Below are positions 1 through 64,000 of a stretch of 64,000 nt of DNA, piece by piece; the stretch's first letter is position 1; each line of letters opens with the position of its first letter. Position numbers and translations under genes: made by a program. The notes beneath the pieces were generated by a model, which saw only the letters and a program-made list of their open reading frames with translations, did no database searches and had not been told where the DNA came from. Origin of the DNA: Streptomyces kanamyceticus (GTDB lineage: Bacteria > Actinomycetota > Actinomycetes > Streptomycetales > Streptomycetaceae); NCBI RefSeq assembly GCF_008704495.1, contig NZ_CP023699.1:8246001-8310000 (forward strand), read 5' to 3'.

Positions 1-396
1 CGCGCCCTGGACCTCCACAAGCCCGACCCCGCGGACCCGATCGGCGTTCTCTCGGCGATCGGCGGCCTGGAGCACGCGGCGATGGTCGGCCTGCTGCTCG
101 GCGGCGCTTCGCTGCGCACCCCGGTCATCCTGGACGGCGTCAGCGCGGGCGCCGCGGCCCTGGTGGCCCGCGCCATCGCCCCCGAGGTCCTCGCGGCCTG
201 CATCGCGGGCCACCGCAGCGCGGAGCCGGGCCACGTGGCGGCCCTGAACAAGCTGGGCCTGCGCCCCCTGGTCGACCTCGACCTCCGTCTCGGCGAGGGC
301 ACCGGCGCCCTGCTCGCCCTCCCGGTGGTCCAGAGCGCGGCCCGTGCGATGCACGAGGTGGCGACGTTCGACTCGGCGGGCGTCACGGAGAAGTAG
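1..396 (+). CDS. cobT: Nicotinate-nucleotide--dimethylbenzimidazole phosphoribosyltransferase, C-terminal part
   Basis: The frame is open from the first base and ends at TAG 394-396, so only the last 131 residues lie in the window. CobT makes alpha-ribazole phosphate from dimethylbenzimidazole for the lower ligand of cobalamin. The visible part has the glycine-rich family block around LLLGGASLRTPVILDG, then a GHRSAEPGH segment and a GEGTGALLALP stretch near the end; the glutamate of GEGTGA corresponds to the catalytic residue of CobT enzymes. A cobalamin/siroheme methyltransferase gene follows 183 bp downstream, consistent with a cobalamin locus. The real start is outside the window. Confidence 0.9.
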   Translation, partial: RALDLHKPDPADPIGVLSAIGGLEHAAMVGLLLGGASLRTPVILDGVSAGAAALVARAIAPEVLAACIAGHRSAEPGHVAALNKLGLRPLVDLDLRLGEGTGALLALPVVQSAARAMHEVATFDSAGVTEK

Positions 397-406
397 TTTC
401 GCGGTC

Positions 407-447
407 CCCATCCGTGCCGCCCGTCCATGACGGGCGGCACGGATGGG
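407..447 (+). terminator. Strong hairpin terminator after cobT
   Basis: Bases 407-425 and 429-447 are perfectly complementary over 19 bp with a 3-nt CAT loop, starting 10 bp after the cobT stop. There is no downstream T-run, which is usual in Streptomyces. It probably ends cobT transcription. Confidence 0.75.
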
Positions 448-579
448 CACAACGCTCCGTCGTCGGGCACCATGACCGCGACGTGAGACTGCCGCCATAC
501 TGAAACCCGCACGTCAAAGAGCCGCCCCACCGTCGCAGCGGCAGCCGCACCGAACGCCCCGCACGAGGAGCCCCCAGCC

Positions 580-1818
580 ATGTCCACGGCCGAAAACCCC
601 GCCTACCCCGTAGGCCTCCGCCTCACCGGCCGCCGCGTCGTCGTCCTCGGCGGCGGCCAGGTCGCCCAGCGCCGCCTCCCCGCCCTGCTCAACGCGGGCG
701 CCGACGTCCTCCTCGTATCCCCGTCGGCGACGCCCTCAGTGGAGGCGATGGCCGACGCGGGCGAGCTCACCTGGGAGCGCCGCCGCTACGAGAGCGGTGA
801 CCTGCACAACGCCTGGTACGCCCTGATCGCCACCAGCGACGCCGAGGCGAACACCCAGGCGTCGGCGGAGGCGGAGGCGCACCGCGTCTGGTGCGTGCGC
901 TCGGACGACGCGGAGGCGGCCACCGCGTGGACCCCGGCCACGGGCCGCTCCGAGGGCGTGACCGTCGCCGTACTCAGCAGCGACCTGCACGACCGCGACC
1001 CGCGCCGCACCGCGGCGATCCGCGACGCGGTCGTCGAGGGCCTGCGCGACGGCAGCCTCGTCGCCCCGCACCTGCGCGTGCGCACTCCGGGCGTCGCGCT
1101 CGTCGGCGGCGGCCCCGGCGACCCCGACCTGATCACGGTCCGAGGGCGCCGCCTGCTCGCCGCGGCGGACGTCGTCATCGCCGACCGCCTCGGCCCCCGC
1201 GACCTCCTCGACGAGCTCCCGCCGCACGTCGAGGTGATCGACGCGGCGAAGATCCCGTACGGCCGCTACATGGCCCAGGAGGCGATCAACAACGCCCTGA
1301 TCGAGCACGCCAAGCAGGGCAAGGCCGTCGTCCGCCTGAAGGGCGGCGACCCCTACGTCTACGGCCGCGGCATGGAGGAGCTCCAGGCACTCGCGGAGGC
1401 GGGCATCACCTGCACCGTCGTACCCGGCATCTCCAGCTCGATCTCGGTTCCCTCGGCCGCCGGCATTCCCGTCACCCACCGCGGCGTCGCCCACGAGTTC
1501 ACGGTGGTCAGCGGCCACGTGGCCCCGGACGACGAGCGCTCCCTGGTCGACTGGCAGTCCCTGGCCAAGCTGCGCGGCACCCTCGTGATCCTCATGGGCG
1601 TCGACAAGATCGGCAAGATCGCCGAGGCCCTGATCGCCCACGGCAAGGCGGCCGATACCCCGCTCGCCCTGATCCAGGAGGGCACGACGGCGGCCCAGCG
1701 CCGCGTCGACGCGACGCTCGGCACGGTCGCCGACGCCGTGCGCACCCACGAGGTGAAGCCCCCCGCGGTCATCGTCGTCGGCGAGGTCGTGAAGGTCGGC
1801 CCGGCGCCCGCCGCCTGA
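580..1818 (+). CDS. cobA: Fused precorrin-2 dehydrogenase / uroporphyrinogen-III C-methyltransferase
   Basis: This 412-residue protein joins two steps of siroheme and cobalamin synthesis. The first ~160 residues form an NAD-binding precorrin-2 dehydrogenase/ferrochelatase-like domain with the Rossmann loop GGGQVAQRR at about residues 24-32. From about residue 172 the SAM-dependent uroporphyrinogen-III methyltransferase begins with VALVGGGPGDPDLIT, followed by the family motif LKGGDPYVYGRG near residues 252-263. The size and order resemble CysG-type siroheme synthases; Streptomyces genomes usually name it cobA. The ATG start is preceded by GAGGAG at 566-571. It lies directly after cobT, separated by a terminator hairpin, so it is likely transcribed on its own. 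Confidence 0.93.
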   Translation: MSTAENPAYPVGLRLTGRRVVVLGGGQVAQRRLPALLNAGADVLLVSPSATPSVEAMADAGELTWERRRYESGDLHNAWYALIATSDAEANTQASAEAEAHRVWCVRSDDAEAATAWTPATGRSEGVTVAVLSSDLHDRDPRRTAAIRDAVVEGLRDGSLVAPHLRVRTPGVALVGGGPGDPDLITVRGRRLLAAADVVIADRLGPRDLLDELPPHVEVIDAAKIPYGRYMAQEAINNALIEHAKQGKAVVRLKGGDPYVYGRGMEELQALAEAGITCTVVPGISSSISVPSAAGIPVTHRGVAHEFTVVSGHVAPDDERSLVDWQSLAKLRGTLVILMGVDKIGKIAEALIAHGKAADTPLALIQEGTTAAQRRVDATLGTVADAVRTHEVKPPAVIVVGEVVKVGPAPAA

Positions 1819-1929
1819 CCGGCCCCGCGCCGTCGCCCGACAGGCCCGGAAGCCCCCGAACGTAACCAGCGGTAACGCGACCCGCCCCCAGCCGTTGGCA
1901 CCACACCCAGGACAAGGCAGTATCACCCT

Positions 1930-2748
1930 GTGGCTGATCTCATCACCGTCGACGATCCCGACGACCCGCGCCTGCGCGACTACACCGGACTGACCGACGT
2001 CGAACTGCGCCGCAAGCGCGAACCGGCCGAGGGACTGTTCATCGCGGAGGGCGAGAAGGTCATCAGACGGGCCAAGGACGCCGGGTACGAGATGCGCTCG
2101 ATGCTGCTCTCGGCCAAGTGGGTCGACGTCATGCGCGACGTCATCGACGAACTCCCGGCCCCCGTGTACGCGGTGAGCCCGGACCTCGCCGAGCGCGTCA
2201 CCGGCTACCACGTGCACCGTGGCGCCCTCGCCTCCATGCAGCGCAAGCCGCTGCCCACCGCCGACGAACTCCTCGCCACCACCCGCCGCGTGGTCGTCAT
2301 GGAGGCGGTGAACGACCACACCAACATCGGCGCGATCTTCCGCTCCGCCGCGGCCCTCGGCATGGACGCGGTCCTGCTCTCGCCGGACTGCGCCGACCCG
2401 CTCTACCGCCGCTCGGTCAAGGTCTCGATGGGCGCCGTCTTCTCCGTCCCGTACGCCCGCCTGGAGTCCTGGCCCAAGGGCCTCGAAGGCGTCCGCGAGG
2501 CGGGCTTCAACCTCCTCGCCCTCACCCCGGACGAGAAGGCCAAGTCCCTGGACGAGGTGGCACCGCACCGGATGGACCGCGTGGCGCTGATGCTCGGCGC
2601 GGAGGGCGACGGGCTCTCCACCCAGGCCCTGGTCGCGGCCGACGAATGGGTCCGCATCCCGATGGCGCACGGCGTGGACTCGCTGAACGTGGGAGCGGCG
2701 GCCGCGGTCGCCTTCTACGCGGTGGCGACGGGCCGCCCTCAGCTCTGA
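1930..2748 (+). CDS. TrmH/SpoU-family RNA 2'-O-ribose methyltransferase
   Basis: This 272-residue protein is a SPOUT-class SAM-dependent methyltransferase acting on rRNA or tRNA; the exact target cannot be read from sequence. Family motif 1 (NDHTNIGAIFRSAAALG) lies near residue 128, motif 2 (LMLGAEGDGLS) near 222, and motif 3 (DSLNVGAAAAVAFYA) near 250, which form the knotted SAM site. The N-terminal ~100 residues are a substrate-binding domain. The GTG start has no Shine-Dalgarno sequence, and CAGTAT lies 6 nt upstream, so the mRNA may be leaderless. The end overlaps the convergent kinase gene by 10 bp. Confidence 0.9.
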   Translation: MADLITVDDPDDPRLRDYTGLTDVELRRKREPAEGLFIAEGEKVIRRAKDAGYEMRSMLLSAKWVDVMRDVIDELPAPVYAVSPDLAERVTGYHVHRGALASMQRKPLPTADELLATTRRVVVMEAVNDHTNIGAIFRSAAALGMDAVLLSPDCADPLYRRSVKVSMGAVFSVPYARLESWPKGLEGVREAGFNLLALTPDEKAKSLDEVAPHRMDRVALMLGAEGDGLSTQALVAADEWVRIPMAHGVDSLNVGAAAAVAFYAVATGRPQL

Positions 2749-4055
2749 GGGGCGCCGTCCCCGGAATCGACCCGCAGGCCGTGCGACTGCTGCGACTGGC
2801 CCGGGTGTACGTCGGTGTCCCCGAGGCCGCGCGCGGGCCCCTGGCACCCCTGCGCCGCGGCGATACCGAGGGCCACAAGCAGCGTCACGACCACGAACAC
2901 GAAGAGCCGCTGGCGCAGCAGCCGGGGGTTGGCGGGCCCCCGCCGCCCCGTACCCGTGGTGCGCGGCCCCTGCCGCCCGGTGCCGCTGCGCGGCGGCTGC
3001 CTGTTGCCGGAGCGCGTGGTGTTCCTGGGCGCGCCGGGGCGCGATCCTGACCGCGACGCACTCGGCCGCGACGTGTGGGGCCGCGCCGAGCCGCCGGTCC
3101 GCGGCGGGGGAGTGGCGCCGGGCGCCGCACGCCGCTGGGTGCGCTGCTCCGCGTAGTCCTCGGCGAGCCGCCCCGTCGGCCGGTCGTGGTCCTGGCGCGG
3201 CGCGGGCGGCCGCACGTCGCCGAGCCCCTGGGCCTCGCGGGCGGCGATCTCCTTGAGCCTGAGCGACAGTTGGAGCGTGCTGGGCCGCTCCTCTGGGTCC
3301 TTGGCGAGACAGGCCCTGATGAGCGGGGCGAGCGCGTCCGGCACCCCGCCCAGCTGCGCCTCCTCGTGTACGACGCGGTAGAGCATGACCTCGGAACTGC
3401 CGTGCCCGAAGGGCGAGTCCGCCATGCCCGCGTACGCGAGGGTGGCCCCCAGCGCGAAGACGTCGGTGGCGGGCGTGACGGCGGCGCCGCGCACCTGTTC
3501 GGGCGCGAGGAATCCGGGCGAGCCGACGGCGGTACCGACGTGGGTGAGCGTCGAGGCGCCCGTGGCCCAGGCGATGCCGAAGTCAATGATCCGCGGCCCC
3601 TTGGGGGACAGCAGGATGTTCGACGGCTTCAGATCCCGGTGGACGACACCGGCCTCGTGCACGGCCACGAGCCCCTCGGCGAGCGCGGAACCCACCACGG
3701 CCACGTCGGCGGCCGAGAGCGGGCCCTCGGCGGCGACCTTGTCGTGCAGCGAGGGCCCGGGAACGTACTGGGTGGCGAACCACGGCCGGTCGGCGTCGAG
3801 ATCGGCGGCGACGAGCCGCGCGGTGCAGCCGCCCCTGATGCGGCGGGCGGCCGAGACCTCCCGCGCGAACCGCGACCGGAACTCCTGATCCTCCGCCAGA
3901 TCGGGCCGGATCACCTTCAGGGCGACGCGCTGCCCCCGCCGGTCCGACCCCAGATAGACAACCCCCATGCCGCCGGCGCCCAGGCGCCTGTGCAGCCTGA
4001 ACGAGCCGACGACACGCGGGTCCTCGCGCCGGAGCCGCATCATCGCCATGTCCAT
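2739..4055 (-). CDS. Membrane-anchored serine/threonine protein kinase (Hanks type)
   Basis: A eukaryotic-like kinase domain fills the first ~270 residues: glycine loop GAGGMGVVYLG near 25-35, the ATP lysine in VALKVI near 47, catalytic loop HRDLKPSN near 137-144, and the DFG of IIDFGIAW near 157. A long linker rich in Pro, Arg, Ser and Gly follows, then one transmembrane helix (FVFVVVTLLVALGIAAA) and a ~40-residue C-terminal tail, presumably extracellular. No PASTA or other known sensor repeats are seen. The start is uncertain: GTG at 4085, ATG at 4055 or ATG at 4049 are all possible and none has a strong ribosome site. Its substrate is unknown. Confidence 0.88.
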   Translation of the reverse strand: MDMAMMRLRREDPRVVGSFRLHRRLGAGGMGVVYLGSDRRGQRVALKVIRPDLAEDQEFRSRFAREVSAARRIRGGCTARLVAADLDADRPWFATQYVPGPSLHDKVAAEGPLSAADVAVVGSALAEGLVAVHEAGVVHRDLKPSNILLSPKGPRIIDFGIAWATGASTLTHVGTAVGSPGFLAPEQVRGAAVTPATDVFALGATLAYAGMADSPFGHGSSEVMLYRVVHEEAQLGGVPDALAPLIRACLAKDPEERPSTLQLSLRLKEIAAREAQGLGDVRPPAPRQDHDRPTGRLAEDYAEQRTQRRAAPGATPPPRTGGSARPHTSRPSASRSGSRPGAPRNTTRSGNRQPPRSGTGRQGPRTTGTGRRGPANPRLLRQRLFVFVVVTLLVALGIAAAQGCQGPARGLGDTDVHPGQSQQSHGLRVDSGDGAPQS

Positions 4056-4251
4056 CCCCGCTACCCGGTCCGTCTGACGAGCCACAGCTTACGTTTCCGC
4101 GGGCGAGCACGTGCAGAGGCCGCGCCCTCGCGGCCCGATCGATTGTCAGTGCCGGATGGGAAACTTGAAGAGTGGTCAGAACACGGGGGACGAGGGGCCG
4201 TCAGCACCACCCCGATCCCCAACCATCCATCGCTGAAGGGGGATTGATCCC

Positions 4252-4518
4252 GTGAAGGGTGATCGCGTGGAGATAGTCGTGGACGCCGGGGACACGACGC
4301 GTACGTACGAAGTGGTGGCGAGCCGGGCGGGCCGCCGGGTGGAGACGGCGGTGCGCAGGGGAGTGGTGGAAGTGAGCGAAGTCACCCGCAGCGGCTCCGT
4401 GGTGCGTACGGCGCGCTTCATGGCGACCCGCGTCCTGGCCCTGGTCGAACAGCCGGTCCCGAGGGAGGACAGCTCGGAAGTAGTGCCCCGACCCCTGCGG
4501 GAAGACCCTGAGTCCTAG
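4252..4518 (+). CDS. Small conserved hypothetical protein (88 aa)
   Basis: I do not recognise a function. The 88-residue product is rich in Val and Arg, predicted to be mostly beta strands in its first 65 residues (alternating hydrophobic and charged positions, for example VEIVVDAGDTTRTYEVV), with a disordered Pro/Glu tail. No signal peptide, membrane segment or cysteine motif is present. GTG at 4252 is used with GAAGGGGGA upstream; a second GTG at 4267 is possible. It is divergently oriented from the kinase gene, with about 200 bp between them. Codon use is typical of the neighbourhood, which supports a real gene. Confidence 0.65.
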   Translation: MKGDRVEIVVDAGDTTRTYEVVASRAGRRVETAVRRGVVEVSEVTRSGSVVRTARFMATRVLALVEQPVPREDSSEVVPRPLREDPES

Positions 4519-4718
4519 GACTCCGTCTCCACCCACGGGAGTACACGCACCCCGGTCGGTCATCCTCCGGGAGGCCCGGCAATCGGTACGAGGGCATGAC
4601 GTGGGGGAAGCCCCGCGCACCTAGATTTGAGGTCAAGCGGCGGGTGGCAGCACTCGTCCCCCGAGGTCAGTTACTCGCCGCTGCCAAATTCACATCGAGA
4701 TCGGTCAGGAGAGGAACC

Positions 4719-4922
4719 ATGGCGGACACGGCACCGCGGACGATGCTCCGCACGCAAGGGCGCAGGTTCTCGGCGTTCGGCGTCCGCCCGTCCGGCACGC
4801 GCCACCCCTTGGTGGCGACGGCCATGGTCCTTCCCCTGGCAGCCCTGCTCGTAGTCGTCTTCGGCGGCTGGGAAGCAGTGGTCACACAAGCGTCGTCCGT
4901 GGGCGTGATGCTAGGGCGCTGA
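4719..4922 (+). CDS. Small membrane protein (67 aa)
   Basis: This short frame is chosen at ATG 4719 because GGAGAGG lies just upstream; the frame stays open further 5' but without another good start. The product has a basic, disordered N-terminus of ~28 residues and one hydrophobic helix (LVATAMVLPLAALLVVVFGGW). A single-span inner-membrane protein is likely; its role is unknown. It lies alone between the 88-residue hypothetical gene and the terminator at 5010-5041. Confidence 0.6.
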   Translation: MADTAPRTMLRTQGRRFSAFGVRPSGTRHPLVATAMVLPLAALLVVVFGGWEAVVTQASSVGVMLGR

Positions 4923-5009
4923 GCGGCGCCCCAGGCCCGGAAGAGCGGTCCGGGCGGGGACATCCGGCCATGAAACCCCGTGGGGACGGGGGTGCGGCGG
5001 ACGGCACGA

Positions 5010-5047
5010 CAACCCGCGCAGCTGGGGAGCTGCGCGGGTTGTTTCTT
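5010..5047 (+). terminator. Rho-independent terminator
   Basis: Bases 5010-5023 pair perfectly with 5028-5041 (14-bp stem, GGGG loop) and are followed by TTTCTTTT. It ends transcription of the 67-residue membrane protein gene. Confidence 0.88.
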
Positions 5048-5105
5048 TTCCCCACGGGCTCCGTGCCTGCCCGCCTGTATCTCCGCGACGGACCGTCCCT
5101 GTAGG

Positions 5106-5248
5106 AGCAACCCGCCTCGGCTTCGGCTGTGGGGCGGGGCCGCGGCGGTATGTCCGTCCTCGCCGTCCCAGGCGCACCGCCACACTTCGGGCACCTCGGA
5201 ACGAGGCCCCCAGTGCTCCGGGCGAACATACCGCCACGTCCCCTCGGG
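5106..5248 (+). repeat. Copy A of an inverted hairpin element
   Basis: This arm is, as its reverse complement, an imperfect copy of 5546-5692. It carries its own internal stem: GGCGGTATGT at 5144-5153 pairs with ACATACCGCC at 5226-5235. The flanks beyond the stem (GCGGCCCCGCCCC and ACGTCCCCTCGGG in one or other orientation) are shared by both copies. Confidence 0.8.
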
Positions 5249-5294
5249 CCGGATGGCGACTGCGGGCCGCTGCCGCCCCCGCCCCCGCCTCCCT

Positions 5295-5400
5295 CTGTGG
5301 GCGACCGCGCGCCGGTGGGCTACCGCTGTGGGCGACCGCGCCGATGGGCCGGACCCGGTGGGCAGGGCCGCTCCCGCTGTGGGCAATCGTGCCGCTGGGC
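5295..5400 (+). repeat. Three short CTGTGGGC-led repeats
   Basis: Three copies of a ~25-base motif occur at 5295-5320, 5326-5349 and 5377-5400. Each starts CTGTGGGC, continues with an (A/G)A(C/T)CG core and ends in a G-rich (A/C/G)TGGGC. Function unknown; likely an intergenic repeat. Confidence 0.6.
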
Positions 5401-5410
5401 GAGTGGGGTC

Positions 5411-5443
5411 TCCCCTGCTCGAGCGAAGCCGAGAGCTTGGGGA
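5411..5443 (+). repeat. Interspersed GCTCGAGC hairpin repeat, copy 1
   Basis: The block TCCCCTGCTCGAGC followed by GAGAGCTTGGGGA forms an imperfect hairpin. The same block recurs at 25008-25040 and, slightly changed, at 25076-25107. Streptomyces chromosomes carry many intergenic copies of this type. Confidence 0.75.
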
Positions 5444-5545
5444 AGGGTGGGCACAGTCCCCGTCGCCGAGGAGCGAGGACGGGGGCGCAGGCCACGGCGC
5501 GGGTGTGGGTGGGGACACCCCCACCGGCCCGCAGCCGCCCGCGCT

Positions 5546-5692
5546 CCCGAGGGGACGTGGGGGTATGTGCGAACGGAGCACAGTGGAGACCGGGGCACGG
5601 AAGCAAGCCCAGTAGCCCCCGCCCCGGGATGGCGAGTACGCACATACCCCCGCGGCCCCGCCCCCAAGACGAACCCAAGGCGACACCAGCCC
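5546..5692 (-). repeat. Copy B of the inverted hairpin element
   Basis: This is the inverted partner of 5106-5248. Its internal stem is GGGGGTATGTGCG at 5559-5571 with CGCACATACCCCC at 5639-5651, 13 bp perfect. Compared with copy A, a C-G pair is changed to G-C on both sides of the stem, so base pairing is kept. Confidence 0.8.
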
Positions 5693-5754
5693 AGAGGAAC
5701 CCGCTGCGTACGCTCACTCAAAGCACCCGACACCGCACCACCCCCGGGGGACCA

Positions 5755-6732
5755 GTGACCGCCGCCTTCCTGCCCGCCCTGACCGCGAAGGCCAGCGCCG
5801 CCGCCCACCCCAACCCCCACCCCAACCCCCGCCCCGATACCCCGTGCGACTGCGCAACCCCCGTACTCACAGCCCGCCCCGACGCCACAGTCATCCGCCA
5901 CGGCACCATCGTCGCCAAGGCGCACGCCCCGGACACACCCCCCACGGACCTGACCGCACGCCTGCAGACCGCAGCCCACCCCACACTCGCCACCACCCTG
6001 CTCCCCCCACTGCACCTGACGCCCACCGAACTGCAAGGCCGCCCCGTCACCCTCTGGCCCTACGGCACCCCCGTCGACCGAGACGACCCCGACGCGGCCC
6101 CTTGGGAAGCGGCTGCCACCCTCCTGGCCCGCCTGCACACCGTGCCGCCCCCGACCACGCTGCCCCACCCGCTCCCGCCCATGCGAGGCCCCGCCAAGGC
6201 CGCCCACGCCGTGGCCAGGCTGCACGCGGCAGGCCCGCACCCCGCCGCACCCCCGGTACTGCGCGCCTGGGCGGCGCTCCCGCCGTGGGCCCGCGCCGAG
6301 ACCCCGCCCCCAGGCCCCCACCTCCTGTGCCACGGCGACTTCCACCTCGGCCAGCTGGTCCGGACCCCGGAGGGCCACTGGCGCCTGATCGACGTGGACG
6401 ACCTGGGCACCGGCAACCCCGCGTGGGACCTGGCCAGACCCGCCGCCTGGTACGCCTGCGGCCTGCTCGCCCCCGACGAGTGGACGCGCTTCCTGGACAC
6501 CTACCGAGGGGCGGGCGGCGCCGCGGTCCCCGCCGACGGCGCCGACCCCTGGCCCGCGCTCGACGTCCCGGCCCGCGCCCTCACCGTGCAGACCGCGGCC
6601 CTGGCGATCACCAAGTCCGTCGCGGCCGACCGCCCCCTGGACGAGATCGAGCAGGCTCTGGTCGACGCCTGCGACCGGATGTCCCGAATGCCGCCTCGCC
6701 CGGCGGAGTTGGCGCCCGAGACCACGAAGTAG
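5755..6732 (+). CDS. Aminoglycoside phosphotransferase (APH)-family small-molecule kinase
   Basis: The 325-residue protein has the protein-kinase-like fold of the APH/choline kinase family. The catalytic loop is LLCHGDFHLGQLV, matching the HGDxHxxN/Q Brenner motif, and the metal-binding motif is the aspartate in LIDVDDLGTGNPAWDLA. The substrate cannot be inferred; no resistance gene context is present, so a metabolic sugar, choline or amino-sugar kinase is as likely as antibiotic modification. The N-terminus is Pro/Thr/Ala rich. GTG 5755 is chosen because GGGGGA precedes it; ATG 5629 lies inside the upstream repeat element and is unlikely. A zinc-ribbon gene follows after 69 bp. Confidence 0.8.
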   Translation: MTAAFLPALTAKASAAAHPNPHPNPRPDTPCDCATPVLTARPDATVIRHGTIVAKAHAPDTPPTDLTARLQTAAHPTLATTLLPPLHLTPTELQGRPVTLWPYGTPVDRDDPDAAPWEAAATLLARLHTVPPPTTLPHPLPPMRGPAKAAHAVARLHAAGPHPAAPPVLRAWAALPPWARAETPPPGPHLLCHGDFHLGQLVRTPEGHWRLIDVDDLGTGNPAWDLARPAAWYACGLLAPDEWTRFLDTYRGAGGAAVPADGADPWPALDVPARALTVQTAALAITKSVAADRPLDEIEQALVDACDRMSRMPPRPAELAPETTK

Positions 6733-6801
6733 GGTGCAACGCACCGAAGCCGGGCAGTAATCCGGCGAAGCAGTTACCACCGGCGAGGAGTTGAGCCGTC
6801 C

Positions 6802-7125
6802 ATGCAGTGCCCCAAGTGTCACGCACCGATGCACACGTACAACCGCAATGGCGTCCAGATCGAGCAGTGCAACGGCTGCCGCGGGATATTCCTCGACTAC
6901 GGCGAGCTGGAGTCCCTGACCCGGCTCGAGGCCCAGTGGGGCGGCCAGCAGGCCCCGCCGCCCCCGGCCCCCCAGGCCTACCCCGCGCCTCCGGCCCCCC
7001 AGGGCTACCCCGCGGCCCAGGCTCCCGCGTGGGGCGCCCCGCACGGCGGCCACGGCGGCCACGGAGGTCACTACGGCGGACACAGCCGGCACAAGAGCTT
7101 CGGGCACATGCTCTTCTCGTCCTGA
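6802..7125 (+). CDS. TFIIB-type zinc-ribbon protein (107 aa)
   Basis: The first ~45 residues are a zf-TFIIB zinc ribbon: cysteines C3 and C6 (CPKC) and C23 and C26 (CNGC) would bind one zinc ion, followed by the family signature GIFLDYGELESL. The rest is low complexity: a Pro/Ala/Gln tract and a Gly-His-rich HGGHGGHGGHYGGHS tail that could bind metal. No DNA-binding role is established for this family in bacteria. GAGGAG at 6786-6791 supports the ATG start. It lies after the phosphotransferase gene, probably co-transcribed, and is followed by a strong terminator. Confidence 0.85.
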   Translation: MQCPKCHAPMHTYNRNGVQIEQCNGCRGIFLDYGELESLTRLEAQWGGQQAPPPPAPQAYPAPPAPQGYPAAQAPAWGAPHGGHGGHGGHYGGHSRHKSFGHMLFSS

Positions 7126-7131
7126 GGAACG

Positions 7132-7167
7132 ACGAAGCCCCGGCCGTGGGAACGGCCGGGGCTTCGT
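7132..7167. terminator. Bidirectional hairpin terminator
   Basis: A 16-bp perfect stem (7132-7147 with 7152-7167, loop GGGA) lies between the zinc-ribbon gene and the convergent tRNA cluster. It can stop transcription from both sides. Confidence 0.82.
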
Positions 7168-7172
7168 AGGGA

Positions 7173-7247
7173 TGGTGCGCGATACTGGGATTGAACCAGT
7201 GACCTCTTCCGTGTCAGGGAAGCGCTCTCCCGCTGAGCTAATCGCGC
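7173..7247 (-). tRNA. tRNA-Val (GAC), CCA encoded
   Basis: The reverse strand folds as a tRNA with acceptor stem GCGCGAT/ATCGCGC, anticodon stem CTTCC/GGAAG and loop CTGACAC, giving anticodon GAC. The 3' ACCA is encoded (7173-7176). It is the last of five tRNA genes. Confidence 0.95.
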
Positions 7248-7276
7248 AGGTGAACCTGCGTGTGCTGCGTACTGCG

Positions 7277-7348
7277 TGCGCGATACTGGGATTGAACCAG
7301 TGACCTCTTCCGTGTCAGGGAAGCGCTCTCCCGCTGAGCTAATCGCGC
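7277..7348 (-). tRNA. tRNA-Val (GAC)
   Basis: The body is identical to the tRNA at 7173-7247 including the acceptor stem, but the 3' CCA is not encoded. Anticodon GAC. It reads GUC and GUU codons. Confidence 0.95.
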
Positions 7349-7389
7349 GGGGTCAGACCTCGGGAAGGCAAGCCTTCGAGAAGATCCAG

Positions 7390-7461
7390 TGGACGATACT
7401 GGGATTGAACCAGTGACCTCTTCCGTGTCAGGGAAGCGCTCTCCCGCTGAGCTAATCGTCC
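7390..7461 (-). tRNA. tRNA-Val (GAC), variant acceptor stem
   Basis: The body and anticodon GAC match the other two copies, but the acceptor stem is GGACGAT/ATCGTCC. Both strands of the stem changed together, so pairing is intact. CCA is not encoded. Confidence 0.94.
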
Positions 7462-7462
7462 T

Positions 7463-7536
7463 TGGAGGTGGAGACGGGATTTGAACCCGTGTAGACGGCT
7501 TTGCAGGCCGTTGCCTCGCCTCTCGGCCACTCCACC
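7463..7536 (-). tRNA. tRNA-Cys (GCA), CCA encoded
   Basis: Acceptor stem GGTGGAG/CTCCACC, anticodon stem ACGGC/GCCGT with loop CTGCAAA, giving anticodon GCA. The 3' CCA is encoded at 7463-7465, one base from the next tRNA. Confidence 0.95.
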
Positions 7537-7576
7537 AGGAGCGTAGGGGTTCGGGAAGATCCCCCACTTTCCTGCG

Positions 7577-7649
7577 AGCGGACGACCAGGTTCGAACTGG
7601 CGACCTCAACCTTGGCAAGGTTGCGCTCTACCAACTGAGCTACGTCCGC
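7577..7649 (-). tRNA. tRNA-Gly (GCC)
   Basis: Acceptor stem GCGGACG/CGTCCGC, anticodon stem CAACC/GGTTG with loop TTGCCAA, giving anticodon GCC. It is the first gene of the five-tRNA transcript Gly-Cys-Val-Val-Val. CCA is not encoded. Confidence 0.95.
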
Positions 7650-7691
7650 TTGTCTTTCCCGGCCCGCTTGCGCGTCCCGGCGACGTGTTGA

Positions 7692-7719
7692 ACTCTAGCG
7701 GATTCCTGGGCCAGTACAA
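7692..7719 (-). promoter_or_regulatory. Promoter of the tRNA Gly-Cys-Val-Val-Val cluster
   Basis: On the minus strand TTGTAC (7719-7714) and TAGAGT (7697-7692) are separated by 16 nt, close to the vegetative sigma consensus. The -10 lies about 43 bp before the tRNA-Gly 5' end. Confidence 0.7.
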
Positions 7720-7781
7720 AAACGCGTTTGCGCAGCGTGCTGCGTTGTCACCGGTCCAGGGCGCCGCCGGGACGCCGGTCA

Positions 7782-7797
7782 TAGACTCGCAGCCGTG
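7782..7797 (+). promoter_or_regulatory. Probable leaderless -10 element of pabB
   Basis: TAGACT at 7782-7787 is 7 nt before GTG 7795. No Shine-Dalgarno sequence is present, and the -35 is weak. The same TAnnnT-N7/8-start pattern recurs at several genes in the window. Confidence 0.5.
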
Positions 7798-8862
7798 CAC
7801 AACCCCCCTCTGACATCGTCTTCGGCGCTCCCTCCCCTGGCGCGCTTCGGCCCCCTCGTGGCCACCGGTCTGCGCGACGTGACCAGCGACCCGGCGGCCC
7901 TGGACTCCACCGGCTTCTGGGCGGTGTCCGCGGATTTCGAGGGGGAGCTGGTCTGCGCCCGCTTCGCCGACGTCCGCAGGGAGCCGGTGCCCGCGCCGGT
8001 CCCCGGCGCCTGGCACGGCCCCGCGGCCGGTGACTGGACGTCGTCCCTGGACCGCGCCGCGTACACGGAGGGCGTGCGGCGGGTGCGGGCGTACATCGCG
8101 GCCGGTGAGGTCTATCAGGCGAACCTCTGCCGGGTCCTCTCGGCGCCGGTGGCCCCCGACGCCGACGTGGACGCCCTGACGGCGCTCCTCGCGCGCGGGA
8201 ACCCCGCTCCGTACGCCGGAACGATCCGGCTGCCGGAGCACGGCGTGGAGATAGCCACCGCGTCCCCCGAGCTCTTCCTGCGCCGCGCGGGACGGTCCGT
8301 GGAGTCGGGGCCGATCAAGGGCACCGGGCGTACCGAGGCGGATCTCCTGGAGAAGGACTACGCGGAGAACGTCATGATCGTGGACCTGGTCCGCAACGAT
8401 CTGGGGCGGGTCTGCGCGACGGGTTCGGTGACCGTCCCCGACCTCTGCGTGATCGAGAAGCACCCCGGGCTCGTCCATCTCGTCTCCACCGTCCACGGCG
8501 AGCTGCGTCCCGGCGCGGGCTGGCCCGAGCTGTTCGACGCCACGTTTCCGCCCGGGTCCGTCACCGGCGCCCCGAAGTCCAGCGCCCTGCGGATCATCGA
8601 CGAGCTGGAGACGGCGCCGCGCGGCCCCTACTGCGGCGGCATCGGCTGGGTCGACGCCGACCGGGGCACCGGGGAGCTCGCGGTCGGCATCCGCACCTTC
8701 TGGATCGACCGCGCCGACGGCGTCCTGCGCTTCGGCACCGGAGCCGGGATCACCTGGGGCTCGGACCCCGAGGGGGAGTGGCGGGAGACCGAGCTGAAGG
8801 CCGAGCGGCTCCTGGCGGTAGCGTCGGGCGCGTACGAAGCGAGTGGAGGAACCCCGACGTGA
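7795..8862 (+). CDS. pabB: Chorismate-binding protein, aminodeoxychorismate synthase component I (PabB type)
   Basis: The 355-residue protein is a stand-alone chorismate-binding catalytic domain of the anthranilate/ADC synthase family, without the N-terminal TrpE-like half. Conserved blocks are present in order: GEVYQANLCRVL, ASPELFLRR, the catalytic PIKGTGRTEADLL, DLVRNDLGRVC, TFPPGSVTGAPK and YCGGIGW. The next gene is a class IV aminotransferase/ADC lyase overlapping by 4 bp, so the pair probably makes p-aminobenzoate for folate. The glutamine amidotransferase partner (PabA) is not in the window. GTG 7795 has no ribosome site but TAGACT sits 7 nt upstream, suggesting a leaderless mRNA. Confidence 0.85.
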   Translation: MHNPPLTSSSALPPLARFGPLVATGLRDVTSDPAALDSTGFWAVSADFEGELVCARFADVRREPVPAPVPGAWHGPAAGDWTSSLDRAAYTEGVRRVRAYIAAGEVYQANLCRVLSAPVAPDADVDALTALLARGNPAPYAGTIRLPEHGVEIATASPELFLRRAGRSVESGPIKGTGRTEADLLEKDYAENVMIVDLVRNDLGRVCATGSVTVPDLCVIEKHPGLVHLVSTVHGELRPGAGWPELFDATFPPGSVTGAPKSSALRIIDELETAPRGPYCGGIGWVDADRGTGELAVGIRTFWIDRADGVLRFGTGAGITWGSDPEGEWRETELKAERLLAVASGAYEASGGTPT

Positions 8863-9680
8863 AGATCTGGCTCAATGACGGGCTGCAGGACATCGACGAC
8901 GCCCGTGTCTCCGTGCTCGACCACGGGCTCACGGTGGGCGACGGCGTCTTCGAGACGGTGAAGTCCGTGGCGGGGCGGCCCTTCGCGCTGACCCGGCACC
9001 TGACCAGGCTCGCCGGGTCGGCGCGCGGCCTCGGGCTGCCCGCCCCTGACCTCGACGAGGTGCGCCGCGCCTGCGCCGCCGTCCTGGCGGCCAACCCGCT
9101 GGCGCTCGGCCGGCTGCGGATCACCTACACCGGAGGCATCTCGCCGCTCGGCTCGGACCGCGGCGACCAGGGCACCACCCTCGTCGTGGCCCTCGCCGAC
9201 GCCGCCGAACCCGCCGCCTCCACGGCGGTGATCACCGTGCCGTGGGCCCGCAACGAACGCGGCGCGCTGACCGGCCTGAAGACCACGTCGTACGCGGAGA
9301 ACGTCGTCGCTCTCGCCCGCGCCCGCGAACAGGGCGCGTCCGAAGCGCTGTTCGGCAACACCGTCGGGCAGCTGTGCGAAGGCACGGGCACCAACGTCTT
9401 CGTCGTCCTCGACGGCGAGATCCACACCCCGTCGCTCGCCTCCGGGTGTCTGGCGGGCATCACCCGCGAGCTGACCGTCCAGTGGACGGGTGCGCGCGAG
9501 ACCGAGCTGCCGCTGGACGTCCTGGCGCGCGCCGACGAGGTCTTCCTGACCTCGACGCTGCGCGACGTGCAGGGCGTGCACCGCGTGGACGGGCGCCAAC
9601 TGCCCGGCGCCCCAGGACCGGTGACCGCCAAGGCGATGCGCGTCTTCGCCGAGCGGGCCGCGGACGACCTGGATCCGTGA
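8859..9680 (+). CDS. pabC: Class IV aminotransferase, 4-amino-4-deoxychorismate lyase type
   Basis: This 273-residue PLP enzyme has the fold-type IV signatures: IWLNDGLQDIDDARVSVLDHG at the N-terminus, GDGVFETVK, the lysine-containing segment TGLKTTSYAENVVALARA and GTGTNVFVVLDGEI. Branched-chain aminotransferases share the fold, but the short length and coupling to the chorismate-binding protein favour aminodeoxychorismate lyase, giving p-aminobenzoate and pyruvate. GTG 8859 overlaps the pabB stop as GTGA, with GGAGGA just upstream, so translation is coupled. Confidence 0.82.
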   Translation: MKIWLNDGLQDIDDARVSVLDHGLTVGDGVFETVKSVAGRPFALTRHLTRLAGSARGLGLPAPDLDEVRRACAAVLAANPLALGRLRITYTGGISPLGSDRGDQGTTLVVALADAAEPAASTAVITVPWARNERGALTGLKTTSYAENVVALARAREQGASEALFGNTVGQLCEGTGTNVFVVLDGEIHTPSLASGCLAGITRELTVQWTGARETELPLDVLARADEVFLTSTLRDVQGVHRVDGRQLPGAPGPVTAKAMRVFAERAADDLDP

Positions 9681-9733
9681 GCCCGCTCGAATCCCGGTGA
9701 CGACCGGGCCGCGGGGTGGGTAGAACCTCTGTG

Positions 9734-10558
9734 ATGACCACGACCCTGCGGCCCACAGCGCCGCTCAAACAAGGCGCCGACGGCGCGCGATCGCGCACGT
9801 ACGACGTCTGTGTGAACAGCCGCCCTGTGGGCTCGATAGCCCTGGCCACCCATCCGGTCTTCGGACCCGAGGTCTGCCAGGTCAAGGACCTGCGGATCGA
9901 CGAGCCCGACCGTGGGCGCGGGCGCGCCACCGTCGCCGCGCTCGCCGCCGAGGAGGTGGCGCGCGGCTGGGGCTGCCGCCGCATCGAGGCGACGGTCCCC
10001 GCCGATGCCGTAGGGGCGCTGCGCCTCGCCACGGCGCTCGGATACGTCGAGCGCAACCGTCAGATGGCGAAGTCGCTGACCGGCGACGTGCCCGCGCTGC
10101 CCGACGGGGTGGCGTGGCGGTCGATGACCGAGGACGAGTACGGGCCGTGGCTCGCGCACAAGGAGGCGGGCTACACGCGCGACTGGGTCGAGCGCGGTGT
10201 GCCCGAGACGGAGGCCCGCGCCAAGGCCGCGGCCGACCACGCGCGCAACCTTCCCGAGGGCCTGGCGACACCGGGCGCCTGGCTGGGCGTCCTGACCCAC
10301 CGGGGCGTCAGGGTGGGCACGCTGTGGCTCGGCACGATCGACGGCGAGCCGTTCGTCTGCAACATCGAGGTCGGGGAGGAGCACAGGGGCCAGGGCCACG
10401 GGCGCTCCCTGATGCTGTGCGCCGAGGCGCGGACCCGCGCGGCGGGCCGGGACCGCCTCGAACTCAACGTCTTCGCGGGCAACACCCCGGCCCTGCGGCT
10501 GTACGAGTCACTCGGCTACGAACCGACCTCGTACTACCTCTACAAGCACCTGCTCTAG
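9734..10558 (+). CDS. Tandem GNAT-fold N-acetyltransferase
   Basis: The 274-residue protein appears to hold two acetyltransferase folds. The N-terminal half has the acetyl-CoA loop DRGRGRATVAALAAEE near residue 60; the C-terminal half has EEHRGQGHGRSLMLCAEA near residue 220 followed by NTPALRLYESLGY, the classic GNAT end. The C-terminal copy looks the better conserved. The acceptor substrate is unknown. ATG 9734 is chosen over GTG 9731; TAGAAC lies 7 nt before the ATG and there is no ribosome site. The stop overlaps that of the convergent DsbA-like gene by 4 bp. Confidence 0.82.
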   Translation: MTTTLRPTAPLKQGADGARSRTYDVCVNSRPVGSIALATHPVFGPEVCQVKDLRIDEPDRGRGRATVAALAAEEVARGWGCRRIEATVPADAVGALRLATALGYVERNRQMAKSLTGDVPALPDGVAWRSMTEDEYGPWLAHKEAGYTRDWVERGVPETEARAKAAADHARNLPEGLATPGAWLGVLTHRGVRVGTLWLGTIDGEPFVCNIEVGEEHRGQGHGRSLMLCAEARTRAAGRDRLELNVFAGNTPALRLYESLGYEPTSYYLYKHLL

Positions 10559-11067
10559 GCGTCGCCGAGCAGCCGGTCGGCGATCTCCTCGACGCGCTCG
10601 CGCAGCCCCTCCTGGCTCTTGCCGCCGTCGAGGCGCTCGCCGTCGACGACGTACGTCGGGGTGCCGGTGACGCCGATCGCCTTGCCCTCAGCCTGGTCGG
10701 CGTCGACGATCAGGATGTGCCTGCCGTCGACCAGGGCGGTGTCCAACTCCTCGGCGTCCAGGCCCAGTTCACGGGCGACGTCGACCAGGATCGGCTCGCC
10801 CGCGCGGTCAAGATCCTCGACCCGGTCGAGCACCGCCTCGACGTACGGCCAGCCCTTCCCCTGCTCAAGAGCCTCCTCGGCGGCCTGCGCCGCGGCGAAA
10901 GAGTGCTTGTGCTTCTCGAGGGGGAAGTGGCGCAGGCGCAGCTCGACGCGGTCGCCGTAGCGGGCGCGCAGGGCGCGCACGTCGTCGAGGGCGGTACGGC
11001 AGTCGGGGCACTGCAGCTCGCACCAGACGTCGATGACGACGGGGCGGGCGGGGGAGGAGTCGCTCAT
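10555..11067 (-). CDS. DsbA-family thiol-disulfide oxidoreductase-like protein
   Basis: This 170-residue protein has a thioredoxin fold with helical insertion of the DsbA/FrnE type. The active-site pair is C20-P-D-C23 near the N-terminus and the cis-proline loop is TGTPTYVVDGERL near residue 140. No signal peptide or membrane helix is seen, so it probably works in the cytoplasm, as FrnE-like proteins do. The substrate is unknown. It is transcribed toward the GNAT gene; the two coding ends overlap (CTAG at 10555-10558 contains both stops). Confidence 0.88.
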   Translation of the reverse strand: MSDSSPARPVVIDVWCELQCPDCRTALDDVRALRARYGDRVELRLRHFPLEKHKHSFAAAQAAEEALEQGKGWPYVEAVLDRVEDLDRAGEPILVDVARELGLDAEELDTALVDGRHILIVDADQAEGKAIGVTGTPTYVVDGERLDGGKSQEGLRERVEEIADRLLGDA

Positions 11068-11255
11068 GGGGCCCAGTCTTCCAGCCCGTGCGGGAGCCGC
11101 CCAACCGGGACCTGCGGAGGAGGCCCGACCCGGAAATGACCCGGAGATGTTCCCCGGGTCCGCCCCGGACGTGGCTCCGCGGGGGCCACTCGGTGCAGGA
11201 TGGAAGGGACGACAGCGTCATATCCCTACGTACGCCTGTATGCCTGGAGGACCGG

Positions 11256-11699
11256 ATGATTGCCGAGACCGTCTGTTCCGCCGTATCCGCGGCAGGGCTG
11301 GGTATCGCCGCGGTCACGGCCTACCGCAAGCGCTTCCTGTCCGCGGCGCGGCTCGCCGCGTACTCCCTGGTCCCGGTGGGCCTGGTGCTCACGGGTGTCG
11401 TGGGGTGGGCGGCCGACACCGCGTTCAGCCTGAAGGCGTGGGTGGGCTTCGGCGTGCTCGGCGTGGCCTGGCTCGGCTTCATGACGACCCGTGCGATCGA
11501 GCGCCGCACGGGAGGGACCCGCAAGGAGCGGAAGGCCGCGAAGGCCGCCCAGCGCGAGGCGGTGGCCCCCGCCGCGTCCGCGCCCTCGCTCGGCGGCGCG
11601 GCCCGCCCGGCCGCCCAGCCCGCGGTCAAGCCGAAGGCCGCCGGGGCCGGGGAGGATTTCAGCGACATCGAGGCGATCCTGAAGAAGCACGGCATCTGA
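11256..11699 (+). CDS. Small integral membrane protein (147 aa)
   Basis: The product has three probable membrane helices in its first ~85 residues (around TVCSAVSAAGLGIAAVTAY, LAAYSLVPVGLVLTGVVGWA and AWVGFGVLGVAWLGFMTT) and a basic, Ala/Lys-rich cytoplasmic tail ending in DFSDIEAILKKHGI. The tail end resembles a conserved short helix. I do not recognise a function. ATG 11256 is chosen because TGGAGG lies 5 nt upstream. The 14-bp tandem repeat array begins immediately after its stop. Confidence 0.75.
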   Translation: MIAETVCSAVSAAGLGIAAVTAYRKRFLSAARLAAYSLVPVGLVLTGVVGWAADTAFSLKAWVGFGVLGVAWLGFMTTRAIERRTGGTRKERKAAKAAQREAVAPAASAPSLGGAARPAAQPAVKPKAAGAGEDFSDIEAILKKHGI

Positions 11700-11704
11700 G
11701 CCAC

Positions 11705-12166
11705 GCCGGCTGAGCCGCGCTGACCGAGTCACGCCAGCTGAGCCGCGCTGACCGAGTCACGCTGACCGAGTCACGCTGACCGAGTCACGTCAGCTGAGTC
11801 ACGCCGACCGAGTCACGCCGACCGAGTCACGCCGACCGAGTCACGCCAGCTGAGTCACGCCGACCGAGTCACGCCAGCTGAGCCGCGCCGACCGAGTCAC
11901 GCCAGCTGAGCCGCGCCGACCGAGTCACGCCAGCTGAGCCGCGCCGACCGAGTCACGCCAGCTGAGCCGCGCCGACCGAGTCACGCCAGCTGAGTCACGC
12001 CGACCGAGTCACGCCAGCTGAGTCACGCCGACCGAGTCACGCCGACCGAGTCACGCCAGCTGAGCCGCGCCGACCGAGTCACGCCAGCTGAGCCGCGCCG
12101 ACCGAGTCACGCCAGCTGAGTCACGCCGACCGAGCCACGCCCACTGAGTCACGCCAGCCGCGTCAC
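11705..12166 (+). repeat. Tandem array of 33 units of 14 bp
   Basis: From 11705 to 12166 the sequence divides exactly into 33 units of 14 bp. Two main unit types alternate: A, GCCGACCGAGTCAC (early copies GCTGACCGAGTCAC), and B, GCCAGCTGAGCCGC or GCCAGCTGAGTCAC. Units 12-20 alternate strictly A-B, making a 28-bp higher-order repeat. Edge units 1, 31, 32 and 33 are the most diverged. The array fills the gap between two convergent stop codons. Fourteen is not a multiple of three, so it is not a coding repeat. Confidence 0.95.
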
Positions 12167-12169
12167 GGC

Positions 12170-13738
12170 TCAGCGCGCGCCGATGCGCACCTGCGCCAGG
12201 ACGTTCACCCCGTCGACCCACGCCGTCGAGGCGTTCGCGCACCGCACGGCGCGCCCGCGCCCGGGAAAGGCCGGATCGGGCAGGGCGAGAGCGATGCGGT
12301 GCGGGCCCCGTGCTCCCTTCGGCACGTCGAGCGCCGCGCGCACCGTGGTGACGGCGGGCGCCGCGTGGTCGTCGCCGGTCTCCGCGCGCCCCTGCGGCTG
12401 CCACCCGCGCCAGTCGGCACCGGTGTCGGCCGAGGCCACCGTCCGCCCCGCCGCGTCGAGCAGCACCAGACGTACGGGACGGGGGTGCTTCGGCGCGGCG
12501 AACCCGCGGTTGACCACGTCCACCTCCACCGGCAGCCGCCCGCTCCGCCGCAGCGCCGACACGTCGTGCCGCTCTTCGCGCACCTCCACCCGGTAGCCGA
12601 GGTGGTCGCGCAGGTACTCGAACTGGGTGCGGGCCACGGGGCGCCCCGCGCGGTCCCTGAAGTACCCGTCGGATACGGGAAGTTGGGCCTCGGTCACCTG
12701 TCGCTCGGTCAGCCCGGCCGCCTTCCAGCCGGGAACGGTCACCGTGGCGTTGTGCACCAGGGAGAGGCTGTCGAAGCGGAGCGTCTGGAGGCGGCGCGCG
12801 GCGGGGATCCCGGGAATCACGGTGCTCCACGCGTACGGATCGGCGCTCTGCCCCTTGTCCCAGGGCATCTCGCCGTCCATCATCCCCGTCTGCGAGACCT
12901 GGAGATAGCGCGGCCAGCCGGGGTTGTCGGGAACGTAGTAGTCCCAGAGTCCCTCGCCCAGGGTCACGTAGTCGTTGTGGAAGCCGACCCGGTCAAGGAT
13001 CGCCCTGTTGGTGATCATGTCGCGCTTCTCGGCGTATCTGACCTGGGTGTGCATGCCGGGCGGCAGCGCCTCGACCAGTGTGGTCATGATGGCGGTGACG
13101 GCGTCGGGGTAGGTCTCGTGCCCGTAGTGGCTCCCGTGCCACTCGCCCCAGGTGCCGAGGAACCCCGCCTGCCAGACCGCGACGACATCGCTGTTGCGGG
13201 CGACCAGCGGCGCCAACTGCCCTATGTGGCGCTGGATGTCCCGCACGGTGTAGCGCCGGTTCTCGCGCACCCCGTCGTCGTACACGAAGCGCAGGACCGC
13301 CGCGTACCCCTTGCTGCGCAGTCCCCGCAGGACGCGCTCGATGTTGGCGAGCGCGCCCGCGGGGATCTCGGAGGTCGCGAAGTCCCAGAGGTAGAAGTAC
13401 AGCTGGGTCAGGTTCGCGCCCGCGCCGTACTCGCGCTCCAGGAGTTCGAGCGTCTTGGTGACGTCGGGGGAGTGGTCCTGTTCGTTCGGCCAAGGGCTCG
13501 TCAGATCAAGGGCGTTGTACGACATCTCGTAGCGGAATCCCCGGCGTGGATTGGCGAGCGGGGCGCGTCCTTCCGGATCGTCCGGGCGGATCCCGCGGTG
13601 CTGGACGGTCGTCCAGGAGCCCGTGGTCCTCGGGGCGGCCGGGGCGGCCGGGGCGGCCGCGGCGGGTCCGAGCGGCACGGCCGCCACGGCGGCCGTGCCG
13701 AGCGCGGTCGTCAACAGCCGTCTGCGTTCCATGGCCAT
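12170..13738 (-). CDS. Tat-exported DUF4832/DUF4874-type protein
   Basis: The 522-residue product starts with a twin-arginine-like signal (MAMERRRLLTTALGTAAVAAV) and an Ala/Pro-rich cleavage region. The mature part begins with a block around NPRRGFRYEM typical of DUF4874, followed by a TIM-barrel-like segment (LTQLYFYLWDF, VLRFVYDDG, WQAGFLGTWGEWHGS) and a C-terminal beta-sandwich of DUF4832 type. Such proteins resemble glycoside hydrolases, and the GTWGEW glutamate is a plausible catalytic residue; activity is inferred, not known. GAGGGAG precedes the ATG at 13738. A glycan-related extracellular role is likely. Confidence 0.75.
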   Translation of the reverse strand: MAMERRRLLTTALGTAAVAAVPLGPAAAAPAAPAAPRTTGSWTTVQHRGIRPDDPEGRAPLANPRRGFRYEMSYNALDLTSPWPNEQDHSPDVTKTLELLEREYGAGANLTQLYFYLWDFATSEIPAGALANIERVLRGLRSKGYAAVLRFVYDDGVRENRRYTVRDIQRHIGQLAPLVARNSDVVAVWQAGFLGTWGEWHGSHYGHETYPDAVTAIMTTLVEALPPGMHTQVRYAEKRDMITNRAILDRVGFHNDYVTLGEGLWDYYVPDNPGWPRYLQVSQTGMMDGEMPWDKGQSADPYAWSTVIPGIPAARRLQTLRFDSLSLVHNATVTVPGWKAAGLTERQVTEAQLPVSDGYFRDRAGRPVARTQFEYLRDHLGYRVEVREERHDVSALRRSGRLPVEVDVVNRGFAAPKHPRPVRLVLLDAAGRTVASADTGADWRGWQPQGRAETGDDHAAPAVTTVRAALDVPKGARGPHRIALALPDPAFPGRGRAVRCANASTAWVDGVNVLAQVRIGAR

Positions 13739-13922
13739 GGTCGGCTCCCTCGTTCGAGTGCGGGCGATATCGGGGAGTCTCGCGAGGCGCGGGGGTCCGC
13801 AGCCATGGACGGAACGCACCGGGCGCTGGACTTTCGCCCGTTCACGGGTTGGGGCGAACTCCTGTCCAATCCGGGCGTGTTGGTCGGCGGGGGTGCGCCA
13901 CCTGCGTCATCATCACCGCGAG

Positions 13923-14141
13923 ATGCTGGACACCACACAGGGCGATGCCGCCCCGCCGGACGACGGACGGCGATCGGCTTCGGCACATGAGCGACGAGTC
14001 ACCGACGATGAGTGGCGGGCCACCGACGAAGAGCGGCAGGGCTGTCTCTTCGCCCTCTCCCAACCACCTTTGATGATCTTTCTGGCGGTGATCGGCACTC
14101 TGATCCTGATGGCTTCGCTGCACGACCTGTTCTTGCTGTAG
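13923..14141 (+). CDS. Small single-span membrane protein (72 aa)
   Basis: A polar, acidic N-terminal half precedes one C-terminal hydrophobic helix (LMIFLAVIGTLILMASLHDLFLL), so the protein is probably tail-anchored. No function is recognised. The ATG start at 13923 has no strong ribosome site, and GTG starts further upstream are possible. The stop codon lies inside a perfect 20-bp palindrome (14138-14157) that may serve as terminator. Confidence 0.5.
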   Translation: MLDTTQGDAAPPDDGRRSASAHERRVTDDEWRATDEERQGCLFALSQPPLMIFLAVIGTLILMASLHDLFLL

Positions 14142-14157
14142 CCGCCGCGGCGGCTAC
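14138..14157. terminator. Palindromic terminator candidate
   Basis: GTAGCCGCCG at 14138-14147 is followed directly by its complement CGGCGGCTAC. It sits between two convergent genes and includes the upstream stop codon. Confidence 0.45.
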
Positions 14158-14164
14158 GCCGTGG

Positions 14165-14722
14165 CTAGCCCGCGGCTTCCTTGCGGCGGGCCCGGTAGGC
14201 GGCGACGTGCAGGCGGTTTCCGCAGGTGCGGCTGTCGCAGTAGCGCCGGGACCGGTTGCGGGAGAGGTCGACGAAGGCGCGTCGGCAGTCGGGCGCCTCG
14301 CAGCGCCGCAGCCGGTCCTGTTCCCCGGCGACCACGAAGAAGGCGAGCGCCATCCCGCAGTCGGCCGCCAGGTGGTCGGCGACGGAGGCGCCGGGCGCGA
14401 AGTAGTGGACGTGCCAGTCGTAGCCGTCGTGGTCGGTGAGCCGGGGCGTGGTGCCCGCCGCCGCGATCAGCTCGTTGATGATCGCGGCGGTGGCCCGAGG
14501 CTCGGGGTCCGCGAAGACCTCGGCGAACCGGGCCCGCACCTGGCGCACATCGGCGAGGTCACGCTCCGAGAGCACCCCGACGTCGCTCACGTTGTGGGTT
14601 CGTACGAAGTCACTCAGCGCTGCCACGTGGGCGAGTCCGTCGGCGCCGTCCTCCTCCGGTGTGGTGTTCACCAGATCGACCACGGCGTCCAGCGAACACC
14701 GGGTGTCATGGGTGATCAGCAC
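14165..14722 (-). CDS. CGNR zinc-finger (ABATE domain) protein, putative regulator
   Basis: The 185-residue protein has an N-terminal ABATE-type helical domain (from LDAVVDLVNT) and a C-terminal CGNR zinc finger: C-x4-C, 15 residues, then C-x4-C followed by GNR (CEAPDCRRAF ... RRYCDSRTCGNR). CGNR proteins are thought to bind nucleic acid and act as stress-responsive regulators; the target is unknown. GTG 14722 is preceded by GGGAG. It is monocistronic, with a 232-bp gap to ssgB upstream. Confidence 0.85.
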   Translation of the reverse strand: MLITHDTRCSLDAVVDLVNTTPEEDGADGLAHVAALSDFVRTHNVSDVGVLSERDLADVRQVRARFAEVFADPEPRATAAIINELIAAAGTTPRLTDHDGYDWHVHYFAPGASVADHLAADCGMALAFFVVAGEQDRLRRCEAPDCRRAFVDLSRNRSRRYCDSRTCGNRLHVAAYRARRKEAAG

Positions 14723-14954
14723 GATGCGCTCCCTGGCCTGGGGGCGGGCGTGCGCCCGCCGGTGCTGGCCGATGCTAGCGGCTTCCTCCCGGGACGCACC
14801 GGGTCAGGACGCACCGACGCCGCCGTCGCGGAAGATCCGCGGCGACGGCGCCGGTACCTGCTCTGTTCGCCTTGTGTCGTTGTGTCGCGTCGCACGCCCG
14901 TGCGCCGTCGCCCCGAGTCGGACGGCGTCGAGCGGCTCCCGACAGCGCCTGGCG

Positions 14955-15368
14955 CTAGCTTTCGGCCAGGATGTGCGAGAGCTCCGTGTCGAGGTCGAAG
15001 TGACGATGTTCGGTACCGGGCGGCACTGCCGCGTCGGTTCGCTTCAGGAAGGACTCCAGGGCCCGCGCCGGGGCCTCGAGCAGAGCCTCACCCTCCGGAG
15101 AGCTCAGGGCGATGCAGACGACGCCCTGACCGTGGCTCCGGGACGGCCAGACTCGGACGTCGCCGGTACCCGTGGGCCGGTGCAGGCCCTCGGCGAGGAG
15201 GTCGCGGGCGAACACCCACTCGACGGTTTCCTCGGCTCCGGTGTGGAAGGTGGCGTGCACGGCATAGGGATCGGCCGTGTCATACCGCAGTCCTGCGGGT
15301 ACAGGCAGTGAGGACTCGCTCGACACAACGAGGCGCAGGTGCAGCTCGCAGCTGACCGTGGTGTTCAT
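14955..15368 (-). CDS. ssgB: Sporulation-specific cell division regulator SsgB
   Basis: The 137-residue product is SsgB, the SsgA-like protein that positions FtsZ rings during sporulation-specific septation in Streptomyces by recruiting FtsZ together with SsgA. The sequence is the nearly invariant SsgB type across its length (from MNTTVSCELHLRLVV to LDTELSHIL), matching the usual length. ATG 15368 is the conserved start; longer readings upstream are not part of the family. The intergenic region toward the divergent PGPGW gene holds a short palindrome, AAACCC at 15450-15455 with GGGTTT at 15462-15467, possibly an operator or part of the developmental promoter. Confidence 0.95.
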   Translation of the reverse strand: MNTTVSCELHLRLVVSSESSLPVPAGLRYDTADPYAVHATFHTGAEETVEWVFARDLLAEGLHRPTGTGDVRVWPSRSHGQGVVCIALSSPEGEALLEAPARALESFLKRTDAAVPPGTEHRHFDLDTELSHILAES

Positions 15369-15545
15369 AAGCGCCAGGGCCTTTCGCTCAGTGTGCGCTC
15401 GGGGATTCGCACGTCGGCGAAATCGACATGCCACCTACGGTGCCGTTGTAAACCCCTCTGAGGGTTTTGCGTGTCTTTAGGTAGCTCGTATGGCGGGTTG
15501 TCCCTTCCGGGTGTGCACCCATTCCGGTGATGGGTTTCCGTCCGG

Positions 15546-15562
15546 TAAGGTTTGGCTGCATG
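15546..15562 (+). promoter_or_regulatory. Probable leaderless -10 element of the PGPGW gene
   Basis: TAAGGT at 15546-15551 lies 8 nt before ATG 15560, with no Shine-Dalgarno sequence between. Confidence 0.45.
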
Positions 15563-16015
15563 AATACGGGGAGTAACGAGCCTGCGAAGGTCGCGGAACC
15601 GACCGTCGCGTCAGTGGGCGAGCAGTTGGACGCGAAGGCCGAGCAGCCGCTCGGATCGCGGGCGCCGCAGTACATCCAGTCGCGCAGGGCGCTGCACCTC
15701 AGCTGGCAGGTCGGCGTCTTCATCGTGGGTCTCGCGGTGGTCGTCGCGGGCATCATCATGCTCCCGCTGCCGGGTCCGGGATGGCTGGTGATCTTCGGCG
15801 GCATGGCGATCTGGGCGACCGAGTTCGTCTGGGCCCAGCTGGTGCTCCGCTGGACCAAGCGCAAGGTCACCGAGGCCGCGCAGCGTGCGCTCGACCCCAA
15901 GGTGCGCCGCCGCAACATCATCTTGACGACGATCGGTCTCGTCATCGTGGCGGTGCTCGTCGGCATCTATGTGTGGAAGTTCGGCATCACCATGCCGTGG
16001 AAGATCAAGGAGTGA
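15560..16015 (+). CDS. PGPGW-motif membrane protein (TIGR02611 type)
   Basis: This 151-residue protein carries the PGPGW signature in LPLPGPGWLVIFGG, between two membrane helices, and a third helix near the C-terminus (IILTTIGLVIVAVLVGIYVW). The N-terminal ~45 residues are polar. The family is widespread in actinobacteria but of unknown function; the gene is a constant neighbour of ssgB in streptomycetes. The start at 15560 has no ribosome site; TAAGGT lies 8 nt upstream, suggesting a leaderless mRNA. A tRNA-Val gene follows after 66 bp. Confidence 0.85.
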   Translation: MNTGSNEPAKVAEPTVASVGEQLDAKAEQPLGSRAPQYIQSRRALHLSWQVGVFIVGLAVVVAGIIMLPLPGPGWLVIFGGMAIWATEFVWAQLVLRWTKRKVTEAAQRALDPKVRRRNIILTTIGLVIVAVLVGIYVWKFGITMPWKIKE

Positions 16016-16081
16016 CCCGCGGGTGACTCCGAGGCGGTCGGAGGCACCCGCTGACATGCGGTAATGTTCTCTCTGCGCCCG

Positions 16082-16153
16082 GGGCGATTAGCTCAGTGGG
16101 AGAGCGCTTCGTTCACACCGAAGAGGTCACTGGTTCGAACCCAGTATCGCCCA
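16082..16153 (+). tRNA. tRNA-Val (CAC)
   Basis: Acceptor stem GGGCGAT/ATCGCCC, anticodon stem CTTCG/CGAAG with loop TTCACAC, giving anticodon CAC. CCA is not encoded. The body is identical to the tRNA at 19240-19311. Confidence 0.95.
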
Positions 16154-16162
16154 CCCCGGATT

Positions 16163-16194
16163 ACGGCCCGGAGGCCTTAGAGCCTCCGGGCCGT
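16163..16194 (+). terminator. Terminator of tRNA-Val
   Basis: A 13-bp perfect stem (16163-16175 with 16182-16194) and 6-nt loop follow the tRNA by 9 bp; the downstream bases TCTCG are only weakly T-rich. Confidence 0.75.
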
Positions 16195-16279
16195 TCTCGT
16201 ATTCCCTTGCCTTTCACGGGAATTGACGGGTCCACATACGCGGTTCCGCGGCGGTCCCGCGCGAAGTCGCCCTGCGCAT

Positions 16280-18670
16280 TCAGTGCATTCGGTTCAGTAC
16301 ATTCCGGAACCGTCGTGCGTCGCGCAGGCGTTGCTCGTAGGTGGCGCCGAGCGCGAGCAGCAGCAGACCCGCGAGGGCGGGCGGCAGCCAGCGGGGCAGG
16401 ACACCCACGGCCTGGACGAGGTACGGCGCCAGTTCGTGCAGCGCGGCGAGCGCGAGGACCGCGCCGCCGATGACCAGCGGTGCCCGCAGCCGGTACCGGG
16501 CGCCGACGAGCGTGACCGCGAGCGCCGCGAGGCCGAGCAGCAGCGGGCGGTGCCAGTGGAGATCGCCCCAGGCCGCGGCGAGGCTCGGCAGCAGCGTCGC
16601 GGCGAGCCCCGGACCGTACGCCGCCCAGGAGGAGACCTCCGGGTCGCGGCGCCGTCGCAGCGCGCCGATGAACAGCGCGGGGACGGTGACGGGCAGGGCG
16701 TACGCCTCCGGTGTCGCCACGTCCCAGGAGGCGAGGCGGACCCAGCTAGCCAGGACCAGCAGGACCGCGGCCGCGTACCCGACGGAGCGGCGCTCCGCGC
16801 GCAGCGCCGTGCTCGAAGCGATGAGCCCGCCGAGCCCGAGGGCCAGTGCCAGGGTCGGGGCGTGCGGCGCGGTGAGGCTGATGGCGAGCGCGCCCGACGC
16901 GGCCGCCATGATCTCGACGGGCAGGGCCAGCGGATGGCTGCCGACGCGGGCCGCGACGAGCGCCGCGAGCGCGGGCACGGCGAGGGCCAGCAGACCGGTG
17001 TGCTCCGCGCGCAGTCCCCAGGAGGCGCCCACGGCGCAGGCGAGCGCCGTGGCGTGGGTGAGGGTGGCGCAGACGGCGAGGGCCGCGGCGCCGGGGGCGG
17101 GCTCCGCGCGCCGCGTCAGGCCCACGCAGGCGGCGAGGAACGCCGTCGTCAGGAAGGCGAGCGTGCCCAGGGTCGCCGCCGTGGTGGCCAGGGAGAGGAA
17201 CGCGACGCTCACCGAGGACGCGAGTGCCAGGGCCGACGCGGCCAGCGCCGTGACGGCCGAGCGGGCGCGCACGGCGAAAATCAGCGCGGCCGCCGTCAGC
17301 AGGAGGTGGACCGACACCCCCGCCGCGTACGGAAGGGCGAGCGCGGGCGGCAGCGCGAGCGCGGCGGACCAGGCGAGGATCCCCGCGCCGTACCGGGCCG
17401 CGCGCTGCCCCGCGCCGCCGATCCGGCCCGCCGAGACCGCGCACACCGCGGCGACGGAGGCAAGCACCAGCGGGGCCAGGAGCGGATGGGCCGTGGGGAG
17501 TGCGACGAGCAGGGCGTCCCTGGCGTCCGAAGGCGCGCCCGACCAGGCCCTGGTGGCCCAGCCGACGGGGCCGAGCAGCGCGAGGGCGGCGACGGGCACC
17601 GCCCACAGCACCGCGATCGCCTGCACCGCGGCCGACGCCCCGGCGATTCCGCGCCGCACGGGCCACGGAAGAGCGGTGCGCAGGACCGCCAACAACGCGA
17701 TGCCGCACGCCAGATGGGCCGGAACCGCCCACGCGGCGGGCAGCGCCGTCCGCAGCACTCCGCCGGACGCGGCCACCACGAGCAGACCGGCCGCGCACGC
17801 GGCGCCGGTCGCGGCCTCCGCGCGGCCCGAGCGCCATGCCGTCACCAGGGCGATCGACGCGGCGAAGAGCAGCAGCAGGCCCGCGCGCGCCGCCCCTGCC
17901 GGGTCCGTGGCCTGCGCGGACAGCCAGCCCGCGCTCGCCGCACCCCACAGCCCGAGCGCGCAGGCGCCGACCGCGGCGGTGACGCGCACGGACCTGGCGG
18001 ACGCCCACAGCGCGAGCGCGGTGTCGAAGGCCGCCGTCACCAGGAGCGCGGCCGTCATCGTGTGCGTGCCCGCGCCCGCGGCCCCCGCCCAGAGGATCAG
18101 CGGGAGTTGGGCCGTGGCCACGGCCGTCGGCGGCGGCAGGCGCAGCGCGCCGAGGAGCAGTCCGTACCCCGCCCACACCGCGGCGAGCAGTGCGGAGGTG
18201 ACCGCCGCGAAGCCGAGGGCGTCCACATCGGCCAGCGCCAGATGACGCAGCGCGTACGCGTCGAGCACGGTCAGGGCCATGCCGAGGGCGGCCACCGTCT
18301 CGGCCGTCGAGCGAAGCTTCCTCGACAGCAGCACCGCGGGCACGCCGAGCGCGGTGAGGGTCACCGCGCCGAGCACCGCACTGCGGCCGCCGATGCCCAA
18401 GTGACCCCAGCTGACCACCGTGAAGGCGATCGCCGCGATGGTCAGGAGCACGCCGCCGAGGGCGAGCAGCACGTTCTGCACGCTCGGCGGGGTGGCCTCG
18501 GATGCGGGCGGGCCGGCCGGGTGAGGGGGCTCCCCGGCCGGGCCCGCCGCGCGCAGGGCGCCGAGCAACCAGGCCCGGCGCTGCAGCAACTGCGACCTGC
18601 GCGCCTCCAGTTGGCGCAACTCCCAGTCGAGGATGCGGAGCTCCTCGGCCGGTGGCGGAAGGTTCGTCAT
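16280..18670 (-). CDS. Large polytopic membrane protein (796 aa)
   Basis: An N-terminal ~70-residue cytoplasmic part has a helical, Leu/Gln/Arg-rich segment (EELRILDWELRQLEARRSQ) likely to form a coiled coil. The rest is almost continuously hydrophobic and could hold about 20 or more membrane helices, very rich in Ala and Leu. It resembles the actinobacterial family annotated by similarity to the SCO7613 C-terminal region; no transporter or enzyme motif is evident, so function is unknown. ATG 18670 is chosen. A long open frame on the opposite strand is a compositional shadow. Confidence 0.8.
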   Translation of the reverse strand: MTNLPPPAEELRILDWELRQLEARRSQLLQRRAWLLGALRAAGPAGEPPHPAGPPASEATPPSVQNVLLALGGVLLTIAAIAFTVVSWGHLGIGGRSAVLGAVTLTALGVPAVLLSRKLRSTAETVAALGMALTVLDAYALRHLALADVDALGFAAVTSALLAAVWAGYGLLLGALRLPPPTAVATAQLPLILWAGAAGAGTHTMTAALLVTAAFDTALALWASARSVRVTAAVGACALGLWGAASAGWLSAQATDPAGAARAGLLLLFAASIALVTAWRSGRAEAATGAACAAGLLVVAASGGVLRTALPAAWAVPAHLACGIALLAVLRTALPWPVRRGIAGASAAVQAIAVLWAVPVAALALLGPVGWATRAWSGAPSDARDALLVALPTAHPLLAPLVLASVAAVCAVSAGRIGGAGQRAARYGAGILAWSAALALPPALALPYAAGVSVHLLLTAAALIFAVRARSAVTALAASALALASSVSVAFLSLATTAATLGTLAFLTTAFLAACVGLTRRAEPAPGAAALAVCATLTHATALACAVGASWGLRAEHTGLLALAVPALAALVAARVGSHPLALPVEIMAAASGALAISLTAPHAPTLALALGLGGLIASSTALRAERRSVGYAAAVLLVLASWVRLASWDVATPEAYALPVTVPALFIGALRRRRDPEVSSWAAYGPGLAATLLPSLAAAWGDLHWHRPLLLGLAALAVTLVGARYRLRAPLVIGGAVLALAALHELAPYLVQAVGVLPRWLPPALAGLLLLALGATYEQRLRDARRFRNVLNRMH

Positions 18671-18753
18671 GTCAGGTGAGTGTGGCCCGCGCCACGCCGC
18701 ACGACATCGGTGCGGATACTCAGGACGTACTCAGATCCGGGCAGACTGCTGTC

Positions 18754-19200
18754 ATGGACTGGTGCCGCTACCGCTTCCGCAGCGTCTGGGATCTGCCCCG
18801 CGCACCCGCGGACGTCTATGCCGTCCTCGAACGGGTAGAGGAGTATCCGCTGTGGTGGCCGCAGGTGCGCGAGGTGACGCCGGTCGACGGGCGCAGCGGC
18901 GTCGCGCGCTTCCGGTCCTTCCTGCCGTACGACTTGGTCGTCACCGCCGAGGAGCGGCGCCGTGATCCCGGGGCCGGGGTCCTGGAGATCGCCATGACGG
19001 GGGATCTGGACGGCTGGGCGCGCTGGACGGTCGGGGGTGGGCCCGGCGGAACGCGCGCCGTCTACGACCAGGAGGTCGAGGTGCGCAGGCCGCTGATGCG
19101 GCGCCTCGCCGTGCCCGGAAGACCCGTGTTCCTGCTCAACCACGCGCTGATGATGAGGGCGGGCCGGCGAGGTCTGACGGCGTACCTGGGAGCGGTTTGA
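18754..19200 (+). CDS. SRPBCC (polyketide cyclase/START-like) family protein
   Basis: The 148-residue product begins with the SRPBCC pattern of a strand (YRFRSVWDLPRAPADVYAVLERVEEYPLWWPQV) in which a helix and the P-WWP signature form the lipid- or ligand-binding cavity, and ends with the long C-terminal helix typical of the fold. Such proteins bind hydrophobic ligands or act as cyclases; the ligand is unknown. ATG 18754 has no clear ribosome site and CAGACT lies 6 nt upstream, so the mRNA may be leaderless. Its stop codon lies within the -35 element of the following tRNA gene. Confidence 0.82.
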   Translation: MDWCRYRFRSVWDLPRAPADVYAVLERVEEYPLWWPQVREVTPVDGRSGVARFRSFLPYDLVVTAEERRRDPGAGVLEIAMTGDLDGWARWTVGGGPGGTRAVYDQEVEVRRPLMRRLAVPGRPVFLLNHALMMRAGRRGLTAYLGAV

Positions 19201-19226
19201 AGGAACGGCGATCGGACCTGTATTGT
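19197..19226 (+). promoter_or_regulatory. Promoter of second tRNA-Val (CAC)
   Basis: TTGAAG at 19197-19202 and TATTGT at 19221-19226 are spaced 18 nt, and the -10 ends 13 bp before the tRNA. The -35 overlaps the TGA stop of the upstream gene. Confidence 0.6.
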
Positions 19227-19239
19227 TCAGTGCGTTCCC

Positions 19240-19311
19240 GGGCGATTAGCTCAGTGGGAGAGCGCTTCGTTCACACCGAAGAGGTCACTGGTTCGAACCC
19301 AGTATCGCCCA
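19240..19311 (+). tRNA. tRNA-Val (CAC), second copy
   Basis: The sequence is identical to the tRNA at 16082-16153, with anticodon CAC and no encoded CCA. The two copies lie 3.1 kb apart in the same orientation. Confidence 0.95.
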
Positions 19312-19322
19312 CCCGGAGAATG

Positions 19323-19352
19323 CCGGTCCGTCAGCAGACGGACCGGTTTTTT
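19323..19352 (+). terminator. Rho-independent terminator of tRNA-Val
   Basis: CCGGTCCGTC (19323-19332) pairs with GACGGACCGG (19337-19346) around a 4-nt loop and is followed by TTTTTT. This is one of the few canonical T-tailed terminators in the window. Confidence 0.92.
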
Positions 19353-19397
19353 CTTGCCCCTTTTTTCTTGCCCCGATCAGTTCGTACGGCCCGGTGG

Positions 19398-20123
19398 TCA
19401 CGCCGCCGCGGGGAGCTCGGGCCGCAGCGGCCAGGCCGGATCCACCGCTTCGGGCGTGCCGCTCTTGGCGAACCACGCCTGGAGGCCGCGCGCCTGGGCC
19501 GCGTGCCAGACGGCCTGCAGCGAGTGCAGTTCGGCCGGTGAGAGCCGCTCGAGGCGGGACGCGAAACGCCGCCCCACCGCGCGTACGACGTCCAGTGCGG
19601 CCTGCGCGTCCGCCGCCGCGTCGTGCGCGTCCGAGAGCTCCACCTCGTAGTGCGCGCACAGGTCCGTGAGCGTGCGGCGGCCCTTGCGGTAGCGGTCCAG
19701 GTGTTTGTCGAGGACCCGGGGATCGACCACGCAGAGCGGCGATCCCTCCACGTAGCGGCCCAGGGACGAGGCGCGGTGCCTGCGCAACTCCCGGTCCAGG
19801 ATGGTCAGGTCGAACGGCGCGTTCATCACCACGATCGGCCGGCCCGCCGCGCCCTGCTCGGCCAGATCGCGGGCTATCTCCTCCATCACCGGCGCGGGCC
19901 AGCGGCCGTTGCGCTGCAGGTGATCCTCCGTCAGTCCATGGATGGCCGTGGCTCCTTCGGGCACGGGAACGCCCGGATTCACCAGCCAGCGGGTGATGCG
20001 CGGACGGGTTCCCGCGCCCTGCTGGACGACGACGGCGGCCGACACGATGCGGTCGGTCTCGACGTCGACGCCCGTGGTCTCCGTGTCGAATGCGGCCAAG
20101 GGGCCCTCGTACCAGCACGTCAT
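19398..20123 (-). CDS. DnaQ-like 3'-5' exonuclease
   Basis: The 241-residue protein belongs to the DEDDh exonuclease superfamily. Exo I is FDTETTG near residue 13, Exo II includes HGLTEDHL and the FDLTIL aspartate region, and Exo III is SDAHDAAADAQA, giving the D-E-D-D-H set. This resembles DNA polymerase III epsilon or oligoribonuclease-type enzymes; being a stand-alone copy, it may serve DNA repair or nucleic-acid turnover. GAGGAG lies upstream of ATG 20123. It is divergently arranged with the DUF4365 gene. Confidence 0.88.
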   Translation of the reverse strand: MTCWYEGPLAAFDTETTGVDVETDRIVSAAVVVQQGAGTRPRITRWLVNPGVPVPEGATAIHGLTEDHLQRNGRWPAPVMEEIARDLAEQGAAGRPIVVMNAPFDLTILDRELRRHRASSLGRYVEGSPLCVVDPRVLDKHLDRYRKGRRTLTDLCAHYEVELSDAHDAAADAQAALDVVRAVGRRFASRLERLSPAELHSLQAVWHAAQARGLQAWFAKSGTPEAVDPAWPLRPELPAAA

Positions 20124-20289
20124 GGTGACGCAACTCCTCGTTCATGTCCGGCAGATGACGTCAGTCACTGCCCACGCTGGTGATACCCGGGCCGTTTGCG
20201 CTGTACGCGGCCCGGAGACAACAGAGGTACGGGGCCTTGACATCGACGGCCCGAGCGGGGAACTACCGGGTTCGGAAGGCTTGTTGGAC

Positions 20290-20856
20290 ATGGCGCTCGC
20301 GCAGCCCGAACAGGGTGGGCTGCTGCCCGAGCGGATCGCACCGCCGCGCGGCACACTCGCCACCACCGCCTGCATGGAGACACTTCAGGTGGGCTATCTG
20401 CACGCCGTCGCCGCCGCGGCGGGGTGCTCGCTCTCCCAGCCCTTTCCGGACAACGGCATCGACTGGCACGTCAGCCACAGCGCCCCCGGGCATACGGTCG
20501 ACGACGAGGTCACCATCAAGGTCCAGCTCAAGTGCACGTACCAGATACCGCCGAACCCGGCGGGGCCCGCCTTCTCCTTCACGCTCGACAACGCGCATCT
20601 GGAGAAGCTCGCCCGCACCCCGGTCTCGGTGCACAAGATCCTGGTCGTGATGCTCGTGCCCCGGTCGCAGGACGACTGGCTGCGGGCCGGGCACGACCGG
20701 CTCGACCTGCGGCACTGCTGCTACTGGACCAATCTCGCCGGGCACCCCGTGACCGGCAGGCGCAGGACCACCGTGCGCGTACCGACCTCGCGGATCTTCG
20801 ACGACCGCGCCCTCTGCGAGATCATGACGCGGGTCGGTACGGGAGGGAGACCGTGA
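20290..20856 (+). CDS. DUF4365-domain protein
   Basis: The 188-residue protein matches the DUF4365 pattern, with ETLQVGYLHAVAAAAG followed by GIDWHVSHSAPG and IKVQLKCT. The D-x-H and Q-x-K pieces (GIDW ... VQLKCT) resemble the PD-(D/E)xK nuclease-like core suggested for this family; nuclease activity is inference. ATG 20290 is chosen, 11 nt after GGAAGG; TTG 20281 is an alternative. The TGA stop overlaps the ATG of the next gene by one base, so the two genes are probably translationally coupled. Confidence 0.72.
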   Translation: MALAQPEQGGLLPERIAPPRGTLATTACMETLQVGYLHAVAAAAGCSLSQPFPDNGIDWHVSHSAPGHTVDDEVTIKVQLKCTYQIPPNPAGPAFSFTLDNAHLEKLARTPVSVHKILVVMLVPRSQDDWLRAGHDRLDLRHCCYWTNLAGHPVTGRRRTTVRVPTSRIFDDRALCEIMTRVGTGGRP

Positions 20857-22082
20857 TGCACCGCCCCTTCGGCTCCGACGAGCCGGTACCTCCCGTCCGC
20901 CCGCACCCCGCGCCCGTCGCGGGCCACTGGACGGACCCGCCCGAGCCCGCCCGCGTCGACCCCGCCGTGCTCGGCGCGCTGCTGCTGCGGCACGGCTGGC
21001 AGCGGCGCGGGGGAGCCGCGGGACGCTACGCCCGGTGGACGCCGCCGGGACCCGGTGGCGGCGGCGTCAGCCTGCTCGTACCGGAGAGCCGGGCCTTCCC
21101 CGACTGCGAGGACCTGATCGCCGAGGCCCTCGTCGCGCTGACGCGCAGCGCCTCGCCCGCCGCGCGCGACGTGCTCGTCGGGCTCGCCGTGCCCAGCGAC
21201 GAGATCCGCTGGTGGCGCGACGTCCCGGCCGGGCCCGCGGGCGCCGCGACCTGGCCGGTCGAGGAGCAACTGCGCTCCGCCGCGCGGCAGATGCTGCTCG
21301 CCGGGGCGCTCGCCGCGCGCGGCCGCGCCGGGTACTACGGGGCGCGGCACCGGGGCCCCGCCACCGCGTCCCTGGAGCACGTCCTGGTGGGGCCCGCGAC
21401 CGGCGGGCGGCAGCTCACCGCGTTCGTGCCCGTCCTGACCGGGCGGCCGCTCGCGGTCCGGCTGCACCAAGCCCTTCACGCCGCCAGGGAGGCCGTCGAC
21501 TACCAGCGCGCGACCGGTGGCATGGACGCCTTCGACGGAGCGGTCGAGGCGGGGGTCAGCCACGAGCTGACCGAGGCGATCGTGGCGCTGGTGCGGGGCA
21601 CCGAAGGGGCGCGGATCGCGGTGGAGTGGGCGCCGGGCGCCGGGGTGCCCGAGGGGTGCGCGGCACCCGCGGAGCCCGTGGAGTTCTCGCCGGGCGACCT
21701 GGCCGTCCTGCGTGCGGCGGGCGCCCGGTACCTGCGCGCCGAGCCGTCGGTGCCGGTGCGGATCACCGGGGCCGTGGTGCGGATGCGGCGTTCCTCGCCG
21801 GGCGGTGACGGCGCGGTGCGGGTCCGGGTGATCGCGGGCGCGGAGGTCCCGCACGTACGGATGACGCTGGACGAGGAGTCGTACCGCATAGCGGGCCATG
21901 CGCACCTGGTCGGGCTGCCGATCCGGGTGCACGGGCGGCTGGAGAGCCGGGGCGGGTTCCGCAGGCTCACCGGGGCGACCGGCGTGGTGCCGGTGCAGGT
22001 GGACGAGGCGGAGCGGGACCGGCTCATGAAGTCGCTCCAGGAGAACCTGGACTTCTTCGAGGAGGCGTGCGGCACGGACTGA
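20856..22082 (+). CDS. Uncharacterised 408-residue protein
   Basis: I do not recognise this protein. It is a soluble, Ala/Arg/Gly-rich product with a Pro-rich N-terminus, a central mixed alpha/beta part (VSLLVPESRAFPDCEDLIAEALVAL) and a C-terminal beta-rich part (VPVRITGAVVRMRR ... IRVHGRLESRGGFRRLTG) that may be an OB-like fold. The end is acidic and helical. GTG 20853 would give a 4-bp GTGA overlap with the DUF4365 gene; ATG 20856 is the next codon. GGGAGGGAG upstream supports either. Conserved linkage with DUF4365 and thrS suggests a joint role, not yet known. Confidence 0.7.
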   Translation: MHRPFGSDEPVPPVRPHPAPVAGHWTDPPEPARVDPAVLGALLLRHGWQRRGGAAGRYARWTPPGPGGGGVSLLVPESRAFPDCEDLIAEALVALTRSASPAARDVLVGLAVPSDEIRWWRDVPAGPAGAATWPVEEQLRSAARQMLLAGALAARGRAGYYGARHRGPATASLEHVLVGPATGGRQLTAFVPVLTGRPLAVRLHQALHAAREAVDYQRATGGMDAFDGAVEAGVSHELTEAIVALVRGTEGARIAVEWAPGAGVPEGCAAPAEPVEFSPGDLAVLRAAGARYLRAEPSVPVRITGAVVRMRRSSPGGDGAVRVRVIAGAEVPHVRMTLDEESYRIAGHAHLVGLPIRVHGRLESRGGFRRLTGATGVVPVQVDEAERDRLMKSLQENLDFFEEACGTD

Positions 22083-22238
22083 AGGGCGTGCCGCACAGTC
22101 CGTAGGGGAGCCCGGTCGGAGGGGGTGCTTCCGGTGGGTGGGGGACATCCGTTTCGCGGCGGGCCCCTCCGGCTCGGTACGATCCCTAGTGCGCGCGCAT
22201 CAGGAAGCGCCGCACCCCCCTTCAGCTAGGAGAGACCG

Positions 22239-24221
22239 GTGTCAGACGTCCGTGTGATCATCCAACGCGATTCCGAGCGGGAAGAGCGCGTGGTGACGAC
22301 GGGCACTACGGCGGCCGAGCTCTTCGCCGGTGAGCGCACCATCGTCGCCGCGCGCGTGGCCGGTGAGCTGAGGGACCTCGCGTACGCCGTGGCCGACGGC
22401 GAGGAGATCGAGCCCGTCGAGATCTCCTCCGAGGACGGCCTGAACATCCTGCGCCACTCCACCGCGCACGTCATGGCGCAGGCCGTGCAGGAGCTCTTCC
22501 CCGAGGCCAAGCTCGGCATCGGCCCGCCCATCCGGGACGGCTTCTACTACGACTTCGACGTCGCGGAGCCGTTCACGCCCGAGGACCTCAAGCGCGTCGA
22601 GAAGAAGATGCAGGAGATCCAGAAGCGCGGCCAGAAGTTCTCGCGCCGCGTCACCACGGACGACGACGCCCGCGAGGAGCTGTCGGGCGAGCCGTACAAG
22701 CTGGAGCTGATCGGCCTCAAGGGCAACGCCGCGCAGGCCGCCGACGGCGCCGACGCCGAGGTGGGCGCCGGCGAGCTGACGATCTACGACAACCTCGACG
22801 CCAAGACCGGCGAGCTGTGCTGGAAGGACCTCTGCCGCGGTCCCCACCTGCCCACCACCCGGAACATCCCGGCGTTCAAGCTGATGCGCTCCGCCGCCGC
22901 CTACTGGCGGGGCAGCGAGAAGAACCCGCAGCTCCAGCGCATCTACGGCACCGCGTGGCCGTCGAAGGACGAGCTGAAGGCGCACCTGGAGTTCCTCGCG
23001 GAGGCCGAGAAGCGCGACCACCGCAAGCTCGGCGCCGAGCTCGACCTCTTCTCCTTCCCGGAGGAGCTGGGCCCGGGTCTCGCGGTCTTCCACCCCAAGG
23101 GCGGCGTGATCCGCAAGGAGATGGAGACCTACTCCCGCAAGCGGCACGAGGACACGGACTACGAGTTCGTGAACACCCCGCACATCTCCAAGGAGCGCCT
23201 CTTCGAGATCTCGGGCCACCTGCCGAACTACGCGGACGGCATGTTCCCGGCCATCGAGTTCGACGAGCAGAACTACCGCCTCAAGGCGATGAACTGCCCG
23301 ATGCACAACCTCATCTTCAAGGCGCGCGGCCGCTCCTACCGCGAACTGCCGCTGCGGCTCTTCGAGTTCGGCACGGTCTACCGCTACGAGAAGTCCGGCG
23401 TGGTGCACGGCCTGACCCGCTCGCGCGGCTTCACCCAGGACGACTCGCACATCTACTGCACCAAGGAGCAGATGGCGGGCGAGCTCGACTCGCTGCTCAC
23501 CTTCGTCCTCGACCTCCTGCGCGACTACGGCCTGAACGAGTTCGAGCTGGAGCTCTCCACCCGCGACCCCGAGTCCGACAAGTTCATCGGCGAGGACGCG
23601 GAGTGGGAGGAGGCCACCGAGGCGCTGCGCCAGGCGGCCGCCAAGCAGGACCTGCCGCTGGTGCCCGACCCGGGCGGCGCCGCGTACTACGGCCCGAAGA
23701 TCTCCGTCCAGGCCAAGGACGCGATCGGCCGCTCGTGGCAGATGTCGACCATCCAGGTCGACTTCCAGCAGCCCAAGCGGTTCGGCCTGGAGTACACCGC
23801 GTCGGACGGCAGCAAGCAGCAGCCCGTCATGATCCACCGGGCGCTCTTCGGCTCCATCGAGCGGTTCTTCGCGGTGCTCCTGGAGCACTACGCGGGCGCC
23901 TTCCCGGTGTGGCTTGCCCCGGTGCAGGCGACCTGCATCCCGATCGGTGACGCGCACGTGCCCTACCTCCAGGAGTTCGCCGCCAAGGCGAAGGAGCAGG
24001 GGCTGCGCGTCGAGGTCGACGCGTCGTCGGACCGCATGCAGAAGAAGATCCGCAACGCCCAGAAGGCCAAGGTCCCGTTCATGATCATCGCGGGCGACGA
24101 GGACATGGCCAACGGCGCCGTCTCCTTCCGCTACCGCGACGGCTCGCAGGAGAACGGCATCCCGGTCGACGAGGCGATCGCCAAGATCACCAAGGCCGTC
24201 GAGGACCGCGCCCAGGTCTGA
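22239..24221 (+). CDS. thrS: Threonine--tRNA ligase
   Basis: The 660-residue class II aminoacyl-tRNA synthetase has the full domain set: an N-terminal TGS domain (DVRVIIQRD to about residue 65), the editing/SAD domain containing [11 protein letters not shown], the catalytic core with zinc-binding MNCPMHNL, motif 2 [13 protein letters not shown] ... [13 protein letters not shown] and motif 3 near [14 protein letters not shown], and a C-terminal anticodon-binding domain. GTG 22239 follows TAGGAG. A strong terminator lies after the stop. I see no T-box leader in the 156 bp upstream. Confidence 0.97.
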
Positions 24222-24241
24222 TCGCGCGCCGAGAGACCTTC

Positions 24242-24275
24242 CGAGGCCCCCGGGGAGTTTCCCCCGGGGGCCTCG
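24242..24275 (+). terminator. Terminator after thrS
   Basis: A 14-bp perfect stem (24242-24255 with 24262-24275) and 6-nt loop begin 20 bp after the thrS stop, suggesting the HIT gene has its own promoter. Confidence 0.8.
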
Positions 24276-24326
24276 CGCCGTCGCGCACATCCGCCCCGGC
24301 GGCTCGCTCCGAACGGATGAAGTCAT

Positions 24327-24893
24327 ATGCTGCACCTCATGACGAGTGAGCCGGAGCAGCAGATCGGAGTGGGTACGCAGGACGCGTTCCAGCGCCTGTG
24401 GACGCCCCACCGGATGGCCTACATCCAGGGCGAGAACAAACCCACGGGACCAGGAGCCGACGACGGCTGTCCCTTCTGCTCCATCCCGGCCAAGTCCGAC
24501 GAGGACGGCCTGGTGATCGCGCGCGGCGAGCAGGTCTACGCGGTGCTCAACCTCTACCCGTACAACGGCGGGCACCTGATGGTCGTGCCCTACCGGCACG
24601 TCGCCGACTACACGGACCTGACGGCCCCGGAGACGGCCGAGCTCGCCGAGCTCACCAAGCAGGCCATGACGGCGCTGCGCACCGCGTCCGGCGCGCACGG
24701 CTTCAACATCGGCATGAACCAGGGGACCGTGGCGGGCGCGGGCATCGCCGCGCACCTGCACCAGCACGTCGTCCCGCGCTGGGGCGGCGACACCAACTTC
24801 ATGCCGGTCGTGGGGCACACCAAGGTGCTGCCGCAGCTGCTCGCCGACACCCGCAAGATGCTTGCCGACGCCTGGCCCGCGCTGGCGGGCTAG
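24327..24893 (+). CDS. HIT-family hydrolase/phosphorylase (Ap4A phosphorylase-like)
   Basis: The 188-residue protein has the HIT active site HLHQHVV at about residues 143-149 and a CPFC zinc pair near 48-51. The orthologue next to thrS in Mycobacterium tuberculosis (Rv2613c) has been reported as a diadenosine tetraphosphate phosphorylase, so a role in Ap4A breakdown is plausible here. ATG 24327 or ATG 24339 may be the start. The TAG stop is supplied by the terminal repeat of the MITE-like element that follows, so the original C-terminus may have been altered, although length is normal. Confidence 0.88.
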   Translation: MLHLMTSEPEQQIGVGTQDAFQRLWTPHRMAYIQGENKPTGPGADDGCPFCSIPAKSDEDGLVIARGEQVYAVLNLYPYNGGHLMVVPYRHVADYTDLTAPETAELAELTKQAMTALRTASGAHGFNIGMNQGTVAGAGIAAHLHQHVVPRWGGDTNFMPVVGHTKVLPQLLADTRKMLADAWPALAG

Positions 24894-25007
24894 GGCCTGT
24901 CCGGCGGATCAGGGCGCGCTCGGGTGGCGTCCCCCCGTCCGGTGGGCACGAGCGGGGTCTGGTGCGTGCAGCTGCACGGCGGAGGAGGGCGGCAACGCAG
25001 TGGGGCC

Positions 25008-25040
25008 TCCCCTGCTCGAGCGAAGCCGAGAGCTTGGGGA
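25008..25040 (+). repeat. Interspersed GCTCGAGC hairpin repeat, copy 2
   Basis: This block is identical to 5411-5443 over the TCCCCTGCTCGAGC ... GAGAGCTTGGGGA sequence, and lies inside the MITE-like element. Confidence 0.75.
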
Positions 25041-25075
25041 AGTTGGCAACCGACGACAACGCCGGAGGGGGTACC

Positions 25076-25107
25076 TCCCTGCTCGAGCGGAGCCGAGAGC
25101 TTGGGGG
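25076..25107 (+). repeat. Interspersed GCTCGAGC hairpin repeat, copy 3
   Basis: This copy differs from the others by one base in the loop (GGAGCC for GAAGCC) and by a shifted C/G run on each flank. It lies inside the MITE-like element. Confidence 0.7.
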
Positions 25108-25280
25108 AGCGCGTGCCAGACCCCGCGACAGCGCCCTGATCCGCCGGACAGGCCCTAGGGGCGACGCGCTGTTGCATATCGCCAACACCCCTGTGCGACA
25201 GGAGGGTTGGAGGCGGCAACCTCACCTGCCACCCTGCTCTCAGGAAAAGCCCGGTCAGGGCGGGGCGCCAGGGAGGGGCC

Positions 25281-26693
25281 ATGTCCGTCGGCATGTCACA
25301 GGCGGTTGACCCGGGGTGGGTGGAGTTCGGTCGGCAGCTGCGCTTCCACCGGCGGCGGGCCGGACTGACCCAGTTGCAGCTCGGCAGGCGGGTGGGGTAC
25401 CACCACAGCTTCATCAGCAGGCTCGAAGGCGGGCTGCGGGAACCGCCCTTCGACCTGGTGAACCGGCTCGACGCCGTCCTGGAGAGCGGAGGTCGGCTCG
25501 CCGCCGCCCTCGCCTCGCCGTCCCCGTCACCGCGAGGTCCCGGCCTCCTCCTGACGGCGCCCACGCTGTTCTCCCCGATCCCCGGCGCGGACACCCCCGG
25601 CGACGAGGCCCTGCTGACCACGCAGCCGTGGCCCGCGCGGCTGCCCGCCGAGGGCCTGGCCTGCCCGCTGCACGGCAGGGTGGGCTGCGCCACGCCCGAC
25701 CGGAGCTCGGTGGCGGACCTGCTGACCGGCCTGACCGGTCCCGGCGGCGGCGTCGACGAGCCGGTCGGCGCGGAGGCGGAGCTGCTGCACGGCCTGACCG
25801 CCGCGCTGGCCTGTCTGATCCGCGAGGCGTTCGTCCGGGTCAACGACGCGTGCGCGACCACCGTGGAGCGGCTGCTGCGCGGCATGGCCCGCTGGGCCGA
25901 AGCGGTCAACTCCACGGGCCGCCTGCCGTACGGACAGCTGCGGCTCGCCGCTCAGTACGCCCAGGTCGCCGGTCGGCTGCGGATGGAGCGCGGGCAGAGC
26001 GGCGTGGCCATGGCCTGGTTCGGGCACGGCCTGCGGTGGGCCGACGCCGCCCAGGACGCCGAGGCCAGGGCGACCCTCCTCAGCGACATGTCGACCCTCG
26101 TCCGGCTCGACGGGGACGCCGCGTCGATGCTCGTGTACGCGGAGGCCATCGGGGCGGTGGACGCCAAGCGGCGCTGGATGACGACCCTGGCCGACCTGTA
26201 TCAGGCGCGCGCCCACGCGCTGAGCCACGACGCCGCCGCGTGCCGACAGCACATCTCCCTGGCGCGGCGCAGGTTCGCCCGCCTCGATGACAGGGACCTC
26301 CTCGAAGCGCCGTGGCTCGCGGGCGCGGAGGGGCTGCTGCGCCTGGAGTCGGCGATCGGCGGGGCGCTGCGCGACCTCGCCGTGGTGACGGAAGACCGCG
26401 CGGTGGCCCGGCGCGCGATCGAGGCCACCGCCCGGTCGTACGCGCTCCTTCCGCCCGTGATGCACTCCACGCGCCTGCTGCTCACCCTGCGCCTGGCGGA
26501 CAGCTGGGCGTGCGCCGGTGATCCCGTCGCGGCGGTCGCCCTGGCGCAGCCGGTCCTGGAAGAGGCCGTGCGCGCGCGGGAGTTCATGGTCACCGTCGAG
26601 TTGCGCGGACTGCACAGCAGGCTGGCCGGGCGCTGGGGCGATCTGCCGGAGGTCCGGGAGTACCGGGAGCGGCTGCGGGCCGTGTCGGAGTGA
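25281..26693 (+). CDS. XRE-family transcriptional regulator with large C-terminal domain
   Basis: The 470-residue protein starts with a helix-turn-helix of the XRE/Cro type at about residues 15-75 (FGRQLRFHRRRAGLTQLQLGRRVGYHHSFISRLEGG). The remaining ~390 residues are helical and TPR-like, with repeated Ala/Leu/Arg helices, as in Streptomyces regulators of secreted enzymes and conservons. It probably binds DNA as a dimer; ligand and targets are unknown. GGGAGGGG lies directly before ATG 25281. It lies between the MITE and the secreted double protease gene on the same strand, so it may control that gene. Confidence 0.85.
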   Translation: MSVGMSQAVDPGWVEFGRQLRFHRRRAGLTQLQLGRRVGYHHSFISRLEGGLREPPFDLVNRLDAVLESGGRLAAALASPSPSPRGPGLLLTAPTLFSPIPGADTPGDEALLTTQPWPARLPAEGLACPLHGRVGCATPDRSSVADLLTGLTGPGGGVDEPVGAEAELLHGLTAALACLIREAFVRVNDACATTVERLLRGMARWAEAVNSTGRLPYGQLRLAAQYAQVAGRLRMERGQSGVAMAWFGHGLRWADAAQDAEARATLLSDMSTLVRLDGDAASMLVYAEAIGAVDAKRRWMTTLADLYQARAHALSHDAAACRQHISLARRRFARLDDRDLLEAPWLAGAEGLLRLESAIGGALRDLAVVTEDRAVARRAIEATARSYALLPPVMHSTRLLLTLRLADSWACAGDPVAAVALAQPVLEEAVRAREFMVTVELRGLHSRLAGRWGDLPEVREYRERLRAVSE

Positions 26694-26917
26694 GGCGGCG
26701 CCGGTCCGGCGCGCTTGCCAGTTCTTGACAGGGCGTGCCGCGGGCCCGGAATCCATTGACCGGGGAACCGGGCCGGTGTGAGGGTTCCGCCTGCCACGAG
26801 GGTGTCATGTCACCGCCAGTCCGGAACGGGGGGCAGCGGGCGCGACCGCACGGCCTGACGCACAACGTGCTCCCCCCTGGCCCGATGGAGCCTCAACACC
26901 TCTCACAAGGAGCCGTG

Positions 26918-29900
26918 ATGCTCAGACGATCCGCAGCGGCCGGGATAACCCTGGCCCTGGCACTCGCGGGGGTGACGGTACCGGCCTCCTTCGCCTCGGC
27001 GGCGGCGCGGTCCGCGCCCGCCGCGGGCAAGCCGGACCCCCTCGCGAGAGCCGTCGCCGCCGCCGACAAAGCGGTGCGCAGCGGCCTCGACTCGCTCGCC
27101 GTAGGGCCCGAGGAGCAGTACGACCGACAGCAGGTCACCCCCTGGGTCAAGGGCCTCTACTCGGTCGCGTACGAGCGCACCTACCGCGGGTTGCCGGTGG
27201 TGGGCGGGGACGCGGTGGTCCTCGCCGACGGGAAGGGAAAGATCCGCTCGGTCAGGGCCGCGAGCGACGCGCGGATCTCGGTCACGGACAAGGCGAAGGT
27301 GACGGCCGCGCAGGCGGTCAGGACGAGCCGTACGAAGCTGGCGTCGGTCAAGAAGGTCGACTCCAAGCGCCTGGTGGTCCGGGTCAAGAAGGACGCCCCC
27401 GCCCTCGCCTGGGAGACCAAGCTGTCCGGCCGCACCAAGGCGGGCGATCCCAGCAAGCTGCACGTCTTCGTCAACGCGCTCACCGGCAAGGTCATCGACA
27501 CCTACGACGACGTGCGCGCGGGCAGCGGCCACAGCAAGTGGAACGGCCCCGACCCGCTGACCATCGACACCTCACGGTCCGGCAGCAACTACGTGCTGCG
27601 CGACACCACGCGTCCGGGTCTGCAGTGCTCCAGCTACCAGGGCAGCGTGTTCAGCAAGGCGACCGACGACTGGGGCACCGGCAACCCCACCAGCAGGGAG
27701 ACCGGCTGCGTCGACGTGATGTTCGCCGCGCAGAACCAGTCGAACATGCTCAAGGAGTGGTTCGGCCGCAACGGTCACAACGGCAACGGCGGCAGCTGGC
27801 CGGTGAGCGTGGGCCTCAACGAGCTCAACGCGTACTGGGACGGCTCCTCCGTCACCATCGGCCACAACAGCGCCAACGAGTGGATCGCCGGAGTCGACGT
27901 CGTCGCCCACGAGTTCGGCCACGGCCTGGACTCCAACACCCCCGGCGGCGCGAACCACGAGAGCGGCCTCGGCGAGGCGACCGGCGACATCATGGGCGCC
28001 CTGACCGAGGCGTACGTCAACGAACCCGCCCCCTACGACACCCCCGACTACACCGTCGGGGAAATGATCAACCTCCAGGGGCGCGGCCCGATCCGGAACA
28101 TGTACGACCCGAGCCGGGTCAACAACGACCCCAACTGTTACTCCGCCTCGATCCCCAACACGGAGGAGCACAAGGCGGCCGGGCCCATGAACCACTGGTT
28201 CTACCTCCTGGCCGAGGGATCCAACCCCGGCGGCGGCAAGCCCTCCAGCCCCACCTGCAACAACCAGCAGGTGACCGGCGTGGGCAACAAGAACGCGGGC
28301 AAGATCTTCTACGGTGCCATGCTGCTCAAGACCAGCGGCATGACGTACAAGCGCTACCGCACCGCCACGCTCACCTCGGCGAAGAACCTGGACGCGAGCT
28401 GCGACCTGTTCAACGCCACCAAGGCGGCCTGGGACGCCATCAGCATCCCGGCCCAGAGCGGTGACCCGACCTGCACCGGGCAGCAGAACGACTTCTCCCT
28501 CGGGCTCAGCCCGGCCTCGGGCAAGGTCGAGGCGGGCGCCTCGACCACCGCCACGGTCAACACCACGACCGTCACCGGCAGCGCCCAGCAGATCTCGCTG
28601 ACCGCCGCGGGCGCGCCGACCGGCGTGGGCGTCACGTTCGACCCGAAGACCGTCACCTCCGGCTCCAACGCCACCATGAAGGTCACCACCTCGGCGTCCA
28701 CCACGCCCGGCACCTACCCGATCACCGTCACGGGCACCGCGGGCACCAAGTCGCACACCGCGCAGTACACGCTGACCGTGGGCGGCGGCGGCAACCCGAC
28801 GCAGCCGCCGGACATCGACGTGGAGAAGGTGCGGGCGCACCTGACGCAGCTCAACACCATCGCCACCCAGAACGGCGGCAACCGCCGGGCCACCGGCGCC
28901 GGTTACCGCGACTCCCTCGCGTACGTCAAGGGCAAGCTGGAGGCCGCCGGGTACAAGGTCACCGAGCAGAGCTGCGCCTCCGGCTGTTCCGCGGGCGCGG
29001 GCAACAACCTGATCGCCGAATGGCCGCAGGGCGACGCGGACAACGTCTACATGTTCGGCGCGCACCTCGACGGCGTGGCGGCGGGTCCCGGCATCAACGA
29101 CAACGGCTCAGGGTCCGCCACGATCCTGGAGGCCGCGCTGAGCCTGGCCCAGAACAACCCCACGATGAAGAACCGCGTCCGCTTCGCCTGGTGGACCGAC
29201 GAGGAGCAGGGCCTGAACGGCTCGGACTACTACGCCAGGTCCCTCTCGACCACGGAGCGCGCCAAGATCAAGGCGTACTACAACTTCGACATGGTGGGCT
29301 CGACGAACGCCGGGTACTTCATCAACAACGTGAACTCCGCGGCCTCGGTGCCGTTGCGGGACTACTGGACGTCCCTCAACCTCGCGCCCCAGGAGAACGT
29401 CGAGGGACAGGGCCGGTCGGACGACGCCTCCTTCCAGAGCGTCGGCATCCCGACGTCCGGCTACGCCACCGGCGCCTCCGCCACGAAGTCCGCGGCCGAG
29501 GCGGCGAAGTGGGGCGGCACCGCGGGCCGTTCGTACGACTCGTGCTACCACTCGGCGTGTGACACCACCGCCAACATCAGCGCCACCTCGCTCGACCGCA
29601 GCGCGGACGGGGTCGCGTACGCGCTCTGGAAGACGTCCGTCGGCGACAAGCCCGCCCCGACCGACGACTTCTCCCTCTCCGCCAACCCGGCCTCGGGCAC
29701 GATCGAGCCCGGTTCCTCCGCGAAGGTCACCCTGGCCACCGCCACGACCAGTGGGTCGGCGCAGAAGGTGGCGCTCTCGGCCGCGGGGGCCCCGGCCGGA
29801 GTGAGCGTCTCCATCAGCCCCGACGGGGTGCTCTCGGGTGAGTCGGCGACGGCCACCGTCTCGGTCGCGGCGGGCGCGACCGCCGGGACGTACACGCTGA

Positions 29901-30109
29901 CCTTCACCGGCAGCGGCCAGGCCACCCACACCACCACGTACTCCTTGACGGTGCCGGGCGGCGGCGAGACCACCTGGCAGCTGGGTGCCACCTACAAGGC
30001 GGGAGACGTGGTGACCTACAACGGCGTCCGCTACCGCTGCATCCAGGGCCACACCGCCTACCCGGGCTGGGAGCCGCCGAACGTCCCCGCCCTGTGGGCG
30101 GCCATCTGA
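26918..30109 (+). CDS. Secreted bifunctional M4 / M28 metallopeptidase with chitin-binding module
   Basis: The 1063-residue protein has a Sec signal peptide, an FTP/PepSY-type propeptide, a thermolysin-family (M4) domain with H331-E-F-G-H335, E353 and the proton-donor-type H426, an Ig-like repeat, and an M28 aminopeptidase domain. The M28 ligands H716, D728, E762-E763, D791 and H878 keep exactly the spacing of the S. griseus aminopeptidase (12, 35, 28, 87). A second Ig-like repeat and a C-terminal CBM5/12-type module ([16 protein letters not shown] ... [10 protein letters not shown]) follow. It would digest extracellular protein by endo- and exo-cleavage. AAGGAG precedes ATG 26918; GTG 26915 is also possible. 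Confidence 0.9.
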
Positions 30110-30132
30110 TCGACGGTCATCGGTGAGGTACC

Positions 30133-30166
30133 GGGGACGGTGGGGTGCGCGCACCCCACCGTCCCC
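30133..30166. terminator. Bidirectional palindromic terminator
   Basis: The 34 bases form a perfect palindrome of two 17-bp halves with no spacer, centred at 30149/30150. It lies between the convergent protease and membrane-protein genes. Confidence 0.8.
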
Positions 30167-30175
30167 TCCTGCCCC

Positions 30176-31843
30176 TCACGCGTCGTACACGTCCGCCTTC
30201 CTCGGCATGGGGTCCTGGATCATCCCGCTGAGGAAGCCGGAACGGTTGCCGAACTTCTCCGTGTTCACGCCGTTCTCGTCGAGGACCTTGATCGCGGCCG
30301 AGTGCACCACGCGCAGCACGGGCGTGGCGGCGCGCAGCGCGTCGTCGGCCATGAAGCGGTGCCGCCAGGGCCGGTCCGCCCAGGCGTGCCGCAGGCCGAA
30401 GGGCTCGGGCAGCGCCAGCTTGCCGCCGAGGTAGTCGAGCAGCGGCGGGTACCAGGTGAAGGGGGCGCGGACCGCGAGGCGTACGACCTCGTCGGCGTCG
30501 ACCAGCGGCAGGTTGCGCGTCGTGGTCTCCCAGAACTTGATCGGCTTGGCGACCGTCTTCGTCTTGGGGGAGGGCTTGCTGGTGAACAGCGAGTGCACCG
30601 GGCCGAGCGCGTGCCCGGTCACCTCGATGCGCAGCGTCTCGTGCAGCACCGTCACCGTGATCAGCATCGTGATCACCAACTGGCCGTCCCAGAGCGTGAA
30701 CTGGACGCCCAGGTAGTGCCGGTCGCCGCTGCCGAACTGCTGTTCGTTGCAGATGCGCTGGATCTCGTGGCCGCGGACCTGGAACGCCTCGACGTCCGTG
30801 CCGGAGGGGCGGGACACCGCCTTCGCGTTCTCCCCGATGGGGGAGACGACCCAGTGGTTTATCGACGGGGTCGGGAAGCCGCCGGTGTGCAGGGGGCCGC
30901 GCTCCAGCATGCGGAGCTGGTCGTGCACCGCGCGTATGACGTCCCAGCTGCGGAAGGGGTGGATCTCCTTGCTCTCGTCGGCGGGCACCAGCTCCTCCGC
31001 GAGCTGCCAGCTGCCCCAGCGCGTGCCCATGCCCAGTATCCCCTTGGGCCCCGCGTAGAAGACGGAGTTGCTCTGCTGCTCGGCGGAGAGCCGCGCGAGG
31101 CCCTGCCGGAGCCGCTCGGCGGCGGTCTCGCCGGGGCTGCCCGGCACCGCCTCGGGGATCTTCGCGCCGATGCCGCCGCCCGCGAGCAGGCCCGACCAGC
31201 GCTCGCGCATGTCCCTGGCCGTGCGCTCGGCGATCTGCTTGGCCAGGAACCAGCCCACCACGGGCAGCACGATCGCCGCCCGGAGATACCAGGCCCAGAA
31301 GCCGCCGAACGGCAGCTTGAGCAGGAACAGCACGGCGAGCACGCCCACCGCGACGAGCACGGCCGTGGCGAGCGCGTGCGCGCGCTTGTTCTCGCTCTTG
31401 GCGACCTGCCGCCTGATGGTGAAGACCGCGAGCCAGACGAGCAGTCCGGGCAGGAAGAGCAGCCCGCACAGCACCATCACGGCGGTGAGCCAACTGTCGC
31501 GCTGCTTGCGGATGTTGCTCGCCGCGAGGCAGTGCTCGACGACCGACTGCGGCTCGATGCCGAAGGACTGGATGAGCGGTGCGCGACCGCCGCCGAGCAT
31601 CCGCACCTGCACGGTGCGCGCGAACGCCTCACCCAGACTTGGCTTGAACAGTGACCAGAGGCCGGCCTTCACCTCGGACTTGTGCCAGTCGTTGTTGGCC
31701 TTGAGGATCTCGTCCACGTCGCTGTCGCGGTACGCGGCCGAGGCCAGGGCGTGTGTCGCCGCGGTCTGTCCTGCCGCGCCGGAGAGCGGGACCTGGGCCC
31801 CGGGCCTGAAGTCGAATCCATCGTCCGCCACTGCCGCCCCCAT
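30176..31843 (-). CDS. Uncharacterised membrane protein (555 aa)
   Basis: The product has an N-terminal soluble part of ~105 residues, a first hydrophobic pair near WLTAVMVLCGLLFLPGLLVWLAVF, a second pair near ATAVLVAVGVLAVLFLLKL and FWAWYLRAAIVLPVVGWFLA, and a ~350-residue C-terminal domain with no recognised motif. It occupies the slot between the HIT and EF-G-like genes in streptomycetes, so it is a conserved core gene despite unknown function. The start is uncertain: ATG 31843, or GTG 31831 after a GGGGGCGG tract. It is transcribed convergently to the protease gene. Confidence 0.72.
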   Translation of the reverse strand: MGAAVADDGFDFRPGAQVPLSGAAGQTAATHALASAAYRDSDVDEILKANNDWHKSEVKAGLWSLFKPSLGEAFARTVQVRMLGGGRAPLIQSFGIEPQSVVEHCLAASNIRKQRDSWLTAVMVLCGLLFLPGLLVWLAVFTIRRQVAKSENKRAHALATAVLVAVGVLAVLFLLKLPFGGFWAWYLRAAIVLPVVGWFLAKQIAERTARDMRERWSGLLAGGGIGAKIPEAVPGSPGETAAERLRQGLARLSAEQQSNSVFYAGPKGILGMGTRWGSWQLAEELVPADESKEIHPFRSWDVIRAVHDQLRMLERGPLHTGGFPTPSINHWVVSPIGENAKAVSRPSGTDVEAFQVRGHEIQRICNEQQFGSGDRHYLGVQFTLWDGQLVITMLITVTVLHETLRIEVTGHALGPVHSLFTSKPSPKTKTVAKPIKFWETTTRNLPLVDADEVVRLAVRAPFTWYPPLLDYLGGKLALPEPFGLRHAWADRPWRHRFMADDALRAATPVLRVVHSAAIKVLDENGVNTEKFGNRSGFLSGMIQDPMPRKADVYDA

Positions 31844-32009
31844 CGCCGCGACGCCTTCGCTGCTGCGGCTCTTCCCGACTTCCCTGTCCGGCACACCTGT
31901 TGCCGCCCGGCACATCCGTTGATCAGGTCATCAGCGTATCCGGGCGCACCGACATCCGTCAGTGGACGACGGAATGCGGCCGATCACCACAGTGACCGGC
32001 CGCACCCGA

Positions 32010-34208
32010 CTACGAGGCGTCCCCGGCCTGTTCGCGAATCCTGTCGGAGAGCTGCGGGGGCATCGGCTCGTGGCGCGCGTACGTACGGCTGAAGCGCGCG
32101 GTGCCCTGCGAAAGGGACCGCAGGTCCACCGCGTACCTGCCGATCTCGATCTCGGGCACCTCGGCCCGTACGAGCGTGCGCCCGCCGGATGCCTGCTCGG
32201 TGCCGACGACCCGGCCACGGCGGCCCGACAGGTCGCTCATCACCGCGCCCACGTGGTCGTCGCCGACCAACACCTGTACCTCCGCGACCGGTTCGAGGAG
32301 ATGGATCTTGGCGTCGGCCGCGGCCTCGCGCAGCGCGAGCGCGCCCGCCGTCTGGAACGCGGCGTCGGAGGAGTCCACCGAGTGCGCCTTGCCGTCGAGG
32401 AGCGTGATGCGTACGTCGATGAGCGCGTACCCGGCGGCGACGCCCTTCGCCGCCTGCGCGCGCACGCCCTTCTCGACGGACGGGATGAACTGGCGGGGGA
32501 CCGCGCCGCCGACGACCTTGTCGACGAACTCGATGCCGCTGCCGCCGGGCAGCGGCTCGACCTCGATCTCGCAGATCGCGTACTGCCCGTGCCCGCCGGA
32601 CTGCTTCACGTGACGGCCGCGGCCACCGGCCTTGCCCGCGAACGTCTCCCGGAGGGAGACCTTGTACGGCACGACGTCGACCTGCACGCCGTACCGGCTG
32701 CGCAGCCGCTCCAGGGCGACGTCCGCGTGCGCCTCGCCCAGGCACCACAGGACCACCTGGTGCGTGTCCTGGTTCTGTTCGAGCCGCATGGTCGGGTCCT
32801 CCGCGACCAGGCGCGAGAGCCCCTGCGAGAGCTTGTCCTCGTCCGCCTTGCTGTGCGCCTGGATGGCGAGCGGCAGCAGCGGGTCGGGCATGTCCCAGGG
32901 CTCCATCAGAAGCGGATCGTCCTTGCCGGACAGGGTGTCGCCGGTCTCGGCGCGGTTCAGCTTGGCCACGCAGGCCAGGTCGCCCGCGCCGCACCGGGTG
33001 AGGCCGCGCTGCTGTTTGCCGAACGGCGAGGAGAGCGCGCCGACCCGCTCGTCGACGTCGTGGTCCTCGTGCCCCCGGTCGGCGAGGCCGTGCCCGGAGA
33101 CGTGCACGGTGTCGTCCGGGTACAGCGTGCCGGAGAAGACGCGCACGAGCGAGATGCGGCCCACGTACGGGTCGGACGCCGTCTTCACCACCTCGGCGAC
33201 CAGCGGCCCCGAGGGGTCGCAGGCGAGCGCGGGACGCGCCGTGCCGCCCGGGGTGGTGACGGCGGGCGCGGGGTGTTCCAGCGGCGTCGGGAAGCCGCCC
33301 GTGATGAGTTCGAGGAGCTCGACCGTGCCGATGCCCTGACGGGCGCCCTCCGCGGCGGGGGCCGCGGCGAGCACGGGGTGGAAGATGCCGCGCGTCACGG
33401 CCCGTTCCAGGTCGTCCACGAGCGTCTTGAAGTCGATGTCCTCGCCGCTGAGATAGCGGTCCATGAGGGACTCGTCCTCGCTCTCGGCGATGATCCCCTC
33501 GATCAGTTTGTTGCGCGCCTCCTCGATCAGCGGCAGCTGGTCGGCGCCCGGCTCGGACTCCTTGCGCTCTCCGGAGGCGTAGTCGAATATCCGCTGCGAG
33601 AGCAGCCCGATCAGGCCGGTGACCGGCGCGTGCCCGTCCGGCCCCTGCTCGCCGTACAGCGGCAGGTACAGCGGAAGCACGGCGTCGGGGTCGTCCGCGC
33701 CGAACGCCTGGGCGCAGGTGCGGGTCATCTCGGTGAAGTCGGCGCGGGCCGACTCCAGGTGGGTGATCACGATGGCCCGCGGCATGCCGACCGCCGCGCA
33801 CTCGTCCCATACCATGCGGGTCGCGCCGTCCACGCCGTCCGCCGCCGAGACGACGAAGAGGGCCGCGTCCGCGGCGCGCAGACCGGCCCTCAGCTCCCCG
33901 ACGAAGTCGGCGTAGCCGGGTGTGTCCAGGAGATTGACCTTGTAGTCGCCCCATTCGACGGGGACCAGGGACAGCTGCACCGAGCGCTGCTGTCGGTGCT
34001 CGATCTCGTCGTAGTCGGAGACGGTGCCGCCGTCCTCCACGCGGCCCGCCCTGTTCACCGCCCCCGCGGTCAGCGCGAGGGCCTCCACCAGAGTCGTCTT
34101 GCCCGATCCGCTGTGGCCGACCAGCACCACATTCCGTACGGACGCGGGGTGGTCGGCCGATGTTGCCCTGCCGGCGGCTCCGGGGTGTGCGTTCGCCTTG
34201 TCGCCCAT
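32010..34208 (-). CDS. fusA2: Elongation factor G-like protein (EF-G2 type)
   Basis: The 732-residue GTPase-like protein aligns along its length with EF-G: G1 loop GHSGSGKTT at 31-39, G3 LLDTPGYADF near 95, then domains II-V with the EF-G C-terminal pattern (GYALIDVRITLLDGKAHSVDSSDAAF). The G4 motif expected as NKxD reads THLE within VITHLESARADF, so guanine specificity may be weakened. The mycobacterial paralogue EF-G2 has been reported to bind GTP without ribosome-dependent hydrolysis; the role here is unknown. GGGAGG precedes ATG 34208. The main fusA is elsewhere in the genome. Confidence 0.88.
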   Translation of the reverse strand: MGDKANAHPGAAGRATSADHPASVRNVVLVGHSGSGKTTLVEALALTAGAVNRAGRVEDGGTVSDYDEIEHRQQRSVQLSLVPVEWGDYKVNLLDTPGYADFVGELRAGLRAADAALFVVSAADGVDGATRMVWDECAAVGMPRAIVITHLESARADFTEMTRTCAQAFGADDPDAVLPLYLPLYGEQGPDGHAPVTGLIGLLSQRIFDYASGERKESEPGADQLPLIEEARNKLIEGIIAESEDESLMDRYLSGEDIDFKTLVDDLERAVTRGIFHPVLAAAPAAEGARQGIGTVELLELITGGFPTPLEHPAPAVTTPGGTARPALACDPSGPLVAEVVKTASDPYVGRISLVRVFSGTLYPDDTVHVSGHGLADRGHEDHDVDERVGALSSPFGKQQRGLTRCGAGDLACVAKLNRAETGDTLSGKDDPLLMEPWDMPDPLLPLAIQAHSKADEDKLSQGLSRLVAEDPTMRLEQNQDTHQVVLWCLGEAHADVALERLRSRYGVQVDVVPYKVSLRETFAGKAGGRGRHVKQSGGHGQYAICEIEVEPLPGGSGIEFVDKVVGGAVPRQFIPSVEKGVRAQAAKGVAAGYALIDVRITLLDGKAHSVDSSDAAFQTAGALALREAAADAKIHLLEPVAEVQVLVGDDHVGAVMSDLSGRRGRVVGTEQASGGRTLVRAEVPEIEIGRYAVDLRSLSQGTARFSRTYARHEPMPPQLSDRIREQAGDAS

Positions 34209-34465
34209 GCCTTGCCTCCCGGTTACGTGCGCGGTGAGGAGGCTCAGCCCCCTCGGGGATGCTGGCTGCTCGCGGACACGCGGGGCCGCGTGCGGGTCGG
34301 CTCCGGCGACGCCCGCGGTGCCTTCGAGCTTTCCACTCGGGTCACTCTGCGTCCATACGTCGTACGCGAACGTGAGGGGGCGAGCCGGTGCGTCAACGTC
34401 GTGACTACGATGGGCCAGCCGGTGGCCAACGGGGCCACGCGGCGCACCGACCCCTCGGGAAGGCC

Positions 34466-35137
34466 ATGCTGAACAAGTACGCGCGTGCATTCTTCACGCG
34501 TGTCCTCACACCGTTCGCCGCGTTTTTGATCCGCCGCGGGGTCAGCCCCGACGCGGTCACCTTCATCGGCACGGCCGGTGTGATGGCGGGAGCGCTGGTC
34601 TTCTTCCCCCGGGGAGAGTTCTTCTGGGGCACGATCGTCATCACGTTGTTCGTCTTCTCGGACCTGGTCGACGGCAACATGGCACGTCAGCTGGGCCGCT
34701 CCAGCCGCTGGGGCGCCTTCCTGGACTCCACGCTCGACCGGGTTGCCGACGGCGCGATCTTCGGCGGCCTCGCCCTCTGGTACGCCGGATCCGGCGACGA
34801 CAACATCCTCTGCGCCGTCTCCATCTTCTGTCTGGCGAGCGGCCAGGTGGTCTCGTACACGAAGGCGCGCGGCGAGGCGATCGGCCTGCCCGTGGCCGTC
34901 AACGGCCTGGTGGAGCGCGCCGAGCGCCTGGTGATCACGCTGGTCGCCGCGGGCCTCGCGGGACTCCACAAGTTCGGCGTGCCCGGCATCCAGATCCTGC
35001 TGCCCATCGCCCTGTGGGCCGTCGCCGCGGGCAGCGCCGTCACCCTCGTCCAGCGTGTGGTGACCGTGCGCCGCGAGTCCGCGGAGGCGGACGCGGCCGC
35101 TGCCGCGCAGGCCCAGGAGAGTGAGGCCGCGCAGTGA
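34466..35137 (+). CDS. pgsA: Phosphatidylinositol phosphate synthase (CDP-alcohol phosphotransferase)
   Basis: The 223-residue inner-membrane enzyme has the complete CDP-alcohol phosphotransferase motif DG-x2-AR-x8-G-x3-D-x3-D, from DGNMAR to STLDR near residues 71-93. In actinobacteria the gene at this locus joins CDP-diacylglycerol and inositol phosphate to give PI-phosphate, the precursor of PI mannosides. About six membrane helices and an acidic Ala/Gln tail are visible. ATG 34466 is chosen after GGGAAGG. The stop overlaps the next start as GTGA, marking the first gene of a three-gene PIM operon. Confidence 0.92.
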   Translation: MLNKYARAFFTRVLTPFAAFLIRRGVSPDAVTFIGTAGVMAGALVFFPRGEFFWGTIVITLFVFSDLVDGNMARQLGRSSRWGAFLDSTLDRVADGAIFGGLALWYAGSGDDNILCAVSIFCLASGQVVSYTKARGEAIGLPVAVNGLVERAERLVITLVAAGLAGLHKFGVPGIQILLPIALWAVAAGSAVTLVQRVVTVRRESAEADAAAAAQAQESEAAQ

Positions 35138-36054
35138 AGGAACGACTCACCGACGCGCTGTACGGGCTCGCCTGGAGCACCGTCAAGAAGCTGCCGGAGC
35201 CGGTCGCGGAGCGCCTGGGCAGGACCATCGCCGACACGGTCTGGAAGAAGCGCGGCAAGGGCGTCCTGCGCCTGGAGTCCAACCTCGCGCGCGTGGTGCC
35301 CGACGCCAGTCCGGAGCGCCTCGCCGAGCTCTCCAGGGCGGGCATGCGTTCCTACCTGCGCTACTGGATGGAGTCCTTCCGCCTGCCCTCCTGGAGCAAG
35401 GAGCGGGTCAGGGGCGGCTTCGACGTCAAGGACGTCCACCACCTCACCGACGGGCTCGCCTCCGACAAGGGCGTCATCATCGCCCTGCCGCACCTGGGCA
35501 ACTGGGACCTCGCGGGCGCCTGGGTCACCACCAAGCTGGAGACCCCCTTCACGACGGTCGCCGAGCGCCTCAAGCCCGAGACGCTGTACGACCGCTTCGT
35601 GGCCTACCGCGAGAGCCTGGGCATGGAGGTCCTGCCGCACACCGGCGGCTCCGCCTTCGGCACCCTCGCCCGCCGCCTGCGCGCGGGCGGCCTGGTCTGT
35701 CTCGTCGCCGACCGTGACCTGTCGTCCTCCGGAGTCGAGGTGAAGTTCTTCGGAGACACCGCCCGGATGCCCGCGGGGCCCGCGATGCTCGCCCAGCAGA
35801 CCGGCGCACTCTTGCTTCCCGTCACCCTCTGGTACGACGATTCGCCCGTCATGAAGGGCCGTGTCCACCCACCCATCGACGTCCCCGAGACAGGTACCAA
35901 GGCCGAGAAGACGTCAGTCATGACGCAGGCCCTGGCCGACGCCTTCGCCACGGGAATCGCCGACCATCCGGAGGACTGGCACATGCTGCAGCGTCTGTGG
36001 CTCGCCGACCTGGAACCCCGCCCCGACGAGGATCGGGCGGAGGGGCACTCGTGA
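35134..36054 (+). CDS. Phosphatidylinositol mannoside acyltransferase
   Basis: The 306-residue protein belongs to the HtrB/LpxL lysophospholipid acyltransferase family. Its catalytic H-x4-D is HLGNWD near residue 119, followed by the conserved DRDLSSSGVEVKFFGDTARMPAGPA region and glycine/Arg sites for acyl-CoA. In Mycobacterium the equivalent gene (Rv2611c, PatA) acylates the mannose of PIM. GTG 35134 overlaps the pgsA stop by 4 bp, and its own stop overlaps pimA by 4 bp, so the three proteins are coupled in translation. Confidence 0.9.
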   Translation: MKERLTDALYGLAWSTVKKLPEPVAERLGRTIADTVWKKRGKGVLRLESNLARVVPDASPERLAELSRAGMRSYLRYWMESFRLPSWSKERVRGGFDVKDVHHLTDGLASDKGVIIALPHLGNWDLAGAWVTTKLETPFTTVAERLKPETLYDRFVAYRESLGMEVLPHTGGSAFGTLARRLRAGGLVCLVADRDLSSSGVEVKFFGDTARMPAGPAMLAQQTGALLLPVTLWYDDSPVMKGRVHPPIDVPETGTKAEKTSVMTQALADAFATGIADHPEDWHMLQRLWLADLEPRPDEDRAEGHS

Positions 36055-37214
36055 GGATCGGCATCGTCTGCCCCTACTCCTGGGACGTGCCGGGCGGCGT
36101 CCAGTTCCACATCCGCGATCTGGCGGAGCACCTCATCCGCCTCGGGCACGAGGTCTCCGTCCTCGCTCCCGCCGATGACGAGACCCCGCTGCCGCCGTAC
36201 GTCGTGTCGGCGGGCCGGGCCGTTCCCGTGCCGTACAACGGCTCGGTCGCCCGGCTCAACTTCGGCTTCCTGTCGGCCGCGCGCGTACGCCGATGGCTGC
36301 ACGACGGCACGTTCGACGTCATCCACATCCACGAGCCCGCCTCGCCCTCGCTCGGCCTGCTCGCCTGCTGGGCCGCGCAGGGCCCGATCGTGGCGACGTT
36401 CCACACCTCCAACCCGCGCTCGCGGGCGATGATCGCCGCGTACCCGATCCTGCAGCCCGCCCTGGAGAAGATCAGCGCGCGCATCGCGGTGAGCGAGTAC
36501 GCGCGCCGGACCCTCGTCGAACACCTGGGCGGCGACGCGGTCGTCATCCCCAACGGCGTCGACGTCGGCTTCTTCGCCGAGGCCGAGCCCAAGCCCGAGT
36601 GGCAGGGGGAGACGATCGGCTTCATCGGCCGCATCGACGAGCCCCGCAAGGGGCTTCCGGTGCTGATGAAGGCCCTGCCGCAGATCTTCGCCGAGCGGCC
36701 GGACGCACGCCTCCTGGTGGCGGGCCGCGGCGACGAGGACGAGGCGGTGGCCTCCCTCCCCGCCGAACTGCGCTCCCGCGTCGAGTTCCTCGGCATGGTC
36801 AGCGACGAGGACAAGGCGCGGCTGCTGCGCAGCGTCGACCTGTACATCGCCCCGAACACCGGCGGCGAGAGCTTCGGGATCATCCTGGTCGAGGCGATGT
36901 CGGCGGGCGCCCCGGTGCTCGCCAGCGACCTGGACGCCTTCGCGCAGGTCCTCGACCAAGGCGCGGCGGGCGACCTGTTCACCAACGAGGACGCGGAATC
37001 CCTGGCCAAGGCAGCGGTGCGCCTCCTGGCCGACCCCGACCGCCGCACGGGCCTGCGCGACCGCGGCAGCGCCCACGTGCGCCGCTTCGACTGGTCGACG
37101 GTGGGCGCGGACATCCTCGCGGTCTACGAAACGGTGACGGACGGCGCGGCATCGGTGGCAGCGGACGAACGCACGGGCTTGCGGGCACGGTTCGGCTTGG
37201 CGCAGAAGAACTGA
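36051..37214 (+). CDS. pimA: Phosphatidylinositol alpha-mannosyltransferase, GT4 family
   Basis: This 387-residue glycosyltransferase matches PimA, which transfers mannose from GDP-mannose to phosphatidylinositol on the cytoplasmic face. The N-terminal GT-B half begins with IGIVCPYSWDVPGGVQFHI, the conserved PimA start including the GGVQ phosphate-binding loop. The C-terminal half has IGFIGRIDEPRKGLPVL and the E-x7-E motif GGESFGIILVEAMSAG. GTG 36051 overlaps the acyltransferase stop. The order pgsA-acyltransferase-pimA is the same as in M. tuberculosis. Confidence 0.93.
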   Translation: MRIGIVCPYSWDVPGGVQFHIRDLAEHLIRLGHEVSVLAPADDETPLPPYVVSAGRAVPVPYNGSVARLNFGFLSAARVRRWLHDGTFDVIHIHEPASPSLGLLACWAAQGPIVATFHTSNPRSRAMIAAYPILQPALEKISARIAVSEYARRTLVEHLGGDAVVIPNGVDVGFFAEAEPKPEWQGETIGFIGRIDEPRKGLPVLMKALPQIFAERPDARLLVAGRGDEDEAVASLPAELRSRVEFLGMVSDEDKARLLRSVDLYIAPNTGGESFGIILVEAMSAGAPVLASDLDAFAQVLDQGAAGDLFTNEDAESLAKAAVRLLADPDRRTGLRDRGSAHVRRFDWSTVGADILAVYETVTDGAASVAADERTGLRARFGLAQKN

Positions 37215-37528
37215 GACACGCGGACTGACCGATCGGACTCTGAATTCTCGGGCCAGGCTGGCCAGCCTGGCCGTGTTCCAGGGACGCTGCCCCAATCCAG
37301 CCCGCTCGCTCGTTCGGGGCGAGGGGCCCCAAATTCAGCCCGCTCGCCTGTTCGGGGCGAGGGGCCCCAAACTCAGCCCGCTCGCCCGTTCGGGGCAAGG
37401 GGGCCCACATTCAGCCCGTCCGGCGTTTGAGGACTGGGGGCCCGGGGGCGAAGCCCCGAAACAGCAGCCACGGGTGCCCCAACCCCGAACCCGGTCCAAG
37501 GCGCCCCCGCCCGGTACCCTTGCGGCCC
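37215..37528. other. Gene-free stretch holding tandem and interspersed repeats
   Basis: The 314 bases between pimA and the next gene contain no convincing coding region. They hold the four-unit repeat at 37289-37438 and a TACCCT -10 element at 37515-37520 next to the following GTG. Confidence 0.7.
37289..37438 (+). repeat. Four tandem units of 37-38 bp
   Basis: Units start at 37289, 37326, 37364 and 37402. The first three share GCCCCAA, CAGCCCGCTCGC and GTTCGGGGC; the fourth is diverged and becomes CAGCCCGTCCGGCGTTTGAG, the hallmark of a common Streptomyces intergenic repeat also seen at 54571. Confidence 0.85.
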
Positions 37529-37531
37529 GTG
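37515..37531 (+). promoter_or_regulatory. Probable leaderless -10 element
   Basis: TACCCT at 37515-37520 lies 8 nt before GTG 37529, with no Shine-Dalgarno sequence. Confidence 0.45.
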
Positions 37532-38074
37532 ACCTCCACTCTGATCTGGATCGCAGCAGCCCTCTTCGCGATCGGCCTCTACCTGAGCTGGACCGCGGGC
37601 CGCCTCGACCGCCTGCACGCGCGCATCGACGCGGCCCGCGCCGCCCTCGACGCGCAACTGCTGCGCCGCGCCTCGGTCGCCCAGGAACTGGCCACGTCCG
37701 GAGTGCTCGACCCCGCCGCCTCGATCGTGCTCTACGAGGCGGCGCACGCGGCACGCCAGGCGGAGGAGGAGCAGCGGGAGGTCGCCGAGAGCGAGTTGAG
37801 CCAGGCGCTGCGGGCCATCTTCGGTGAGATCGGTCAGGTCGAGGCGCTGCGCGAGGCACCCGGCGGCGACGAGGCGGCGACCGAACTGGCCGCGGCGGTA
37901 CGCAGGGTGCCGATGGCCAGGCGCTTCCACAACGACGCGGTGCGCGCGGCCAGGGCGCTGCGCAGGCACCGCAAGGTCCGCTGGTTCCGCCTCGCGGGGC
38001 ACGCGCCGTTCCCGATGGCGTTCGAGATGGACGACGAACCGCCGGTGGCACTGGCGGACCGGGCGACCGCGTAA
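37529..38074 (+). CDS. LemA-like single-span membrane protein
   Basis: The 181-residue product has one N-terminal membrane helix (LIWIAAALFAIGLYLSW) followed by a long charged, Ala-rich helical region, as in LemA-type proteins: helices with LHARIDAARAALDAQLLRRASVAQEL and a later PMARRFHNDAVRAARALRRHRKVRWFRLAGH resembling the LemA C-terminal signature of a phenylalanine-asparagine motif. The role is unknown. GTG 37529 has no ribosome site, with TACCCT ending 8 nt upstream, which suggests a leaderless mRNA. Confidence 0.72.
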   Translation: MTSTLIWIAAALFAIGLYLSWTAGRLDRLHARIDAARAALDAQLLRRASVAQELATSGVLDPAASIVLYEAAHAARQAEEEQREVAESELSQALRAIFGEIGQVEALREAPGGDEAATELAAAVRRVPMARRFHNDAVRAARALRRHRKVRWFRLAGHAPFPMAFEMDDEPPVALADRATA

Positions 38075-38228
38075 CCAAAAGCGCAGGTCGGCACGGCCAA
38101 GCACGGCGCTGACCAGCCACGTCCCCGGAAAATGAGCCACCGGTCACCCATTGGCCCTTGCTGTGGACTGGTGCCCGGGAGTTTCCTCGGAGCTGCAGAA
38201 GCCGTCTTCAGCGAGCGAGGTCAACTCC

Positions 38229-39143
38229 GTGTCCAGCACCCCCTCCAGCAGCAACCTGACGCCCGAGATCGGCACCGCGCGCGTGAAGCGCGGCATGGCC
38301 GAGCAGCTCAAGGGCGGCGTGATCATGGACGTCGTCAACGCCGAGCAGGCGAAGATAGCCGAGGACGCCGGTGCCGTCGCCGTCATGGCGCTGGAGCGGG
38401 TGCCCGCCGACATCCGCAAGGACGGCGGCGTCGCCCGAATGTCCGACCCGAACATGATCGAAGAGATCATCGAGGCCGTCTCCATCCCGGTCATGGCGAA
38501 GTCCCGCATCGGCCACTTCGTCGAGGCCCAGGTGCTCCAGTCCCTCGGTGTCGACTACATCGACGAGTCCGAGGTCCTCACCCCGGCCGACGAGGTCAAC
38601 CACAGCGACAAGTTCGCGTTCACGACCCCGTTCGTCTGTGGCGCCACCAACCTGGGCGAGGCCCTGCGCCGCATCGCCGAGGGCGCGGCCATGATCCGCT
38701 CCAAGGGCGAGGCCGGCACGGGCAACGTCGTCGAGGCGGTCCGCCACCTGCGCCAGATCAAGAACGAGATCGCCAAGCTGCGCGGCTTCGACAACAACGA
38801 GCTGTACGCCGCGGCCAAGGACCTCCGCGCCCCCTACGAGCTGGTCAAGGAGACCGCCGAGCTCGGCAAGCTCCCCGTGGTCCTCTTCTCCGCCGGTGGC
38901 GTCGCCACCCCCGCCGACGCCGCCCTGATGCGTCAGCTCGGCGCCGAGGGCGTCTTCGTCGGCTCCGGCATCTTCAAGTCGGGCGACCCGGCCAAGCGCG
39001 CCGCCGCGATCGTGAAGGCGACCACCTTCTTCGACGACCCGAAGATCATCGCGGACGCCTCCCGCAACCTCGGCGAGGCCATGGTCGGCATCAACTGCGA
39101 CACCCTGCCGGAGACCGAGCGCTACGCGAACCGGGGCTGGTGA
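38229..39143 (+). CDS. pdxS: Pyridoxal 5'-phosphate synthase lyase subunit
   Basis: PdxS builds PLP from ribose 5-phosphate, glyceraldehyde 3-phosphate and ammonia supplied by PdxT. The 304-residue TIM barrel shows the two catalytic lysine loops, [11 protein letters not shown] and [12 protein letters not shown], and the conserved [19 protein letters not shown]. The start is GTG 38229, agreeing with the family's variable N-terminus ([23 protein letters not shown]). pdxT starts at the last base of the stop codon, so the subunits are coupled. Confidence 0.96.
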
Positions 39144-39748
39144 TGACCTCTCCCGTAGTGGGCGTCCTCGCCCTTCAGGGGGACGTACGGGAGCACCTGA
39201 TCGCTCTGGCCTCGGCGGACGCCGTGGCCAGGCCGGTCCGGCGTCCCGAGGAGCTCGCCGAGGTGGAAGGGCTGGTCATCCCCGGCGGCGAGTCCACCAC
39301 CATCTCCAAGCTGGCCACCCTCTTCGGCCTCCTGGAGCCCCTTCGCGCGCGCGTGCGGGACGGCATGCCCGTCTACGGCACCTGCGCGGGCATGATCATG
39401 CTCGCCGACAAGATCCTCGACCCGCGTTCGGGCCAGGAGACGGTGGGCGGCATCGACATGATCGTGCGACGCAACGCCTTCGGCAGGCAGAACGAGTCCT
39501 TCGAGGCGTCCGTCGCCGTCAACGGAGTGGCCGGTGACCCCGTGGAGGGTGTCTTCATCCGGGCCCCCTGGGTGGAGTCGGTCGGTGCCGAGGTCGACGT
39601 GCTCGCCGAGCACGAGGGCCACATCGTCGCCGTACGCCAGGGCAACGCCCTCGCCACCTCGTTCCACCCCGAGTTGACGGGCGACCACCGAATCCACGCG
39701 TTGTTCGTGGACATGGTGCGAGGGAACGGGCGCGCGGGATCCTTGTAG
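39143..39748 (+). CDS. pdxT: Pyridoxal 5'-phosphate synthase glutaminase subunit
   Basis: The 201-residue class I glutamine amidotransferase releases ammonia for PdxS. The nucleophile cysteine is in VYGTCAGMI near residue 79, and the His-Glu pair is in TSFHPEL near 174. The oxyanion-strand motif [10 protein letters not shown] is also present. ATG 39143 overlaps the pdxS stop (TGATG). An 80-bp gap leads to the yebC gene. Confidence 0.96.
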
Positions 39749-39827
39749 GATCTCGTGGGATCCCCCGGGGCCTTAAGGTCTGGGAGAGTTCGTACTGGTT
39801 GTTGGGTAACGCGAAGGAGACAGGCAG

Positions 39828-40580
39828 ATGTCCGGCCACTCTAAATGGGCTACGACGAAGCACAAGAAGGCCGTGATCGACGCCAAGCGCGGCAAGCTCT
39901 TCGCGAAGATGATCAAGAACATCGAGGTGGCGGCCCGCACCGGTGGGGCTGACATCTCGGGTAACCCGACCCTCTTCGACGCCATCCAGAAGGCCAAGAA
40001 GAGCTCGGTCCCGAACAAGAACATCGACTCCGCGGTCAAGCGCGGCGCCGGTCTCGAGGCCGGTGGCGCCGACTACGAGACGATCATGTACGAGGGCTAC
40101 GGCCCGAACGGCGTCGCGGTGCTCATCGAGTGCCTCACCGACAACCGCAACCGCGCCGCCTCCGACGTGCGCGTCGCCATGACGCGCAACGGCGGCTCGA
40201 TGGCCGACCCGGGTTCCGTCTCGTACCTCTTCAACCGCAAGGGCGTCGTGATCGTCCCCAAGGGCGAGCTGTCCGAGGACGACGTCCTGGGCGCAGTCCT
40301 GGACGCGGGCGCCGAAGAGGTCAACGACCTCGGCGAGTCCTTCGAGGTCCTCTCCGAGGCCACCGACATGGTCGCGGTCCGCACCGCGCTCCAGGACGCC
40401 GGCATCGAGTACGACTCGGCCGACGCCAACTTCGTCCCGACCATGCAGGTCGAGCTGGACGAAGAGGGCGCGCGGAAGATCTTCAAGCTGATCGACGCGC
40501 TCGAGGACAGCGACGACGTACAGAACGTCTTCGCCAACTTCGACGTCTCCGACGAGGTCATGGCGCAGGTCGACGCGTAA
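39828..40580 (+). CDS. yebC: YebC/PmpR-family DNA-binding regulator
   Basis: The 250-residue protein begins with the invariant [27 protein letters not shown] and continues with [13 protein letters not shown] and the acidic middle domain typical of the family. Members bind DNA as transcription regulators, and some have recently been linked to relief of ribosome stalling; the role in Streptomyces is not established. GAAGGAGA precedes the ATG. It precedes ruvCAB here as in many bacteria and is followed by a terminator. Confidence 0.95.
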
Positions 40581-40602
40581 GCCGTTCCCCTTGGGGACAC
40601 GA

Positions 40603-40635
40603 ACGGGCCGACGGGACACGCCCCCGTCGGCCCGT
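40603..40635 (+). terminator. Terminator after yebC
   Basis: A 13-bp perfect stem (40603-40615 with 40623-40635) and 7-nt loop lie 23 bp after the stop, separating yebC from ruvC. Confidence 0.78.
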
Positions 40636-40689
40636 CGCGTTGTCAGAGGGACCCGATAGCCTGCACAGACAGGCGATGGGAGGGGCTGC

Positions 40690-41310
40690 GTGCGCGTATT
40701 GGGGGTCGACCCGGGGCTGACCCGGTGCGGTGTGGGGGTCGTCGACGGAGTCGCGGGCCGCCCGCTGACCATGCGCGGGGTCGGCGTCGTCCGCACCCCG
40801 CCGGACGCCGAGTTGGGCCACCGTCTGGTGGCCATCGAGCAGGGCATCGAGCAGTGGCTCGACGAGCACGACCCCGAAGTCCTCGCCGTCGAGCGCGTGT
40901 TCAGCCAGCACAACGTGCGCACGGTCATGGGCACCGCCCAGGCGAGCGCCGTCGCCATGCTCTGCGCGTCGCGGCGCGGCATCCCCGTCGCCCTGCACAC
41001 CCCCAGCGAGGTCAAGGCCGCCGTCACCGGCAGCGGCCGCGCCGACAAGGCCCAGGTCGGAGCCATGGTCACCCGCCTCCTGCGGCTCGACGCGCCCCCC
41101 AAGCCCGCCGACGCCGCGGACGCCCTCGCTCTGGCCATCTGTCACATCTGGCGCGCCCCCGCGCAGAACCGCCTCCAGCAGGCCGTCGCCCAGAACCGTC
41201 TCCAACAGGCCGCGGCCCTGCACGCGTCGAAGACCGCGGCAGCCAAGACCGCCGCGTCCAGGACCGCGGCAGCCAAAACCTCCACAGCACAGAAAGGCCG
41301 TACCGCATGA
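40690..41310 (+). CDS. ruvC: Holliday junction resolvase RuvC
   Basis: RuvC cuts Holliday junctions loaded on RuvAB. The catalytic aspartate is in [11 protein letters not shown], the glutamate in [11 protein letters not shown], and the last acidic pair in [14 protein letters not shown]. The core ends near residue 155; the remaining ~50 residues are an unusual tail with AQNRLQQA repeated twice and then four (A/S)KTAA-like units, Lys/Ala rich and probably disordered. GTG 40690 follows GGGAGGGG. The stop overlaps ruvA as ATGA. Confidence 0.95.
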
Positions 41311-41915
41311 TCGCCTTCGTCAGCGGCCCCGTAGCCGCCCTCGCCCCCGATGCCGCGGTGGTCGAGGTCGGCGGCATCGGCATGGCCGTCCAGTGCGCGC
41401 CGAACACGCTCTCCACCCTCCGCGTCGGCCAGCAGACCAAGCTGGCCACCTCCCTGGTCGTACGGGAGGACTCCCTGACGCTGTACGGCTTCGCGGACGA
41501 CGACGAGCGCCAGACCTTCGAGCTCCTGCAGACCGCGAGCGGCGTCGGGCCGCGCCTGGCGCAGGCCATGCTCGCCGTGCACAGCCCGGACGCGCTGCGC
41601 CGCGCGGTCGCCACCGGCGACGAGAAGGCCCTCACGGCCGTCCCCGGCATCGGCAAGAAGGGCGCCCAGAAGCTCCTCCTGGAGTACAAGGACCGCCTGG
41701 GCGAGCCGCTCGGCACCGGCGGGCCCGCGATCGGCAAGGCCGTCACCGCGGGCTGGCACGATCAGCTGCACGCCGCGCTGATCGGCCTCGGGTACGCCAC
41801 GCGCGAGGCCGACGAGGCCGTCGCCGTCGTCACCCCGCAGGCCGAGGCCATGGAGTCGCCGCAGGTGGGCCAGCTCCTGAAGGCCGCGCTCCAGACCCTG
41901 AACCGCACCCGCTAG
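41307..41915 (+). CDS. ruvA: Holliday junction DNA helicase subunit RuvA
   Basis: RuvA binds four-way junctions and recruits the RuvB motor. The 202-residue protein has the OB-fold domain I ([25 protein letters not shown]), two helix-hairpin-helix motifs ([11 protein letters not shown] and [11 protein letters not shown]) and a C-terminal domain III that contacts RuvB ([15 protein letters not shown]). ATG 41307 overlaps the ruvC stop by 4 bp. ruvB follows after 51 bp. Confidence 0.96.
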
Positions 41916-41966
41916 CCCATCCACACCCGCCTGCCACCCCCTGAACCGCATCGCGAGGCACACCGC

Positions 41967-43040
41967 ATGAACTGGGACGACACGACCGACGAAGCTGCCG
42001 ACGCGGCCGAGCGGCTCGTCGGTGCGTCCGCCGACGGCGAGGACCAGGCCGTCGAGGCCGCCCTGCGCCCCAAGGACCTGGGCGAGTTCATCGGCCAGGA
42101 GAAGGTCCGCGAGCAGCTCGACCTGGTGCTGCGCGCCGCCCGCGCGCGGGGCGCCACCGCCGACCACGTCCTGCTCTCCGGCGCCCCCGGCCTCGGCAAG
42201 ACGACCCTCTCGATGATCATCGCCGCCGAGATGGGCGCCCCGATCCGCATCACCAGCGGCCCCGCCATCCAGCACGCGGGCGACCTCGCCGCGATCCTCT
42301 CCTCCCTCCAGGAGGGCGAGGTCCTCTTCCTCGACGAGATCCACCGGATGTCGCGGCCCGCCGAGGAAATGCTCTACATGGCCATGGAGGACTTCCGCGT
42401 CGACGTGATCGTCGGCAAGGGCCCCGGCGCCACCGCCATCCCGCTCGAACTGCCGCCCTTCACCCTGGTCGGCGCCACCACGCGCGCGGGCCTGCTGCCG
42501 CCGCCGCTGCGCGACCGCTTCGGCTTCACCGCGCACATGGAGTTCTACGAGCCCGCCGAGCTGGAGCGGGTCGTGCACCGCTCCGCCCAGCTCCTGGACG
42601 TGGAGATCGACCCGGCGGGGGCCGCCGAGATCGCCGGGCGTTCGCGCGGCACGCCCCGCATCGCCAACCGCCTCCTGCGCCGTGTGCGCGACTACGCCCA
42701 GGTCAAGGCCGACGGCGAGATCAACCGCGACATCGCCGGCGCGGCCCTCGCGGTCTACGAGGTGGACGAGCGCGGCCTGGACCGTCTCGACCGGGCCGTC
42801 CTGGAGGCCCTGCTCAAGCTGTTCGGCGGCGGTCCCGTCGGCCTGTCGACGCTCGCGGTCGCGGTGGGGGAGGAGCGCGAGACGGTCGAGGAGGTGGCGG
42901 AGCCCTTCCTGGTACGGGAGGGTCTGCTGGCCCGCACCCCGCGCGGCCGCGTCGCCACCCCCGCGGCATGGGCGCACCTCGGCCTGGTGCCCCCGCGGCA
43001 GACGGGCGGAAAGGGACAACAGGACCTGTTCGGGGCGTGA
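41967..43040 (+). CDS. ruvB: Holliday junction DNA helicase motor RuvB
   Basis: RuvB is the AAA+ ATPase that drives branch migration. The 357-residue protein has Walker [10 protein letters not shown] near residue 74, Walker [10 protein letters not shown] near 124, sensor 1 [11 protein letters not shown] and the arginine finger in PLRDRFG, followed by the winged-helix C-terminal domain. The acidic N-terminus is typical. It closes the ruvCAB operon. Confidence 0.97.
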
Positions 43041-43237
43041 TCTTGGCGAGACAGCGCCGTGAGTGAAGCAGAACGGCGCGGAGAGTCGACCCCTCAGGAA
43101 CTGCGGTGCCATGCTGAGCGTTGTTCGTTAGGCGCGGACTCGCTTAGACTCCGCCGATGCCGCCTTTGCGGGCGGCGTGCCCACCCCCATCCCAATGGCC
43201 GCTTACCTGCGCGGTCGTGCGAAGGAAACTCCGTCCC

Positions 43238-43699
43238 GTGAATATCGTGACCCTCCTCCCGTTCATCGTGCTCATCGGGGCCATGTTCCTGATGACCCGC
43301 TCGGCCAAGAAGAAGCAGCAGGCCGCGGCGTCGATGCGTAACGAGATGCAGCCCGGCACCGGCATCCGCACGATCGGGGGCATGTACGCCACCGTCAAGG
43401 AGGTCCACGACGAAGCCGTCCTCCTTGAGGTGGCCCCCGGTGTCCACGCGGTGTACGCGAAGAACTCGATCGGCGCCGTCCTCGACGACGACGAGTACAA
43501 CCGCATCGTGCACGGCACCGAGGACGACCTGAACGAGGATGCCCCCGTCGTCCCTGACGACGCCTCCTCCCTGACCGAGACCGACGAGCCCGCCGACGCT
43601 TCCGACGACTCGCGCATCGACCTCGGCAAGAAGGACGCGGCCGCCGAGGCCGACGAAGCGCAGCCGAAGAAGACCGACGGCGAGTCCGACGCGAAGTAG
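43238..43699 (+). CDS. yajC: Preprotein translocase accessory subunit YajC
   Basis: YajC joins SecD and SecF in the holotranslocon accessory complex. The 153-residue product has one N-terminal membrane helix (IVTLLPFIVLIGAMFLM), the family motif RPQKK-like TRSAKKKQQ, and GIRTIGGMYATVKEVHDEAVLLEVAPG. A long acidic C-terminal tail (Asp/Glu/Ala rich) goes beyond the usual ~110 residues. GTG 43238 follows GAAGGAAA. It is the first gene of the yajC-secD-secF-apt-relA group. Confidence 0.93.
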   Translation: MNIVTLLPFIVLIGAMFLMTRSAKKKQQAAASMRNEMQPGTGIRTIGGMYATVKEVHDEAVLLEVAPGVHAVYAKNSIGAVLDDDEYNRIVHGTEDDLNEDAPVVPDDASSLTETDEPADASDDSRIDLGKKDAAAEADEAQPKKTDGESDAK

Positions 43700-43705
43700 T
43701 CACGA

Positions 43706-43748
43706 CCGGGGACCGCGGTGCGCGCCGCTCGCGTGCCGCGGTCCCCGG
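43706..43748 (+). terminator. Hairpin between yajC and secD
   Basis: A 13-bp perfect stem (43706-43718 with 43736-43748) and 17-nt loop lie 6 bp after yajC. It may be a terminator or a partial attenuator that lowers secD expression. Confidence 0.6.
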
Positions 43749-43865
43749 ATCACGTGGTACTTCACGCCGAGTCTCGACACCACTTCATGGCCGCCCGCCC
43801 GGGACCTCCTCGCACGGTAAGGGGGCAGACCGGATGTCGGGCGGTTGGACAGGGAGAACGAGAAG

Positions 43866-45617
43866 GTGGCAGCACCGAAGAAGGGCCGAAGGCAGAGCGC
43901 GCCGGGCAAGCCGGGCCGCTCACTGGTCTTCATCCTGATCGCCCTCGTGGCGCTGACCGGGGGAATGTTCCTTTCCGGGCACACCACGCCGCGCCTCGGC
44001 ATTGACCTCGCCGGTGGTACGAGCATCACGCTCGAGGCGAAGAACGAGCCGGGCCAGAAGAACGCGATCAACCCGACCAACATGAACACCGCGGTTGACA
44101 TCATCAACAACCGCGTCAACGGTCTGGGCGTCTCCGAGGCCGAGGTTCAGACCCAGGGCGACAAGAACATCATCGTCAACATCCCCAAGGGGACGAACGA
44201 GAAGCAGGCGCGCGAGCAGGTCGGTACGACCGCTCAGCTCTTCTTCCGCCCGGTGATCACGCAGGCCCCTGGTGCGCCGACGCCCCAGCCGTCCGACAGC
44301 GCCTCGACCGGCGCCGACAAGGACAAGGACAAGGGCAAGAAGGACGAGAAGGACAAGGCCACCGACAAGGCGACCTCCCCGACCTCCACCCCGACCTCCC
44401 AGGGCCGTGCCGTCAGCGACGCCCTGAAGGCCGACCCGACGCCGCCCGCCTCGGACAAGGCCAAGGACGGCAAGAAGGACCCCACCCCGTCCGCCGACCC
44501 GGCCACCGCCAAGCTGCAGGAGAAGTTCACCAAGCTCGACTGCACCGACAAGCGGGCCCGCGTCGCCGCGGGCCAGGGCGTCAAGCCGTCCGAGCCGACC
44601 GTGGCCTGTGGCAAGAGCCCCGACGGCAAGTCGTGGGACAAGTTCGTCCTCGGCCCCGCCGAGGTCAACGGCAAGGACGTCGACAAGGCGCAGGCGACCA
44701 TCAACCAGAACGCCGGTGGTGCCTGGGTCGTCAACATGACGTTCACCAAGGGCGGCGCGAAGAAGTTCGCGAAGGTCACCAGCAAGCTCTCGCAGCAGCA
44801 GCCCCCGCAGAACCAGTTCGCGATCGTCCTCGACGGCGACGTCGTCTCGGCCCCCAGCGTCAACTCGACCCTGAGCACCAACGCCGAGATCTCCGGCAGC
44901 TTCACGCAGGACTCCGCCAAGGACCTGGCGAACGTGCTGTCGTACGGCGCCCTGCCGCTCACCTTCCACGAGCAGAGCGTCACCACGGTCAGCCCGGCCC
45001 TCGGCGGCGAGCAGCTCAAGGCGGGTCTGATCGCCGGTGCCATCGGCCTCGCGCTGGTCATCATCTACCTGGTGGTCTACTACCGCGGCCTGTCGCTCAT
45101 CGCCATCGCGAGCCTCCTGGTCTCCGCGGCGCTGACGTACGCGATCATGACGCTGCTCGGCCCGACGATTAAGTTCGCGCTCAACCTGCCGGCGGTGTGT
45201 GGTGCGATCGTCGCCATCGGCATCACCGCGGACTCGTTCATCGTGTTCTTCGAACGCGTCCGGGACGAGGTCCGCGAGGGACGCACGCTGCGCCCCGCCG
45301 TCGAGCGGGCCTGGCCGCGCGCCCGGCGCACCATCCTGGTCTCCGACTTCGTCTCGTTCCTCGCCGCCGCGGTGCTCTTCGTGGTCACGGTCGGCAAGGT
45401 GCAGGGCTTCGCGTTCACGCTCGGCCTGACCACGCTGCTCGACGTCGTCGTGGTGTTCTTCTTCACCAAGCCGCTGATGACGCTCATGGCCCGCAAGAAG
45501 TTCTTCGCGAACGGCCACAAGTGGTCCGGACTCGACCCGAAGCGGCTCGGTGCCAAGCCACCGCTGCGCCGGTCCCGCAGTGCCTCCGCCGCCCCCGTCG
45601 ACCCGAAGGAGGCGTGA
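43866..45617 (+). CDS. secD: Protein translocase subunit SecD
   Basis: SecD uses the proton gradient to pull secreted proteins across the membrane. The 583-residue protein has a first membrane helix near residue 25, the GIDLAGGTSITLE signature, the P1 head, and five C-terminal helices with SYGALPLTF and ITADSFIVFFERVRDEVREGR. An insertion at about residues 135-218 within P1 is low complexity, with runs of DKDKDKGKKDEKDK and Thr/Pro/Ser. GTG 43866 follows GGGAGAACGAG. secF follows after one base. Confidence 0.95.
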   Translation: MAAPKKGRRQSAPGKPGRSLVFILIALVALTGGMFLSGHTTPRLGIDLAGGTSITLEAKNEPGQKNAINPTNMNTAVDIINNRVNGLGVSEAEVQTQGDKNIIVNIPKGTNEKQAREQVGTTAQLFFRPVITQAPGAPTPQPSDSASTGADKDKDKGKKDEKDKATDKATSPTSTPTSQGRAVSDALKADPTPPASDKAKDGKKDPTPSADPATAKLQEKFTKLDCTDKRARVAAGQGVKPSEPTVACGKSPDGKSWDKFVLGPAEVNGKDVDKAQATINQNAGGAWVVNMTFTKGGAKKFAKVTSKLSQQQPPQNQFAIVLDGDVVSAPSVNSTLSTNAEISGSFTQDSAKDLANVLSYGALPLTFHEQSVTTVSPALGGEQLKAGLIAGAIGLALVIIYLVVYYRGLSLIAIASLLVSAALTYAIMTLLGPTIKFALNLPAVCGAIVAIGITADSFIVFFERVRDEVREGRTLRPAVERAWPRARRTILVSDFVSFLAAAVLFVVTVGKVQGFAFTLGLTTLLDVVVVFFFTKPLMTLMARKKFFANGHKWSGLDPKRLGAKPPLRRSRSASAAPVDPKEA

Positions 45618-45618
45618 G

Positions 45619-46746
45619 ATGTCGAAGCTCGGCAATCTCGGCGCCAGGCTCTACCGCGGTGAGGTCGGCTACGACTTCGTCGGCAAGCGCAAGATCTGGT
45701 ACGCCGTCTCGATCCTGATCACCATCACGGCCATCGTGGGCCTCGCGGTGCGCGGTCTGAACATGGGCATCGAGTTCGAGGGCGGTGCGGTCTTCAACAC
45801 CCCGAAGACCAGCGCCTCGGTCGCCAAGGCCGAGGAGTCCGCGGAGAAGGCGTCCGGCCACGACGCGATCGTCCAGAAGCTGGGTGACGACAAGCTCCGC
45901 ATCCAGATCGCGGGCGTCGACATCAACAAGTCCGACCAGATCAAGAAGTCGCTGGCCACGGACCTGGACGTCAAGGCCGAGGACATCGACGCCGACCTGG
46001 TCGGCCCCAGCTGGGGCGAGCAGATCGCCAACAAGGCCTGGCAGGGCCTGGCGATCTTCATGATCCTCGTGGTGATCTATCTGGCCATCGCCTTCGAATG
46101 GCGCATGGCCATCGCGGCACTGATCGCGCTGATCCACGACATCACGATCACCGTGGGTGTGTACGCCCTGGTCGGCTTCGAGGTCACCCCGGGTACGGTG
46201 ATCGGTCTGCTGACCATTCTCGGTTACTCGCTCTACGACACGGTCGTGGTCTTCGACAGCTTGAAGGAGCAGTCGAAGGACATCACCAAGCAGACCGGGC
46301 ACACCTACAGCGAGCTCGCCAACAAGAGCATCAACGGCACCCTGGTGCGCTCCATCAACACCACGGTCGTCGCGCTGCTCCCGGTCGCGGGCCTGCTGTT
46401 CATCGGTGGCGGTGTCCTGGGCGCGGGCATGCTCAACGACATCTCGCTCTCGCTGTTCGTCGGCCTCGCGGCCGGTGCGTACTCCTCGATCTTCATCGCC
46501 ACGCCGCTCGTCGCCGACTTCAAGGAGCGCGAGCCGCAGATGAAGGCCCTCAAGAAGCGGGTGCTCGCCAAGCGCGCGGCGGCCGCGGCCAAGGGCGAGT
46601 CGGCCGAGGCCCCCGAGCGGGGTGCCGCCGAGCCGGATGACGGCGAGGACGGTCCGGAGGACGCCGCTGCGGCGGTCGTCGGCCCGCGCACCCAGCCCGC
46701 GTCGCGCAACCGCGGCCGGGGCCGCCCCTCGGGGAAGCGCCGATGA
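45619..46746 (+). CDS. secF: Protein translocase subunit SecF
   Basis: SecF forms a complex with SecD and YajC. The 375-residue protein has the N-terminal helix, MGIEFEGGAVF in place of the D-x-x-GG motif, and five C-terminal helices including LTILGYSLYDTVVVFD and SIATTVVALLPVAG-like SINTTVVALLPVAGL. The C-terminus has an Arg/Gly/Ala-rich extension. ATG 45619 follows GAAGGAGG. The stop overlaps apt as ATGA. Confidence 0.95.
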   Translation: MSKLGNLGARLYRGEVGYDFVGKRKIWYAVSILITITAIVGLAVRGLNMGIEFEGGAVFNTPKTSASVAKAEESAEKASGHDAIVQKLGDDKLRIQIAGVDINKSDQIKKSLATDLDVKAEDIDADLVGPSWGEQIANKAWQGLAIFMILVVIYLAIAFEWRMAIAALIALIHDITITVGVYALVGFEVTPGTVIGLLTILGYSLYDTVVVFDSLKEQSKDITKQTGHTYSELANKSINGTLVRSINTTVVALLPVAGLLFIGGGVLGAGMLNDISLSLFVGLAAGAYSSIFIATPLVADFKEREPQMKALKKRVLAKRAAAAAKGESAEAPERGAAEPDDGEDGPEDAAAAVVGPRTQPASRNRGRGRPSGKRR

Positions 46747-47291
46747 CCGAGCTGGCAGGCGTCACGGAGCTGCTGCTCAGCCGCATCCGTGACGTCCCGG
46801 ACTACCCGAAGCCTGGCGTGCTGTTCAAGGACATCACGCCGCTGCTCGCCGACCCGGAGGCGTTCGCCGCGCTGACGGACACGCTGGCCGATCTCAGCGC
46901 CCGGCACGGCGCCACGAAGATCGTCGGTCTGGAGGCCCGCGGCTTCATCCTCGGCGCCCCCGTCGCGCTGCGCGCGGGGCTCGGCTTCATTCCCGTGCGC
47001 AAGGCGGGCAAGCTCCCCGGAGCGACGCTCAAGCAGCGCTACGACCTGGAGTACGGCAGCGCCGAGATCGAGGTGCACGCCGAGGACCTGGCCGCAGGTG
47101 ACCGCGTCATGGTCATCGACGACGTCCTCGCCACCGGCGGCACCGCGGTGGCCTCGCTCGACCTCATCCGTCGTACGGGCGCCGAGGTGGCAGGTGTCGC
47201 GGTCCTCATGGAGCTCGGCTTCCTCGACGGCCGGCAGAAGCTCGAGCGCGCCTTGGACGGGGCGCCGCTGGAGGCTCTGATCACGGTCTGA
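46743..47291 (+). CDS. apt: Adenine phosphoribosyltransferase
   Basis: Apt converts adenine and PRPP to AMP for purine salvage. The 182-residue protein has the flexible-loop GVLFKDITPLLADP, the EARGFILGAPVA segment and the PRPP-binding VMVIDDVLATGGTA. The ATG overlaps the secF stop by 4 bp. Linkage to secF and relA is conserved in actinobacteria. A terminator follows. Confidence 0.96.
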   Translation: MTELAGVTELLLSRIRDVPDYPKPGVLFKDITPLLADPEAFAALTDTLADLSARHGATKIVGLEARGFILGAPVALRAGLGFIPVRKAGKLPGATLKQRYDLEYGSAEIEVHAEDLAAGDRVMVIDDVLATGGTAVASLDLIRRTGAEVAGVAVLMELGFLDGRQKLERALDGAPLEALITV

Positions 47292-47608
47292 GAGGACTCG
47301 CAGGACGTTACGACGGGCGTTCCGGCTTCGGCCGGGGCGCCCGTCGTGCGTGTCCCGCACGGACCGGCCGGATCCCGCCACCGGCGCGGGTGCCGGGATG
47401 GCGCGGACCGTCCGACGGGCGGGACGCGGTGGACGGGGGACGGCCGAGGGGCCAGAGTGTCGGGGGCGGGGGAATCCGGGGGCAGCCTCTCGCGTTTCTC
47501 CAGTACAGAGCTGTCTCACCGGCCGAAGGCGAGCCGGAGGCCCAGGATCGATACCATGGGCTCTTCGGGGCCTGACCGAGGGACCCCGATCGCGCACAGG
47601 GAGCGCTC
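47292..47608. other. Intergenic region upstream of relA
   Basis: These 317 bases hold the apt terminator and a possible -10 (TACCAT, 47552-47557) about 50 bp before relA without a clear -35. No gene is supported. Confidence 0.5.
47310..47347 (+). terminator. Terminator after apt
   Basis: ACGACGGGCG (47310-47319) pairs with CGCCCGTCGT (47338-47347); an inner CCGGC/GCCGG stem extends the hairpin. It separates apt from relA. Confidence 0.75.
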
Positions 47609-50140
<2,532 letters not shown>

Positions 50141-50150
50141 GCCACTACGG

Positions 50151-50187
50151 AGAGGGGCTCCCACACGCGATGTGCGGGAGCCCCTCT
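50151..50187. terminator. Bidirectional terminator between relA and the DUF349 gene
   Basis: AGAGGGGCTCCC (50151-50162) pairs with GGGAGCCCCTCT (50176-50187); an inner CAC/GTG pairing extends the stem. It lies between convergent genes. Confidence 0.82.
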
Positions 50188-50220
50188 ACGTAGACAGCGA
50201 AGACGCGTGCGGCGGAAAAC

Positions 50221-51453
50221 TCAGCCGCCGAACTCGTGCAGCCCCTTCAGAGCCTGGTCGAGCAGCGCCTGACGACCGTCGAGCTCCCTCTGGAGCTTGT
50301 CGGCCTTCGAGGTGTTGCCCGCGGCGCGAGCGGTCTCGATCTGGCCCTGGAGCTTGTCCACGGCGGCCTGCAGCTGACCGGTGAGACCCTCGGCACGCGC
50401 GCGTGCCTCCGGGTTCGTGCGGCGCCACTCGGTCTCCTCGGACTCCTGCAGCGCCCGCTCGACCGCGTGCATCCGGCCCTCGACCTTGGGCCGCGCGTCA
50501 CGCGGCACGTGGCCGATGGCCTCCCAGCGCTCGTTGATGGAGCGGAACGCGGCACGGGCAGCCTTCAGGTCCGACACCGGGACGAGCTTCTCGGCCTCGT
50601 CCGCCAGCTCCTCCTTGAGCTTCAGGTTCTCGCCCTGCTCGGCGTCGCGCTCCGCGAAGACCGCGCTGCGCGCCGCGAAGAACACGTCCTGGGCGCCGCG
50701 GAAGCGGTTCCACAGGTCGTCCTCGTGCTCGCGCTGCGCGCGGCCCGCCGCCTTCCAGTCGGTCATCAGGTCGCGGTACCGGGCGGCCGTCGGGCCCCAG
50801 TCCGTCGAACCCGACAGCGCCTCCGCCTCGCCGACCAGCTTCTCCTTGGCCTTGCGGGCGTCCTCGCGCTGGGCGTCGAGCGACGCGAAGTGCGCCTTGC
50901 GGCGCTTGGAGAACGCCGAGCGGGCGTGCGAGAAGCGGTGCCAGAGCTCGTCGTCCGACTTGCGGTCGAGCCGCGGCAGGCCCTTCCAGGTGTCGACCAG
51001 GGCGCGCAGCCGCTCGCCGGCCGCCCGCCACTGCTCGCTCTGGGCCAGCTCCTCGGCCTCCACGACCAGGGCTTCCTTGGCGTGCCGCGCCTCGTCGGAC
51101 TGCTTGGCCTTCTGGACCTTGCGCTCCTCGCGACGCGCCTCGACGCTCTCCACCAGCTTGTCGAGCCGCTTGCCCAGGGCGTCCAGATCGCCGACCGCGT
51201 GTGCCTCGTCCACCTGCTGGCGCAGGTGGTCGATGGCGGTCATGGCGTCCTTGGCCGACAGGTCGGTCGTTTTCACCCGGCGCTCGAGAAGTCCGATCTC
51301 GACGACCAGACCGTCGTACTTGCGCTCGAAATAGGCGAGGGCCTCGTCAGGAGATCCTGCCTGCCACGAACCGACCACTCGCTCGCTGCCGTCGGCCGTA
51401 CGCACGTACACGGTCCCCGTCTCGTCGACGCGGCCCCACGGGTCGCTGCTCAC
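50221..51453 (-). CDS. DUF349-repeat coiled-coil protein
   Basis: The 410-residue protein has an N-terminal ~60-residue part and then three to four DUF349 helical repeats, each with the pattern W-x-x-(L/F) ... (D/E)LW-x-RF, for example DDELWHRFSHARSAF and DDLWNRFRGAQDVFF. It is highly charged and forms extended coiled coils. In other bacteria DUF349 proteins are linked to ribosome or stringent-response biology, but the function is not proven. GTG 51453 follows GGAGGAGG. It is convergent with relA, a constant neighbour in Streptomyces. Confidence 0.88.
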   Translation of the reverse strand: MSSDPWGRVDETGTVYVRTADGSERVVGSWQAGSPDEALAYFERKYDGLVVEIGLLERRVKTTDLSAKDAMTAIDHLRQQVDEAHAVGDLDALGKRLDKLVESVEARREERKVQKAKQSDEARHAKEALVVEAEELAQSEQWRAAGERLRALVDTWKGLPRLDRKSDDELWHRFSHARSAFSKRRKAHFASLDAQREDARKAKEKLVGEAEALSGSTDWGPTAARYRDLMTDWKAAGRAQREHEDDLWNRFRGAQDVFFAARSAVFAERDAEQGENLKLKEELADEAEKLVPVSDLKAARAAFRSINERWEAIGHVPRDARPKVEGRMHAVERALQESEETEWRRTNPEARARAEGLTGQLQAAVDKLQGQIETARAAGNTSKADKLQRELDGRQALLDQALKGLHEFGG

Positions 51454-51587
51454 AGCGCCTCCTCCACATGATGCCTGCGCAGGGCCTCGGGGCCCCCGGC
51501 ATCGTCCACAGTTTCGTCACCGCCAACATAGGCGACCGGCGGGGCGGCTGTCCGCATCCCGCACGACCGAAGTTTGCCTGGCGGCGC

Positions 51588-52412
51588 TCAGGATTTCGTC
51601 ACGGTCGCCTTGTCGATGGCGACCGTCGCGTTCGGGGCGCCATCGCCCTGCCCGGTGCTCTCCCCGGCGGCGGCGATCTTCTTGAGCACCTTCATGCCCG
51701 ATTCGGAAATGGTCCCGAACGGTGTGTAGTCGGGCGGGAGCTGACTGTCCTGGTAGACGAGGAAGAACTGGCTGCCGCCGGTGTCCCGTCCCTTCTTCGC
51801 CTTGGCGTTGTACTGGTTCGCCATGGCGACCGTGCCCGCCGGATACACGTTCCCCTTCAGGCGCTTGTCCTTCAGGTTCTCGTCGGGGATCGAGTAGCCG
51901 GGGGTGCCCTCACCGGTGCCCTTGGGGTCGCCGCACTGCAGGACGTAGATGCCGCCGGTGGTGAGCCGGTGACACTTGGTGTGGTCCAGGTAGCCCTTGT
52001 TCACCAGGAAGTTGAAGGAGTTGACGGTGTGCGGGGCCTTGGCGGCGTCCAGGTCGAGGCCGATGTCACCGCACGTCGTCTTCAGGTCCATCGCGTAGTC
52101 GGCGGACTTGTCGATGGTGAGTGCGGGCTCCTTCTTGAAGCTCAGCGGCTTCACCTTGCCGGGTGCCGCCTTCTTGCACGGGTCCTTCGGAGGCGTGCTG
52201 CTGGGCTGCGCGTTCGCGTCGTCCAACGCGTCGTCACCGTCGAAGGCGCCCGCCGCGTACGACACCGCGCCGCCCGCCACGACCACGGCGAGGGCTCCCG
52301 CGAGGACCGCGTTGCGCATCCGCGCCCTGCGCCGCGCGGCGTCGCGGCGCTGCTGCTGGCGCAGTGCCTTCTCCCGGGCGAGCTGCTTGCGGCGCTGTTC
52401 CTGGCTGACCAC
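51588..52412 (-). CDS. Membrane-anchored cyclophilin-type peptidyl-prolyl isomerase
   Basis: The 274-residue protein has a basic N-terminal region (SQEQRRKQLAREKALRQQQRRDAARRR), one membrane helix (AVLAGALAVVVAGGAVSYAAG) and an outside cyclophilin domain: NFLVNKGYLDHTKCHRLT, GSQFFLVY in place of the FFI signature and TPFGTI. It would catalyse proline isomerisation on exported proteins. The start is taken as GTG 52412 with GGGAGAAGAG upstream; an in-frame longer reading to 52439 is possible. Three cysteines occur in the extracellular part. Confidence 0.88.
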   Translation of the reverse strand: MVSQEQRRKQLAREKALRQQQRRDAARRRARMRNAVLAGALAVVVAGGAVSYAAGAFDGDDALDDANAQPSSTPPKDPCKKAAPGKVKPLSFKKEPALTIDKSADYAMDLKTTCGDIGLDLDAAKAPHTVNSFNFLVNKGYLDHTKCHRLTTGGIYVLQCGDPKGTGEGTPGYSIPDENLKDKRLKGNVYPAGTVAMANQYNAKAKKGRDTGGSQFFLVYQDSQLPPDYTPFGTISESGMKVLKKIAAAGESTGQGDGAPNATVAIDKATVTKS

Positions 52413-52577
52413 CGGCTCTTCTCCCCTTCTCCCGCGCACGTCTCCTCATGCGCTGCGTAGTGCCCCGTACCGTATATGGGTTACCTGTGGAATCGGCAGC
52501 GCCGGTAGGCTCTGATCTGCCGCGTTCCCGCCGGGGACCGCGGCTGCCTCCCGCCGGACGACGAACGAAGGACGATC

Positions 52578-53291
52578 GTGCTCATTGCCGGGTTCCCCGC
52601 CGGGGCCTGGGGCACCAACTGCTATCTGGTCGCCCCCGCCGCAGGCGAGGAGTGCGTGATCATCGACCCGGGCCACCAGGCCGCCCAGGGAGTCGAGGAC
52701 GCGCTGAAGAAGCATCGGCTCAAGCCCGTCGCGGTCATCCTCACCCACGGCCACATCGACCACGTCGCCTCGGTCGTCCCGGTGTGCGGAGCGCACGACG
52801 TGCCCGCGTGGATCCACCCCCGCGACCGGTACATGCTGAGCGACCCCGAGAAGGCGCTCGGCCGCTCCATCGGGATGCCGCTGATGGGTGAGCTGACGGT
52901 GGGGGAGCCCGACGACCTGCGGGAGCTGACCGACGGCGCGGACCTGAAGCTGGCGGGCCTCGACTTCTCCGTCGCGCACGCCCCGGGGCATACGAAGGGG
53001 TCGGTGACCTTCCGGATGCCCGAGACGCAGGAGATCCCCTCGGTCTTCTTCTCGGGCGATCTGCTCTTCGCCGGCTCCATCGGACGCACCGACCTGCCCG
53101 GCGGCAGCCACGCCGAGATCCTCGACTCGCTGGGCCGGGTGTGCCTGCCGCTCGACGACTCGACCGTGGTCCTGTCGGGACACGGTCCCCAGACATCCAT
53201 CGGCCAGGAGCGCGCCACCAATCCGTACCTGCGGCAGGTGGCCGCCGGCCTGGGCGCGGACGACACGTCCGCCCCGCGACGAGGAATGTGA
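52578..53291 (+). CDS. MBL-fold metallo-hydrolase (glyoxalase II-like)
   Basis: The 237-residue protein has the metallo-beta-lactamase metal motif THGHIDHV (HxHxDH) near residue 56, a later histidine in VAHAPGHTKGS and an aspartate in FFSGDLLFAGSIGRTD, which would bind two metal ions. It resembles hydroxyacylglutathione hydrolase-like enzymes, but actinomycetes use mycothiol, so the substrate is uncertain. GAAGGA precedes GTG 52578. hisS follows after 12 bp, suggesting one transcript, as in other streptomycetes. Confidence 0.88.
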   Translation: MLIAGFPAGAWGTNCYLVAPAAGEECVIIDPGHQAAQGVEDALKKHRLKPVAVILTHGHIDHVASVVPVCGAHDVPAWIHPRDRYMLSDPEKALGRSIGMPLMGELTVGEPDDLRELTDGADLKLAGLDFSVAHAPGHTKGSVTFRMPETQEIPSVFFSGDLLFAGSIGRTDLPGGSHAEILDSLGRVCLPLDDSTVVLSGHGPQTSIGQERATNPYLRQVAAGLGADDTSAPRRGM

Positions 53292-53303
53292 CGAGAGAAC
53301 ACC

Positions 53304-54566
53304 GTGAGCACCTTCAAGGCCCCCAAGGGCACCTACGACCTGCTGCCGCCGGACTCCGCGAAGTACCTGGCGGTGCGCGAGGCGATCGCCGCTCCGCTGC
53401 GCAACTCGGGCTACGGCTACATCGAGACGCCCGGTTTTGAGAACGTCGAGCTGTTCTCGCGCGGCGTCGGCGAGTCCACGGACATCGTCTCCAAGGAGAT
53501 GTACGCCTTCGAGACCAAGGGCGGCGACCAGCTCGCGCTGCGCCCCGAAGGCACCGCCTCGGTGCTGCGCGCCGCGCTCGAAGGCAACCTGCACAAGGCG
53601 GGCAACCTCCCCGTCAAGCTCTGGTACTCGGGCTCCTACTACCGCTACGAGCGCCCCCAGAAGGGCCGGTACAGGCACTTCTCCCAGGTGGGCGCCGAGG
53701 CGATCGGTGCCGAGGACCCGGCGCTCGACGCCGAGCTGATCATCCTGGCCGACCAGGCGTACCGCACCCTCGGCCTGCGGAACTTCCGGATCCTGCTCAA
53801 CTCGCTCGGCGACAAGGAGTGCCGCCCCGTCTACCGCGCCGCGCTGCAGGACTTCCTGCGCGGGCTCGACCTGGACGAGGAGACACGTCGACGTATCGAC
53901 ATCAACCCGCTGCGGGTCCTCGACGACAAGCGGGCCGACGTCCAGAAGCAGCTGGTGGGCGCGCCCTCGCTGCGCGACTACCTGTGCGACGCCTGCAAGG
54001 CGTACCACGAGCAGGTCCGCGAACTGGTCACGGCGGCGGGCGTCGCCTTCGAGGACGACGAGAAGCTGGTCCGGGGCCTCGACTACTACACCCGCACCAC
54101 CTTCGAGTTCGTCCACGACGGCCTCGGCTCGCAGTCCGCGGTCGGCGGTGGCGGTCGCTACGACGGCCTGTCCGAGATGATCGGCGGCCCCTCGCTGCCC
54201 TCGGTCGGCTGGGCGCTCGGCGTGGACCGCACGGTGCTCGCGCTTGAGGCGGAGGGCGTCGAGCTCGAACTGCCCGCGTCCACCAGCGTGTTCGCGGTGC
54301 CGCTCGGCGAGGAGGCGCGCCGCGTCCTGTTCGCCAAGGTGACGGAGCTGCGCAAGGCCGGTGTCGCGGCGGACTTCTCGTACGGCGGCAAGGGCCTCAA
54401 GGGCGCGATGAAGAACGCCAACCGCTCGGGCGCGCGCTTCACCGTCGTCGCGGGCGAGCGGGATCTCGAAGAGGGCGTCGTCCAGCTCAAGGACATGGAG
54501 TCCGGGGAGCAGGAGGCGGTCGCGGTGGACGAGGTCGTGGCGGTCCTCCAGGGGAAGCTGGCGTAA
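53304..54566 (+). CDS. hisS: Histidine--tRNA ligase
   Basis: The 420-residue class II synthetase has the N-terminal [15 protein letters not shown], motif 2 [20 protein letters not shown], the histidine-specific [12 protein letters not shown] and the C-terminal anticodon-binding domain ending in a short helical tail. All motifs for adenylate formation are present. GTG 53304 follows a GAGAGAA tract. It is probably co-transcribed with the upstream hydrolase gene. Confidence 0.96.
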
Positions 54567-54570
54567 ATCA

Positions 54571-54639
54571 AGCCCCTCCGGCGATTGAGGAGCGGGGTCC
54601 GGGGCAGCGCCCCGCGGCCTCGCCCCCGGCGGAGGGGCT
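54571..54639. terminator. Bidirectional terminator within a Streptomyces intergenic repeat
   Basis: AGCCCCTCCG (54571-54580) pairs with CGGAGGGGCT (54630-54639), with an inner GGGGC/GCCCC stem (54601-54613). The sequence TCCGGCGATTGAGGAGCGGG is a member of the same repeat family as the last unit at 37402. The hairpin ends between hisS and the convergent permease gene. Confidence 0.78.
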
Positions 54640-55493
54640 CACCCATCGCGCCGGTCCTTCCACCGGAAGGTCAGCAGGCACAGCACGAGCCCTCCGACGC
54701 ACCACGCGCCGAGCACCAGGGCGATCTTTCCGTACTCCCAGCTCCCCGCCTGTTCGAGCACCTGCGCGGAATCCGGCAGGAACACCCCGCGAAAGCCCTG
54801 GCACATCCACTTCAGCGGGAACAGCGCCCCGATGTTCAGCATCCAGTCCGGAATGGTGTCGATGGCGATGTACACGCCGGAGATGAACTGCAGCACCAGG
54901 AAGGGCAGGATGACCACCGAGGTGGCGCTCCGCCCCGACCTCGGGACGCTGCTGATCGCGATGCCGAGCAGCGCACAGCTGGTGATCCCCAGGACGAAGA
55001 TCCAGCCGAAGGTCAACCAGTCGCTCGCGCGCGTGGGCAGGTCGACGTCGAAGAGGCTCACGCCGACGATCAGCAGGAGCGCCGTCTCCAGGACGCCGGT
55101 GACCAGGACCAGCCAGATCTTTCCCAGGAAGTACGCGGCCGGGGGCATCGGCGTCCCGCGCAGTCGGCGAAGCACCTTCTCGTCCCGCTCGATCGCGATC
55201 GAGATGCCGAGGGACTGGAAGCTGGTCGACATGATGCCCGCGGCGATCATCGCGGCGACGTACAGCTGGGAGGCGGTGATGCCCGCGCCCGACACATCGT
55301 CGCTGAAGATCGACGCGAAGAGGAAGAGGAAGACGATGGGGAAGGCGAAGGTGAAGACGACCTGTTCGCGCTGGCGGAAGAACTGCCGCAGTTCCAGGGC
55401 GCCTTGATGCAGGCCGAGCCCCCAGGCGCCGGGCAGCCGGTCGGCGGCGGCGCCCGGCGAGCGCGTTCCCTCGGTGCCGGTCGTGGTGGTCAT
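54639..55493 (-). CDS. ABC transporter permease, ABC-2 type
   Basis: The 284-residue protein has six predicted membrane helices in the ABC-2 exporter arrangement, starting near VVFTFAFPIVFLFLFASIF, with the family signature around FQSLGISIAIERDEKVLRRLRGTPM that links helices 2 and 3. The substrate is unknown; drug or lipid export is common. The ATG overlaps the ATPase stop by 4 bp (ATGA on the minus strand), so the subunits are coupled. Confidence 0.9.
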   Translation of the reverse strand: MTTTTGTEGTRSPGAAADRLPGAWGLGLHQGALELRQFFRQREQVVFTFAFPIVFLFLFASIFSDDVSGAGITASQLYVAAMIAAGIMSTSFQSLGISIAIERDEKVLRRLRGTPMPPAAYFLGKIWLVLVTGVLETALLLIVGVSLFDVDLPTRASDWLTFGWIFVLGITSCALLGIAISSVPRSGRSATSVVILPFLVLQFISGVYIAIDTIPDWMLNIGALFPLKWMCQGFRGVFLPDSAQVLEQAGSWEYGKIALVLGAWCVGGLVLCLLTFRWKDRRDG

Positions 55494-56356
55494 CGGTCGT
55501 CCTCCTGTCCGGTCAGCCGGAGGTAGACGTCCTCCAGCGTGGGGCGGCGGATCCGCAGGTCGGGGATCTCCCCGTCGAAGGCGCCGAGCAGCCCGGCGAC
55601 CGTGCGGGTCGGCGTCGCGGTGCGCTCCTCGCACGGAGTGCCGTCCGCCGCGGTCCACTCGACGGTGGCCTCGGTGCCGTACCGCCTGCGCAGCTCCGCG
55701 GGCTCGCCCCGCGCCACCACCCGCCCCTCGGCGATCACCGCGAGCCGGTGCGCGAGCGCCTCGGCCTCCTCCAGGTAGTGCGTGGTGAGCACGATGGTCG
55801 TGCCCTCGTCGGCGAGCGTCCTGATCAGGGCCCAGAACTGCCGCCTGGCCGCCGGGTCGAAGCCGGTCGTCGGCTCGTCGAGGAGCAGCAGCTCGGGCCC
55901 GCCGATCACGCCGAGCGCCACGTCGAGCCGCCGCCGCTGGCCGCCCGAAAGGGCCTTGATCCGGCTCGTCGCTTTCTCCTCCAGGCCGACCAGCGCGATC
56001 ACTTCGTCGGGGTCGCGCGGTCGCGGGTAGTAGCGCGCGAAGTGCCGCACCGTCTCGGCCACCGTCAACTCGGCGGGCGCGGATTCGTCCTGCCAGACGA
56101 TCCCGACGCGCGAGCGCCAGGCCCGCCCCGCGGTGCCGGGATCGGCGCCGAGCACGGTGACCTCACCGCCGTCCCGGGCCCTGTTGCCCTGGAGGATCTC
56201 CACCGTGGTGCTCTTGCCCGCGCCGTTGGGGCCGAGGATCCCGAAGACCTCGCCCGGCTCTATCCGCAGGTCCACCCCGTCGACGGCCGTGACGTCGCCG
56301 TACCTCTTGCGCAGTCCCCGTACGTCGACCGCGAGTTCGTACCCGTATGCGCCCAT
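55490..56356 (-). CDS. ABC transporter ATP-binding protein (DrrA-type)
   Basis: The 288-residue ATPase energises the adjoining permease. Walker A is GPNGAGKST near residue 40, the signature is ALSGGQRRRLDVALG, Walker B is ELLLLDEPTTGFD, with the Q-loop in VWQDES and the H-loop in VLTTHYLEE. A C-terminal domain of ~70 residues follows, as in drug-resistance ATPases. ATG 56356 is chosen; longer reading upstream is not supported. The divergent VKOR gene starts 137 bp away. Confidence 0.92.
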   Translation of the reverse strand: MGAYGYELAVDVRGLRKRYGDVTAVDGVDLRIEPGEVFGILGPNGAGKSTTVEILQGNRARDGGEVTVLGADPGTAGRAWRSRVGIVWQDESAPAELTVAETVRHFARYYPRPRDPDEVIALVGLEEKATSRIKALSGGQRRRLDVALGVIGGPELLLLDEPTTGFDPAARRQFWALIRTLADEGTTIVLTTHYLEEAEALAHRLAVIAEGRVVARGEPAELRRRYGTEATVEWTAADGTPCEERTATPTRTVAGLLGAFDGEIPDLRIRRPTLEDVYLRLTGQEDDR

Positions 56357-56492
56357 GCCGTCGAGTGTCGCGGTGGAACGAACGCGTCGGGACCTCTGTG
56401 CGTACCTCCTTATGTCCATCGAACGGTGGACACACAGGCGCGTACGGCACAATGTGCGTGCCCGCGGCCACCACAAGCGACGGAACGGCGTG

Positions 56493-57134
56493 ATGAGCAA
56501 AACGATGTCAGCGAAGGACGACGCCTTGGACGACCAGGAGAGGCGGCACGCTCCGGGTTCCGTCGGCGGCAGCCGCGCGTTCGCCCTGCTCCTGGTGATC
56601 ACGGGCGCGGCCGGTGTGCTCGCCTCCTGGATCATCACCCTGGACAAGTTCGAGCTCCTGAAGGACCCGAACTTCCAGCCGGGCTGCAGCATCAACCCCG
56701 TGGTCGCCTGCGGCAGCATCATGAAGAGCGAGCAGGCCGAGGCCTTCGGGTTCCCCAACCCGATGCTGGGCCTGGTCACTTACGGCATCGTGATCTGCGT
56801 CGGCATGAGCCTGCTCGCCGGGGCCCGCTTCCCGCGCTGGTACTGGCTCACCTTCAACGCGGGCACGCTCTTCGGAGTCGGGTTCTGCACCTGGCTGATG
56901 ATCCAGTCGCTCTACCACATCAACGCGCTCTGCCTCTGGTGCTGCCTGGCCTGGGTCGCCACGCTCCTGATGTTCTGGTACGTCACGTCCTTCAACATCC
57001 GCAAGGGCTTCCTGCCCGCGCCGGGCTGGGCCAAGAGCTTCCTCGAGGACTTCACCTGGGCGCTCCCGGTGATGCACACCGGCATCATCGCGATGCTGAT
57101 CCTCACCCGCTGGGGCGCCGACCTCTGGGCGTGA
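56493..57134 (+). CDS. Vitamin K epoxide reductase (VKOR)-family protein
   Basis: The 213-residue membrane protein has four to five helices. It carries the VKOR cysteines: C-x7-C in GCSINPVVACGSI and the CxxC redox site in INALCLWCC. In actinobacteria VKOR reoxidises DsbA-like proteins, so it supports disulfide bond formation outside the membrane using quinone. ATG 56493 or GTG 56490 may be the start. No ribosome site stronger than GGAACGG is seen. It is divergently placed from the ABC genes. Confidence 0.9.
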   Translation: MSKTMSAKDDALDDQERRHAPGSVGGSRAFALLLVITGAAGVLASWIITLDKFELLKDPNFQPGCSINPVVACGSIMKSEQAEAFGFPNPMLGLVTYGIVICVGMSLLAGARFPRWYWLTFNAGTLFGVGFCTWLMIQSLYHINALCLWCCLAWVATLLMFWYVTSFNIRKGFLPAPGWAKSFLEDFTWALPVMHTGIIAMLILTRWGADLWA

Positions 57135-57189
57135 GGCCTCTGATCGCCCCCGGATTCCGCCTCCCGGCGGGATTGTCAGTGGCGTGACA

Positions 57190-57205
57190 TAGGGTTCTTG
57201 ACGTG
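57190..57205 (+). promoter_or_regulatory. Probable leaderless -10 element of rarA
   Basis: TAGGGT at 57190-57195 lies 7 nt before GTG 57203, with no Shine-Dalgarno sequence. A good -35 is not seen. Confidence 0.4.
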
Positions 57206-58564
57206 GAGCCCGACCTGTTCACCGCCGCAGCCGAAGACCGCCAGGAGAAGGACCCGTCCAGCAGTCCCCTGGCCGTCCGGATGCGCCCGCGCACCCTCGA
57301 CGAAGTCGTCGGCCAGCAGCATCTGCTGAAGCCGGGCTCGCCCCTGCGCCGCCTGGTGGGCGAGGGCGAGGGAGGGCCCGCGGGACCGTCCTCGGTGTTC
57401 CTGTGGGGCCCGCCGGGCATCGGCAAGACGACCCTGGCGTACGTGGTGTCCAAGGCGACGAACAAGCGGTTCGTCGAGCTCTCCGCGATCACCGCGGGCG
57501 TCAAGGAAGTGCGCGCGGTCATCGACGGCGCCCGCAGGGCGATGGGCGGCCACGGCAAGGAGACCGTCCTCTTCCTCGACGAGATCCACCGCTTCAGCAA
57601 GGCCCAGCAGGACTCCCTGCTGCCCGCCGTCGAGAACCGCTGGGTGACGCTGATCGCCGCCACCACCGAGAATCCGTACTTCTCGATCATCTCGCCGCTC
57701 CTGTCCCGCTCCCTGCTGCTCACCCTCGAACCGCTCACCGACGACGACCTGCGCGCCCTGCTGCGCCGCGCGCTCATCGACGAGCGGGGCCTGGGCGGCG
57801 CCGTCGAGCTGCCCGAAGAGGCCGAGGCGCATCTGCTGCGCATCGCGGGCGGCGACGCCCGGCGCGTGCTGACCGCCCTGGAGGCGGGCGCGGGCTCGGC
57901 CCTGGCCAAGGGCGAGCAGGAGATCACCCTCCGGACCCTGGAGGAGTCGGTCGACCGCGCCGCCGTGAAGTACGACAGGGACGGCGACCAGCACTACGAC
58001 GTCGCGAGCGCCCTCATCAAGTCCATCCGCGGCTCGGACGTGGACGCGGCCCTGCACTATCTGGCCCGCATGATCGAGGCGGGCGAGGACCCCCGCTTCA
58101 TCGCCCGGCGCCTGATGATCTCCGCGAGCGAGGACATCGGCCTCGCCGACCCCACCGCGCTGCCGACCGCGGTCGCCGCCGCCCAGGCCGTCGCGATGAT
58201 CGGCTTCCCGGAGGCGGCGCTCACCCTCAGCCACGCCACGATCGCCCTCGCGCTCGCCCCCAAGTCGAACGCCGCGACGATCGCGATCCAGCAGGCCCAG
58301 GCGGACGTCCGCGGCGGCCTCGCCGGACCCGTCCCGCCCCACCTGCGCGACGGCCACTACAAGGGCGCGGCCAAGCTCGGGCACGCCCAGGGGTACGTGT
58401 ATCCGCACGACGTGCCGGGCGGCATCGCCACCCAGCGGTACGCGCCGGACGCGGTGGAGGGCAAGCGCTACTACCAACCCACTCGGTACGGGGCGGAGGC
58501 GCGTTACGCCGACGTGGTCGAGCGGGTGCGTGCGCGGCTCAAGGGCGAGAAGCCGGAGAGCTGA
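57203..58564 (+). CDS. rarA: Replication-associated recombination protein A (RarA/MgsA)
   Basis: The 453-residue AAA+ ATPase is a clamp-loader-like protein acting at stalled replication forks. It has [14 protein letters not shown], Walker [10 protein letters not shown] near 71, Walker [16 protein letters not shown] near 123, sensor 1 [12 protein letters not shown] and the C-terminal tetramerisation domain, ending in the family motif YRYAHDYPGGY-like [13 protein letters not shown] 57203 has no ribosome site; TAGGGT lies 7 nt upstream, suggesting a leaderless mRNA. Confidence 0.95.
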
Positions 58565-58576
58565 GCGCTCGCCTCT

Positions 58577-58629
58577 GCGGGTGCGTCGTGGCTGGTCGCG
58601 CCGTTCCCCGCGCCCCTTCGGGGCGCGGG
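58577..58629 (+). repeat. Interspersed GTTCCCCGCGCCCC hairpin repeat
   Basis: The block GTGCGTCGTGGCTGGTCGCG followed by the CCCGCGCCCC (58607-58616) TTC GGGGCGCGGG (58620-58629) hairpin is a frequent Streptomyces intergenic repeat, possibly serving as rarA terminator. Confidence 0.7.
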
Positions 58630-58645
58630 CCCCGCCGTCGCCGCC

Positions 58646-58661
58646 TACGCTCACAGCCATG
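58646..58661 (+). promoter_or_regulatory. Probable leaderless -10 element of the HNH gene
   Basis: TACGCT at 58646-58651 lies 7 nt before ATG 58659, with no Shine-Dalgarno sequence. Confidence 0.45.
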
Positions 58662-59405
58662 GGCAGAGCAGCCGGGCAAGCCGTGGCGGGGACGGTGCTC
58701 GTCCTGGCCGCCGTAGCAGCGGCGTGCACGCCACCCCAGCTGGAGCGGGCCGACGCGCGACGCTCAGCGACCACTTCGCCAGCCGCACTCAGCTCTCCCT
58801 CGGCGAAGGCCCCCCTCGCCAGCCCCGGCTTCCCGCCCACCGCGGCCACCGCCCGGGACCAGCTCGCCCGCCTCACCGTCGCCTGGGGCAAGAACTGGCA
58901 GACGTACCAGCGCTCCGAGTTCGGCGACGGCTGGTCCGACGACACCGACGCACCCGGCGGGCGCAACGGCTGCGACACCCGGGACGACGTGCTGCGACGC
59001 GACCTGAAGAACCTGCGCGAGGGCGACCGCAACCCCTGCGTCGTCCTCTCCGGGACGCTGAAGGACCCCTACACCGGCAAGGAACTGCCCTACTCCTCCC
59101 GCAGGGCCTCCCAGATCCAGACCGACCACGTCGTCGCGCTCGGCGCCGCCTGGCGGGCGGGTGCCTGGGCCTGGACCCCCAAGCGGCGCCTCACCTACGC
59201 CAACGACCTGGACGTCCTGCTCGCCGCCGACAAGGACACGAATTACGTCAAGAGCAGTCAGACCCCCGACAAGTGGAAGCCGCCCCGCAAGGAATACTGG
59301 TGCGAGTACGGGCGCCGCTGGACCGGCATCAAGGCCAAGTACCGGCTGACGGTCACGGCCCCCGAGAAGCTGGCCCTCCAGGACCTCCTCGCCACCTGCG
59401 GCTGA
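58659..59405 (+). CDS. HNH-family lipoprotein nuclease
   Basis: The 248-residue protein has a lipobox LAAVAAAC at about residue 16-23, so it is probably a membrane-attached lipoprotein facing outside, followed by a Ser/Ala/Pro linker. The mature domain matches the GmrSD/DUF1524 HNH fold: the catalytic DHVVALGAAWRAGA, preceded by CDTRDDVLRRDL, and the late NDLDVLLAADKDTNYVKSSQTPDKWKPP. It may digest extracellular DNA; the family is common as secreted nucleases in streptomycetes. ATG 58659 has no ribosome site; TACGCT is 7 nt upstream. Confidence 0.85.
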   Translation: MGRAAGQAVAGTVLVLAAVAAACTPPQLERADARRSATTSPAALSSPSAKAPLASPGFPPTAATARDQLARLTVAWGKNWQTYQRSEFGDGWSDDTDAPGGRNGCDTRDDVLRRDLKNLREGDRNPCVVLSGTLKDPYTGKELPYSSRRASQIQTDHVVALGAAWRAGAWAWTPKRRLTYANDLDVLLAADKDTNYVKSSQTPDKWKPPRKEYWCEYGRRWTGIKAKYRLTVTAPEKLALQDLLATCG

Positions 59406-59749
59406 GGCACCCTCCGTCACCCGGTACACTGGCCCGAGCGCTGCGTCCCGTGTCCGGTCTCGTACCGGCACCACCAGAACGGGACATTCAGCCGGAGCCC
59501 CGCACCGCAAGGTGATGGGGATCCAGGAGCGTCGCGCACCGTCGAAGGTGTCGCGGGCAGCCCACCACCATCCCGGATCCCGGGAAGCGGTCGGTGGGCC
59601 ACTCGCGTGCTGCACGTATGTGCCCAGACCAGGGAGCGGCTGCCCGCCGGATCCAGCACCACCGGATCCGAGGGGTTTCCCAGGCTGCGGATTGCGACCT
59701 CCCCTAACCCTGGTGAAGCCGATTTCACAGAGAACAGAGAGGTTGGTTC
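59406..59749 (+). promoter_or_regulatory. Promoter and long leader of rpsD
   Basis: TGAGGC (59403-59408) and TACACT (59425-59430) with a 16-nt spacer form a likely promoter, giving a ~310-nt leader. The leader is rich in short inverted pieces (GGATCC around 59575-59582 and 59650-59670). In other bacteria S4 autoregulates through mRNA leaders; the same is possible here. Confidence 0.5.
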
Positions 59750-60364
59750 ATGCCGAACCAGTCCCGCCCCAAGGTCAAGAAGTCGCGTGCCCTCGGCATC
59801 GCGCTGACCCCGAAGGCCGTCAAGTACTTCGAGGCCCGCCCCTACCCGCCGGGCGAGCACGGCCGTGGGCGCAAGCAGAACTCGGACTACAAGGTCCGTC
59901 TGCTCGAGAAGCAGCGTCTGCGCGCGCAGTACGACCTGTCCGAGCGCCAGCTCGTCCGTGCCTACGAGCGTGCGTCCAAGACGCAGCTCAAGACCGGTGA
60001 GGCCCTGGTCATCGAGCTGGAGCGTCGTCTCGACGCCCTGGTTCTGCGTTCGGGCATCGCCCGCACGATCTACCAGGCCCGCCAGATGGTCGTGCACGGT
60101 CACATCGAGGTCAACGGCGGCAAGGTCGACAAGCCGTCGTTCCGCGTCCGTCCCGACGACGTCGTGATGGTCCGCGAGCGCAGCCGCGAGAAGCCGCTGT
60201 TCCAGGTCGCGCGTGAGGGTGGCTTCGCCCCCGACGGCGAGACCCCGCGCTACCTCCAGGTGAACCTGAAGGCCCTGGCCTTCCGCCTGGACCGCGACCC
60301 GAACCGCAAGGAGATCCCCGTGATCTGCGACGAGCAGCTCGTCGTCGAGTACTACGCCCGCTGA
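59750..60364 (+). CDS. rpsD: 30S ribosomal protein S4
   Basis: S4 is a primary 16S rRNA-binding assembly protein. The 204-residue protein has [29 protein letters not shown], the S4 RNA-binding domain with [33 protein letters not shown] and the C-terminal QLVVEYYAR. The N-terminal zinc-finger cysteines are absent, making this the zinc-independent C-minus form. GAGAGG precedes the ATG. The gene is on its own here rather than in the alpha operon, as is usual in Streptomyces. Confidence 0.97.
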
Positions 60365-62502
60365 CCCGGACGTAGCTCTCCCTGCTTCAGCCCGTCGCCT
60401 CCCCGCCCTTCCTGGCGGGGCAGGCGGCGGGTTCGCTCGTTCCCGGGGCCGGTTCCCGCGTCGTCGTCGGCCCGCAGCGCCCGCGCCACCGCCGCGTCGA
60501 GGCCGAGGCCCGCGCCCTGCCGCAGGCACTCCTCGTACCGCTCGTCGCCGAGGGCCTCCCGGGCCTGCTCCTCGCACGCCGTGTGCGGCCCGCCGAAATG
60601 GCCCGAGCCGAACAGCGGAAGACCCACCGACGGCCAGATGCCCGCCGCCGCGCCCTGCAGCACCGCCGCCTCCGCCGGGTCCCCCTCCGCCGCCGTGAAC
60701 AGCGCAAGGAGCTCCAGGGACAGGACCGCGCCGAGCAGATCGTGGAAGCGGTGGTCCAGGTCGAGCGACCGGGCGAGCAGCTCACGGGCCGCGTCGGCCT
60801 CGCCGCGCGTCCAGGCCGCGTAACCGAGGACGTAGAGGGCGTAGGCGAGAGCCCAGCTCTCGCCGTGGTCCTCGCAGACCTGGCGTACGTCCTCGCAGAG
60901 CTCCACCGCGGTGGCGAGCTCACCGCGGAAGGCCAGCGCCATGGCCAGCTCGACCTGGCCCATCAGGACGTTGCTGTTGAGCTCGCCGATCTCGTGATAG
61001 CGGTCGAGCGCCGAGCGCAGCAGCGTTTCTGCACGCGGGATGTCGTCCGAGACCAGGGCGAGACAGCCGATGCGGTGCTCGGCGTACGCGGCCGCGGCGG
61101 CGCTGCCGGTGCGCTCCGCCTCGTCGCGGCACTCGTGCAGCGCGGCGAGCGCGGCGATCGTGTCGCCCTGCAGCACCGCGACGTAACCGAGCACCCAGAG
61201 CGCCTTGAGCCGCGACTCCTCGTGCCCGCCGTCCAGCTCCAGGGCCCGGCCGAGCCAGTGCCTGCCCTCGGCGAGGCGTCCGCAGCCCACCCAGTAGAAC
61301 CACAGCGTGCCCGCGAGGTACTGCCCCAGATGTGCCTCGTCCCGCTCGGTCAGACAGAACTCCAACGCGGCGCGCAGATTGGGCAGTTCCATGTCCACCA
61401 GGGCCGCGACCTGCGCCTGCCGCGGTGAGAACCAGTCCAGCTCGCACCAGGTGGCGAGCCCCATGTACCAGTCGCGGTGCCTGCGGCGCATCCGCGTGGA
61501 CTCGCCCGCCGCCTCCAGCCAGTCCGCGCCGTACGCCCTGACCGTGTCGAGCATGCGGTAGCGCACGCCCGCGGGGCCCTCCTCGCGGCAGACCACGGAC
61601 TGCGCGAGCAGCTCGCCGAGGACGTCGAGCACGTCGTCGGCGTGCAGTCCGTCCCCGGCGCAGATGTACTCGACGGCCTCCAGGTCGAACTGCCCGTCGA
61701 ACACGGAGAGCCGCGACCAGAGCAGCCGCTCGCCCGGACTGCACAGCTCATGGCTCCAGCCGATGGCCGTACGCAGCGTCTGGTGCCGGGTCGGCACGTC
61801 GCGCCTGGCCCCGGTGAGCAGCCGGAACCGGTCGTCGAGCCGGGCGAGGAGCTGCCCGGGGGAGAGCGCCCGCAGCCGTCCCGCGGCCAGTTCGACGGCG
61901 AGCGGGATGCCGTCGAGGCGGTGGCAGAGTTCGAGGACGTCCGCGCGGTTGGCGTCGTCGACGGCGAAGCCGGGCAGCGTGTCCGTCGCCCGGTCGGTGA
62001 AGAGCGCGGCCGCGTCCGGGGCGGGCAGCGGCGCCAGCGGGAAGAGCCGCTCGCCCGCGGTCTCCAGCGGCCTGCGCCCCACGGCGAGCACCCGAAGGCC
62101 GGGGGAGTGCGTGAGCAGGTCGTTCACCAGCGAGGCGCAGACGTCCACGAGGTGCTCGAACCCGTCGACGACGAGGAGCAGTTCCCGCTCCGCGAGATGT
62201 CCGAGGAGCACCTGCCGCGGCGGCCTGCTGGTGTGGTCCGTCAGCTCGAGGGCCTCGGCGACCGCGTGGTCCACCAGGTCCGGGTCGCGCAGCGCGGTGA
62301 GGTCCACCAGCCAGGCCCCGTCGCGCAGCCCGCTCCGCGCGGCGGCCCGCGCGGCCAGGCGCGATTTGCCGACCCCGCCGACCCCGGTCACGGTGACCAG
62401 CCGCCCCGCCTCCAACGCCGTTGCCAGCTCCGCCAGTTCGGTGGTGCGTCCGACGAAGGCGTTGAGTTCCAGGGGGAGGTTGCCGGGCTGAGGAGGTCGC
62501 AT
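60352..62502 (-). CDS. NB-ARC ATPase/TPR protein, regulator-like without DNA-binding domain
   Basis: The 716-residue protein starts with an NB-ARC-type ATPase: [11 protein letters not shown], Walker [14 protein letters not shown] near residue 40, Walker [13 protein letters not shown], and [16 protein letters not shown] (GLPL motif). A long TPR-like helical half follows. AfsR/SARP and LuxR-type relatives carry a DNA-binding domain that I do not see at either end. The C-terminal coding end overlaps rpsD by 13 bp. ATG 62502 lacks a strong ribosome site. Confidence 0.8.
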
Positions 62503-62675
62503 GGGGTACGGAGCGTACTCACCCGTATGCGGTCCGTACAATCGCTTCGCGCAACTCCTGTTGTGCCGAGGGGGAATGCGGTACGGACCCGCGGCCCCGG
62601 CGCGATAGGGTCGGGGGACGACTTTTCGATGTTCAGGAACGATGTTCAGGGACGAGATCCAGGGAGCGGTGCCAA

Positions 62676-63122
62676 GTGTCGGGTGGAGAGGTTGCCGGAA
62701 TCCTGGTGGCCGTCTTCTGGGCGATCCTGGTCTCCTTCCTCGCGGTGGCACTGGCGAGGCTGGCCCAGACGCTCAGGGCGACCACCAAGCTCGTCGCCGA
62801 TGTGACGGAGCAGGCCGTTCCGCTCCTGGCCGACGCCTCCACCGCGGTGCGCTCCGCGCAGACCCAGATCGACCGCGTCGACGCCATCGCCTCGGACGTC
62901 CAGGAAGTCACCTCGAACGCGTCGGCGCTGTCCACGACCGTCGCGTCCACCTTCGGCGGCCCGCTCGTCAAGGTGGCCGCGTTCGGTTACGGCGTGCGCA
63001 GGGCCATCAGCCGCAAGGCCGGGCCCGAGACGAAGGAAATGCCCGCCAAGCCGTCCCGTCGTACGGTGATCGTGGGCCGCACTGTCCCGGCCGCACGGCG
63101 GGGTAAGCGGAAGAAGGACTGA
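62676..63122 (+). CDS. DUF948-domain membrane-associated protein
   Basis: The 148-residue protein has one N-terminal membrane helix (VAGILVAVFWAILVSFLAVAL) followed by a DUF948 coiled-coil region (RATTKLVADVTEQAVPLLADASTAV) and a basic C-terminal tail ending RRGKRKKD. Similar proteins lie next to alaS in most streptomycetes; a role in cell envelope or division is suspected only. GTG 62676 follows GGGAGCGGTG. The next gene starts 7 bp after the stop, so they are an operon with alaS. Confidence 0.85.
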   Translation: MSGGEVAGILVAVFWAILVSFLAVALARLAQTLRATTKLVADVTEQAVPLLADASTAVRSAQTQIDRVDAIASDVQEVTSNASALSTTVASTFGGPLVKVAAFGYGVRRAISRKAGPETKEMPAKPSRRTVIVGRTVPAARRGKRKKD

Positions 63123-63129
63123 CGCAGCG

Positions 63130-63501
63130 ATGTTCCGCCGTACGTTCTGGTTCACCGCGGGCGCAGCCGCCGGCGTATGGGCCACCACGAAGGTCAACCG
63201 CAAGCTCAAGCAGCTGACGCCCGAGAGCCTCGCCGCGCAGGCGGCGAACAAGGCGATCGAGGCGGGGCACCGCCTGAAGGACTTCGCCCTCGACGTCCGC
63301 GACGGCATGGCCGAGCGCGAGGCCGAGCTGGGCGAGGCGCTCGGCACGAACCACCACCCCGACACCGAGCTGCCCGCGCAGCGGCGCTTCGCGGTCATCG
63401 AGAACCGCAGCGCCACCAAGACCGACAAGCACGACAGCACCAACAAGACGAAGTACCTCGAGAACACGCGGTACTCGTACGACCGGAATGAGGACCACTG
63501 A
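63130..63501 (+). CDS. DUF6167-type small protein (123 aa)
   Basis: The product begins with a hydrophobic segment ([17 protein letters not shown]) that may be a short membrane anchor, then an amphipathic helical region ([27 protein letters not shown]) and a disordered Lys/Asn/Thr-rich C-terminus. Function unknown; it is a constant gene between the DUF948 gene and alaS. Its TGA stop overlaps the alaS ATG by one base. Confidence 0.8.
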
Positions 63502-64000
63502 TGGAGTCGGCTGAAATCCGCCGCCGCTGGCTGAGCTTCTTCGAGGAGCGCGGGCACACCGTCGTCCCTTCGGCGTCGCTCATCGCGGACGACCCGACTC
63601 TGCTGCTCGTCCCCGCCGGCATGGTGCCCTTCAAGCCCTACTTCCTGGGTGAGGTCAAGCCGCCCGCCCCGCGCGTCACCAGCGTGCAGAAGTGCGTGCG
63701 CACGCCCGACATCGAAGAGGTCGGCAAGACCACGCGGCACGGCACGTTCTTCCAGATGTGCGGCAACTTCTCCTTCGGCGACTACTTCAAGGAAGGCGCC
63801 ATCAAGCTGGCCTGGGAGCTGCTCACCGGCTCCGTGGCCGACGGCGGCTTCGGCCTGGAGCCGGAGAAGCTCTGGATCACCGTCTACCTCGACGACGACG
63901 AGGCCGAGCGCATCTGGCACGAGGTGGTCGGCGTCCCCAAGGAGCGCATCCAGCGCCTGGGCAAGAAGGACAACTTCTGGTCCATGGGCGTGCCCGGACC
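63501..64000 (+). CDS. alaS: Alanine--tRNA ligase, N-terminal part
   Basis: The frame starts at ATG 63501 and is open to the window end, covering 166 residues of a protein usually near 890. The class II catalytic core begins [24 protein letters not shown], with motif 1 [14 protein letters not shown] and motif 2 start [16 protein letters not shown] ... [21 protein letters not shown], typical of alanyl-tRNA synthetase. The start overlaps the DUF6167 stop (TGATG). Confidence 0.96.

Follow-up and report, generated by a model that had tools for sequence, protein, structure and literature searches.

Two hairpins that face each other between an intrinsic terminator and an APH phosphotransferase family gene in Streptomyces kanamyceticus differ by paired changes in their stems, which raises the question of what these elements are and why both arms of a stem change together. 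The original prediction, made for the 64,000-nt stretch of DNA analysed here (the window), described them as inverted copies, A and B, of an element of about 92 bp. When the sequence was re-read, the arms of A on the forward strand (5144-5153, GGCGGTATGT; 5226-5235, ACATACCGCC) and those of B on the reverse strand (5559-5571, GGGGGTATGTGCG; 5639-5651, CGCACATACCCCC) were found at the predicted positions with the predicted letters. An inverted-repeat scan recovered both hairpins together with the mirror arms between A and B (80% and 83%), bearing out their opposed orientation. The replacement of the C-G pair of A by G-C in B is genuine, and a second swap is present just after GTATGT (C in A and G in B), at a position that is an unpaired C.A in the window's A copy. 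The predicted length proved too short: the common unit is about 128 bp plus 20-30 nt of flank on either side, and the flanks are indeed common to the copies.

Covariance model R2, which was built from 33 diverse sequences that include the window's A and B as training sequences, matched element A at 5124-5251 on the forward strand (subfamily with stem GGCGGTATGTCCG; E 8.6e-16) and element B at 5543-5671 on the reverse strand (subfamily with stem GGGGGTATGTGCG; E 2.9e-16). The stem of A is enclosed by a left frame, GGGGCCG (5136-5142), and a right frame, ACGTCCCC (5236-5243), which pair with one mismatch. A and B form one composite with other repeats sitting between the hairpins, and the whole unit is a mosaic of repeats bounded by the terminator of the upstream gene (5008-5043, forward strand), which belongs to the context and not to the repeat, and the downstream APH-family gene (5755-6732, Pfam PF01636). 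An upstream repeat module, CCTGTATCTCCGCGACGGACC...CCTGTAGGAGCAACC (5070-5112, forward strand), also accompanies other A copies. A short hairpin with frame-like letters elsewhere in the window (30121-30174) has a weak model score (E 3e-4) and is probably an ordinary hairpin.

A second hairpin repeat, GTGGGCA...GGTGGGCACA, is present in degenerate copies between A and B, where a CTCGAG palindrome breaks it up; in the window this repeat runs from GCTGTGGGCA to GGGTGGGCACAG with the palindrome inside (5376-5456, forward strand). It belongs to a dispersed family of its own, GTGGGCA-N3-GT(T/C/G)CCGC...GCGG(A/G/C)AC-GGGTGGGCACA, whose stems are also changed on both sides, and which matched 17 of the 20 genomes searched, with 36 matches in the S. 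kanamyceticus genome, a few of them nested. Three places in the window (5415-5442, 25012-25039 and 25079-25106) hold the CTCGAG palindrome repeat, in perfect form or with a single mismatch. When a 601-bp query from the window was used, 27 of 41 genomes, including its own, gave some match, most of the matches listed for other Streptomyces coming from the part that contains the second repeat and the palindrome.

A and B represent two subfamilies within a single non-coding, many-copy hairpin repeat of about 128 bp. The original prediction had staked its case on the existence of further copies, and many were found. The S. kanamyceticus genome (10.13 Mb) has 38 instances of the pattern GTATGT-N55..85-ACATAC, versus none for a reversed-pattern control, and all 38 also carry the inner motif GTATGT.CG..CTCGCC; they comprise 24 A copies (one of which, at 6382554, is a loop variant) and 14 B copies. 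Two additional copies in this genome have another stem and are regarded as variants. The frame pattern alone yielded 40 matches (control, 0), which on reading consist of 37 A/B copies, the two variants and one chance match in coding DNA. A gene predictor made for this analysis put 36 of 40 copies outside genes; the four that overlap genes are both variants and the B copies at 3032 and 4388 kb, and the open reading frames called there are judged doubtful. All 10 close A/B pairs converge with their ACGTCCCC ends inward, as deduced from positions and strands. The head-to-head composite in the window measures about 480-600 bp, and two composites of the genome are 99.2% identical across 473 nt. The 30 sites extend over 62% of the chromosome, with both ends clear of copies (P 1e-5 in a range test that was picked after the positions were known). 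An autonomous parent transposon was considered between two A copies that face each other at 4602819 and 4605732 but is not supported, as the open reading frames that were read in loci L014 and L015 look ordinary.

The family is present in part of the genus. Covariance model R1, which was trained on copies from S. kanamyceticus, S. atriruber and S. silaceus and applied with strict filters and 11 candidates scored per genome, detected it in 30 of 295 sampled Streptomyces genomes, S. kanamyceticus included. Named GTDB species genomes, a collection that may omit the window's own genome, were scanned for the exact pattern and yielded eight stretches (four from S. atriruber, two from S. silaceus, and two from unrelated bacteria that lack the frame). 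Matches to the frame pattern were found in 33 of 61 genomes, many being single chance matches in coding DNA as read; at least five were counted, a few of them by chance, in G000 (40), G007 (17), G042 (17), G065 (12), G009 (9) and G001 (5). Stem and loop are mostly peculiar to each carrier genome. The arrangement can differ as well: genome G179 (loci L287, L288 and L289) has direct tandem arrays of two or three hairpins about 220 nt apart, in contrast to the converging pairs of S. kanamyceticus. Spread via plasmids or phages is unsupported, since no family match was obtained in either at E 1e-5. One IMG/VR viral contig (L299) fits the hairpin pattern of the G042 type and is possibly host DNA at a prophage edge.

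The stems vary between species, and their two arms change together. A structure-blind MAFFT alignment of 33 sequences gave 23 pairs in RNAalifold, 11 of which are changed on both sides, and 95.8% of cells were paired. The covariation score of 0.336 exceeded that of shuffles (0.119; reached by 0 of 500) and of slid partners (at most 0.071), a comparison that a structure taken from the same alignment tends to win; for further pair types, the shuffles were not exceeded (129 of 500 reached the observed value). A wider comparison used 79 of 88 matches, after leaving out three same-sequence repeats, three opposite-strand matches, two further L108 matches and one loopless match, and then 77 elements, after skipping two without a frame; several misplaced anchors were retained and affect the arm-match, wobble, strand-folding and frame-mismatch counts. 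Among the 43 distinct stems, 12.84 of 16 positions match between left and right arms (permuted mean, 9.56; maximum, 10.42; 0 of 1,000); like the covariation score, this statistic ignores the relatedness of the sequences. The compensatory nature of the stem changes, on which the original prediction also depended, therefore extends over 33 sequences and 43 distinct stems. Its proposal of selection on a folded RNA or DNA cruciform rather than on the primary sequence fared less evenly: the stems covary, but the letters themselves are conserved as well, in the near-constant outer frame GGGGCCG...ACGTCCCC and in inner motifs such as CGTCCTCG, while the inner stem varies between species yet pairs.

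Comparison of orthologous sites revealed that copies have been gained or lost between species, the presence/absence behaviour expected of a miniature inverted-repeat transposable element. The gene downstream of the window's composite was matched at E 1e-100 in most of the genus (307 of 392 genomes), and R2 found no element at any of 29 loci from the nearest relatives in the sample; in 10 of 11 element-free relatives compared, homology spans the upstream gene to about the terminator. Among 17 more distant loci of the downstream gene, four (G007, G042, G269 and G233) have an element in the stretch that follows the terminator; two of these, G007 and G042, had been chosen because an earlier search showed an element there. 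At site 5629, R2 detected an element in none of 11 relatives, with both flanks found in 10, and at site 7514 in one of 11 (G296, in the same orientation), with both flanks found in six and five surely empty. Target duplication is unreadable because the intergenic DNA is too diverged at element-free intervals. A conserved palindromic motif, GCAAGCACGCTTGC, adjoins the site-5629 composite (L028, about 1916-1950, and orthologues); it is present in element-free relatives too and resembles a regulator site.

Many intervals are nevertheless shared. Of 52 element loci in seven other genomes (three loci without a regular-expression element being kept in the denominator), 23 shared flanking DNA or genes with element loci of S. 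kanamyceticus, 13 on both sides, as read from the coordinates, and 10 on one side only. The corresponding figure for controls was 1 of 57 (0/28, 1/22 and 0/7; Fisher P 3e-8), a contrast that is imperfectly matched because the controls were mostly drawn from genomes other than those tested, some of them more distant; for element loci from more distant genomes it was 0 of 25. Protein clusters also tie L097 and L100 of more distant genomes to S. kanamyceticus loci. A recurrent neighbour gene was sought and rejected, the largest cluster being the element itself and the others seeming to be the same or related intervals across genomes. Of the 17 rows that could be scored, 16 have kept the orientation, equivalent to 11 of 12 distinct S. 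kanamyceticus sites (P 0.003); these rows are sites with one element, and the other six shared loci are at A/B pair sites and unscorable. Core identity is 0.78-0.97 within a species or S. kanamyceticus subfamily (0.81 for A and B together), versus an average of 0.75 between species in shared intervals (20 of the 23 loci; L265, L082 and L083 omitted) and about 0.55 for the DNA lying 60-150 nt outside. Two copies of the same species thus usually resemble each other more closely than do copies of different species at shared intervals, and the copies appear to evolve in concert; G263 is an exception (0.780 within the species and 0.782 to S. kanamyceticus copies in shared intervals). The copies may be old residents evolving in concert or may have arrived repeatedly in the same intervals, and the kept orientation favours old residents.

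Covariation alone is no proof of selection for folding, because element-by-element overwriting can also give paired changes. It is possible, though we consider it doubtful, that the covariation arose with no selection at all, by quasi-palindrome correction or by gene conversion between elements that copies changes into both arms. The greater likeness of most within-species copies is what such a process would leave, and most G179 copies carry a one-sided change (GTCCG versus GTGCG). Arm-to-arm correction, however, is expected to erase mismatches, whereas one frame position is mismatched in 72 of 77 elements (C.T in 67, T.T in 3 and C.A in 2) and paired in five, with a few anchors misplaced. Conversion between elements, for its part, accounts for the spread but not for the origin of new paired stems.

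If the copies were instead transcribed as cis elements or small RNAs, the compensatory changes would reflect selection on an RNA fold, as strong covariation and the location of many copies downstream of a gene would suggest. Short abundant transcripts, some at palindromes, are among those described for S. coelicolor and E. coli (PMC4681348). At least one strand of each hairpin folds well (z-scores for the two strands as RNA, -1.9 and -4.0 for A and -4.2 and -1.9 for B; as DNA, -0.6 and -3.5 for A and -3.9 and -1.0 for B), but the hint of strand bias from A and B vanished over 77 elements, in which the better fold was on one strand in 38 and on the other in 37, with two even. Wobble-type mismatches were similarly divided (31 on one strand and 42 on the other in the 43 distinct stems, one of 44 having been set aside). 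Therefore, a role as a one-strand RNA is not favoured. In addition, the elements are oriented either way relative to genes, and no Rfam family was found at the hairpins even at a relaxed E-value: tRNAs were the sole matches above the gathering score in the window, and relaxing it added just weak sub-threshold matches. A structured RNA is an unlikely explanation.

Maintenance by the host as a bidirectional transcription terminator or a stabiliser of mRNA 3' ends is a little less likely still. The neighbouring genes, as read, are convergent at nine, tandem at 15 and divergent at four of 28 A/B sites (with 3032 and 4388 uncertain), and different species often have the same flanking genes and orientation, as a terminator or stabiliser would lead one to expect. 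However, neither A nor B is followed in the window by a T tract like that of a terminator, and the upstream gene has a separate intrinsic terminator, where relatives with and without the element keep a similar hairpin. A scan of 4900-5800 for a GC stem with a T tract, restricted to loops of 3-8, found that 5008-5043 alone qualifies.

BIMEs are mosaics with other repeats, and the unit described here is likewise a mosaic. REPINs consist of two inverted arms and a variable spacer, an arrangement similar to the present one. Like REP elements and BIMEs, the present repeats are extragenic, many-copy and palindromic and form head-to-head dimers, including heterodimers with different stems of the kind described for REP (PMC3733652). 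Unlike them, the matched unit spans 128-129 bp as against 20-40 bp for REP, and the S. kanamyceticus genome has no Y1 transposase. REP elements bear an unpaired GTAG or CGTC tag at one end; the right frame here holds ACGTCCCC, in which the CG and the final C pair with the left frame. Neither 'Actinobacteria' nor 'Streptomyces' occurs in the main text of that 2013 REP survey (PMC3733652). The ERIC (IRU, RU-1) sequences of enterobacteria are described as small mobile intergenic repeats of 127 bp (PMC2229807) and are comparable in length and extragenic habit; they differ in taxon, and the present repeats have covarying, species-variable inner stems and two subfamilies paired in one composite. The BOX, RUP and SPRITE repeats of the pneumococcus, small interspersed structured sequences that are gained slowly and thought to be parasitic (PMC3049150), are similar in general character but belong to another genus. 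REPINs have been described as miniature mobile DNA (PMC3116915), and the present elements share with them an extragenic location, looped inverted arms and head-to-head pairs, but mobilisation by a Y1 (RAYT) transposase is very improbable and was rejected, as PF01797 was matched in only two (G177 and G300) of 11 genomes searched and neither in S. kanamyceticus nor in eight further carriers. By eye, the arms also differ from those of REPINs in not being consistently hairpins by themselves. Since the size of REP and the association with RAYT both fail here, we class the family among the extragenic palindromic repeats but not as REP, REPIN or ERIC, the last of which was compared by length and habit.

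We therefore favour, with a probability of about two in three, the explanation that A and B are two subfamilies of an interspersed, extragenic, imperfectly palindromic DNA repeat that resides in part of Streptomyces, resembles REP and ERIC, and is spread and homogenised by a putative machinery. According to this explanation, the hairpin would arise in single-stranded DNA, in a cruciform, or in RNA from untranslated regions, and the folded form may be what a putative enzyme or recombination route recognises. A putative copying route would insert elements into new intervals and overwrite old copies, and such overwriting would make both stem arms change together throughout a genome. Any benefit to the host, such as 3' end stability or a transcription boundary, is unproven and would be secondary. 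Several points weigh against this explanation: the mobilising gene was not found, and the shared intervals and kept orientation fit a conserved host function as well. The unreadable target duplication, the one-sided matches at 10 of the 23 shared loci, the imperfectly matched controls and the exception of G263 count against it too. A bolder version, which we consider improbable, would have a self-overwriting palindrome occupy long-lived intergenic addresses that are rewritten genome-wide, both arms at once, to a species-specific form by a dedicated non-Y1 copying system, which would take the mismatched frame GGGGCCG/ACGTCCCC as its recognition signal and home in on copies already present.

We found no description of such a family for Streptomyces in the open-licence PMC papers searched, and our results would add a sizeable family of interspersed hairpins to this genus. 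Its covarying, species-specific stems in shared intervals provide a natural experiment on the concerted evolution of dispersed palindromes that have no known transposase.
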